Positions 1-33,072 of a stretch of DNA of 33,072 nt are shown here, in pieces (within the stretch, counting starts at the first letter, position 1; the number at the start of each line of letters is the position of its first letter). Source of the stretch: Candidatus Amesbacteria bacterium RIFCSPLOWO2_01_FULL_48_25. GTDB lineage: Bacteria; Patescibacteriota; Microgenomatia; CAZETR01; Amesbacteraceae. The notes under the pieces are model-generated. The model was given only the letters and a program-made list of their open reading frames with translations, was not told the origin of the DNA and searched no databases. The stretch spans positions 8,831 to 41,902 of the forward strand of contig MEXN01000001.1 in NCBI GenBank assembly GCA_001773695.1. Reading direction: 5' to 3'. The position numbers and the translations under genes are program-made.

Positions 1-1007
1 TCCCTCCTCCTCAAACAGTCCAGGGCATATGGACCTCTCCCTCGGACCTGGCTGGTAAGCCTATGTCCGGAACAAGCTGGGACAGATTGAAAACAGCTGC
101 CGACTCCAGTTACACTCCTGATATCGATAACCAAGATTCAGCAACTGACGTAAACATGTTGGCTGGAGCAATTGTCTACGCCAGAAACGGTGACGCCACT
201 TATAGAAACAAGGTCATATCAGCTCTTAACGACGCGGTCTCAAGATTTGGCAACTGTCAAGCGACTGGTCGTACGTTAGCCTGGGCCAGAAATATGGCTG
301 CGTATCCTCTAGCCGCTGATCTAGTAGGTTACCGCACTCCCGCCTTTGAACAATTCTTGCGGGACATGGCCGATAGATGCGTCGGTTCTCAAAATGTTTG
401 CCCGGACAACAGGCTATATGACGCCTGTACACTCCGCACCACTTTTTCTGGTATGCCCAATAACTGGGGGCAGCTGGCTTTTGGAGCTCTAGCCGCAATT
501 TATAGATACTTAGGCGATACTCCCAGACTACAAGCCGTCAGATATGAGTGGGTTAACGAACTTCTTTACAACGTAAATAACATCAATAACACCGTTAGTC
601 GCAACTGGTCTTCTGATAAATCGTGGTTTACAGACCCCAATAACCTCAGGATTATTAATCCAGTTGAAGATTCTGTTAAAGGTGGAATAATTCCCGAAGA
701 CGCGCAACGCTGTGGAAGTTACAGTAGTGGATGCATTACTGGGTATACTTACGATACACTTTCGGGAATGGTTGTAGGAGCTAGAGTTCTCCAGAGAGCA
801 GGTATGCCAATTTGGCAGGAAGGCAACGAAGCCATATATAGGGCGGGATATCGCTACTTCGTAATCCGGAATCCAGGCGGTAGTTACGGTATAACCAAAT
901 GGGTTATACCATTCATCAACAGTGCCTATCCTAACCGCAACCCCCTCCCAGACTCCCGTGATCGTGATTGGGGCTGGCAAGCAGGCTATCCATACGTCTT
1001 ACCTTAA
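1..1007 (+). CDS. Secreted polysaccharide-lyase-like protein, 5' partial
   Basis: The reading frame is open from base 3 to the TAA at 1005-1007, so the N-terminus lies outside the window. The first ATG at 63 is internal, because the codons before it already read as protein (PPPQTVQGIWTSPSDL). The sequence resembles the alpha/alpha-toroid alginate lyase/heparinase-like enzymes: a repeated helical pattern, an NNWG motif in the middle (about residue 137 from the ATG at 63) and a late stretch of Tyr/Arg. It is similar in plan to the next gene, which carries a signal peptide, so it is probably also exported and acts on extracellular polysaccharide. The substrate cannot be told, and the family assignment rests on motif impression only. 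Confidence 0.55.
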   Translation, partial: PPPQTVQGIWTSPSDLAGKPMSGTSWDRLKTAADSSYTPDIDNQDSATDVNMLAGAIVYARNGDATYRNKVISALNDAVSRFGNCQATGRTLAWARNMAAYPLAADLVGYRTPAFEQFLRDMADRCVGSQNVCPDNRLYDACTLRTTFSGMPNNWGQLAFGALAAIYRYLGDTPRLQAVRYEWVNELLYNVNNINNTVSRNWSSDKSWFTDPNNLRIINPVEDSVKGGIIPEDAQRCGSYSSGCITGYTYDTLSGMVVGARVLQRAGMPIWQEGNEAIYRAGYRYFVIRNPGGSYGITKWVIPFINSAYPNRNPLPDSRDRDWGWQAGYPYVLP

Positions 1008-1014
1008 ATATTCT

Positions 1015-2364
1015 GTGATAATTTTGCTTTTCATCTTCTTCTCCCTCGCTTCAGTCTCCTCAGTCTCCGCCCAATCTCCCTCCATCAAAGACCTCCTCCT
1101 CTCCTGGCTCACTTCCATCCAGGATCGAAACGGCGACTCCAAAGTCAACTCCCTCGACTTCGCCTCTCTTCTTTCCCTATCCCCCACCCCTACCCCCTCC
1201 GGTCCCACCTCCACCCCAATCCCTATTTCTGGCAACTCCCGCGGCTATGTCACCACACCCGGAGAACTGCTGTATGTAAAGCAAAAAGCAGCTAGCGGAG
1301 TCGAACCCTACAAAAGCGCCAAAGACACGGTAATTAGCTATGCCAACAATAGTCTAAGAACATTCAACGCCCCGGACGCCCAATGCTCTCGTCAAAATGA
1401 CTACTGGTACAACTCATACACCATCGAGGCCAAAGCCATAGCCTACTGGTTGACTGGCGATACGAATTACGCCACTCAAGTGGTTGCCGGTTTGCGCGAT
1501 GCCACTGCCCACCCTGCCTCCAGACTTCCTTCTGGCAACGGCGACCAATGTAATCTAAATGCCGCCTGGTACCCGCCGGGAGTAGTAATTGCGGCCGACT
1601 TAATGGAAGGCTACAGCGGTTGGAGTGCCAGCGACAAACAGGCTTTCCAAAACTATTTGGCCAACAGCGTTTATCCCTTCGCTGCGGCTTCCGGTCGCAA
1701 TTCCAACAACTGGGGCACGGGCGGCGACATGTCCTCCGCATACATTGCCGATTATCTCTGGAATAGGTCGGATCTAAGACTAACCACATTGGACAATACC
1801 CCCAGAAGTCCAGCCCAGGCCTATGAATTTCACGCCCAGCGCCAAATAGGCCGCATAAACGGCACATACATCTACAACTCCGCTTGCCCATTAGATCCGG
1901 GCATTAGGGCCGACGGAGGTCTTTCAGAAGAACTTGAAAGGGGCAGTACCGGATGCTACGGCACAACTCTCCTGGCTTGCGATGCATCCTGGACTTATTC
2001 CATTACCAGCTTGGAGTCGGTCATTATGCACGCTGAACTGCTCTGGAGGCGGGGTAGTGGTGACAGGAGAATATACGATAACGTGGGTCCAAACGGAAAA
2101 GGCCAACTCAAAAAAGCCATTCTTTTTGTCGTCAATTCCTCATGCGACTGGAAAGACTCCCATAAGCATTCACTGGAGTTAACTTTCCGCTATTATCGTG
2201 ACACAGACACTGCTTGCAGCTTGGGTGTAACCAGCGGATCGGGTTGCCGCTCTGGTAGATATATCGGAGATCATTGTGGCTCAATGATGCATTACGGGAC
2301 AATTAGCCATGGATTTGCCGTAGGCGAGAATCCTGGACCTCCTCCCAGAGTCCCCGCACCATAA
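1015..2364 (+). CDS. Secreted dockerin-like / polysaccharide-lyase-like protein
   Basis: The frame is open from an ATG at 922, but that start would overlap the previous gene by 86 bp. A GTG at 1015, just after the upstream stop, places the hydrophobic signal peptide (IILLFIFFSLASVSSVSAQ) at the N-terminus, so I prefer it. After the signal comes one dockerin-type EF-hand loop (DRNGDSKVNSLDFASLL), then a Pro/Thr/Ser linker, then a roughly 370-residue domain like the first gene's, with NNWGTGGDMS and a late SHKHSLELTFRYY / YGTISHGFA region. This suggests an exported lyase whose calcium-binding half-dockerin may mediate attachment. It is a tandem paralogue of its neighbour. Lyase activity and substrate are inferred. 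Confidence 0.6.
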   Translation: MIILLFIFFSLASVSSVSAQSPSIKDLLLSWLTSIQDRNGDSKVNSLDFASLLSLSPTPTPSGPTSTPIPISGNSRGYVTTPGELLYVKQKAASGVEPYKSAKDTVISYANNSLRTFNAPDAQCSRQNDYWYNSYTIEAKAIAYWLTGDTNYATQVVAGLRDATAHPASRLPSGNGDQCNLNAAWYPPGVVIAADLMEGYSGWSASDKQAFQNYLANSVYPFAAASGRNSNNWGTGGDMSSAYIADYLWNRSDLRLTTLDNTPRSPAQAYEFHAQRQIGRINGTYIYNSACPLDPGIRADGGLSEELERGSTGCYGTTLLACDASWTYSITSLESVIMHAELLWRRGSGDRRIYDNVGPNGKGQLKKAILFVVNSSCDWKDSHKHSLELTFRYYRDTDTACSLGVTSGSGCRSGRYIGDHCGSMMHYGTISHGFAVGENPGPPPRVPAP

Positions 2365-2554
2365 TGTTTTCACTCATTATTTTCCTCACAATCTTCACTT
2401 TCCAACCTCTCTTTGCCCCCCAGCCTCCGCCCAAACCAATCCTACCATCCAACAACTCCTCCTCTCCTGGCTCAGTTCCCTCCTGGCCCAAACGCCTCCA
2501 ACTGACTACTTCACCTCAAACACAAAGGTCTTCCCCAATATCCTCACCTCATAA
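2365..2554 (+). pseudogene. Remnant start of a third signal-peptide/dockerin gene
   Basis: An ATG directly after the lyase stop opens a signal-like hydrophobic stretch (MFSLIIFLTIFTFQPLF). A frame change around 2415 is then needed to continue as PASAQTNPTIQQLLLSWL up to a TAA at 2552. That second part matches the start of the preceding mature protein (SAQSPSIKDLLLSWL). The pieces look like the beginning of a third copy that lost its body and suffered an indel. Its distal end overlaps the 3' end of the minus-strand zinc-ribbon gene. Confidence 0.5.
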
Positions 2555-3222
2555 CCCGCTCCATCCACTATTCCCGAGAGTTTAACAAGGTATATTTTCC
2601 CCTCCAATTTCACCGAAACCCTTAGCCAATCCGCTTCCCCCGCTTTCCTATACTCGATTTCCCGGATAACCACCGGAGAGGAAAACCCCACCAGGACATT
2701 TCCACCACCCAAATTTGTAGTCCCGAAATTAGATACTAGTGCTGAAGCCTCAATCCTAGCTTCCTGCTTTTGCTGTACCACCCTCACCCCGGTTATCACT
2801 CCGGTAACTACAACTACCAGCCCCAGCGCCGGTAACAATAAAGCCGACACGTCCGTTGCCATCCCCCACATCTTAAAATAATTAACCTTCGCCTCCTGCG
2901 CCGGCTTAAAGTCCAAAAGCGAGTCGGTAGGAAACCACCACCTCCCGCACCTTTCACATCTTTTAACGACAACATTTGATGGGACATTCTCCCCTTGATA
3001 TCTAACTAGTTTAGCATCGTCTACCGGACAGGCATTATTTCCCAGGTTCAACCATCCTTCATCAACTTCTATTTTCATCCATTTAGAAAGCATTTTGGAG
3101 TTCAAACGGTTCACCACCCATCCATCCATCCAAAATCCCCCGCACTTAAAACATCGGTACGACTGGTCACTCCCCGACAGAGTAATTTGCGTCAACGTCT
3201 CTCCGCAATCCGGACACTTCAT
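2506..3222 (-). CDS. Zinc-ribbon membrane protein with C-terminal beta domain
   Basis: 238 residues. Two zinc ribbons of the TFIIB-like type: CPDC with CFKCGGFW (residues 3-31), and CPVDD with CERCGRWW (about 65-96). A single hydrophobic span follows at about 125-150 (ALLLPALGLVVVVTGVITGV). The C-terminal 70 residues read like a fibronectin-III-type beta sandwich. The first two thirds are paralogous to the gene ending at 3648, sharing FKPAQE and a YF-x-x-WG motif before the membrane span. The ribbons probably face the cytoplasm and the beta domain the outside; the role is unknown. A TATACT box ends 6 nt before the ATG. Confidence 0.7.
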   Translation of the reverse strand: MKCPDCGETLTQITLSGSDQSYRCFKCGGFWMDGWVVNRLNSKMLSKWMKIEVDEGWLNLGNNACPVDDAKLVRYQGENVPSNVVVKRCERCGRWWFPTDSLLDFKPAQEAKVNYFKMWGMATDVSALLLPALGLVVVVTGVITGVRVVQQKQEARIEASALVSNFGTTNLGGGNVLVGFSSPVVIREIEYRKAGEADWLRVSVKLEGKIYLVKLSGIVDGAGYEVRILGKTFVFEVK

Positions 3223-3228
3223 CCTACT

Positions 3229-3234
3229 AGTATA
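3229..3234 (-). promoter_or_regulatory. -10 box of the zinc-ribbon gene (leaderless geometry)
   Basis: On the minus strand TATACT is followed by 6 nt and the ATG at 3222. A start site 7 nt downstream of the hexamer would be the A of the ATG. Confidence 0.5.
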
Positions 3235-3255
3235 AAATTCAAAACTTCAAATAAC

Positions 3256-3661
3256 AAATTCACAAATCAAATTCAAATTTATTTTCTATTAATTGCTCCA
3301 AAAATAAGACTTAATTCCTTAGCCTCTCTCCACAACACACGAGATTCTTCTATTTTGTCAGGTTCTGCCTCAGCGAACATCCTCAGCCAATGCATTGTTT
3401 CTTTAGATTCTTTCTTGCAAATACTTATTTTTGCCCTGAAGTCGTTTTTAGAATCAGCTCCATTAGCTTCCATATAGTTAGCCCCAATGCTCGTAGCGCT
3501 TCTGATCAGCTGATTAATTAATGACCTTGTAATTTCATTGGGCCTTATTGATTTACAAAACCGAATTGAATTTTGGCCAAATATTGCAGTCCTCTCCTCC
3601 AAATCGAAGCTTTTGCTTTTTGAATTTTGAGGCTCAATTGTCATTTGTTATTTGTGAATTT
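3256..3661. repeat. Inverted repeats flanking the four-helix-bundle gene
   Basis: AAATTCACAAAT at 3256-3267 reappears as its exact reverse complement ATTTGTGAATTT at 3650-3661. Both copies lie in longer AT-rich tracts built from CAAATAACAAAT/TTCAAATT words. The pair encloses the gene at 3279-3644. Confidence 0.6.
3279..3644 (-). CDS. Four-helix-bundle protein (S23 / 23S rRNA IVP family)
   Basis: 121 residues with the family pattern: an F-D-L-E-E-R start, a central QLIRSATSIGANYMEANGA (family: RSA-SI-AN-EA), then KESKETMHWLRM and a terminal helix. Known members form pentamers of four-helix bundles and are often encoded within rRNA intervening sequences; their function is unclear. Only 3 nt separate its ATG from the stop of the upstream zinc-ribbon gene. 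A perfect inverted 12-mer (AAATTCACAAAT at 3256-3267, complement at 3650-3661) brackets the gene, and the upstream zinc-ribbon paralogue ends exactly there. This suggests arrival as a small mobile cassette. Confidence 0.85.
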   Translation of the reverse strand: MTIEPQNSKSKSFDLEERTAIFGQNSIRFCKSIRPNEITRSLINQLIRSATSIGANYMEANGADSKNDFRAKISICKKESKETMHWLRMFAEAEPDKIEESRVLWREAKELSLIFGAINRK

Positions 3662-4154
3662 GAATTTCCCCTCTCGCCGGTACCCCCACCTGCTGCCTGA
3701 TTTGTACCAGCATCAACCCCGCTACTAACCCGGACAATATCACGGCAATTATCAAAAGCGGCAACAACAGGCTACCGGTCTCCGCCATCTTTCCCCACAG
3801 CCTAAAATAGTCCTTCTTAACCTCCTGGGCTGGCTTAAACCGGTACAACTCATCTCCGGGCCACCACCACCACCCACACTTGGTGCATCGTTTCACTGAG
3901 ACATTAAACGGCACACTCTCCCCTTCGTACTTCATAAGCAATTGTCTGTCCCGCGGGCATCTCTCCTCTCCCACCACCATCCACTTACCCGCAATCATCT
4001 TTCCTGGCCACTTAAGGAGCTCCATCATCGTCGCTTCGTTCACCACACTTCCGTTTGTCCACCATCCCCCGCACCGCCCGCACCGCATCGCCTCCCCCAC
4101 CTTCCCCATCAAAGGCGTATCAGAAAGCACCGCCCCGCAATCCGGACACCTCAT
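3648..4154 (-). CDS. Zinc-ribbon membrane protein, short paralogue
   Basis: 168 residues. Two zinc ribbons (CPDC with CGRCGGWW near residues 3-31; CPRD with CTKCGWWWWPGD near 66-100), then the FKPAQE motif, then one membrane span (about residues 131-152, SLLLPLLIIAVILSGLVAGL). It closely follows the plan of the 2506-3222 gene but lacks the C-terminal beta domain and stops 16 residues after the span, at the repeat edge of the four-helix-bundle cassette. That is consistent with a truncated copy. It overlaps the upstream uppS stop by 4 bp (ATGA), implying translational coupling. Function unknown. Confidence 0.7.
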   Translation of the reverse strand: MRCPDCGAVLSDTPLMGKVGEAMRCGRCGGWWTNGSVVNEATMMELLKWPGKMIAGKWMVVGEERCPRDRQLLMKYEGESVPFNVSVKRCTKCGWWWWPGDELYRFKPAQEVKKDYFRLWGKMAETGSLLLPLLIIAVILSGLVAGLMLVQIRQQVGVPARGEIQIHK

Positions 4155-5344
4155 GCTACCCTTTCTTTCAAAGCCCTATAAAAACGCTCCAAGTATCCCC
4201 GGGCCTTATCTGGATCCAGCTCCCGTCCGGCGAGCACGGCCAGATGCGCGCTCTTGGCCGCCTGTAGCTCGGAAAACCTGTATTTTTCCCCCAAAAACTC
4301 CCGCATTTTGTCCTCGCTCTCGCCGTTCTTCCATAAGTTTACTTCAAAATTAGCAATAATTTCCGGCTCAAACGCCAACCCCAAGTTCCGCTTAACAATC
4401 CCATATAGCGCAATCAGGGATAACTTTGCCTCCTGCCACTCCCGCCTATCTCGATGCACCAGAGCCGAGGCGAAGTGCTCCCCCGCCGTCTTGGCCAAAT
4501 CTTTAGACAATCCGTATTGCTCCCTCACATATTTCACCACTTTGTCCAAAGTCAACTCCCGCCGCCAATCCATTTCCAACCTAGCGACAACCTTAGGATC
4601 AAATTTCAGATGAGCCTCCGCATCATTTCCCCCAAACCTCCGTCTCCGGCGCGAATAGTCCAATATAGCCTCTCGCAACTTCTCCGGCGTAAAATCCGGT
4701 AAATGATCCAACTCCCAGTAATACTCAGCATAATGCATTTGCCACGGCATTAGTCCGCTAGTCCTCTGCTCCCCGCTCGTCCTAATAAATAAATCCACAT
4801 ACGGATAAGGCTGATCCCCAGTATCCAAATACTTCTCAAATGTCTTTTCATCCACTTCTCTCAGTCTTGCTTTCAAAATTTTATTCGTCGCCCGCACTAT
4901 TTCATCATGTCCTCCATAATCCAAAGCCGCATTAAAAACATGTCTATTATAGTCTCTCGTTTCTTCCTCCAACCCAGCTATATGAGAAACTAGATCCCTA
5001 GAGAATCTATCCTTACGCCCCAAATGAACGAACCTTATGCCTTCCCTCTTGGCTCGCTTGCGAACCTCGTCTACCATCTTCCAAAAAAGTGCCATTATTA
5101 ATTCTATTTCCTCTTTCGACCTGTCCCAATTCTCAGTCGAAAATCCCCATACAGTAAACGTATGTACTCCCCAGTCCCGCGCCGCCTGAGCGACCCTCAT
5201 ACCCGCCTCAAAACCCGCTTTATGCCCCTCAAACGTATGCATCCCCCTTGCCCTAGCCCACCTCCGGTTACCGTCTAATATCAACGCAATATGATCCGGG
5301 ACTTTCGTCTCAGGTGATATGGTGATCCTTTGCGCTTTAGCCAT
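4151..5344 (-). CDS. uppS: Isoprenyl (undecaprenyl-PP) synthase with extra C-terminal domain
   Basis: Cis-prenyltransferase that makes the C55 lipid carrier used by MraY. The motif PDHIALILDGNRRWA supplies the catalytic Asp, FSTENWDRS and the late IRTSGEQRTSG / WQMHYAEYYW motifs are present, and the catalytic domain closes at RRRRFGG (about residue 238). A further 157 residues of charged helical sequence follow, which standard UppS (about 250 aa) lacks; I do not recognise this extension. I chose the ATG at 5344 (MAKAQRI); a TTG at 5353 would add three residues. It lies 25 bp downstream of proS and overlaps the next gene, so proS-uppS-zinc-ribbon probably form one operon. Confidence 0.93.
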   Translation of the reverse strand: MAKAQRITISPETKVPDHIALILDGNRRWARARGMHTFEGHKAGFEAGMRVAQAARDWGVHTFTVWGFSTENWDRSKEEIELIMALFWKMVDEVRKRAKREGIRFVHLGRKDRFSRDLVSHIAGLEEETRDYNRHVFNAALDYGGHDEIVRATNKILKARLREVDEKTFEKYLDTGDQPYPYVDLFIRTSGEQRTSGLMPWQMHYAEYYWELDHLPDFTPEKLREAILDYSRRRRRFGGNDAEAHLKFDPKVVARLEMDWRRELTLDKVVKYVREQYGLSKDLAKTAGEHFASALVHRDRREWQEAKLSLIALYGIVKRNLGLAFEPEIIANFEVNLWKNGESEDKMREFLGEKYRFSELQAAKSAHLAVLAGRELDPDKARGYLERFYRALKERVA

Positions 5345-5369
5345 ATCCGACAATCTTACACTATCTTAT

Positions 5370-6560
5370 CTACATTAGACGTTTAATCACCTCCTCCACA
5401 CTCACCAACTCTGTTTTAGTCCCGCTCCTCTCCTTCCACTCTATTTTATCTCCAGTCTTCTCAGACACCACCAACCGGACCGGGATTCCAATCAAATCCG
5501 CATCAGCAAATTTTTGACCCGCGCTCACGTCCCTATCATCCCAAAGTACGTCCACTCCAACGCCTACCAATTTTTGGTGTACCTTCTCGCCATCTTTCAA
5601 ATCTACCAGATAGGCTTGAAAAGGTGCCACGCTCCTCGGCCAGACAATTCCTTTTTCATCATGACAGACCTCCACAATCGCCCCCATATTCCGGGTCGTC
5701 CCTATGCCGTAACTCCCGAACCAAATCGGCTTTTTGTTTCCATCCTTATTTATGAATAACGCCCCCATTTTCTCTGAATACTTCTTCCCCAGCGGAAAAA
5801 TGTTCCCCACCTCGATCGCCCGCTTTACTTCATAATCCTTCGCCTCGCCTGCAAAAACCTCCTTATTAATAGCCTCCTTCGTTCCCGGATTGACATAAAT
5901 CGTGTCTTCACCAGATTCCGCCTCCAGCTGGAATTCGTGAGTATGCTTGTCCGTAAATACTCCGCCTGCCGCCTCGGTATAGTATACTTTCACCCCAAAC
6001 CTTTCATAAATCTTCAGGTACGCCTGCTTATACTTCTCATACCACTCCATCAAATCCTCCTCGCTGGTATGCAAGGAATACGCATCCTTCATCAAAAACT
6101 CCCTCCCCCGCAAAATCCCTCCCTGTGGCCGCAGCTCGTTTCGAAACTTAGTAGAAAAATGATACACATTCAACGGCAGGTCCTTATACGACCTGACAAA
6201 TTTTCGAACTAGGTCCATCACTATCTCCTCATGCGTAAACGACAGGGCAAACTCTTTCCCCCGGCTGTCTTTCAGTTTATACATCACTTCGTCCGCCTCA
6301 TCCCATCTCCCCGTCTGGTTCCAGATCTCTTTAGGATGCAGAAGCGGCATCAGCATTTCCTGTGCCCCGATCCTGTTCATTTCCTCTCGGATAATCTGCG
6401 TAATCTTGGAGACCACCCGCCATCCCAGAGGCAAAAGCGTCCACGACCCGGCCATCAATTGATCAATAAACCCCGCCCTTACCAACAGTCTGTGATTGGC
6501 AGTCTGCGCCTCCTTAGGTGCCTCCCGCAGGGTCTTGGGAAACATCTGGCTGTACCTCAT
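5370..6560 (-). CDS. proS: Prolyl-tRNA synthetase, short form without editing insertion
   Basis: Class II synthetase charging tRNA-Pro. Visible motifs: motif 1 area (LLPLGWRVVSKI), motif 2 FRNELRPQGGILRGREFLMKD, and motif 3 GSYGIGTTRNMGAIVE, followed by an anticodon-binding domain (DVLWDDRDVSAGQKFADAD). At 396 residues it is far shorter than typical bacterial ProRS (about 570), because the INS editing domain between motifs 2 and 3 is missing; only a short bridge (EDTIYVNPGTKEAIN) remains. Post-transfer editing of Ala-tRNA-Pro must then be done in trans or not at all. An ATG at 6560 follows a TATAAT box by 7 nt; a longer N-terminus would run into the divergent tyrS. Confidence 0.95.
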   Translation of the reverse strand: MRYSQMFPKTLREAPKEAQTANHRLLVRAGFIDQLMAGSWTLLPLGWRVVSKITQIIREEMNRIGAQEMLMPLLHPKEIWNQTGRWDEADEVMYKLKDSRGKEFALSFTHEEIVMDLVRKFVRSYKDLPLNVYHFSTKFRNELRPQGGILRGREFLMKDAYSLHTSEEDLMEWYEKYKQAYLKIYERFGVKVYYTEAAGGVFTDKHTHEFQLEAESGEDTIYVNPGTKEAINKEVFAGEAKDYEVKRAIEVGNIFPLGKKYSEKMGALFINKDGNKKPIWFGSYGIGTTRNMGAIVEVCHDEKGIVWPRSVAPFQAYLVDLKDGEKVHQKLVGVGVDVLWDDRDVSAGQKFADADLIGIPVRLVVSEKTGDKIEWKERSGTKTELVSVEEVIKRLM

Positions 6561-6581
6561 AATAAAGATTATAATCGCTCC
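6561..6581. promoter_or_regulatory. 21-bp divergent promoter between proS and tyrS
   Basis: The gap contains the perfect palindrome GATTATAATC at 6567-6576. It provides TATAAT on the plus strand (6570-6575, 6 nt before the tyrS ATG) and TATAAT on the minus strand (6573-6568, 7 nt before the proS ATG). Both transcripts would begin at or next to the start codon. No good -35 is visible on either side. Confidence 0.6.
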
Positions 6582-7727
6582 ATGGACCAAATAGAAGAAC
6601 TCCTCACTCGCGGCGTGGCCAATATTATTCCCAGCCGAGAGAAGCTAGAAAAACTCCTCCGCTCCGAACGCAAACTTAACGTCTACCTCGGCATCGACCC
6701 CACCTCTGTCCATATTCACATCGGGCACGCCACCCATCTGCACCGTCTTCAAAAACTCGCCGACCTGGGACACCATGTCACTTTCTTAATCGGCGACTTC
6801 ACTGCCCTAGTTGGAGACACTTCAGACAAAGACTCAGAAAGGCCAATCCTCACCCCAGACCAAATCGAGGCCAACTGGCAAACTTATAAAAATCAAGCCG
6901 AAAAAATTATCGACTTCTCCAAGGTAGCTGTTCGTCGCAACTCCGAATGGTTGGACAAACTTTCAGCCCGAGAAATTCTCAATCTCATGTTCCAATTCTC
7001 CCTCAACGATTTTAATAGCCGCGAGCTCATCAAAAAACGCCTCGAGTCCGGCAGCTCCATCCGTCTCCCCGAAGCGTTTTATCCCGCACTTCAAGGATAC
7101 GACAGTTACTCCATGGATACCGACATCCAGTTGGGTGGCTCAGACCAAACCTTCAATATGCAAGCTGGTCGCACTCTCCAAAAGTCTTGGCGCGACAAAG
7201 AGTCATTTATTCTGGTCGGCCAGTTTCTAACCGGCACCGACGGAAGAAAGATGAGCAAATCCTGGGGTAATGCCATCTGGCTTGATGATTCCCCAAACGA
7301 TATATACGGCAAAGTCATGTCTATTAAAGACAAACTGATAGACGAGTATTTTTTACTCGCCACAAATATCTCCAAACCGGAAATTTCCAACCCCATGGAT
7401 CTAAAAAAAGCCCTCGCCCACCAAATCGTCCTCGAACTTCACAGCGAAGCCGCATCAGACGCTGCTCAATCTTATTTCGAATCCACCTTCCAGCAAGGTC
7501 AAACACCCACCGACATCCCTGCCCACACTCTTACATCCACACCTACAATAGTGAATGCCCTTTTTGAATCTGGACTGGCTATCTCAAAATCAGAAGCCAG
7601 AAGATTGGTCGACCAAAGAGGTACTGCCATTGATGGACAAGTCGTCACTAGCTACAACGACGAAGTCCCAAGTGGTGCAACTATTAGCGTAGGTTCCCGC
7701 AAATTTGCCAAGATCATCCTCGAGTAA
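6582..7727 (+). CDS. tyrS: Tyrosyl-tRNA synthetase
   Basis: Class I synthetase of 381 residues. The HIGH signature is in SVHIHIGHATHLHRL, KMSKS in DGRKMSKSWGN, and the tyrosine-pocket region in GYDSYSMDTDIQLGGSDQT. The C-terminal 60 residues form an S4-type RNA-binding domain (ALAISKSEARRLV-like, with DQRGTAIDGQVV). The ATG at 6582 sits 6 nt after a TATAAT box. The 3' end overlaps the convergent WecG/TagA gene by 14 bp. The organisation matches the TyrZ-like branch better than TyrS of E. coli, but I cannot confirm that without alignment. Confidence 0.95.
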   Translation: MDQIEELLTRGVANIIPSREKLEKLLRSERKLNVYLGIDPTSVHIHIGHATHLHRLQKLADLGHHVTFLIGDFTALVGDTSDKDSERPILTPDQIEANWQTYKNQAEKIIDFSKVAVRRNSEWLDKLSAREILNLMFQFSLNDFNSRELIKKRLESGSSIRLPEAFYPALQGYDSYSMDTDIQLGGSDQTFNMQAGRTLQKSWRDKESFILVGQFLTGTDGRKMSKSWGNAIWLDDSPNDIYGKVMSIKDKLIDEYFLLATNISKPEISNPMDLKKALAHQIVLELHSEAASDAAQSYFESTFQQGQTPTDIPAHTLTSTPTIVNALFESGLAISKSEARRLVDQRGTAIDGQVVTSYNDEVPSGATISVGSRKFAKIILE

Positions 7728-8409
7728 AAACCAGCCACACGAATTTCAGCAATCTTAGTTGCCTCCTCCACCTCCACGGTTCGTACAACAACCTCCACAA
7801 CCACTCCAGTCCGGCGCCGGAGACCCATTCCGGCGGAAGCTTCGCTCTTCCTGTCAAGTAATCAAAAGCCCCCCCCACCCCCATCACGACTTTAGCCCTG
7901 ATCCTACTTAAATTCCGGTAGATCCATTTCTCCTGCCATGGCGCCCCATACGCTACCATTAAAATATCCGACCTATATTTATTTATCTTACTTAAAATAC
8001 TTATACTCTTATACTCTCCGGCTCTTATACTCTCCTCACCTTCATCCCATTCCCCACCGTATTTCTCCGCCATCTTCTCCGCCACCCCATCTCTTCCCCC
8101 CAAATAAAACACCCTATATTTTAGTAACTTCTCTACTAGCTTTCTCCCGGGAACTATGTTTTTTACTCCGGCCAGCCTCAGTCCCACCCCATCTGCCAAA
8201 GCCAAATCAGCCTCATTCAAAATTTTCTTAAATTCCCCATCCTCTTGAGCCAACATGATAAATTCCGGATTCACCGTTACCACAAAAAAGGGCCTATCAT
8301 AGTGTTTTTTACCTATTCGACTCTCGATTATCTCTATCACTTCTTCCATTCGAGTGCTAGCCACTCTGATTTCCAAAATATCACTTGTTTCAGGTCCAAT
8401 TATCTTCAT
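7714..8409 (-). CDS. WecG/TagA/CpsF-family glycosyltransferase
   Basis: 231 residues. Family signatures: VTVNPEFIMLAQEDGEF, ADLALADGVGLRL (catalytic DG), VFYLGGRDGVAEKMA, and VAYGAPWQEKWIYRN (GAP-x-QE). Members transfer an N-acetylaminosugar (ManNAcA, ManNAc or a relative) onto a lipid-linked sugar in wall teichoic acid or polysaccharide synthesis. The C-terminus carries the basic/Trp-rich tail (WLWRLLYEPWRWRRQ) typical of membrane-peripheral members. A GAGG four bases before the ATG could be a weak ribosome-binding site, unusual in this window. Donor sugar unknown. Confidence 0.9.
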   Translation of the reverse strand: MKIIGPETSDILEIRVASTRMEEVIEIIESRIGKKHYDRPFFVVTVNPEFIMLAQEDGEFKKILNEADLALADGVGLRLAGVKNIVPGRKLVEKLLKYRVFYLGGRDGVAEKMAEKYGGEWDEGEESIRAGEYKSISILSKINKYRSDILMVAYGAPWQEKWIYRNLSRIRAKVVMGVGGAFDYLTGRAKLPPEWVSGAGLEWLWRLLYEPWRWRRQLRLLKFVWLVFTRG

Positions 8410-8572
8410 TTAGCCTCAAGATAAAATTATGTAAATAATAATATTTAAAACTATAAGTTAACTAAACGCTAAACGCTAGTTACTGAACGCTATCTTCTGT
8501 TCACATTTTATCATCTTTTAAATCAAAGCCAATTGATGTAGTTACACACATTTTTCCCACATTTTATTATCG
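8410..8572. other. AT-rich intergenic region with short repeats
   Basis: 163 bp between two minus-strand glycosyltransferases. It contains the word AACGCTA three times between about 8465 and 8492. I see no open frame and no convincing hairpin terminator. Confidence 0.5.
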
Positions 8573-9715
8573 CTAATCAGTCAAAATCCTATAAGTCTCA
8601 TTAGCCGCTTTTTCCCATGTAAACCCCCCCACTCTTCTTCTATCCTTCTCTATCAATTCTTTTCGCAACAAATAACTATCTATGATCAATGACAATTTAT
8701 GACGCATCTCCTCTACATCATAGGGATCGAACAACAGTCCTGCCTTTCCCACTACTTCCTCCAATGCCCCTCCCCTAGACGATACTACGGGCACACCCGC
8801 CGCCATTGCCTCCAAAACAGGCAGCCCGAACCCTTCAGTTATGCTCGGCTGGACATAAACCAAAGCGCTCTTTAGTAATTCCACTCTCTCCGGCTCCGGC
8901 ACAAAACCCGTAAATACCACCCTTTCTCTCACATTATACTTCTCCGGCGCAGTCAGGATTTCGTCATAACTCCACCCTAGCTTGCCACAAATAACCAGTT
9001 TGAGGCCTGAGGCTTGAGACTTAAGGCTTGCGAACGCTTCTATCAAACGTCCGAGGTTCTTCCTCGGCTGCACCGTCCCCACAAACAGCAGGTACTGCTT
9101 AGGTTTTAACCCCCACCTTTTTAGTACCTCTCCCTTTCGTCCCTCTCCTAATTTAGGAGAGGGATTAGAGGGTGAGGTATTTACACCTTCATAAACAACT
9201 TCAACCTTCCTAGAATCAGCCTTAAGTCTCTCAATTAACTGTCTCTTGGTAAATTCGCTCACCGCGATGATCTTATCGGCACTTTTTACGGCATACTTGG
9301 TAGACAAGGGTAAATACCATCGCTGCAACCAGTTCTCATACGCCGGCAGCCATTCGTACTCAATCCCATGTATCGTCACCACCGTTTTCAATGGACTGCC
9401 CAGCCCTCCGAAGCCTCGGCGAAGGATGGGCAAGGTATGTGCTGGCACCCACAACGCATCCAACCCATCCACCCAGGTCCTCGCCGCCAATCCCACTTGC
9501 GTCCAAAGATACTTCATTGGAATTTGGACTAATTGAATATTGGATCTTGTTTGTATCTCGAGATTTGGGATTTGGGATTTGACGTAAAGTATCCACTCAT
9601 GTTCCTTCGCCTCCGGCAAACCCAGCAACCTCATTATCACCTCATAGCTGTATCGCTCCGTTCCCGTCGGCTGATCGATAAACGCCCGACTCGCATCAAT
9701 CCCTATGCGAAGCAT
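8573..9715 (-). CDS. Glycosyltransferase family 4 (GT-B), with in-frame repeat segment
   Basis: The N-terminus MLRIGIDASRAFIDQPTGTER and the C-terminal GT1 core (LLFVGTVQPRKNLGRLIEAF, EGFGLPVLEAMAAGVPVV with the E-x7-E type donor site) identify a retaining GT4 enzyme, probably building surface glycans. I prefer the ATG at 9715; in-frame ATGs at 9736 and 9730 are possible. Between the two Rossmann halves lies a foreign-looking segment, SPSNPSPKLGEGRKGEV, encoded by DNA holding a perfect 11-bp palindrome (9141-9163). Two further low-complexity stretches (around 9400-9430 and 9540-9590) also read in frame. It follows vapC closely, so it may be co-transcribed with the leuS-comE operon. Confidence 0.9.
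   Translation of the reverse strand: MLRIGIDASRAFIDQPTGTERYSYEVIMRLLGLPEAKEHEWILYVKSQIPNLEIQTRSNIQLVQIPMKYLWTQVGLAARTWVDGLDALWVPAHTLPILRRGFGGLGSPLKTVVTIHGIEYEWLPAYENWLQRWYLPLSTKYAVKSADKIIAVSEFTKRQLIERLKADSRKVEVVYEGVNTSPSNPSPKLGEGRKGEVLKRWGLKPKQYLLFVGTVQPRKNLGRLIEAFASLKSQASGLKLVICGKLGWSYDEILTAPEKYNVRERVVFTGFVPEPERVELLKSALVYVQPSITEGFGLPVLEAMAAGVPVVSSRGGALEEVVGKAGLLFDPYDVEEMRHKLSLIIDSYLLRKELIEKDRRRVGGFTWEKAANETYRILTD
9141..9163. repeat. Perfect palindrome inside the glycosyltransferase gene
   Basis: CCCTCTCCTAA, one base T, then its exact reverse complement TTAGGAGAGGG. It encodes a PSPKLGEG-type peptide between the two GT-B halves and looks like an inserted palindromic element. Confidence 0.7.
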
Positions 9716-9739
9716 CTTGCTCTGCAACATTCTCATATT

Positions 9740-10135
9740 TCACCATACCGCCTGGACATGATCATAGCCCAGAATCTTTTTGTCTTTAGTCACCAATTTC
9801 GCCCCCAGTCTTCTGGCTGTAGCCACAATAATCCTATCCGCCGGGTCTTTGTGAAACTCCCCAGGCAAATTCACTGACTCCACCGCTGTTTCAGCATCAA
9901 CAGGTATCACCTTCACAAATTCCAACTCGGTCAATTCCCTCACCCAATCTTCCATACTCATCTCTATCACTACCCTTTTCTTTTTGACCAACAACGCCAA
10001 TTCCCAAGCACTTATCGCCGACACATAAATCTCACCCGACTTCCTAGCTAATCCAATCTCCCCTCGGGCAACTTTCGACAACTCACCGCCCCCATCCAAC
10101 CACCACAAAAGGGCGTTGGTATCGAGCAGTGTCAC
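9740..10135 (-). CDS. VapC-family PIN-domain toxin
   Basis: PIN-domain ribonuclease. Acidic residues are in place: LLDTNALLWWL (first Asp), SAWELALL (Glu), DPADRIIVATA (Asp pair) and a final VTKDKKIL Asp. About 131 residues, normal for VapC. I chose the GTG at 10135, which overlaps the antitoxin stop as GTGA and starts directly at MTLLDTN; an ATG at 10150 would add five residues. Together with the upstream Phd/YefM-like gene it forms a type II toxin-antitoxin pair. RNA target unknown. Confidence 0.88.
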   Translation of the reverse strand: MTLLDTNALLWWLDGGGELSKVARGEIGLARKSGEIYVSAISAWELALLVKKKRVVIEMSMEDWVRELTELEFVKVIPVDAETAVESVNLPGEFHKDPADRIIVATARRLGAKLVTKDKKILGYDHVQAVW

Positions 10136-10377
10136 TTCAAGGCCTCCCAATCTTCTAGACCTACCGGTTCAAACGGATCCTCATACTTAATCAGCTTCCC
10201 CCTAAAAACCGCCAAGGGGTCAGTTTTCTTAGCTTTATGGGGCACGATATCCACGACCGGTTTGCCAAAATCAGTCACCACCAATTGTATCTGTTTCTCC
10301 TCCACCATCCGGAAATACTCCAATGCCTTGGGTTTGAATTGAGATTTGGAGATTGTTAAATTCATGACCACAGTCAT
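10132..10377 (-). CDS. Phd/YefM-family antitoxin
   Basis: 81 residues with the Phd/YefM pattern: an N-terminal DNA-binding part (LTISKSQFKPKALEYF, then VVTDFGKPVVDIVP) and a C-terminal tail that should wrap the toxin (DPFEPVGLEDWEALK). An ATG at 10365 (MNLT) is an alternative start. It lies 17 bp after the ComEC hydrolase gene and overlaps vapC, so the pair sits inside the competence operon. Two near-identical direct repeats over its start codon may be the autoregulatory operator. Confidence 0.85.
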   Translation of the reverse strand: MTVVMNLTISKSQFKPKALEYFRMVEEKQIQLVVTDFGKPVVDIVPHKAKKTDPLAVFRGKLIKYEDPFEPVGLEDWEALK

Positions 10378-10390
10378 ATTACCACGGTCA
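10367..10390. promoter_or_regulatory. Possible toxin-antitoxin operator (direct repeats)
   Basis: ACCACAGTCA at 10367-10376 and ACCACGGTCA at 10381-10390 are direct repeats with a 14-bp period over the antitoxin start codon. The outer bases also form TGACC/GGTCA. Phd/YefM antitoxins commonly bind such repeats at their own start; the assignment here is inference. Confidence 0.35.
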
Positions 10391-10394
10391 CAAT

Positions 10395-11270
10395 TTACTT
10401 GTCAACCCACCATCTCTCCCCATCGCTGACTATTTCCACTTCCCCATCCACATCCGTCCTTAGTATCTTAATCTCTTTATCTCTTAGTATCTTCAGTGTC
10501 TCCTCCGCCGGATGCCCATAGCGATTATTCTTCCCCGCCGAGATCACCGCCAACTGCGGCTTAACCACCCCCAACCACTCTCTAGTCATCCCCGTCTTGC
10601 TCCCATGATGCGGCACCTTCAAAACTTCCACACTTCTCAATCCCCCAGCCTCAATCATTTCGTCTTCAATCTGCCAGTCAGCGTCACCGGTCAAAAGCAC
10701 ATCAAATTGGCCAAAACTCAATATTCCCCCAATCGAAAAACTATTCAAATCCGTCCCATCCGTCTTTGCTCCCAGCACCGCCGAACCACTATCATCCGGA
10801 AGTTCCAAATGCGCAAAGACCCAACTCTTTTCCGGCCACACCACCTCAAACTTTATATCTCCTATCCTTATCTCATCTCCGTAATATACATTTGTCACTT
10901 GGGATTTGGTCATTGTGATTTGCCGCCGGATCGCTTCAAATCCGGCGGTCTCATTTCCCTCCACACCCATAACAAACTGTACAATAATATAACCTTTCAT
11001 AACATCCACAAGTCCCCCAATATGATCCGCTTGGGGATGTGTAGCCACCGCCGCTTCTATTTGTTTATCCCAAAATGGCATATGCCGGTTCAAACACCCC
11101 ACCACCCTATCATTTGGACCAGCATCTATCAATATTTGAGTAGTTTTTTGGTAAATCAAAATCGCATCTCCTTGCCCCACGTCGCAAAACACCACATGCA
11201 ACTTATCGTCAGGTAGAGTCAATACCGCAACCCAAACTGTTACCGCCGCCAAGACCAGTATTTTATACAT
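10395..11270 (-). CDS. ComEC-type metallo-beta-lactamase-fold hydrolase (separate ORF)
   Basis: 291 residues from the ATG at 11270: one N-terminal membrane helix (MYKILVLAAVTVWVAVLTL), then an exported metallo-beta-lactamase fold with DVGQGDAILI, ATHPQADHIGGL (the HxxxDH metal motif, with Pro-Gln-Ala between), LLTGDADW, and VPHHGSKTG. In most bacteria this domain is the C-terminal part of ComEC and may degrade the non-transported DNA strand. Here it is a separate frame overlapping the end of the ComEC channel gene by 31 bp. The frame stays open further upstream within comEC, but that part is low-complexity and antisense-like. Confidence 0.88.
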   Translation of the reverse strand: MYKILVLAAVTVWVAVLTLPDDKLHVVFCDVGQGDAILIYQKTTQILIDAGPNDRVVGCLNRHMPFWDKQIEAAVATHPQADHIGGLVDVMKGYIIVQFVMGVEGNETAGFEAIRRQITMTKSQVTNVYYGDEIRIGDIKFEVVWPEKSWVFAHLELPDDSGSAVLGAKTDGTDLNSFSIGGILSFGQFDVLLTGDADWQIEDEMIEAGGLRSVEVLKVPHHGSKTGMTREWLGVVKPQLAVISAGKNNRYGHPAEETLKILRDKEIKILRTDVDGEVEIVSDGERWWVDK

Positions 11271-12457
11271 ATGGCCAAAACCAAATAATAGCCCGCTACC
11301 CACTCCCACCCCAAATCCCCCATCTGTATATTCGCCCAGCTCCACCCGGCCACTGTTTCCACCACCCACACCACATACCGCAAAAGCGGCCAGGCCAGGA
11401 AGGATACCAATTGACCCGCCTCTGCCCAAATTACCCCGGCCAAAACCGCTACTCCCAATATCTGCATCACAACAGGTACTGCCCACAACACGACCAGGTT
11501 AGATATTGGAGCCACCACACTCAAATTCCCAAAATAGTGCCAAATTATAGGTAGTGTCATAATCTGAGCAGCTAGAGTCACTTTTAAATCCTCGACAAAT
11601 GTCAACCCCAAAGAGCCCAGCCAGCCGATCGATCCCTCCACATTGCGCAAACTGGTGACCCCCATCACTCCCACGGTTGCTGCTACAGACAACAAAAACC
11701 CCACATCGGATAGATAATCCGGGTTCACAACCAGCATCGTCCACACCGTCAGCCCCAACATCCACCACCCCCCGCTTTTCCTACCCCACACCAGCCCCAA
11801 AAAACCCAATGTAGCCATTACTCCTGCCCGCACCACTGCCGCCGACAACCCTGCCATCACCATATACAAAATAATGAAAAATATGACATATGGTATCGAC
11901 CGTCGCCTGCCCCAAATCTTCCACCCCCATCCCATTACCCAGCCGGCCACCACAGCCACGTTATATCCCGAAGCAGCAGTAATGTGGCTTAACCCTGCAC
12001 TTCTGAATTCCCCCGTCAACTCCCGGCTCATGGCCTCGTCTCCTCCCAGAAGCACCCCACTCGCCAAACCCCCCTCATCCTGCCCCAACCAAGCTACTAA
12101 GTCCTGCTGCCATTTCCGTTTTAAATCCACAATCCACCCCACCCACTTGTTCTCCTCCCCCAGTATCTGAAAGTCTCGGGCTTGTAGCTCTAACCTCGTA
12201 TCTCCATTCTTTGTTACTTTAGAAACAAGCTTGCCAGTCGTCACAAACCGCTGTCCATATCGCATCTGCTCGCCCCTTGGCCATCGCACTCCTATCCCCT
12301 CCACTCTTATATAGTTCCCCCCGCCCAGCGATTCTACTCTACCGTAAATTTTCACTACCATGTTTTCCACAAAATTACGCCTTACATTATATTTAGAATA
12401 CACCCGAAACCCCAAAATCAAAATCATTACACACCAAATTACATACCATCTCACCAT
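11240..12457 (-). CDS. comEC: ComEC/Rec2 competence channel protein
   Basis: 405 residues. An N-terminal helix is followed by an OB-fold-like DUF4131 region (GRVESLGGGNYIRVEGIGVRW), then the Competence domain with about eight to nine membrane spans. The signature GLSHITAASGYNVAVVAG corresponds to the family's G-x-SH-x-x-x-SG-x-x. It should form the inner-membrane channel for incoming single-stranded DNA. The protein ends with IKYWSWRR before the hydrolase domain, which is a separate overlapping gene. Its ATG overlaps the comEA stop by 7 bp (ATGGTGA). Confidence 0.92.
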   Translation of the reverse strand: MVRWYVIWCVMILILGFRVYSKYNVRRNFVENMVVKIYGRVESLGGGNYIRVEGIGVRWPRGEQMRYGQRFVTTGKLVSKVTKNGDTRLELQARDFQILGEENKWVGWIVDLKRKWQQDLVAWLGQDEGGLASGVLLGGDEAMSRELTGEFRSAGLSHITAASGYNVAVVAGWVMGWGWKIWGRRRSIPYVIFFIILYMVMAGLSAAVVRAGVMATLGFLGLVWGRKSGGWWMLGLTVWTMLVVNPDYLSDVGFLLSVAATVGVMGVTSLRNVEGSIGWLGSLGLTFVEDLKVTLAAQIMTLPIIWHYFGNLSVVAPISNLVVLWAVPVVMQILGVAVLAGVIWAEAGQLVSFLAWPLLRYVVWVVETVAGWSWANIQMGDLGWEWVAGYYLVLAICIKYWSWRR

Positions 12458-13035
12458 GCTACTATCGATTCTTTTATTTGGTCAAATACTTTTTGGCCCA
12501 CGACCTTTTTAGATACCAGCTCCTCTATCTTTCCATACGGCCGCCCGGAAATGATTTTACCTGCCGTCACCGGCCCTATCCCAATCAACCCCTCCAACTC
12601 CGCCTGCGAAGCCATGTTTATATTGATTTTTGAATTTGGAGTTTGATTTGACATTTGAGTTTTGTCATTTGAATTTATTGACGGAACATATATCTTTTGC
12701 CCATCCACCACTCTGGCTGCTCTATTAAGATTTATTTCTATCCACTTTGTATCAGATTCCACAGACAATCCACCGGCCGCCTCCAACGCCTCCTCAACCC
12801 GAGCGCCAAATTTCAAAGCATAGACTCCAGGCTTTACCACTGATCCCGAAACATCTACCGCTATAGCAGCAGAATTTGTAGCTTCACCTCCACTCAATTC
12901 GGTCTGGGCAGACAATATTTCCACCTCAGGTTGATTCTGCAACTTCCACCAACCCACACCCAAACCAATTAAAATCAAGCTCGCAAGGCCCAAAACTACG
13001 GGCCAATATTTCGCCTGCCACCCGCTAGGATCCAT
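12451..13035 (-). CDS. comEA: ComEA-like competence DNA-binding protein
   Basis: 194 residues: an N-terminal membrane anchor (residues 10-30, YWPVVLGLASLILIGLGVGW), an SLBB-type domain (VDVSGSVVKPGVYALKFGARV ... DGQKIYVPS, about 60-118), and a C-terminal helix-hairpin-helix pair (ININMASQAELEGLIGIGPVTAGKII) that binds DNA. The linker NSNDKTQMSNQTPNSK is coded by an AT-rich repetitive tract (about 12620-12672) of the same style as the window's intergenic repeats. It overlaps leuS by 11 bp and comEC by 7 bp. Role: capture of double-stranded DNA at the membrane and handover to ComEC. Confidence 0.92.
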   Translation of the reverse strand: MDPSGWQAKYWPVVLGLASLILIGLGVGWWKLQNQPEVEILSAQTELSGGEATNSAAIAVDVSGSVVKPGVYALKFGARVEEALEAAGGLSVESDTKWIEINLNRAARVVDGQKIYVPSINSNDKTQMSNQTPNSKININMASQAELEGLIGIGPVTAGKIISGRPYGKIEELVSKKVVGQKVFDQIKESIVAW

Positions 13036-15994
13036 TAGTGACTAAATTTAAAATCTTTCCCGGCACAAATACAATCCCGTACTTAGTACCAATCACATGT
13101 TTAGCCACGTTTCCAATCTTCAAAGCCTCCTCGATCACATACTCCAGCTCTTCTGCTCTTGCACTCTCCAGCTCTATTCTCCCCCTCATCTTCCCATTTA
13201 CCTGCACTACCAGCACAACCATCCTGCTCCCCACCAGCCTCGTATCAAACTCGGGCCATTTTTGGTTATGCACAGACTCAAACTTATCAGCACTCCCCCG
13301 CAACTGCTGATAAAGTTCCTCGGCCATATACGGAGCATACGGTGCCATGACCAAAGCCATCTTCCTCCACACATCTGCCCAATTTCCGCCCGCCCCCGTC
13401 TTGAGCGCCACCTCCAAACTATTCAAGCTCTCCATCATCGCCGCCACCGCCGTGTTAAAAGACATGGTCTCCAAATCTTTCGTCACCCGATCCACCAATT
13501 TATTGGCAATCACATCCGCTTCCCCCACCTCGCCCCGCAAATCGCGCGTCTTACCAAACAAATTCCATACCCGGTTCAAAAATCGCTTCACTCCCTCCAC
13601 CCCAGCCGTACTCCAAGCCTTAGTAGCATCCAGTGGCCCCATAAACATCTCATACATCCTCAACGTATCCGCTCCGAATTTATCTACTACCTCGGTCGGG
13701 TTGACCACATTTCCCCACCTCTTACTCATTTTCCGATTGTCCTCTCCCAATACATGCCCGTTTTTATAAAATTTAGCAAACGGCTCATCCATCTTCACCA
13801 AACCCAAATCAAAAAGCACCTTAGTCATAAACCGAGCATAAATCAAGTGTGTCGTGGCGTGATCCCCCCCCACATACAAATCTACCGGCATCCACTCCTC
13901 CACTTTCTTTGTATCCCAGATCTTTTTTTTGTTATGCGAATCGCAAAACCGCAAAAAATACCACGTCGAGTCCACAAAGGTATCCATGGTATCCACCTCC
14001 CGTCTCCCCACTCCTCCACATTTCGGACAAACTACATCTTTCTGGAAACTTTTAGATCTAGTAATTGGCGACTGGCCGGTCGGCTTGAAATCCACATCGG
14101 TTGGCAGTAAGACCGGTAATTGATCTTCCGGAACCGGATTCCATTTGCATATATCGCAAAATATCATCGGTATCGGCGCCCCCCAGTACCTCTGCCGGGA
14201 AATCAGCCAATCCCGCAGGTGATATGTCACCTCTCTCGTCCCCAACCCGTCTTTAACCATCCTCTCTCTGGCTTCAACCGAGTGCACCCCGCCATACTCA
14301 CCTGAATTTATCAGCTCTCCCTCACCTTCATAAGGCTCAAGCCCCAACATCAAAAAGTCAGCCTGTTCCTTCCATCTCACTTCTCCCTTCAAAGTCATTG
14401 ATCTCTTTTTTTCTTCATAAATAGCACTTCGAGACAAACACAACACCCCAACTCCCCACAACTTTCTTTCTTGAACCATATCGGCCCACCTGCTTTCTAA
14501 TACTTCAGGATTAGACGACTCCAACTTAACAATGTAGCCCTTTTCATTCACCTCTATCGCAGATATATCTACATGTATATCTCCCCGACTCGAGTCCTTT
14601 ATCGCCTGAAAATAGTATTTAGTATTTTTTCCCTTGGGCCACAGAGTCTCAACCTCATAGCCCAAACTAACAAACTGACTTCTCCACCAATCAACATCTT
14701 CTTTCAATATAAGTAAGTCAATATCTTCGTTCTCCCTAAACTCCTCACCTACTTGTGCAGCCACTGCCCAACCCCCACTCAATATCAACCTTTTGTCATT
14801 TTTATTACCCAGCTCAAACAACTCTTTGATTGCTTTGCGATTACGTTCTTGCCTCCCTTTATAGTAATTCCTCGCATTCTCGTCCACGTACACTCTCTGT
14901 GGCAACACTACCGGCAATACATCGATACTATGCTTCCCAGCAAACTGAAAGTCCCGCTCGTCATGGGCCGGCACGCCCATGACCACTCCGGTACCCACGT
15001 CTTTAAGCACATAATCTGCCACATACACGGGTAATTTCTCGCCATTCGCTGGATTAATAGCCATCAAATCTGTTTTCACTCCCGTTTTTTGCTTATTATC
15101 TTTTTTCCTCTCCTCTTCTGATCTATCCAGAGCTTCTTTGACATACTCCCCAATGTCTAACGGCATCTTCCAACCCTGCGTTTTCCAGTCTCGAGCCACT
15201 TCCGGAGCCACCACCACAAACGCCACCCCAAAAATAGTATCTAACCTTGTGGTAAACACCTCAGGTTTAATTGTGAATTGTGAATTGTGAATTGTGAATT
15301 GAACCCTAGCTCCTTCTTTTCTTCCTATCCAGTTCCTCTGCATGGCTTTCGTCGAAGCCGGCCAGTCAATTCTATCCAGCCCTTCAAGCAACCTATCTGC
15401 GTACTTTGTAATCGCCAAAAACCATTGCTCCATCTCCTTCAAAACCACCGGAGTGTCGCACCGCTCGCACCTGCCTTCTACTACTTGTTCATTTGCCAAG
15501 ACAGTCTCGCACGACGGGCACCAGTTAACCACAGCACTAGCCCGATACGCCAGTCCCTTCTCATACAGCTGGATAAACAGCCACTGGGTCCATCTATAAT
15601 AATCCGGGCTACTTGTGTCTATCTCCCGTTCCCAATCATAAGAAAGTTCCCCTGCTGCCATTTGCCTCTTAAAGTTCTGGATATTTGCGTGTGTTGACTT
15701 ATCGGGATGCACTCCATGCTTGATTGCATAATTTTCTGCTGGCAAGCCAAAAGCATCCCACCCCATTGGGTGCAGCACTTGATGTCCCGACATTCTCCAA
15801 TACCGGGCCACAATGTCAGTTGCCACATATCCCAGCATATGACCCACATGCAATCCAGAAGCCGATGGGTAAGGAAACATGTCCAAAATATATCTCTTGC
15901 GGCCACCCTTCGGATCGCCAGTCGCGTATAACGAGTTTTTATCCCATACCTTAGGCCACTTTTTCTCGAGAGACTTCGGGTCGTATTTCTCCAT
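13025..15994 (-). CDS. leuS: Leucyl-tRNA synthetase with inserted nucleotidyltransferase domain
   Basis: 989 residues from the ATG at 15994 (MEKYDPKSLEKKW); an 8-nt gap to a TAAAAT box supports this start over upstream ATGs. Class I signatures: HVGH (49-52), a zinc-type CPSC/CERC pair, the editing threonine-rich site EVFTTRLDT (about 245-253), VMGVPAHDERDF (339-349), SRQRYWG (599-605) and KMSKRWGN (755-762). Right after the editing-site helix (DVLPVVLPQ) about 190 residues (366-554) replace a normally short loop. They form a nucleotidyltransferase domain with LSGGWAV, ENEDIDLLI, GDIHVDISAIE and a late LCLSRSAIYEEKKRS. The editing domain then resumes at ELINSGEYGG. An AATTGTG repeat also codes part of residues 231-243. 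It leads the comEA-comEC operon. Confidence 0.96.
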   Translation of the reverse strand: MEKYDPKSLEKKWPKVWDKNSLYATGDPKGGRKRYILDMFPYPSASGLHVGHMLGYVATDIVARYWRMSGHQVLHPMGWDAFGLPAENYAIKHGVHPDKSTHANIQNFKRQMAAGELSYDWEREIDTSSPDYYRWTQWLFIQLYEKGLAYRASAVVNWCPSCETVLANEQVVEGRCERCDTPVVLKEMEQWFLAITKYADRLLEGLDRIDWPASTKAMQRNWIGRKEGARVQFTIHNSQFTIKPEVFTTRLDTIFGVAFVVVAPEVARDWKTQGWKMPLDIGEYVKEALDRSEEERKKDNKQKTGVKTDLMAINPANGEKLPVYVADYVLKDVGTGVVMGVPAHDERDFQFAGKHSIDVLPVVLPQRVYVDENARNYYKGRQERNRKAIKELFELGNKNDKRLILSGGWAVAAQVGEEFRENEDIDLLILKEDVDWWRSQFVSLGYEVETLWPKGKNTKYYFQAIKDSSRGDIHVDISAIEVNEKGYIVKLESSNPEVLESRWADMVQERKLWGVGVLCLSRSAIYEEKKRSMTLKGEVRWKEQADFLMLGLEPYEGEGELINSGEYGGVHSVEARERMVKDGLGTREVTYHLRDWLISRQRYWGAPIPMIFCDICKWNPVPEDQLPVLLPTDVDFKPTGQSPITRSKSFQKDVVCPKCGGVGRREVDTMDTFVDSTWYFLRFCDSHNKKKIWDTKKVEEWMPVDLYVGGDHATTHLIYARFMTKVLFDLGLVKMDEPFAKFYKNGHVLGEDNRKMSKRWGNVVNPTEVVDKFGADTLRMYEMFMGPLDATKAWSTAGVEGVKRFLNRVWNLFGKTRDLRGEVGEADVIANKLVDRVTKDLETMSFNTAVAAMMESLNSLEVALKTGAGGNWADVWRKMALVMAPYAPYMAEELYQQLRGSADKFESVHNQKWPEFDTRLVGSRMVVLVVQVNGKMRGRIELESARAEELEYVIEEALKIGNVAKHVIGTKYGIVFVPGKILNLVTNGS
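14333..14899 (-). other. Nucleotidyltransferase domain inside leuS
   Basis: This part of leuS encodes a fold like the LinB/ANT(2'')-type nucleotidyltransferases: GG-W (residues 407-409 of LeuRS), D-x-D (424, 426) after a G-x5-R-x-x-x-D spacing, and a third acidic residue (D476) in RGDIHVDISAIEVNEKG. All three catalytic carboxylates are present, so the domain could bind metal and NTP. No canonical LeuRS has it at this position as far as I know. Confidence 0.75.
15269..15301. repeat. AATTGTG tandem repeat within leuS
   Basis: Four tandem copies of AATTGTG (15269-15296) plus a partial fifth. On the coding strand they give an in-frame QFTIHNSQFTI-like stretch just before the editing motif. Confidence 0.75.
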
Positions 15995-16002
15995 TACACA
16001 CA

Positions 16003-16031
16003 ATTTTAAATCTCCCAATCCCATATCGCAA
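16003..16031 (-). promoter_or_regulatory. leuS operon promoter
   Basis: On the minus strand TTGCGA (16031-16026), a 17-nt spacer and TAAAAT (16008-16003) lie 8 nt upstream of the leuS ATG. This predicts a leaderless or 1-2 nt leader mRNA. Confidence 0.5.
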
Positions 16032-16343
16032 CCTCCAGCCACAAGTCAAATCTAATCCTATAGCCGCTTCTTCCGAAATTCCCTTCCTTGTGTCTCAAAA
16101 CTTGTCATTTTTGTTTCATTCTCCAATCATCAATCCAATTGGTCAATTTCTCAAACTGGCAATCAAAACAATAAATCGCCAACGTTAATTTCGCTTTACC
16201 CTGTAAGCAAATCACGTTTCATATAAAAACACCAAAAGAATCCATACCAAGATTATCCACAATCCTGTTGACAATTAGTTACATCGTACTATTATCAGCA
16301 TATAATATCTAATAATTAATATAATTTATATAATTTAGCTTCA

Positions 16344-16349
16344 TATAAT
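16344..16349 (+). promoter_or_regulatory. -10 box before the Xer-like gene
   Basis: TATAAT ends 6 nt before the GTG start at 16356, predicting a leaderless GTG-initiated mRNA. A second, more canonical promoter lies upstream at 16268-16295. Confidence 0.5.
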
Positions 16350-16355
16350 TAAACC

Positions 16356-17321
16356 GTGGCAACTGATTATACCGAATCCCTTCGCTCTAAATTCGCCCAA
16401 TTCCTGGGCCCACTGGGCGTTAGCCATAATACTTATAAAAACTACCTTTCGGATCTGCTTCACTTTTTCGACTGGTACGCTTCACTTGGTCTCACTCTTT
16501 CCCCCGAAAACATAGCCGATTCTCTCACCCCCACCCAGCTAGCCCACTATCGTGATCATCTCATCTCGCACTCGCCAGTAACAACCGCCAACCGCCGCCT
16601 TTCTACCCTCCGTCGGTTCTGCCAATTCGCCTTTTCCCAAAACATCTTGCCCTCCGACCCTTCTGCCAACCTAAGCAACATCTCCCAACCCCTAACCGCC
16701 CAGGAAGCCATCCTCACCCGCTTCCGTTCTTTTCTCAAATCAGAAGGGGCCTCGATCGTCACCATAAAAAATTATCTGTCCGATGCTAGATACTTCATGC
16801 AGTTCTCCCCTCAGCTCGACCCCGACCTTTCGGCATACACTTTGCACCTCCAAGCCACCTTCTCCCCCTCCACCGCATTACGCCGATTGTCCTCGGCAAA
16901 AAAACTTGTATACTTTCTCCAATCCCAACCTCCCCTTCCGCCCCTGGAAACACCTCCTCCGGCACCGGAGCTAGTCCCCACACCGATCACTCCAGAGACC
17001 TATTTGTCAGAAGTGGTACCAGAAGACCTACCTCCCCCACCTCCCCCCATTCCTTCATCATCCAACCAAACTCTCCTCAATCAACTGGATCTCTCTTTTC
17101 CCCCTGAGATTTCCCACGAGACCTCTATCCCGCCTTCACCACCCCCATCTCCCGTTAGTCCGAATAGAACAACGAGTTATTCCACCAGCCGTCTCTCCAC
17201 CATTATCATTATCGTCACTCTAGTCGGCTGTATCCTGACGGCGATAGCCGCTTATCTCCTCGCCCGCTCCGAACCCGGTCAAATTATCGACCCCTCCTCC
17301 ACCTCGCAACCCCTGCCGTAA
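16356..17321 (+). CDS. Membrane-anchored double Xer core-binding-domain protein (no catalytic domain)
   Basis: 321 residues starting at GTG. Residues 1-107 match the N-terminal SAM-like core-binding domain of XerC/XerD recombinases (TYKNYLSDLLHFFDWY, ANRRLSTLRRFCQFAF). Residues 115-190 repeat it (TIKNYLSDARYFMQF, STALRRLSSAKKLVYFL). The catalytic R-H-R-H-Y domain is absent. Instead come a 75-residue Pro-rich linker (191-267) and a membrane helix (282-303, TIIIIVTLVGCILTAIAAYLL) with a short tail. The arrangement suggests a cytoplasmic DNA-binding module tethered to the membrane rather than a recombinase. What DNA it binds is unknown. Confidence 0.75.
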   Translation: MATDYTESLRSKFAQFLGPLGVSHNTYKNYLSDLLHFFDWYASLGLTLSPENIADSLTPTQLAHYRDHLISHSPVTTANRRLSTLRRFCQFAFSQNILPSDPSANLSNISQPLTAQEAILTRFRSFLKSEGASIVTIKNYLSDARYFMQFSPQLDPDLSAYTLHLQATFSPSTALRRLSSAKKLVYFLQSQPPLPPLETPPPAPELVPTPITPETYLSEVVPEDLPPPPPPIPSSSNQTLLNQLDLSFPPEISHETSIPPSPPPSPVSPNRTTSYSTSRLSTIIIIVTLVGCILTAIAAYLLARSEPGQIIDPSSTSQPLP

Positions 17322-17328
17322 ATCGGCT

Positions 17329-18018
17329 CTATAACAACTCGCTCCATTTGCTCTCGACTCTCGCATCCTGAACATATTCCCCATAACTTCTCCACTTACG
17401 CTCCCCCTCCCCCAACTCCTTTAATATGGGTAAACAATTTACCCAAGTGTCTCGACCTCCATTCAGATAAATCTTATAACTTGAATGGGGATAATCCTCA
17501 ACCCGTGAACTGGTAATTGCCTCCACGGGCCCGAACCGCCTTATCGTCCTGGCCATTGACCTCAAATGAATATATCGGGAAACACTCAGCGCCTGATCCA
17601 TATTCTCTACTCTCAAGGCTTTATATATTCCCTCCCACAATCCCCCCCTCCTTTTGTGCTTCTTATTAAAATACATTACATATCCCGTCAGCACCCTCCT
17701 CATAAATTTAGTCATCCCGGTTTTTGTCTTTTGGCTAACCAACAAATAAAAATTGTTTGGCATCAAGCAATATGCCCACACCTCCACCTCCCCGTGCAAG
17801 TTCATTGCCTGCTTTCTTCTGGCTAAATACGGCCGTTCACTTTTAAACCCCGGTATTACCGGCTCCGGATGATACTCGTCCACGTATCTCTGGCACAAAC
17901 TCAAAAACTCATTGTAATCCTGGTCGGAGCCAAACACCTCCCGTCCGTCTATTCCCCTATTATATATATAGTATACTCCGTCTTCCTGATAACTCTTGAC
18001 TCTGTACTTAGCTGGCAT
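17329..18018 (-). CDS. RAYT/IS200-like transposase relative with degenerate HUH motif
   Basis: Y1-transposase family (REP-associated type): GVYYIYNRGIDGREVFGSDQ at the N-terminus, AYCLMPNNFYLLVSQ in the middle, and SRYIHLRSMA near the catalytic tyrosine. Active members have NHFHLL, where both histidines bind metal; here they are Asn and Tyr (about residues 89 and 91). The usual HLNP after the catalytic Tyr helix is HLRS. The length (229 aa) is intact and there is no frameshift, so it may be a domesticated, non-cleaving DNA-binding protein or a recently inactivated one. I chose the ATG at 18018 over a GTG at 18024. Convergent with the Xer-like gene, 7 bp apart. Confidence 0.8.
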   Translation of the reverse strand: MPAKYRVKSYQEDGVYYIYNRGIDGREVFGSDQDYNEFLSLCQRYVDEYHPEPVIPGFKSERPYLARRKQAMNLHGEVEVWAYCLMPNNFYLLVSQKTKTGMTKFMRRVLTGYVMYFNKKHKRRGGLWEGIYKALRVENMDQALSVSRYIHLRSMARTIRRFGPVEAITSSRVEDYPHSSYKIYLNGGRDTWVNCLPILKELGEGERKWRSYGEYVQDARVESKWSELL

Positions 18019-18020
18019 AT

Positions 18021-18050
18021 TCACGGTCTGACCTATTGCGCTACAGGTCC
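18021..18050 (-). other. tRNA-like 5' fragment upstream of the RAYT gene
   Basis: The minus-strand sequence GGACCTGTAGCGCAATAGG followed by TCAGACCG resembles the acceptor strand, T8/A9 and D-arm of a tRNA. The D-stem does not pair well and no anticodon arm or T-arm follows. It may be a tRNA remnant at an insertion junction, or chance. Confidence 0.25.
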
Positions 18051-18070
18051 AACCTTATCTATAATTCTTC

Positions 18071-18099
18071 TTGACACGCTTGTCAATCACCACTTAAAT
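18071..18099 (+). promoter_or_regulatory. Promoter of the O-antigen-ligase-like gene
   Basis: TTGACA (18071-18076), a 17-nt spacer and TTAAAT (18094-18099), with the ATG 9 nt later at 18109. This is the clearest -35/-10 pair in the window. Confidence 0.6.
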
Positions 18100-18108
18100 A
18101 TTAGTATC

Positions 18109-20160
18109 ATGAAACTTTCCCTGCCTCTCCAAAAAGCCGGGTTCTTCACCGTTCTCGCTGCCATATTCCTCTTACCTCTCTTCTTTTTGCCCATCACCTC
18201 CGAATTTTATGAATTCAACAAACAAGCACTACTTGCTACAGTTGCCCTTACCTCTCTCACTCTTTGGTCAATTTCACTTGTAGCCGATAAACAGGTCCGT
18301 ATCACCCGCTCCCCCTTCGGCCTGCCCTTTCTCACTCTGGCGGCAGCCTGGTTATTGTCCACCTTTTTGAAAACCCCCAACCGGGTAGACGCCTTTCTCG
18401 ACCCTGGATCTACTACCACTATCCTTTCTCTAGTCATCCTCTTCTTCACTTCAATAAATCTTATCCGTACCCGCAAGGAACTGGATTCGGTCACCATGGC
18501 CCTTATCTCGTCCGTCACCCTACTCGCCGTCATCTCCATCATCTGGGGCGTGGGGATTGGTGAAAAAATTGCCCCGTTCCCTTTCCTCAAAACCCCACTT
18601 TGGACACCCACCGGCAATCCTATCAGCACCCTCTCTCTCCTTTTGGGACTAGTGCCTTTCCTAGTCATTTCCATCGTTAAATCCAAAGAGTCCTCACCCC
18701 GCACCCTTCTTTTGGCCGTTTCCCTTTTCTTGTGTGTCATCTCCTCGGCCATAATCAGCTACCGCATGTTCAGGCCCAACCCCAACTCCCCCATCTCCGC
18801 CATCTTCCTCCCCCAACGTTTCAGTTGGGCAGTGGCGTTAGAATCACTCAAAATCTCACCCCTTTTGGGCACCGGCCCTTCCACCTACCTAGCGGATTTC
18901 ACTCGTTTCCGCCCAGTGACCTATAACCTCACCCCCATTTGGAACATTCGTTTCGCCGCCGCCAGTAATTACTACTTACATCTTTTAACCACGGTCGGAT
19001 TAATAGGTCTTCTGGCCTACCTATTTCTCGCCCTGCGCTCCACCAGCCTCCTACTCAAAACTTTCAGTTCTTCAGCCGAGACCCCCCTCCACTCCGCTTG
19101 CCTAGGCGCTCTTACCTCAGTCGTCTTGCTTTTCATCTCCCAAGTATTTCTTCCAGGCACTATTACTATCTTGACTTTCGTAGTCATCCTTATGATCATC
19201 GCCTCCGTTTCCCTAAAACTCGCCGGTTCCTCACTCGTCCACGAAGCCACAATCGATATTGTCGCCGCCACTGATAGCGGCACCCGCTCCCCCCTCCTCC
19301 CATACATTACTCTGGTCCTGGCCCTGAGCCTGGCCATTCCTTCCTTTTACCTGGGCGGCCGGGCGTATTACGCTGAGACACTTTTCCAACAAGCAGTTGT
19401 GGCAGCCGCCGCCAACGATGGCAAAAAGACCTACGACACGCTCATTGCCACCATAGCCGCCAACCCCTTCCGAGACACATACCGCCTGGCCTACGCTCAA
19501 ACTAACCTATTACTAGCCGGTGTCCTCTCGACCAAAAAAGATATCACCGATTCCGATCGCCAAGTCATTACCCAGCTCATCCAACAAGCCATCCGCGAAG
19601 CCAAGAATGCCGTGGCCCTCAACCCCGCCAAAGTCGCAAACGTCGAAAACCTGGCCACTACCTACCGTAACCTTATTAATCTCGCCCAAGGATCGGACGC
19701 CTGGACAGTGGCTTCCTACCAACAAGCCATCGCTCTTGATCCCACCAACCCCAACCTACGCATCGCTCTGGGTGGTACCCTCTACGCCCTCAAAAACTAC
19801 TCCGAAGCCGCCCGCTTCTTCCAATCCGCTGTTGACCTCAAGCCAAATCTCCCCAACGCCTACTACAACCTAGGGGCGACTTACCGCGAACAGGGCGACT
19901 ATCCCAAAGCACTCGCCGCCTTGCAGAACGTCTCAAACCTAGTAGACCGCGGTTCGGCCGACTATACCAAGGTCCAAACCGAGCTAGATGACCTGAGAAA
20001 GAAGTTAGGCGAAGCCGCCGCCCAGGCTCCTGCTGCCGCCCCGGCTAAAACGGAACTAGAGTCCCCCCAGCCCCTTCCTTCCCCCAAGCTTAACCCTCCC
20101 CTCAAGCTTCCCGCCGAACTCGGCCCAGAATCTTCCCCCTCCCCCACCCCCATACCATAA
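18109..20160 (+). CDS. O-antigen ligase (WaaL/PglL-like) membrane protein with TPR tail
   Basis: 683 residues. The start at ATG 18109 is set by the promoter and by the first membrane helix (AGFFTVLAAIFLLPLFFLP). About ten to twelve membrane spans follow, with the Wzy_C region around LLGTGPSTYLADFTRFRP and ASNYYLHLLTTVGLIGLLAY typical of ligases/polymerases. After a last span (LPYITLVLALSLAIPSFYLG) comes an external tail with two or three TPR units (LRIALGGTLYALKNYSEAARF; NAYYNLGATYREQGDYPKAL) and a Pro-rich end. Likely role: transfer of lipid-linked glycan to an acceptor, perhaps glycoprotein, outside the membrane. The acceptor is unknown. Confidence 0.85.
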   Translation: MKLSLPLQKAGFFTVLAAIFLLPLFFLPITSEFYEFNKQALLATVALTSLTLWSISLVADKQVRITRSPFGLPFLTLAAAWLLSTFLKTPNRVDAFLDPGSTTTILSLVILFFTSINLIRTRKELDSVTMALISSVTLLAVISIIWGVGIGEKIAPFPFLKTPLWTPTGNPISTLSLLLGLVPFLVISIVKSKESSPRTLLLAVSLFLCVISSAIISYRMFRPNPNSPISAIFLPQRFSWAVALESLKISPLLGTGPSTYLADFTRFRPVTYNLTPIWNIRFAAASNYYLHLLTTVGLIGLLAYLFLALRSTSLLLKTFSSSAETPLHSACLGALTSVVLLFISQVFLPGTITILTFVVILMIIASVSLKLAGSSLVHEATIDIVAATDSGTRSPLLPYITLVLALSLAIPSFYLGGRAYYAETLFQQAVVAAAANDGKKTYDTLIATIAANPFRDTYRLAYAQTNLLLAGVLSTKKDITDSDRQVITQLIQQAIREAKNAVALNPAKVANVENLATTYRNLINLAQGSDAWTVASYQQAIALDPTNPNLRIALGGTLYALKNYSEAARFFQSAVDLKPNLPNAYYNLGATYREQGDYPKALAALQNVSNLVDRGSADYTKVQTELDDLRKKLGEAAAQAPAAAPAKTELESPQPLPSPKLNPPLKLPAELGPESSPSPTPIP

Positions 20161-20173
20161 ATCTCCCCTCTGG

Positions 20174-20179
20174 TAAAAT
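20174..20179 (+). promoter_or_regulatory. Extended -10 box of tRNA-Ala(CGC)
   Basis: TGGTAAAAT forms an extended -10 element; the hexamer ends 9 nt before the mature tRNA 5' end, leaving room for a leader of about 3 nt only. Confidence 0.45.
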
Positions 20180-20188
20180 GACACAACA

Positions 20189-20259
20189 GGGCCTATAGGT
20201 AAGTGGTATACCGGATCGTTCGCAACGATCAGTCGCCAGTCCGATTCTGGCTAGGTCCA
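20189..20259 (+). tRNA. tRNA-Ala (anticodon CGC)
   Basis: 71 nt folding as a cloverleaf: acceptor GGGCCTA/TAGGTCC with discriminator A, D-stem GGTA/TACC, anticodon stem GATCG/CGATC around loop TTCGCAA (anticodon 20221-20223), T-arm GCCAG/CTGGC. The G3-U70 pair, the alanine identity element, is present. No CCA is encoded. The T-loop begins TCC rather than TTC. Confidence 0.93.
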
Positions 20260-20265
20260 CAAGAT

Positions 20266-20301
20266 CCAATTTCAAATTTCAAATTTTTAATTTAAAATTG
20301 G
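20266..20301. repeat. AT-rich imperfect palindrome between the tRNAs
   Basis: CCAATTT and AAATT words on the left are mirrored as AATTT and AAATTGG on the right around 20284. The element carries the TAAAAT box of the second tRNA. Words match the repeats seen elsewhere in the window. Confidence 0.5.
20293..20298 (+). promoter_or_regulatory. -10 box of tRNA-Ala(GGC)
   Basis: TAAAAT ends 9 nt before the mature 5' end of the second tRNA, the same spacing as for the first. Confidence 0.4.
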
Positions 20302-20307
20302 GACTCC

Positions 20308-20378
20308 GGGCCCGTGGTATACCGGTAACACATCTCCATGGCATGGAGAAGTAAGGGGTTCAATTCCCCTCGGGTCCA
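20308..20378 (+). tRNA. tRNA-Ala (anticodon GGC)
   Basis: 71 nt cloverleaf: acceptor GGGCCCG/CGGGTCC with discriminator A and the G3-U70 alanine identity pair, anticodon stem TCTCC/GGAGA around loop ATGGCAT (anticodon 20340-20342), T-arm AGGGG-TTCAATT-CCCCT. The D-stem is weak, with one mismatch in GTAT/ACAC. No CCA encoded. Reads GCC/GCU codons, complementing the CGC isoacceptor upstream. Confidence 0.92.
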
Positions 20379-20390
20379 CAAACTTAACTT

Positions 20391-21491
20391 CTACTTCAAA
20401 AACTCCAGTGGGTTTAGATTGGTTCCCCCCCTGTGAATCTCAAAATGCAAATGGGGTCCGGTAGACCTGCCTGTCGATCCTTCCAACCCTATCTGATCTC
20501 CTCGTCTTACCGTTTGGCCGGCAACGACCGATACTTTGGATAAATGGGCATATAGGGTCTGATAACCGTTTCCATGGTCAATGATCACCCTATTACCATA
20601 TCCGCCATTGTCCGGCCAGCCAGCCACCGTCACTTTCCCGGAGTCGGCAGCCAAAACCGGCGTCCCAAATGCCGTCGCAATATCCAATCCCCGGTGATAC
20701 CAGACAAACCGCTGGGTAATCCGCCCGCCGATCGGCCACACGAACTGGCCCAGTGCCGATACCGCACCCGCGTCCGGAGTCCTCTGAGCCACATACAAAG
20801 TCGGTGACCAGGGCACTTCACGTGGCTTTTTCCCCTCGGGCACTATCAATTCTTGTCCCACCGCCAGCGCAAAGGTCTCATTATCGGTAAATGTGTTAAA
20901 CGGGAAATCCACAATTGCCTGGGTATCGGCGCTGTATTTTTTGGCGATTGAATAAATCGTCTCCCCCCTAGTCACTTTGTGTCTTACCCCAGACACCGGC
21001 AATATCCGTAACCTCTGTCCCGGCCGGATTGCCCCCACCGTTGCCAAGTTATTCTCCCACCGGATAGTATCGCTATCGATACCAAACTTGGTCGCGATCC
21101 CGGACACCGTGTCTCCCCCGGCCACGGTATATTCCAGGACTTTATCCCTCACCTTGTCCGACACAATTGTCACCGTCGCGTTTTCCGTTACCTCCATAAC
21201 TACAGCCGATGGCGAAGACTCCGGCTCGCCGGAATTCCCCACTCCGGGAAAAGAACTAGCCAATACCGGGGCCAAAGTTATCCCCATAGCCGCCAACCCC
21301 GCCATCCCGGTGTGCACGAACGGCCGAGCAAACCGCCCCCGCTGCCGGTACAAAGTCTGGGCCACCCACCTCTTAACCGCCTCAAATTTCGAAAACCATC
21401 TATACCCCCGCCGAAAAGCCCAAGCCCACCAAGCCTGACAATATTCCCAAAAATCACTTCCAACACCCATAACCCTTTTTCTAATACTCAT
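20391..21491 (-). CDS. LysM/M23 peptidoglycan endopeptidase, membrane-anchored
   Basis: 366 residues: a basic N-terminal tail, a membrane helix (about 61-80), two LysM repeats (119-164 TVAGGDTVSGIATKFG; 169-218 HKVTRGETIYSIAKKY), and a C-terminal M23 zinc metallopeptidase domain (250-366). Metal and catalytic residues are visible in WYHRGLDIA (H266, D270), LYAHLS (H316) and GPHLHFEIH (H347, H349). It should cleave peptide cross-links outside the membrane during wall growth or division. A TATATT box ends 10 nt before the ATG. It is next to murE in the same direction, 27 bp apart. Confidence 0.95.
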   Translation of the reverse strand: MSIRKRVMGVGSDFWEYCQAWWAWAFRRGYRWFSKFEAVKRWVAQTLYRQRGRFARPFVHTGMAGLAAMGITLAPVLASSFPGVGNSGEPESSPSAVVMEVTENATVTIVSDKVRDKVLEYTVAGGDTVSGIATKFGIDSDTIRWENNLATVGAIRPGQRLRILPVSGVRHKVTRGETIYSIAKKYSADTQAIVDFPFNTFTDNETFALAVGQELIVPEGKKPREVPWSPTLYVAQRTPDAGAVSALGQFVWPIGGRITQRFVWYHRGLDIATAFGTPVLAADSGKVTVAGWPDNGGYGNRVIIDHGNGYQTLYAHLSKVSVVAGQTVRRGDQIGLEGSTGRSTGPHLHFEIHRGGTNLNPLEFLK

Positions 21492-21501
21492 CGGCTCAAC
21501 G

Positions 21502-21507
21502 AATATA
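21502..21507 (-). promoter_or_regulatory. -10 box of the M23 peptidase gene
   Basis: TATATT on the minus strand, 10 nt before the ATG at 21491, with a weak TTGCGT 17 nt upstream. Confidence 0.4.
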
Positions 21508-21518
21508 ACCTATGAAAA

Positions 21519-22637
21519 TCACAAACGCAAAATTGCTTTCTCAAAGGCCCCCTTATCCGATCTTTCCACCTCGGTTTTACCTATCAGTTGTGTGGTCTCA
21601 TGTCCCATCCCGGCGGCCACAACAATATCCCCCGCCTTGGCCATTTCCACCCCCATCTCAATCGCCCGATCCCGGTCATCCTCTCTACGTGGCCTCCTCC
21701 TCATCCCACTCACAATCTGCTCATAAATTTCATCCTGGGATTCGCTTCTCACATCGTCCGTCGTCACTATCACCTCATCGGCGTATTTATCAGCAATCCG
21801 TCCCATCACCGGCCTTTTCTCTTTATCCCGTTCTCCAGTGCAACCAAAAACAAGTATTATCTTACTTTTCGTCTCACGCCTTAGACTAACCAGCAACTGT
21901 TCTAGTGCGTTTGGCGTATGGGCAAAATCCACAATACACCTAAACTTCTGCCCCATTTTCACCTCTTCTCTTCTCCCCGGCACCCCCGCAAACCCCTTCA
22001 CAGTCTTATTGATTGTTGAGTCTTGAATCTTGAATATTTTAGCGACCGCAACTGCGGCTGCGATGTTATATTTATTGTATTCCCCCCTCAAACCCGGGTT
22101 TATATCTCTATTTTTAGTTTTTGAATATTTGATAATTTCAGCTTCAGAACTTATTTGAAAATTGGTGCTTGAAAATTGAAAATTGGGCAAAACCGCATAT
22201 TTAACATTCCTAAACAATTTCGCCTTCGCAGCCACATACTCTTCCATAGTTTTGTGATAGTCCAAGTGTTCATGCGTAATATTCGTCAGTACCCCAATCT
22301 TAAAATTGCACCCCACCACCCGATTTTGATCCAACCCATGAGAGGTCACTTCCAAAACCACATGCGTACATCCCGTGTCTACCATTTGTCGCAATAGTTT
22401 TTGCAACACAGAAGCATCCGGGTTTGTCACATGTAAGCCTCCAGAGTTTACCGTCGTCACATACCCAGCTTTAATTCCCGCGGCTTTCAAAATCTCGTAT
22501 ATCAACGTCGTCGTAGTCGTCTTTCCATCCGTCCCCGTCACCCCAATTACAGTCAAATTCCTAGCGGGATACCCATAATAAACCACCCAAAACCAAGACC
22601 TAAACCAGTGATAAACATTTTTCAACCTTCTAATCAT
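21519..22637 (-). CDS. murE: MurE-like Mur ligase lacking the N-terminal domain
   Basis: 372 residues. ATP-binding loop GVTGTDGKTTTT (32-43), EVTSHGLDQNRV, NITHEHLDYHKTMEEY and the lysine site AAKAKLFR mark the MurE branch of Mur ligases, which add the third amino acid to UDP-MurNAc-dipeptide. The UMP-binding N-terminal domain of standard MurE (about 490 aa) is missing, since the P-loop begins at residue 32. The usual DNPR specificity motif reads DDVRSE, so the amino acid added is uncertain. An AT-rich in-frame tract (about 22118-22192) codes NFQFSSTNFQISSEAE. A TAGAAT box ends 6 nt before the ATG. Confidence 0.85.
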   Translation of the reverse strand: MIRRLKNVYHWFRSWFWVVYYGYPARNLTVIGVTGTDGKTTTTTLIYEILKAAGIKAGYVTTVNSGGLHVTNPDASVLQKLLRQMVDTGCTHVVLEVTSHGLDQNRVVGCNFKIGVLTNITHEHLDYHKTMEEYVAAKAKLFRNVKYAVLPNFQFSSTNFQISSEAEIIKYSKTKNRDINPGLRGEYNKYNIAAAVAVAKIFKIQDSTINKTVKGFAGVPGRREEVKMGQKFRCIVDFAHTPNALEQLLVSLRRETKSKIILVFGCTGERDKEKRPVMGRIADKYADEVIVTTDDVRSESQDEIYEQIVSGMRRRPRREDDRDRAIEMGVEMAKAGDIVVAAGMGHETTQLIGKTEVERSDKGAFEKAILRL

Positions 22638-22643
22638 CAGTGA

Positions 22644-22649
22644 ATTCTA
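22644..22649 (-). promoter_or_regulatory. -10 box of murE (leaderless geometry)
   Basis: TAGAAT on the minus strand with exactly 6 nt to the ATG at 22637. Confidence 0.45.
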
Positions 22650-22662
22650 TCAAATGTCCTGA

Positions 22663-23075
22663 AAACTCGGAAAACTCAGACATCAGAACTTCAGAATTGA
22701 CCAGAACGCCAGATTGAATGCAATTTGTTTAGTCTCCTCGAAAGGATTTTGTATTTATCAGCCAGAATCTTGGCTTCCTCTGTCAGCCGAGGGACTGCAA
22801 TTGCAAGAGCCCGCAAATGGGAAATTACTTCATCACTTGACCCAATTGCAATCATTTACCTGGGCAGAAATCGATTTCCCCGCTCTTTTAATTTGCTTAA
22901 CCGAATCGTACTCAGCTTTCGGAACTCGCAATAAAAATGTATACAAACCGCGTAATAACGTTAACGACTCCCGATACACTTCGAGGTCCATCACGTCCCT
23001 AATCACAATGTTATCCTATCAGATCTTCTGATGTCCGACACACTGACATTCTGATTCTCCGAGTTTTCTGAGTTT
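22663..23075. repeat. Inverted repeats flanking the four-helix-bundle pseudogene
   Basis: AAACTCGGAAAACTCAGA at 22663-22680 matches the reverse complement of 23058-23075 (AAACTCAGAAAACTCGGA) at 16 of 18 positions. The arms enclose the broken gene at 22691-23006. Confidence 0.65.
22691..23006 (-). pseudogene. Broken four-helix-bundle (S23 family) gene
   Basis: On the minus strand a GTG at 23006 or ATG at 22991 opens MDLEVYRESLTLLRG, then LRVPKAEYDSVKQIKRAGKSISAQ, the family's first two helices, and stops at a TGA after VNDCNWVK. Another frame continues with the second half (IGSSDEVISHLRALAIAVP, then LADKYKILSRRLNKLHSI) to a TGA at 22691. The central EG-Y-R segment is missing, so a deletion plus frameshift inactivated it. 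The overlapping plus-strand frame in this stretch has no family features. Confidence 0.75.
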
Positions 23076-23078
23076 ATA

Positions 23079-24113
23079 TCACAGCGACGCTAGCCACACT
23101 CCAAACACAGCCAGAACTATCCCAGTCAGCCACGCGCGAGCTACGATTTTGGGCTCTTCCCAGCCTAGAAGCTGCAGCCAATGATGCAAGGGAGCAATCA
23201 GAAAAATCCGCTTTTTCATAAACCTTTTACTATACAGCTGCAGCATGCTGCTTACCCCCTCCGCTATAAACACCCCGCCGATAATCAGCATGGCTATCAT
23301 CCGCCCTGAAAGTAGTCCCACCACCGCCAATGTCGCCCCAAAAGCCAACCCCCCCATGTTCCCCAGCATTATCCGGGCCGGATAAATATTAAAATACAAA
23401 AACGCAGCCAATGCTCCGATCCACACCGCGATAAACGTCGCCAAAACCTGGTCTAGTCCAGCAAGAGCAATCACCCAGAACGCCATCAGACAAATAAGAA
23501 GCAGCCCGCCCGACAGCCCATCTAATCCATCCGTAATATCAAACGCATTGGCAAATCCCACTATCAAGAAAGCCGCCAATGGCAAATATGCAAGTCCCAG
23601 GCGCCATATTCCAAAAAATGGAATGTAGACAAAATCAATTTTCAGCCCCCAGTACAAAATTGCCGCAGCAGTCAGCCCCACCACCCATTGCAATAAAAAT
23701 TTATGCCTCATCCGAAGCCCAAAAAATCCCGACCTGCCAAATCCCAGGATTTTTATTAAATCATCATAAAATCCCAAAGCCGCAAAACCTGCAAATGTCA
23801 CAAATATCGCCGCCAGTTCCCACCCCGGTGGATATCCCCAAATTAGTCCCCGGTCCAACGTAAACTTTTCCGAAGCAATTGCAAACAAAATAATAACGAC
23901 CAGCGCTACCAGTATCCCTCCACCAGTGGGCACTCCAGCCTTCCAAGCGTGCATCTGTCTCACTTGGTGGAAAGCAGCCGTAGCGTCTTTCCTCACTTCG
24001 TCAGTCTCTTTTTTACGAGTAAACTTCAATCGGTACAGAAGCCCTATAAATGGCACAAACCCCACCATGCTCACCACAAAACTGATAAGAAGCATCCCCA
24101 AATAAAACTGCAT
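23079..24113 (-). CDS. mraY: MraY-like phospho-MurNAc-pentapeptide translocase
   Basis: 344 residues, about ten membrane spans. Transfers phospho-MurNAc-peptide to undecaprenyl phosphate, giving lipid I. Signatures: AGVPTGGGI (59-67), LGFYDDLIK with D117/D118, and NAFDITDGLDGLSGG (189-203). Two deviations: the usual FMGD-x-GS motif reads MLGNMGG, so the third catalytic Asp is Asn (N252), and the PLHHH motif is PLHHW (W312). The start at ATG 24113 follows a TAGAAT box by 8 nt; upstream in-frame ATGs would overlap the divergent ligase gene. A related phospho-sugar transferase is possible, but the mur context favours MraY. Confidence 0.88.
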   Translation of the reverse strand: MQFYLGMLLISFVVSMVGFVPFIGLLYRLKFTRKKETDEVRKDATAAFHQVRQMHAWKAGVPTGGGILVALVVIILFAIASEKFTLDRGLIWGYPPGWELAAIFVTFAGFAALGFYDDLIKILGFGRSGFFGLRMRHKFLLQWVVGLTAAAILYWGLKIDFVYIPFFGIWRLGLAYLPLAAFLIVGFANAFDITDGLDGLSGGLLLICLMAFWVIALAGLDQVLATFIAVWIGALAAFLYFNIYPARIMLGNMGGLAFGATLAVVGLLSGRMIAMLIIGGVFIAEGVSSMLQLYSKRFMKKRIFLIAPLHHWLQLLGWEEPKIVARAWLTGIVLAVFGVWLASL

Positions 24114-24153
24114 GCCCAAATATTCTAACACTCCAGTGATACAATAAGTCCAG
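24114..24153. promoter_or_regulatory. 40-bp divergent promoter mraY / Mpl-like ligase
   Basis: Minus strand: TAGAAT (24127-24122) with 8 nt to the mraY ATG. Plus strand: TACAAT (24140-24145) with 8 nt to the ATG at 24154. Both predict leaderless transcripts. Confidence 0.5.
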
Positions 24154-25560
24154 ATGTCACCCCCTATTTCCTCGCTCAAAAACGTCAATAACATCTATTT
24201 TTTAGGCATAGCGGGACAGCTGATGAGCGCACTGGCCTGTGTGGCCAAAGACTTTGGTTACCACATCACCGGTTCAGATGAAAACGCCTATCCGCCAGCC
24301 ACTACATACCTCGAAAGCTCGAAAATAACCTGGATCAGCGGCCATAAACCAGAAAATATCGGCCACCCAGATCTTGTGGTATTGGGCAACCACATCCGGC
24401 AGGGAAATCCGGAACTCGAAGCCCTCCTCGAAAGCAAAATCCCCTTCGTCTCATATCCCCAAATGGTCCGCCTGCTTTTTCCCAACGCCAAGTATCGCCT
24501 GGTGGTAGCAGGCACTCACGGTAAATCCACTACCACATCCCTACTAGGCTGGATTCTTACCCAAGCCGGACTAAATCCCACAGTTTTAATCGGAGCCCAG
24601 TCAAAAAACTTCAACTCTTCATTTCGCTTGGGAAGCAAAGAGATTCTAGTCATCGAAGGCGATGAATACACTAGCTCTTGTTTAGATAACACGCCAAAAT
24701 TCCTCTACTACGAACCGACTCACGCCATACTAACCAGCGCAGAACTTGACCACATGGATGTCTTCAATACTTGGGAGAAACAAGCAACAGCGTTTACCAG
24801 CTTCGCCAAATCAGTCTCCCAAATGCTCATTGTTTGTGGAGACACTCTAAACGGCAATAAATTAAGCCTACCCACCAAAGCTAAAGTCGAAAAGTACGGT
24901 CTAGGAGAATTTGACTGGCAAGCAACAAATATTCACTTTTCAGGCAAACTCACCAAGTTCGATGTTTCTCATCACGAAAAACTGCTCGGCACTTTCTCCA
25001 TGCACCTTTCGGGCAAACATTATATCCAAGACTCTCTCTCGGCCATCGCTCTTGCTCACCACACCGATATTCCTACTCATATCATTCAGAAATCGCTCCT
25101 GACATTTAAGGGTGTTGGTAAACGCTTCGAAGTCGTCTATGACAAAGGCATTACTATTATCGACGACTACGCTCACCACCCCACTGCTATCAAAGTCACC
25201 TTAGAAGCAGCCTCGTCCCGCTACCCAAGCCGTCGCCTGTGGGCTATCTATGAACCCCATACTTTTACCAGAGTCAAAGGCCTCCTTCCCCAGTTCGCCC
25301 ACTGTTTTGATCCTGCAGACATCGCCATTATTGCAGACATCATGCCCGCCCGAGAGAAGGCCCTTACCGGACTTGTTCACTCCAGAGATATAGTCGCTAC
25401 AGCCAAAAATCACCCCGACATCCACTATCTAGCTACTCCCGACGAAATCCTCGCCTATCTCAAACAAAATCTTAAACCCAATGATGTTTTCGTCTTCATG
25501 TCCGTCGGAAAGTTTGGTGATCTACCAAAAAAATTGTCCGAATTTATAACAATCCAATGA
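24154..25560 (+). CDS. Mur ligase of the MurC/Mpl type
   Basis: 468 residues. N-terminal Rossmann domain (IYFLGIAGQLMSALACVAKD, GSDENAYPP), ATP loop VAGTHGKSTTTS (118-129), central EGDEYTSSCLDNTPKF and ELDHMDVF, C-terminal IDDYAHHPTAIKVTLEA. The details (NAYPP, VVLGNHIRQGNPELEA, IEGDEY, KFLYYEPTHAI) resemble Mpl, which recycles murein tripeptide, more than MurC, which adds L-Ala. Mpl and MurC are close relatives; no other MurC is in this window, so it may serve as MurC. It starts the plus-strand mur cluster and its stop overlaps dinD (ATGA). Confidence 0.85.
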   Translation: MSPPISSLKNVNNIYFLGIAGQLMSALACVAKDFGYHITGSDENAYPPATTYLESSKITWISGHKPENIGHPDLVVLGNHIRQGNPELEALLESKIPFVSYPQMVRLLFPNAKYRLVVAGTHGKSTTTSLLGWILTQAGLNPTVLIGAQSKNFNSSFRLGSKEILVIEGDEYTSSCLDNTPKFLYYEPTHAILTSAELDHMDVFNTWEKQATAFTSFAKSVSQMLIVCGDTLNGNKLSLPTKAKVEKYGLGEFDWQATNIHFSGKLTKFDVSHHEKLLGTFSMHLSGKHYIQDSLSAIALAHHTDIPTHIIQKSLLTFKGVGKRFEVVYDKGITIIDDYAHHPTAIKVTLEAASSRYPSRRLWAIYEPHTFTRVKGLLPQFAHCFDPADIAIIADIMPAREKALTGLVHSRDIVATAKNHPDIHYLATPDEILAYLKQNLKPNDVFVFMSVGKFGDLPKKLSEFITIQ

Positions 25561-26357
25561 CCCAAATCCTTCCCTCTTCCCCTCACCAAGATTTTGAAAA
25601 CATAAAAAAGCTTGACGAAAACGGCATTGAGTATTGGGTAGCCAGAGAATTAATGCCTCTTCTGGAATACGACCAGTGGAGAAATTTCGAAGCAGTAATC
25701 GACAAAGCCAAAGTAGCTACATCACAGTCAAATCAAAATGTTACAAGCCATTTTGTTGACATCGGCAAAATGGTAAAACTAGGTTCCGGAAGCGAAAGAA
25801 AAATCAAAGACTACAAGCTATCTCGTTATGCCTGCTATCTCATCGCTCAAAACGGAGATCCCAGCAAACAAGCTATCGCCAATGCTCAAACATATTTTGC
25901 TATTCAAGCCCGCCGCCAGGAAGTAGCTACCTTTGAAGAGGAAAACAAAAGGCTATTCATCCGCCAGGAAGTAAAAAAACAAAACAAACAACTTTTCTCT
26001 ACGGCGTCTAGATCGGGAGTTAGAAATTTTGGTAAATTCAATGATTTGGGTTACCTCGGTCTTTATGGTCTGCATATACCAAAGATCAAGGCCAAGAAAG
26101 ATATCGGCAAGGACGACATTCTTGACAGAGCCGGAGCCACAGAACTTGCCGCCAATCTCTTTCGCATCACTCAGACCGAGGAGAAAATTAGAAAGGATAA
26201 TATCATCGGCGAAGGTCGAGCCTCACTTACTCATTTTTCAGTCGGATCGAAGGTCAGAGAAACTATTAGAAAAATCGGCGGTACTATGCCCGAAGATTTA
26301 CCTCCAGCACTGCACATCAAAAAGTTAAAACCCAGCCAACAAAAACTTCTCAAATGA
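25557..26357 (+). CDS. dinD: DNA damage-inducible protein D (DinD-like)
   Basis: 266 residues matching E. coli DinD across its length: NGIEYWVARELMPLLEY, SRYACYLIAQNGDPSKQ, AQTYFAIQARRQE, GYLGLYGL, TELAANLFRITQTEEKI, and GGTMPEDLP near the C-terminus. E. coli DinD is a RecA-filament inhibitor induced by the SOS response. Here it overlaps the ligase stop by 4 bp and the next start by 4 bp, so it is translated within the mur operon, and I see no LexA-type site of its own. A second-hand location such as this suggests gain by transfer. Confidence 0.92.
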   Translation: MTQILPSSPHQDFENIKKLDENGIEYWVARELMPLLEYDQWRNFEAVIDKAKVATSQSNQNVTSHFVDIGKMVKLGSGSERKIKDYKLSRYACYLIAQNGDPSKQAIANAQTYFAIQARRQEVATFEEENKRLFIRQEVKKQNKQLFSTASRSGVRNFGKFNDLGYLGLYGLHIPKIKAKKDIGKDDILDRAGATELAANLFRITQTEEKIRKDNIIGEGRASLTHFSVGSKVRETIRKIGGTMPEDLPPALHIKKLKPSQQKLLK

Positions 26358-27547
26358 CAGCCCAAGCTCTTCGCACCAAATACCCCAAATTTATTTACGA
26401 AAGCTTTTCCGCAGACAGCAACACCTTAAAATTCAACTACTCTATCTCCAAACATCGTTTCACTCACCAAATCTCTTTCGAGAATTTAAAACTGGACAAC
26501 TTAATATTTCATCTTGGTCTTGCCGAAATGTTCTCTTACTGGAAACTTACCTGTTCCCCCAACATCGAAATCAAAGCTGGGTACTTATCTCCAAAGCAAA
26601 TTAAATTTTGGGAAAAATTATTAATCAAAGGCATGGGCCAATATTTTTATGAAAACAAAATAGATTTTACAAAACCGGGCTTTCTTAAAATCACTTCATC
26701 GACTAACAAACCTGTCAACTTAACTGAAAAACTGGACAACTGGACAACTAATTCCGTCCTCGTTCCTCTTGGTGGCGGCAAAGACTCAATAGTCACCGCC
26801 GAACTTCTCAAAAAACATTTTGATATTCAACCCATCATTGTCCACCCCACCACCCCTGCCAGTATTCGTATTTCTAAATTAATCACCAATACTCCCCCAA
26901 TCATAGTTCGCCGTATTTTAGATCCTTACATGCTCGAGCTCACTAAACAGGGTTATTTAACTGGTCACATCCCCTACTCCGCAATCCTGGCATTTATATT
27001 TCTTCTACCGGGTCATCAATACATCGCTGTCTCCCAAGAAAGAAGTTCTGATGAAGGCAATGTCGAATATTTAGGTCACACCATCAACCACCAATACTCT
27101 AAAACATTAGAATTCGAAACAGACTTTAATAATTACATTAAAGACACAGGCATTTCATACTTCTCATTCTTAAGGCCACTGTATGAATTACAAATAACTA
27201 AATTGTTTTCGAAAATGCCCCAATATTTCAAAGAATTTCGTTCCTGCAACCGCAACCAGCAACAAGACTCCTGGTGCGGTCATTGTCCCAAATGTGTTTC
27301 TACTGCCCTCCTCCTCTCTCCATTTTTATCCAAAGACAAAATAATTGAAATTATCGGCACATATCCACCAGATAACCCATCAAACCCCGACTTGAGAAAA
27401 ATCAAACCTTTTGAATGTGTTCTCACTCGCGCCGAAGCCGAAGCCTGCTATACCGGCCAGGGTTTAGATGCCATATTATCCTCCTGGCAGGACAATCCAA
27501 ATATGCCAAAAGAGTTTGCCAAAATCCTCAAAGGCGCCTACTTCTAA
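26354..27547 (+). CDS. murL: MurL-like UDP-MurNAc-L-Ala-L-Glu epimerase
   Basis: 397 residues. A PP-loop-like motif VPLGGGKDSIVTAELL (137-152) suggests an ATP-pyrophosphatase-type fold; VSQERSSDEGNVEYLG and NHQYSKTLEFE follow, and a C-terminal cysteine cluster SWCGHCPKC. These features fit MurL, which uses ATP to epimerise the terminal L-Glu of UDP-MurNAc-L-Ala-L-Glu to D-Glu in Xanthomonas. The assignment is from memory of motifs, but the mur-cluster position and a MurD2-like ligase close downstream support it. Overlaps dinD by 4 bp. If right, the organism need not use glutamate racemase for wall synthesis. Confidence 0.75.
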   Translation: MTAQALRTKYPKFIYESFSADSNTLKFNYSISKHRFTHQISFENLKLDNLIFHLGLAEMFSYWKLTCSPNIEIKAGYLSPKQIKFWEKLLIKGMGQYFYENKIDFTKPGFLKITSSTNKPVNLTEKLDNWTTNSVLVPLGGGKDSIVTAELLKKHFDIQPIIVHPTTPASIRISKLITNTPPIIVRRILDPYMLELTKQGYLTGHIPYSAILAFIFLLPGHQYIAVSQERSSDEGNVEYLGHTINHQYSKTLEFETDFNNYIKDTGISYFSFLRPLYELQITKLFSKMPQYFKEFRSCNRNQQQDSWCGHCPKCVSTALLLSPFLSKDKIIEIIGTYPPDNPSNPDLRKIKPFECVLTRAEAEACYTGQGLDAILSSWQDNPNMPKEFAKILKGAYF

Positions 27548-27575
27548 ATCTAAGCGAACAGCCAAAGGCTCTCAG

Positions 27576-27590
27576 TGCCCCCACGGGGCA
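27576..27590. terminator. Hairpin between convergent genes
   Basis: TGCCCC-CAC-GGGGCA is a perfect 6-bp stem with a 3-nt loop, placed 29 bp after the murL stop and before the end of the convergent minus-strand gene. There is no T tract, so intrinsic termination is uncertain. A second GCCCC/GGGG pairing at 27592-27610 would compete with it. Confidence 0.35.
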
Positions 27591-27619
27591 AGCCCCACAG
27601 TTCTTCGGGGACTAAGAGA

Positions 27620-28165
27620 TTATTTTGTCCTCCACTCCCGTTTGCTTTCTATATCAGCAAGTACTCCAGTTCGGCTAATGGCCTCGTCTTGGCGTAGTTG
27701 TTCAACAACTCCTCTGAATTCGTCATCATTGAGTTGCCGCGGCGTTTCAACAACGGTCGGCTTTTTAAGAACGGGATGAACCTCTCTGGTAAATATTGAT
27801 TCTACGGCAGTGCCTTCTAAAAGATAAAGTCTATATAGTTTTCCACCTGTAATCCATTCAACAACGCGAGGAATCGCAAAGCCTCCGGAATATGTAGGAT
27901 CACCGATAACTGGTTCATGGTACCTTGTGGTCAATGGTGAAACGTGATCTTGTGTCAATGTGGCTTTAAAAGCATGGGGAGAGTCTTTCCACTGGAAGAA
28001 AGGATCATCTTTTTTTAGATCCACAAACTCTTTACCTTGAGCAAAATCAGTTTTAAATTTCCGTCTAGCTAATTCGATGGCTTCTTGAGATTGGACGAGT
28101 TCAGCACCCATGAACTCCATTGCATCACAAAAAGTGTCTTGACGTGTAGACAACCACGTATACAA
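27620..28165 (-). CDS. Hypothetical protein, possibly 5'-truncated
   Basis: 181 residues from a TTG at 28165; I do not recognise the family. It is soluble and mixed alpha/beta, with SPLTTRYHEPVIGDPTYSGG and GGKLYRLYLLEGTAVESIF as the most distinctive stretches. The frame stays open and protein-like further upstream (FDIFFKKSPANAFASQGSLL) into the start of murD, with no ATG or GTG there. Either a rare start codon is used or the 5' end was lost when the neighbouring mur genes were joined. It is the only minus-strand gene between murL and murD. Confidence 0.5.
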   Translation of the reverse strand: MYTWLSTRQDTFCDAMEFMGAELVQSQEAIELARRKFKTDFAQGKEFVDLKKDDPFFQWKDSPHAFKATLTQDHVSPLTTRYHEPVIGDPTYSGGFAIPRVVEWITGGKLYRLYLLEGTAVESIFTREVHPVLKKPTVVETPRQLNDDEFRGVVEQLRQDEAISRTGVLADIESKREWRTK

Positions 28166-28251
28166 TAGGCTTAGTAAACTTCCCTGTGAGGCGAAAGCAT
28201 TTGCGGGGGATTTTTTAAAGAAGATATCGAAAGGTGTCTCAAGAAAGAAAA

Positions 28252-29502
28252 ATGATTCTTGATCAAATCGCCAAACTTGACAAAGTCCTCATCTTAGGTT
28301 TTGCCCGCGAGGGCCAGTCCACTTACAATTTCCTCCACAAAAAATTCCCCAAACTGCAAATAGATCATGCCGACCAAATAGACGGCCCGGATTACCTCGC
28401 CCATCTCACGGATTATCCTCTGATTATAAAATCACCCGGCGTTAGTCCTCACAAACCCGAAATCGTCCATGCCAAAAAATCAGATGTAATTTTCACTTCC
28501 CACATGCAAATCTTTTTCGAAATTTGCCCTAGTAAAAAAACCATCGGTGTCACTGGTACCAAGGGCAAATCCACCACTGCATCGTTAATTTATCACGTTT
28601 TACATGAAGTCGGCCTGCCCGCCGTGTTGGCGGGCAACATCGGTTCACCCGCACTAGATTACCTGGATGAAATCACTCCCGAAACCTGGATCATCAATGA
28701 GCTTTCTTCATACCAATTAATGGATTTAACTATTAGTCCCCACATAGCCGTCCTGCAAAATATTTACCCGGACCATCTCGATTACCATCAAGACTTCGAA
28801 GAATACAAAAACGCCAAATTAAACATCACTAAATTCCAAACCGAAAACGACTATTTAATCACTGCCATCGATGTTCCCACAAAAGCCAAAAAGATATTTA
28901 TTAAACCTGAACCGGTCGAATCCCAACTCCTCGGTACACACAATCTTTACAACACTCAACCATCAATAATAATCGGTAAGATCCTGAGTTTGCCGAAGGA
29001 TGAAATCCTTTCGGCCATAAAAACTTTTAAACCCCTAGATACCCGTATAGAACTGGTCGCTGAAAAAAACGGCATCAAATTTTACGCCGACACTTTGGCC
29101 ACAATTCCAGAAGCCACAATTGCTGCAATTGACACATTACACCCCCGCGTGACCACTCTCATTGCCGGCGGTCACGAACGAAAACAAAATTACTCCGATT
29201 TAGCCAAAAAAATCCTAAGTTCCAGCATAAAAACACTCATTCTTTTCCCCGCTACTGGCCCCCGCCTGGCCAAACTGGTTAACCAATCGACAAATTCACC
29301 GACTAACATCTTTCATGCCAATTCCATGTCCGATGCGGTAAAAATAGCACTAGATCATACTAGATCAGGTGAAATTTGCCTTCTCTCCCCCGCCGCCCCC
29401 AGCTTTACTCTCTTTCGTGACTACCGTGACGAATACGACCAATACAAAGCCGCAATAGTCGCAAATCGCCCCTCCGGCTCACCTATCCGCACCGATCGAT
29501 AA
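28252..29502 (+). CDS. murD: Mur ligase, MurD / MurD2-like
   Basis: 416 residues from the ATG at 28252; a GTG at 28234 is an alternative. Rossmann N-domain (KVLILGFAREGQSTYNFL), ATP loop VTGTKGKSTTAS (100-111), INELSSYQL, and NIYPDHLDYHQDFEEYKNAK give the MurD branch, which adds glutamate to UDP-MurNAc-L-Ala. The C-terminal substrate region reads ADTLATIPEATIAAI (279-293), where MurD has DSKATNP. As I remember it, the T-x-PEA version belongs to MurD2, which adds L-Glu and works with MurL, encoded just upstream. The last 82 bp overlap the convergent pgeF, giving an odd PSGSPIRTDR tail. Confidence 0.85.
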   Translation: MILDQIAKLDKVLILGFAREGQSTYNFLHKKFPKLQIDHADQIDGPDYLAHLTDYPLIIKSPGVSPHKPEIVHAKKSDVIFTSHMQIFFEICPSKKTIGVTGTKGKSTTASLIYHVLHEVGLPAVLAGNIGSPALDYLDEITPETWIINELSSYQLMDLTISPHIAVLQNIYPDHLDYHQDFEEYKNAKLNITKFQTENDYLITAIDVPTKAKKIFIKPEPVESQLLGTHNLYNTQPSIIIGKILSLPKDEILSAIKTFKPLDTRIELVAEKNGIKFYADTLATIPEATIAAIDTLHPRVTTLIAGGHERKQNYSDLAKKILSSSIKTLILFPATGPRLAKLVNQSTNSPTNIFHANSMSDAVKIALDHTRSGEICLLSPAAPSFTLFRDYRDEYDQYKAAIVANRPSGSPIRTDR

Positions 29503-30083
29503 TGGGAAAAATAATTCAGGTCTTTCGCTGTATCAATCCCACAGTCCTCAACTTTCAGATTATTTACCTGCTTTTTGATATATCCCACCAAGTCTACGGA
29601 TACCCCTCCAGGGACTTTCTCGAGAAACGGCTTCCACTCCGGGTCGTTCGCCTGCTCCACCGTCTCAAAAACATACGATTCTTTTCTCACCCCCGGCCCG
29701 ATAACTACCCTGGCATCCTTACCAAACTTCCTCGCCACTTTCTGGATCAACTTCTTCCAAACCCCCTGATATCCCAAATGCACCAAAGCCACCTTCTCTT
29801 CGTCACAAACAACCACTGGAAAACAGTCCGCAGTCAACATAAATAAAACCACCCCCGGCTCGTCCGTCACAATCGCATCGCATTCCACGGTCCTCCCCTT
29901 GTCTTTACTCCCCACCTCCATAATATCAGCCCCATGATTTAGCGAAGTAAATACACAATCCTCAATCTTCAATCCCAATCTCCCCAAAAACCTTTTCCTA
30001 TTACTATTTACAATTCCTTCCTCCCCCCACCTGAAACTCATATTCCCGTCTTTTACAGTTGACGCTCCATAAATCAAATTCAT
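29421..30083 (-). CDS. pgeF: PgeF/YfiH family (laccase-domain) protein
   Basis: 220 residues. Family signatures: NHGADI (H50), DAIVTDEPGVVLFMLTADCFPV (C87), VHLGYQGVW (H102; usually HAGWRG), VIGPGVRKESYVFE, and a C-terminal GRFATIAAL. The three zinc-site residues His-Cys-His are all kept. PgeF is described as a peptidoglycan editing factor removing misadded L-Ser in E. coli; relatives act on purine nucleosides. Its place between murD and murA fits the wall role. A TAAAAT box ends 6 nt before the ATG. It overlaps murD tail-to-tail by 82 bp, an unusually long convergent overlap. Confidence 0.9.
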   Translation of the reverse strand: MNLIYGASTVKDGNMSFRWGEEGIVNSNRKRFLGRLGLKIEDCVFTSLNHGADIMEVGSKDKGRTVECDAIVTDEPGVVLFMLTADCFPVVVCDEEKVALVHLGYQGVWKKLIQKVARKFGKDARVVIGPGVRKESYVFETVEQANDPEWKPFLEKVPGGVSVDLVGYIKKQVNNLKVEDCGIDTAKDLNYFSHYRSVRIGEPEGRFATIAALYWSYSSR

Positions 30084-30119
30084 TCCGTTATTTTACACGA
30101 ATAGGTATAATATTCCGGC
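30084..30119. promoter_or_regulatory. 36-bp divergent promoter pgeF / murA
   Basis: Minus strand: TAAAAT (30095-30090), 6 nt before the pgeF ATG. Plus strand: TATAAT (30106-30111), 8 nt before the murA ATG. Both transcripts would have no or almost no 5' leader. Confidence 0.55.
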
Positions 30120-31412
30120 ATGGCCCAGTATATAGTCACCGGGGGTACTCCGCTTAAGGGACACGTCGATATTTCCGGCAACAAAAACTCCATTCTTCCC
30201 CTCATGGCAGCCTCAGTCATCGCTTCCGGCCCGGTTACTCTCAAAAACGTCCCTGGAATAAAAGACGTAGCCGTCTTGTCCGATATTTTGACCAGTCTAG
30301 GCGCCAAAATCACCCACCAAGACCACATCTTAACCATAGATCCCACCGGCATCAAATCCTCCACCGTCGATCCCACTTTGTCCCAAAAGCTGCGTGCCTC
30401 AATTATTCTTCTGGGCCCACTTCTAGCTAGATTCAGAAAGGTTTCCCTGGGCTTCCCCGGGGGCGACGTCATCGGCAAGCGGGCCATAGGCACCCACCTA
30501 GATGGCCTAGCCGCTTATGGTAGCCACTTTGATATCGTGGACACCACCATTACTGGTTCCCTTTCCAAATCCCCCACTCAAAATGTCGAGGTTTTTTTGG
30601 ACGAAGCCTCCGTCACCGCCACCGAAAATGCTCTTATTATGGCCGCTTCTCAACCCGTCACTTCTGTCATCGATAACGCAGCCTGTGAACCCCACGTGGT
30701 TGACTTGGCCAATTTCTTGTGCGAATTAGGCGCCAATATCGAAGGCGTCGGCTCAAATCGTTTAATTATTACCGGAACGACTTCACCCAAAACGGCAAAT
30801 TATACCGTTGGCCCGGATTACATTGACGCCGGCACTTTTGCCATCGCGGCTGCCGCCACCGGCGGCCAAATCTCAATTTCCCCCGTCTGTCAAGCAGACA
30901 TGCGCATGATCCTCTTGTACCTTTCCCGCTTGGGCGTCAAACATTCCTGGACCAAATATGACACTTTAGAAATCTATCCCAGTGATCTATCTGTCGATTC
31001 CGAAAAAATAGGACTACGTCAAAAATTCCAAACCCGCACCTGGCCGGGCTTTCCCACCGATCTTATGAGCCCGCTCATAATCCTGGCCACCCAGGCCAAA
31101 GGATCAGTGTTGCTTCACGACTGGATGTACGAAACCCGCATGTTTTTTACCGACAAACTCGTCTCCATGGGCGCCAATATCACTCTCTGCGACCCGCATA
31201 GAGTGATCGTCACCGGCCCTACCCCTCTCCACGGCCGTCATACCGCCTCACCGGACATCAGGGCCGGCATGTCTCTTCTTATCGCCTCACTTTGCGCCCA
31301 AGGAGAAAGCACTATCGACCACGCTCACCTTATCGAACGCGGTTACGAAGACCCCGTCTCCCGTTTCGCCTCACTTGGCGCCAAAATCCAGCGCACGGAC
31401 ACCCATGACTGA
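30120..31412 (+). CDS. murA: UDP-GlcNAc enolpyruvyl transferase, Cys-to-Asp type
   Basis: 430 residues, normal for MurA; first committed step of wall precursor synthesis. Lys22 lies in SGNKNSILPLMAA. The catalytic loop reads GFPGGDVIGKR: Asp116 replaces the Cys that fosfomycin alkylates, as in Mycobacterium and Chlamydia enzymes. DIRAGMSLLIASL carries the late active-site Arg. The insert of the EPSP-synthase fold is continuous, with no frameshift. Its stop overlaps the murB start by 8 bp (ATGACTGA). Confidence 0.96.
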   Translation: MAQYIVTGGTPLKGHVDISGNKNSILPLMAASVIASGPVTLKNVPGIKDVAVLSDILTSLGAKITHQDHILTIDPTGIKSSTVDPTLSQKLRASIILLGPLLARFRKVSLGFPGGDVIGKRAIGTHLDGLAAYGSHFDIVDTTITGSLSKSPTQNVEVFLDEASVTATENALIMAASQPVTSVIDNAACEPHVVDLANFLCELGANIEGVGSNRLIITGTTSPKTANYTVGPDYIDAGTFAIAAAATGGQISISPVCQADMRMILLYLSRLGVKHSWTKYDTLEIYPSDLSVDSEKIGLRQKFQTRTWPGFPTDLMSPLIILATQAKGSVLLHDWMYETRMFFTDKLVSMGANITLCDPHRVIVTGPTPLHGRHTASPDIRAGMSLLIASLCAQGESTIDHAHLIERGYEDPVSRFASLGAKIQRTDTHD

Positions 31413-32421
31413 TCTTTTCCCCTATAATACCCTCAAAGTCCACGCCCAAGCCAAAAGATTTATTGAACTCAACTCTCCCGATCAAAAAATCCCCACCGAT
31501 GAACCGTTTTTATTTTTAGGCCTCGGCGCCAATATTTTATTCACCAAAGACTTTGATGGAACCATCGTCAAAATCAATTTTTCCGGCATCAAGGTCGTCA
31601 AAGAAACCGACTCGGAAGTTATTATAGAAGCCGCCGCCGGCCAAAATTGGCACGACTTAGTTACCTGGTCAGTGGACCATAATCTTTCGGGCCTGGAAAA
31701 CATGGCCTTAATTCCAGGTACAGTCGGCGCCGCCGCCGTCGGCAACATCGCCGCCTACGGCCAAAACCAAGAAGATGTTTTCGAATCTCTTTCAGCTCTT
31801 GACATAACCACCAACAAATCAATTAATTTTTTCAAACCTGATTGTAAATTCACTTACCGCGAAAGCTTATTTAAAAAAAACGCTTTCTTAATTACTTCCG
31901 TTACCTATCGCCTCTCCAAAGTCCCCCATCTGGAAACCTCATACCACGCCACCCGCCACGCCTCTCTTCTTCCCACTCTTCAACAAATAGCCAAAGAACC
32001 CTACACCATCAAAGACGTGTATAACGCCATAATTAAAATGCGTACTGAAAAACTCCCCGACTGGCACAAAGTTGGCACCGCCGGCAGTTTTTTCAAAAAC
32101 CCCGTCATCACTAAACAAAAATACACCAAGATGCAATCTCGAATTCCTGATCTTCTCGCCTACCCCATCGACAAACTGTTATACACCGATCCGTCAGATC
32201 AAGATAAATATGTAAAACTCTCCGTGGCCAGAGTATTAGATGAACTAGGCTGGAAAGGCAAAAACATCGGCCGCGTTTCCACTTCTCCCAATCAAGCCCT
32301 ATACGTGATCAATCTCGGCGGAGCCACCGGCCAGGAGATATTCGAATATGCCGAAATGATGCGCCAAGACATTAAAAAACACTTCGACATCGACCTCGAA
32401 TACGAGGTCAGAATTATCTGA
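31405..32421 (+). CDS. murB: UDP-N-acetylenolpyruvoylglucosamine reductase
   Basis: 338 residues, the size of the E. coli (type I) enzyme. Start at ATG 31405 (MTDLFPYNTLK); upstream codons are murA in another frame. FAD-binding part: FLGLGANILFTKDFDG, ALIPGTVGAAAVGNIAAYGQ. Catalytic part: FTYRESLFK (Arg), TAGSFFKNPVI (proton-donor Ser), and the final Glu in DLEYEVRII. Reduces the MurA product with NADPH to UDP-MurNAc. It is translationally coupled to murA. Confidence 0.95.
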   Translation: MTDLFPYNTLKVHAQAKRFIELNSPDQKIPTDEPFLFLGLGANILFTKDFDGTIVKINFSGIKVVKETDSEVIIEAAAGQNWHDLVTWSVDHNLSGLENMALIPGTVGAAAVGNIAAYGQNQEDVFESLSALDITTNKSINFFKPDCKFTYRESLFKKNAFLITSVTYRLSKVPHLETSYHATRHASLLPTLQQIAKEPYTIKDVYNAIIKMRTEKLPDWHKVGTAGSFFKNPVITKQKYTKMQSRIPDLLAYPIDKLLYTDPSDQDKYVKLSVARVLDELGWKGKNIGRVSTSPNQALYVINLGGATGQEIFEYAEMMRQDIKKHFDIDLEYEVRII

Positions 32422-32427
32422 CCAAAC

Positions 32428-32997
32428 ATGTCCTCGGAATACAATCTTCGCTACTGGACTCATGCGCACGACGCATATCAACTTCTCCCTCTCAAAGAAA
32501 TCATTAAACTAAAATCTCAAACTCTCCTTTGGTCAGCTAGAATTGGGACCGGTCTCCTGGGACTCACCGATTGTTCCTCGGGAAAGCGTGGCCCGAAGAA
32601 CTCGGCCGAAATCATACTGGCCATTGGCAGTACAGGACTAGCTCAATTAATTAAACTAGGCTTTATCCCCTGTCCAACTTGCAGGCCTGACCAGCTCGAC
32701 ACGTTTTGGGAAATCGCCACTGAAATGGCACGAGAGAAGTACCGCCTCCAATATCCCAGAGACTTCACTAACAAAAAAATCGTCGGATTCGACGCCCTCC
32801 GACTCGATTGGGAAACCATCCTCAATATTACAAAGCGTCCACCCTCCCGAATCTATACCTCCCCCAAACCCGACCAAAACTTGCTCTCAAAGACAATCGA
32901 CGCATTCCTCGCCCTAAGTATCCCCCTCCCGCCCATCGGTTTTTACAACCGAACTGCTCCAGGAAACTTCACGGAAATTGACATTGGTCACTCATAA
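32428..32997 (+). CDS. Hypothetical protein with a CPTC motif
   Basis: 189 residues, starting 6 bp after the murB stop, so probably the last gene of the murA-murB operon. I do not recognise it. It begins SSEYNLRYWTHAHDAYQLLPLKE, has LGFIPCPTCRPDQLDTFWE (two Cys spaced as in zinc or redox sites, but no second pair), and ends GFYNRTAPGNFTEIDIGHS. There is no signal peptide or membrane span. Codon composition matches its neighbours. Confidence 0.65.
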   Translation: MSSEYNLRYWTHAHDAYQLLPLKEIIKLKSQTLLWSARIGTGLLGLTDCSSGKRGPKNSAEIILAIGSTGLAQLIKLGFIPCPTCRPDQLDTFWEIATEMAREKYRLQYPRDFTNKKIVGFDALRLDWETILNITKRPPSRIYTSPKPDQNLLSKTIDAFLALSIPLPPIGFYNRTAPGNFTEIDIGHS

Positions 32998-33072
32998 CTC
33001 CTCTTCAATCTATCCTTCTGCTTTTTCTTTTCAATCGCCAATTCAATCAAGCGGTCGAGAAGTTTAGAGTAT
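32988..33072 (-). CDS. C-terminal end of an unidentified protein, partial
   Basis: A minus-strand frame is open from the window edge to a TGA at 32988-32990 and reads YSKLLDRLIELAIEKKKQ then KDRLKRSYE: a charged helix. It overlaps the end of the plus-strand gene by 10 bp, like other convergent pairs here. Too short to identify, and could be chance. Confidence 0.4.
   Translation of the reverse strand, partial: YSKLLDRLIELAIEKKKQKDRLKRSYE

Follow-up and report, generated by a model that had tools for sequence, protein, structure and literature searches.

A predicted complete nucleotidyltransferase domain inserted in the editing domain of a leucyl-tRNA synthetase from Candidatus Amesbacteria

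The sole leucyl-tRNA synthetase (LeuRS) of Candidatus Amesbacteria bacterium RIFCSPLOWO2_01_FULL_48_25 carries, in a loop of its CP1 editing domain, a 188-residue insert that is, by sequence matches and a structure model, a complete minimal nucleotidyltransferase (NTase) of the PF10706 type. The host protein reads through the insert in a single open frame, and in many genomes of the phylum the same loop, or one of three other LeuRS sites, has received other whole enzymes. Judging from the sequence and the model, we put the probability that the insert is a catalytically working NTase module of the Lnu/ANT(2'') kind at about 0.6. The DNA analyzed is a stretch of 33,072 nucleotides of contig MEXN01000001.1, hereafter called the window, and positions are those of the window.

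The host gene, leuS, occupies positions 13025-16042 on the minus strand. Its frame runs without interruption over 1005 codons from a GTG; the ATG at 15994 (MEKYDP...) is the likelier start. The product scored 908.9 bits against the NCBIfam model leuS_bact (equivalog cut-off, 548.4), and its alignment with E. coli LeuRS was collinear apart from the insert. The HIGH motif, in the form HVGH (15839-15850), and the KMSKS motif, in the form KMSKR also seen in 12 of the relatives compared (13718-13732), are present. The part of the CP1 editing domain preceding the insert comprises residues 236-382 (14897-15337), and PF13603 matched residues 236-385 with an E-value of 4.8e-50. Alignment with E. coli LeuRS located the T-rich motif of the editing site, TTRLDT (15236-15253; E. 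coli T247-T252), and the editing-site aspartate D364 within AHDERD (14951-14953; E. coli D345). D364 lies 18 residues before the last host loop residue ahead of the insert. On the other side, LeuRS sequence restarts with the loop end YEGEG (residues 571-575; 14318-14332), and the same motif stands before NSG in insert-free LeuRSs such as L029 and L035. An earlier note on this DNA had claimed an uninterrupted frame and two intact host halves; the open codons, the leuS_bact score, and the editing motifs bear this out, and the host outside the insert is, as far as its sequence tells, intact. Since this is the only LeuRS copy in a 939-kb genome with a completeness of 99.9%, aminoacylation and editing activity would be expected of it.

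A full-length structure model was computed from LeuRS rows only, because free-standing NTases were scattered over the length of LeuRS when they were added to the alignment. The model matched known LeuRS structures (T. thermophilus, 1.1e-72). Its confidence was good on either side of the insert, with a pLDDT below 50 in the insert itself, and the LeuRS body is predicted to fold normally. Next to leuS, positions 16356-17321 of the plus strand encode a protein with a phage-integrase N-terminal SAM-like domain. No catalytic domain was found in this protein, which continues with a proline-rich stretch and what may be a membrane segment.

The insert consists of LeuRS residues 383-570 (14333-14896, minus strand). 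It begins after Q382 (E. coli A363) and stops before Y571 (E. coli L375), so that its counterpart in E. coli is residues 364-374; the loop segment as a whole measures 243 aa in the window LeuRS versus 45-85 aa in most relatives. The coordinates first proposed, 14333-14899, were thus correct within one codon. The size proposed with them, about 190 residues, also stood, but the roughly 20 residues ascribed to E. coli at this place are about 11 in the alignment.

The claim that the insert resembles LinB/ANT(2'')-like NTases was supported by both sequence and fold. The earlier note had named the lack of an NTase match as a refutation; the insert alone matched Pfam PF10706 at E = 1e-8 (35.9 bits; gathering cut-off, 21). 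Two further matches, to NTP_transf_5 (2.6e-6) and AbiEii (19.4 bits; cut-off, 22.5), fell under their cut-offs. In a sequence search of the PDB, the insert found LnuA at E = 0.0018, and a three-row profile of it reached ANT(2'')-Ia at 2.4e-9. Membership in a named resistance family was not indicated by the NCBIfam Lnu/ANT equivalogs (Lnu(D), 24.0 versus 325 bits; ANT(2'')-Ia, 14.5 versus 350 bits). An AlphaFold2 (AF2) model of the insert, with eight distant relatives in the alignment, had a pLDDT of 75.7 and a pTM of 0.75. Foldseek matched this model to LnuA (1.6e-8; TM-score by target, 0.76) and ANT(2'')-Ia (1.9e-6; 0.72), and more weakly to the MenT1 toxin, polymerase-type NTases, and the CCA-adding enzyme. 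Taken from sequence and model, the NTase identity of the insert is beyond chance.

The putative active site is retained in full. The GGW motif corresponds to residues 423-425 (14768-14776), of which both glycines (insert G42 and G43) are invariant in two alignments of relatives. The DxD motif, with the predicted metal ligands D440 and D442 (insert D59 and D61; 14717-14725), and the third catalytic aspartate, D492 in HVDIS (insert D111; 14567-14569), are likewise invariant in the relatives' alignment. A late conserved aspartate, D562 (insert D181; 14357-14359), lies at the end of the NTase domain in KEQAD, where relatives have DLHD, and is invariant in three alignments. All eight residues invariant among the sampled relatives (G42, G43, G51, R55, D59, D61, D111, and D181) are kept in the insert, at an overall identity to relatives of 19-28% (19-24% within the alignment that defines the eight). 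The GG, DxD (EDIDLL), and third Asp (HVDIS) picked out earlier by reading the sequence are therefore all in place, and the three acidic residues, for which free variation had been proposed as a refutation, are invariant in standalone homologs. Given the PF10706 and Lnu/ANT matches, the fold, and the eight retained residues, the domain is complete by sequence and model, and its active site looks intact and competent.

An NTase at this site is rare. Searches of 374 class genomes, 380 phylum genomes, and the genome_contigs collection turned up no other LeuRS whose loop holds an NTase, and the order's 13 other genomes likewise lacked the insert. E. coli LeuRS and nine full-length LeuRSs of viral-contig records had no large insert at this site. 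PF10706 matched inside LeuRS-size frames twice among the 380 phylum genomes, in the window LeuRS and in that of genome G376; a further long-frame match, in G580, was rejected as an insertion since by eye it looks like a CCA-adding-type enzyme. No close relative of the insert was found in IMG/VR, in phages, or in the 84,980 genomes of genome_contigs, and a plasmid search returned one Lnu(A) at E = 9e-3. A broad seven-row NTase alignment was too diverse for scanning; an alignment-based scan gave eight distant NTases, none reported within LeuRS. The insert is the only PF10706 copy in its genome. The nearest LeuRS, L007, is 59% identical; it is free of inserts, and its CP1 is trimmed. The GC content of the insert is 0.42, versus 0.46-0.53 in equal-length stretches of its LeuRS host, with other window genes going down to 0.40; the low value is consistent with the capture of a foreign gene. 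Nothing notable was seen in a search for boundary repeats. The simplest reading is that the NTase was captured along this species' own branch. NTase-in-loop LeuRS is known from one genome, and the divergence of the insert may predate its insertion.

LeuRS frame lengths were surveyed in 145 phylum genomes with a short probe, and long frames were then aligned to a LeuRS profile; an in-frame stretch of at least 85 residues was counted as an insert. At least 32 of the 145 genomes (22%), 31 of them besides the window's, had a LeuRS with large in-frame inserts, and four sites recurred: after residues 256, 385, 632, and 711 in window numbering. Pfam was run on 41 inserts, a set that takes in some from class genomes, and assigned 18 to Nudix, 11 to Ser_hydrolase (RBBP9-type), and two each to HAD, Ham1, and NTase; a further group matched no family. 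Site 385, the loop of the window NTase, otherwise held a Nudix domain in 17 cases, an unnamed W-D-G domain in six, a serine hydrolase in one (L124), and another domain in one (L054). The unnamed domain (L011, L012, L053, L107, L109, and L131) measures about 105-120 aa, has no Pfam match, and by eye shares the motif SW-D--G----V-F-DG. Among the 18 Nudix inserts, the Nudix box was strict in 15 and near to the consensus in three, and most serine hydrolase inserts retained a GxSxG-type nucleophile motif and a His, which suggests that the enzymes inserted in LeuRS generally stay catalytic. On a LeuRS tree, the site-385 states required 18 changes; for the insert-free state, well-supported branches force 17. 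This implies many gains, losses, or transfers. The recurrence had escaped the earlier note. The exact case is unique in the sample, but the loop has repeatedly taken whole enzymes across the phylum, so the window NTase belongs to a broader phenomenon.

One LeuRS, that of G376 (L103:1897-5649), reached an open frame of 1795 aa with five inserted domains at four sites: HAD, Ham1-type, Nudix, Ham1-type, and NTase. A 418-aa insert of this protein was divided into domains by eye. Its NTase lies after residue 711 (window numbering) and has no detectable direct similarity to the window NTase (BLAST E = 0.22). Another insert at site 711, in L117, was considered as a decayed NTase and rejected; the NTase-like layout was not significant, profile comparison was unsupportive, and no NTase motif was recognizable. 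In the opposite direction of size, six LeuRSs of only 718-774 aa (L007, L016, L060, L061, L062, and L063), five of them from the window's own family, had a strongly trimmed CP1 and retained TTRxD/ET and the editing Asp.

LeuRS is a favored but not a sole host of such inserts. In frames above 600 aa, serine hydrolase matches were almost all in LeuRS; the others inspected were lipase-like secreted proteins and one valyl-tRNA synthetase (ValRS). This ValRS, of G380 (L158:1865-5455, about 1197 aa), by eye contains HAD, serine hydrolase, and Nudix inserts, and a serine hydrolase and a Nudix domain also appear to be inserted in the LeuRS that this genome encodes (L159). When 13 LeuRS Nudix inserts were built into a profile, 18 LeuRS-size or truncated-LeuRS frames outranked every standalone Nudix protein of the phylum draw. 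Thirteen of these match by construction, and the five outside the profile were also above the best standalone protein, which suggests LeuRS-dedicated Nudix lineages. A PF10706-type NTase was also found within the RNase H endonuclease domain of UvrC in G417 (L079:1-2340), which is the reason for not calling LeuRS the only host. Standalone fusions were seen as well, of a serine hydrolase with an NTase (L065 in G021, 355 aa) and, by eye, of an acetyltransferase with an NTase (L041 in G041, 338 aa). Four viral contigs of 56-158 kb (L150, L152, L153, and L154) encode LeuRS-like proteins of 420-447 aa without the whole CP1 region.

In our preferred reading, a CP1 surface loop of the cell's only LeuRS has taken up, in frame, a complete minimal NTase with the Pol-beta fold (PF10706, Lnu-ANT(2'')-like). 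LeuRS would continue to charge tRNA-Leu, while the NTase would fold independently out of the loop, its ends being near enough to each other for splicing into the loop. By two-metal catalysis on its three aspartates, the domain would move an NMP from an NTP to a hydroxyl-bearing acceptor. As the relatives of known chemistry modify small molecules, the acceptor is more likely a small molecule than tRNA by analogy. LeuRS would then act as an insertion-tolerant chassis that guarantees the expression of a passenger enzyme.

This proposal has to be weighed against an NTase that serves LeuRS itself, acting on the 3' end of tRNA-Leu (repair or protective nucleotide addition), on the aminoacyl-adenylate, or on a misactivated amino acid, or else inactivating LeuRS-directed nucleotide antibiotics at their target. 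Several observations fit such a role. The insertion lies 18 residues past the editing Asp, probably in the loop that carries I4ae in archaeal and eukaryotic LeuRS, I4ae being the one insertion of CP1 that lies near this pocket (PMC7229842), and this proximity makes coupling to editing or to LeuRS-binding inhibitors possible. LeuRS is the dominant host of inserted serine hydrolases, its Nudix set outscores all standalone Nudix proteins of the phylum draw, MenT1 and the CCA-adding enzyme are among the fold relatives, and agrocin 84 is a known LeuRS-directed agent (entry 3zgz). However, the nearest relatives in sequence and fold act on small antibiotics rather than RNA, and no single LeuRS reaction covers the chemistries of Nudix, HAD, esterase-like, Ham1, and NTase inserts; we regard a LeuRS-linked NTase as an unlikely alternative. 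Rather unlikely, too, is that the domain is catalytically idle in vivo and that the permissive loop retains it for a structural or tRNA-contacting role, or simply tolerates it. The loop does accept many unrelated inserts or none, as the 18 changes on the tree attest; small CP1 insertions such as I4ae are structural in role (PMC7229842); and the L117 insert, NTase-like in layout and devoid of NTase motifs, indicates that decay may occur. Against idleness stand the eight of eight invariant residues in the window NTase and the catalytic motifs retained in most other inserted enzymes.

Two further explanations fare worse. An assembly or binning artefact joining two unrelated genes could account for the deviating GC content of the insert and for the lack of the combination in a second genome, and the genome is in 10 contigs. 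Yet both junctions are exactly in frame with intact host loop ends and 1005 open codons, the contig is 165 kb long in a genome with 99.9% completeness and 0.01 contamination, and the same loop bears other inserts in many independent genomes, so an artefact is very improbable. Capture by LeuRS of a mobile or self-splicing element (intein-like or homing-endonuclease-like) or of a toxin-antitoxin NTase (AbiEii/MenT) would agree with the recurrent sites, the patchy distribution, the weak AbiEii score, and the MenT1 fold match. These readings were rejected and are hardly credible: Pfam found no splicing or nuclease domain in the 1005-aa protein, the AbiEii score is under its cut-off, boundary repeats are not notable, one site is common to unrelated enzyme families, and no antitoxin is among the annotated adjacent genes (comEA-, comEC-, metallo-beta-lactamase-, and integrase-N-like). 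The preferred reading remains a working NTase module of the Lnu/ANT(2'') kind.

Compared with known systems, the insert is like LnuA and ANT(2'')-Ia (PF10706; PDB 4fo1 and 5cfu) in fold, in the order GG, DxD, third Asp, in size, and in the C-terminal part. Those proteins are free-standing antibiotic modifiers, whereas the insert lies within LeuRS and scores 24 bits against equivalog cut-offs of 300-350. I4ae shares the location in CP1, probably down to the loop that follows the editing Asp, but it is small and structural and helps to shape the editing pocket (PMC7229842), whereas the insert is a whole enzyme. The Nudix, RBBP9-type serine hydrolase, HAD, and Ham1 inserts of the phylum are likewise whole in-frame enzymes, in the same loop (Nudix and one serine hydrolase) or at three other sites; they belong to other families, and among the sampled genomes an NTase occurs at this site in the window genome only. 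The LeuRS of G376 also has a PF10706-type NTase, but at site 711 and beside HAD, Ham1-type, and Nudix inserts. An isoleucyl-tRNA synthetase with an N-acetyltransferase domain (NCBIfam NF040702, judged by model name alone) is another class Ia synthetase with an extra enzyme domain, differing in both synthetase and enzyme. Searches of the accessible full-text literature, outside which most subscription journals lie, turned up no account of LeuRS with NTase or Nudix insertions, and recurrent enzyme insertions in LeuRS apparently form an undescribed class.

Few enzymes are as conserved as the aminoacyl-tRNA synthetases. About one-fifth of the sampled genomes of this phylum hold whole enzymes in the single, essential, open frame of LeuRS, which amounts to a natural experiment in domain insertion. 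It is conceivable, although doubtful at present, that LeuRS and sometimes ValRS repeatedly gain, at fixed loops, enzyme modules acting on the substrates, products, or inhibitors of the synthetase, the NTase being one of them, for example in protection of the tRNA 3' end or inactivation, at its target, of a LeuRS-directed nucleotide antibiotic. If modules do act on LeuRS substrates or inhibitors, quality control or drug defense would have a second tier. If they only ride along, reduced genomes would be using essential enzymes as carriers to secure the expression of passenger genes.

Follow-up and report, generated by a model that had tools for sequence, protein, structure and literature searches.

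What does a cell do with the DNA-reading domain of a tyrosine recombinase when the domain is present twice, the catalytic domain is missing and the polypeptide ends in a membrane helix? An open reading frame of this kind lies in the 33,072-nucleotide stretch of an Amesbacteria genome analysed here (the window). It starts with GTG, directly after an in-frame stop codon, and encodes 321 amino acids (Table 1).

Against Pfam, the protein matched PF02899 (Phage_int_SAM_1) over two stretches (E = 4.6e-12), and its residues 120-180 matched PF13495 (Phage_int_SAM_4) with an E-value of 2.8e-5 and 24.8 bits, below the 27-bit cut-off. A profile built in this analysis detected both domains (SAM1 and SAM2) at 94 and 46 bits. 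The Phage_int_SAM families were the only Pfam matches above noise; neither PF00589, the catalytic domain that carries the active-site tyrosine, nor a winged-helix domain was found in the protein. An AlphaFold2 model, computed from an alignment of 46 sequences, contained four helices in SAM1 (residues 4-20, 24-43, 59-72 and 75-94) and four in SAM2 (115-129, 134-150, 158-168 and 171-190). Its ten-residue pLDDT means were 84-98 across residues 11-190, and confidence was low for residues ~191-277. The first domain aligned with XerD (1a0p) over 90 residues (Z = 13.6, rmsd 1.6 A), the next structural matches being lambda Int, XerA, XerH and Cre; the fold of the residues beyond 112 was compared with the recombinase N-domain alone. 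A PDB profile search gave weak matches only, two of them recombinase N-domains. Proline makes up 25 of the 82 residues of the linker at 196-277, and the only hydrophobic segment of the ORF (ORF residues 284-302, ~283-301 in protein numbering) belongs to a helix that leaves 17 residues C-terminal of it. Pfam, the profile and AlphaFold2 thus confirmed the initial annotation, which had described two SAM-like domains, a Pro-rich linker and a single membrane helix without a catalytic domain. Its proposal of a tyrosine recombinase origin is supported by the PF02899 and XerD matches, specifically for the core-binding domain.

Table 1 Features of the SAM-SAM-membrane helix gene and its surroundings (window coordinates).
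Feature	Position	Strand	Residues	Description	Basis
SAM-SAM-membrane helix gene	16356..17321	+	1-321	Tandem core-binding (SAM-like) domains, Pro-rich linker, C-terminal membrane helix	ORF, Pfam, profile, AlphaFold2
SAM1	16365..16670	+	4-105	Core-binding fold	Pfam, AlphaFold2, structure match
SAM2	16698..16925	+	115-190	Copy more diverged than SAM1	Profile, AlphaFold2
Linker	16926..17186	+	191-277	Pro-rich, disordered	AlphaFold2, composition
Membrane helix	17187..17267	+	278-304		AlphaFold2, hydrophobicity
Short tail	17268..17318	+	305-321	Presumed extracellular	Fibre position in relatives from other families
Promoter-like site	16268..16295	+		TTGACA-16-TATTAT	11/12 matches; consensus match only
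leuS	13025..16042	-		Divergent neighbour; locus landmark	
comEA	12451..13035			Next after leuS	
comEC	11240..12457			Next after comEA	
Wzy_C/TPR membrane protein	17869..20160	+		Downstream ORF; true start may be further in	

Such a protein could be a truncated recombinase. In the window genome PF00589 matched two genes, both full-length recombinases located elsewhere. A pattern scan of named genomes gathered 78 relatives, 27 with the catalytic domain and 51 without. By title, 48 of the latter were labelled Patescibacteria, one was an unlabelled bacterium (L167) and two belonged to other phyla; of these, L202 has a frame that reaches the end of its contig and L212 one of 137 residues. None of the 27 catalytic relatives was labelled Patescibacteria, one of them (L198) having no phylum label. 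The initial annotation had considered that catalytic homologues would mark the gene as a truncation; a catalytic domain was found in 0 of the 49 Patescibacteria-type loci of the scan. With PF00589 also absent from the protein itself and its genomic matches elsewhere, we reject a truncated recombinase.

The family is widespread. A single-sequence search matched 29 of 59 relatives (E <= 1e-3), and 118 of the 280 genomes in a class-wide sample had a match (E <= 1e-5); these may include some recombinases, the catalysis-free reading covering 68 of them. These 68, together with one that turned out to be a recombinase (G056), are the 69 loci read in detail. In a phylum sample 21 of 379 genomes matched, three of them outside the class; the two loci read beyond the class contained one (L232) and two (L233) SAM-type domains, and in both a hydrophobic stretch and fibre-like sequence come after them. 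A first scan of genome contigs found no relatives. For the window gene there was no phage match, and none of the four plasmid matches covered more than 34% of the query; three of them fell on annotated integrases or recombinases and the fourth outside any listed gene. A phage or plasmid gene is therefore rejected. One relative, weak at 29% identity, was on a viral contig. An anti-phage defence system was also rejected, PADLOC giving no family at E <= 0.1 for three proteins. No description of a SAM-membrane-fibre family was found in the open-access papers searched.

In most relatives, the membrane helix is followed by a recurrent 'FQGRLT' domain (motif found in 37 loci). Of 23 segments scanned against the Bdello_MAT_N model NF053851, 19 reached E <= 0.01, the best at 5.2e-9; the one member for which a bit score was available fell short of the 60-bit cut-off. 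S74 was present in L046 and L050 and was not found in L045 and L053, of which L045 had collagen. Clusters upstream of relatives encode a protein with weak similarity to the NCBIfam 'CPR Pam pilin' model (three of four tested, all below cut-off), a WxLIP-like protein (one of two tested, below cut-off) and Big_1 proteins. The window protein is the pared-down member of a large family of surface fibres, a context that had escaped the initial annotation.

The 68 catalysis-free loci comprise 31 split loci, 26 single long frames (fused), nine short Amesbacteria forms and two with an A-like gene only, as judged within the DNA stretch available. Fused loci mostly consist of SAM-SAM-membrane helix and a giant fibre (MAT-like N-domain, S74, collagen). 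SAM2 was not recognisable in four of the 26 (L021, L122, L123 and L146), and no hydrophobic segment turned up in the scanned stretch of L121 or of L022, a locus that a contig end interrupts. In the split form, which occurs across 16 families, gene A encodes SAM1 and helices 1-2 of SAM2, and gene B encodes helices 3-4 of SAM2, the membrane helix and the fibre. The split point is the loop between SAM2 helices 2 and 3, matching residues ~151-157 of the window protein. L052 differs in that its gene A holds two whole domains and a further half, and in some loci of family f6 the half SAM2 of gene A is no longer found by the profile. All 31 B frames contain a hydrophobic span; their placement rests on a start codon ahead of the half-domain, and ATG, GTG or TTG was present there in 29 (none in L111 and L143). 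Genes A and B overlap (e.g. L045, L144), are immediate neighbours or lie up to 6.7-6.9 kb apart, with intervening genes in three loci (L117 and L127, 6.7-6.9 kb; L124, 1.0 kb). Giant Laminin_G_3 surface proteins are encoded between A and B in L117 (5951-12595, 2214 aa) and L127 (6780-12479, 1899 aa). Some split loci are on million-base contigs (e.g. L108), which argues against assembly error. The architecture, the family and the split layout are well supported. The SAM-SAM-TM order given at first thus stands, but the frequent division of the second domain between two genes had been missed.

In the tree, fused clades are nested inside split groups (L115/L046/L047, SH-aLRT 100; L122/L123, 98), so that the family seems to switch between split and fused forms in either direction; 39 of the 71 inner branches are weakly supported, and the starred branches alone force only two changes. 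Between them, the two halves of SAM2 retain the core residues of the domain (profile position 23 is D in 28 of 28, position 55 is Y in 29 of 30 and position 78 is F/Y in 30 of 30), suggesting that the halves fold together. The split SAM2 probably reassembles in trans from its A and B halves.

Our preferred reading, to which we assign a probability of about 50%, is that the protein is a membrane-tethered, non-catalytic foot for binding DNA, which evolved as the basal part of a surface fibre. Its cytoplasmic part would keep the helices by which tyrosine recombinases read the major groove, and the flexible linker and one N-in helix would hold this part at the inner membrane face. The wider family would then be the cytoplasmic foot of MAT-like surface fibres, in which SAM1 would read DNA and SAM2 would join foot to fibre, with a covalent joint where the genes are fused and a non-covalent one in split loci, where soluble A and membrane-fibre B would reassemble the domain. 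The Amesbacteria foot, having no fibre, may hold a DNA region at the membrane or regulate genes from there. For such tethering, or another DNA-linked function, we see the chances as evenly balanced.

Among 96 SAM1 domains, the conserved polar and charged positions fall at the start of helix B, in helix D and in the closing NP turn: T/S26 (99%), K/R28 (94%), N29 (91%), S32 (80%), D33 (98%), R80 (98%), R81 (74%) and R/K86 (91%). The window protein has T26, K28, N29 and S32 in helix B and R80, R81 and R86 in helix D. At the matching positions, 29 SAM2 domains have K/R28 (93%), N29 (93%) and R80 (100%). We take these SAM1 and SAM2 positions to be those that contact DNA in Cre. On its own, a core-binding domain should bind DNA weakly, which counts against a DNA-binding role. 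In XerH, most of the base-specific contacts come from the N-domain, which reaches into the major groove (PMC5241119). R80 and D33, both near-invariant, could form a structural salt bridge rather than a DNA contact. On balance, DNA binding seems fairly probable.

The same fold might instead now bind protein, as a RodZ-like scaffold that docks a cytoplasmic protein while the fibre points out. The layout is that of RodZ, and SAM1 of the window protein carries no net positive charge (8 K+R against 8 D+E). Several split SAM2 domains of families f6 and f37 have also lost the DNA-facing residues and kept the core, so at least SAM2 can join proteins; this erosion equally fits SAM2 as the joint and SAM1 as the reader. 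However, most of the 96 SAM1 domains keep K/R28, N29, R81 and R/K86 on the DNA-reading helices, and we regard a purely protein-binding scaffold as unlikely.

Positive charge is higher before the membrane helix in seven of nine Amesbacteria proteins and 38 of 55 relatives, a modest bias that is opposite in one of nine and eight of 55. Together with the fibre domains after the helix in relatives, it makes an N-in, C-out single-span anchor plausible, and likewise the location at the inner membrane face that had been suggested from the window sequence; a helix failing to span the membrane, the other refuting outcome named initially, was not what the analysis gave. A DNA-binding domain, linker, single membrane helix and extracytoplasmic part in this order would also suit a membrane-bound one-component regulator in the style of ToxR or CadC, whose foot would act on promoters and whose outside part would sense contact; a soluble A and a membrane-bound B in split forms would permit release or recruitment. 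Amesbacteria proteins, however, have no sensor after the helix. Such a regulator, which as to DNA binding is a sub-case of the membrane-tethered DNA-binding foot, seems rather improbable.

All nine Amesbacteria copies end at or soon after the membrane helix. By profile, the window protein and L037 have a near-complete SAM2 and L038 a partial one, whereas none was detected in the remaining six copies. Amesbacteria have lost the fibre, and several species SAM2 as well, while the foot and the anchor were kept. The tree gives two changes, with weak support, for the origin of the short form. In five of 14 family genomes the gene is absent, profile search there giving recombinase-length frames only; in two of them (L246 and L247) leuS is followed directly by a transposase-like gene and the Wzy gene, and the other three have different neighbours. 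These losses, and the absence of any S74 over the cut-off from the window genome, are what would be expected of a fading remnant of a fibre protein, left by reductive evolution and without present function. Against this, the SAM1 motif is invariant across nine sequences of 26-44% identity, and the window gene is preceded by a good promoter-like site. In addition, dN/dS is ~0.16 (0.14-0.16) at a dS of 1.0 in the shortest pair (L043/L044), and 0.13 in L040/L041, where dS is near saturation. A functionless remnant is thus a poor explanation. The reduced form is under purifying selection, yet dispensable at family scale, since five of the 14 genomes do without it. The foot and anchor, kept after fibre loss, are probably useful without the fibre.

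The catalytic recombinases of the pattern scan had been chosen by motif-holding patterns, which biases their conservation, and 20 resident-type Xer domains were used for comparison instead. They have I/Y/T/V and no K/R at position 28, and A/N at position 29 (N in six of 20), so the target of the SAM family may differ from dif. One further reading makes the protein a decoy for the resident Xer system, or an anchor by which dif or XerC/D would be kept at the membrane. It would draw on the core-binding fold common to the two resident full-length recombinases, but it conflicts with these helix-B differences from K/R and N, has no dif-site link that we could find and leaves the fibre fusion unexplained, making it highly improbable. 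The dif or segregation role suggested initially is unsupported, as no evidence for either link was found. The DnaA box cited in its favour (TTATCCACA, 16253-16261) is real, but at least one box occurred in 31 of 100 shuffles and none in the eight other Amesbacteria intergenic regions; we reject it as a functional clue to attachment or segregation. No upstream RNA element of the gene was found, the RNAs in the window being two tRNAs only. Both tRNA genes (20189-20259 and 20308-20378, plus strand) lie between the Wzy/TPR gene and a LysM-M23 peptidase gene.

leuS and comEC/comEA flank the gene in 21-22 of 69 loci, and in other relatives the gene sits behind a different surface-protein cluster; a comEC/comEA partnership is therefore treated as locus history. 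The window leuS ORF (1005 aa) is longer than those of neighbouring Amesbacteria and contains, right after the editing-domain match, a nucleotidyltransferase-like stretch (14423-14875, minus strand; PF10706, 2.6e-7, residues 406-540; PF14907, residues 390-537). The Wzy_C/TPR gene recurs downstream in 18 of the 69 loci searched. Between it and the SAM gene lies a Y1 (IS200-like) transposase-type gene (17329-18024, minus strand), which also adjoins the SAM gene in other Amesbacteria; its HUH motif looks degenerate in the window (NNFYLL, against NHFHLL in a relative). Elsewhere in the window, an alginate-lyase-like protein (922-2364, plus strand; PF05426, 6.3e-8) follows a frame without Pfam match (3-1007), and a BRO-N domain protein (25557-26357, plus strand; PF02498, 3.6e-10) directly follows a Mur-ligase-like gene (24154-25560), named from sequence alone.

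The bacteria that carry the SAM-fibre family are uncultured and thought to live on other cells. The family is widespread among them and could explain how such epibiotic cells couple contact with a host to the DNA inside them. We tentatively suggest that the split domain acts as a snap fastener, in which A binds DNA and carries half of SAM2 and the fibre protein B supplies the other half. The adhesive fibre of an epibiotic cell would then be plugged into cytoplasmic DNA, Amesbacteria having kept the inner plug only, and host contact could reach the nucleoid or gene control without a classical signalling chain. The conserved, apparently re-fused two-gene split of a four-helix DNA-binding domain would, if true, give fold complementation a new example from nature.

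Several known systems resemble parts of this arrangement. The family shares the four-helix fold and the conserved helix B and D positions with the core-binding domains of XerC/XerD, lambda Int and Cre, but lacks the catalytic domain, is tandem or split, and is attached to the membrane. ToxR and CadC have a cytoplasmic DNA-binding-type N-domain, a single helix and an outside C-terminal part, the N-domain being a winged helix and not a SAM fold. RodZ combines a DNA-binding-type N-domain, a linker, a single helix and an outside beta domain; its fold differs, and the window protein had no Pfam match to HTH_25, the RodZ-type domain. MyRF unites a DNA-binding domain, an S74 trimerisation chaperone and a membrane helix, with S74 on the DNA-binding side of the membrane, whereas in the SAM-fibre relatives S74 lies beyond the helix. 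With the mosaic adhesive trimer (MAT) fibres of Bdellovibrio, relatives share a MAT_N-like domain soon after the helix and, in some, the S74 chaperone. MAT fibres have a conserved beta-rich N-domain at the cell surface, and S74 occurs in one of their two subgroups. Bdellovibrio MATs begin with a signal peptide, followed by the N-domain (PMC10769870), whereas in the SAM relatives a foot of recombinase origin in the cytoplasm and a membrane helix come first. Unlike MAT fibres, the window protein itself has no fibre. We know of no system that links the DNA-reading domain of a recombinase to both the membrane and a surface fibre.
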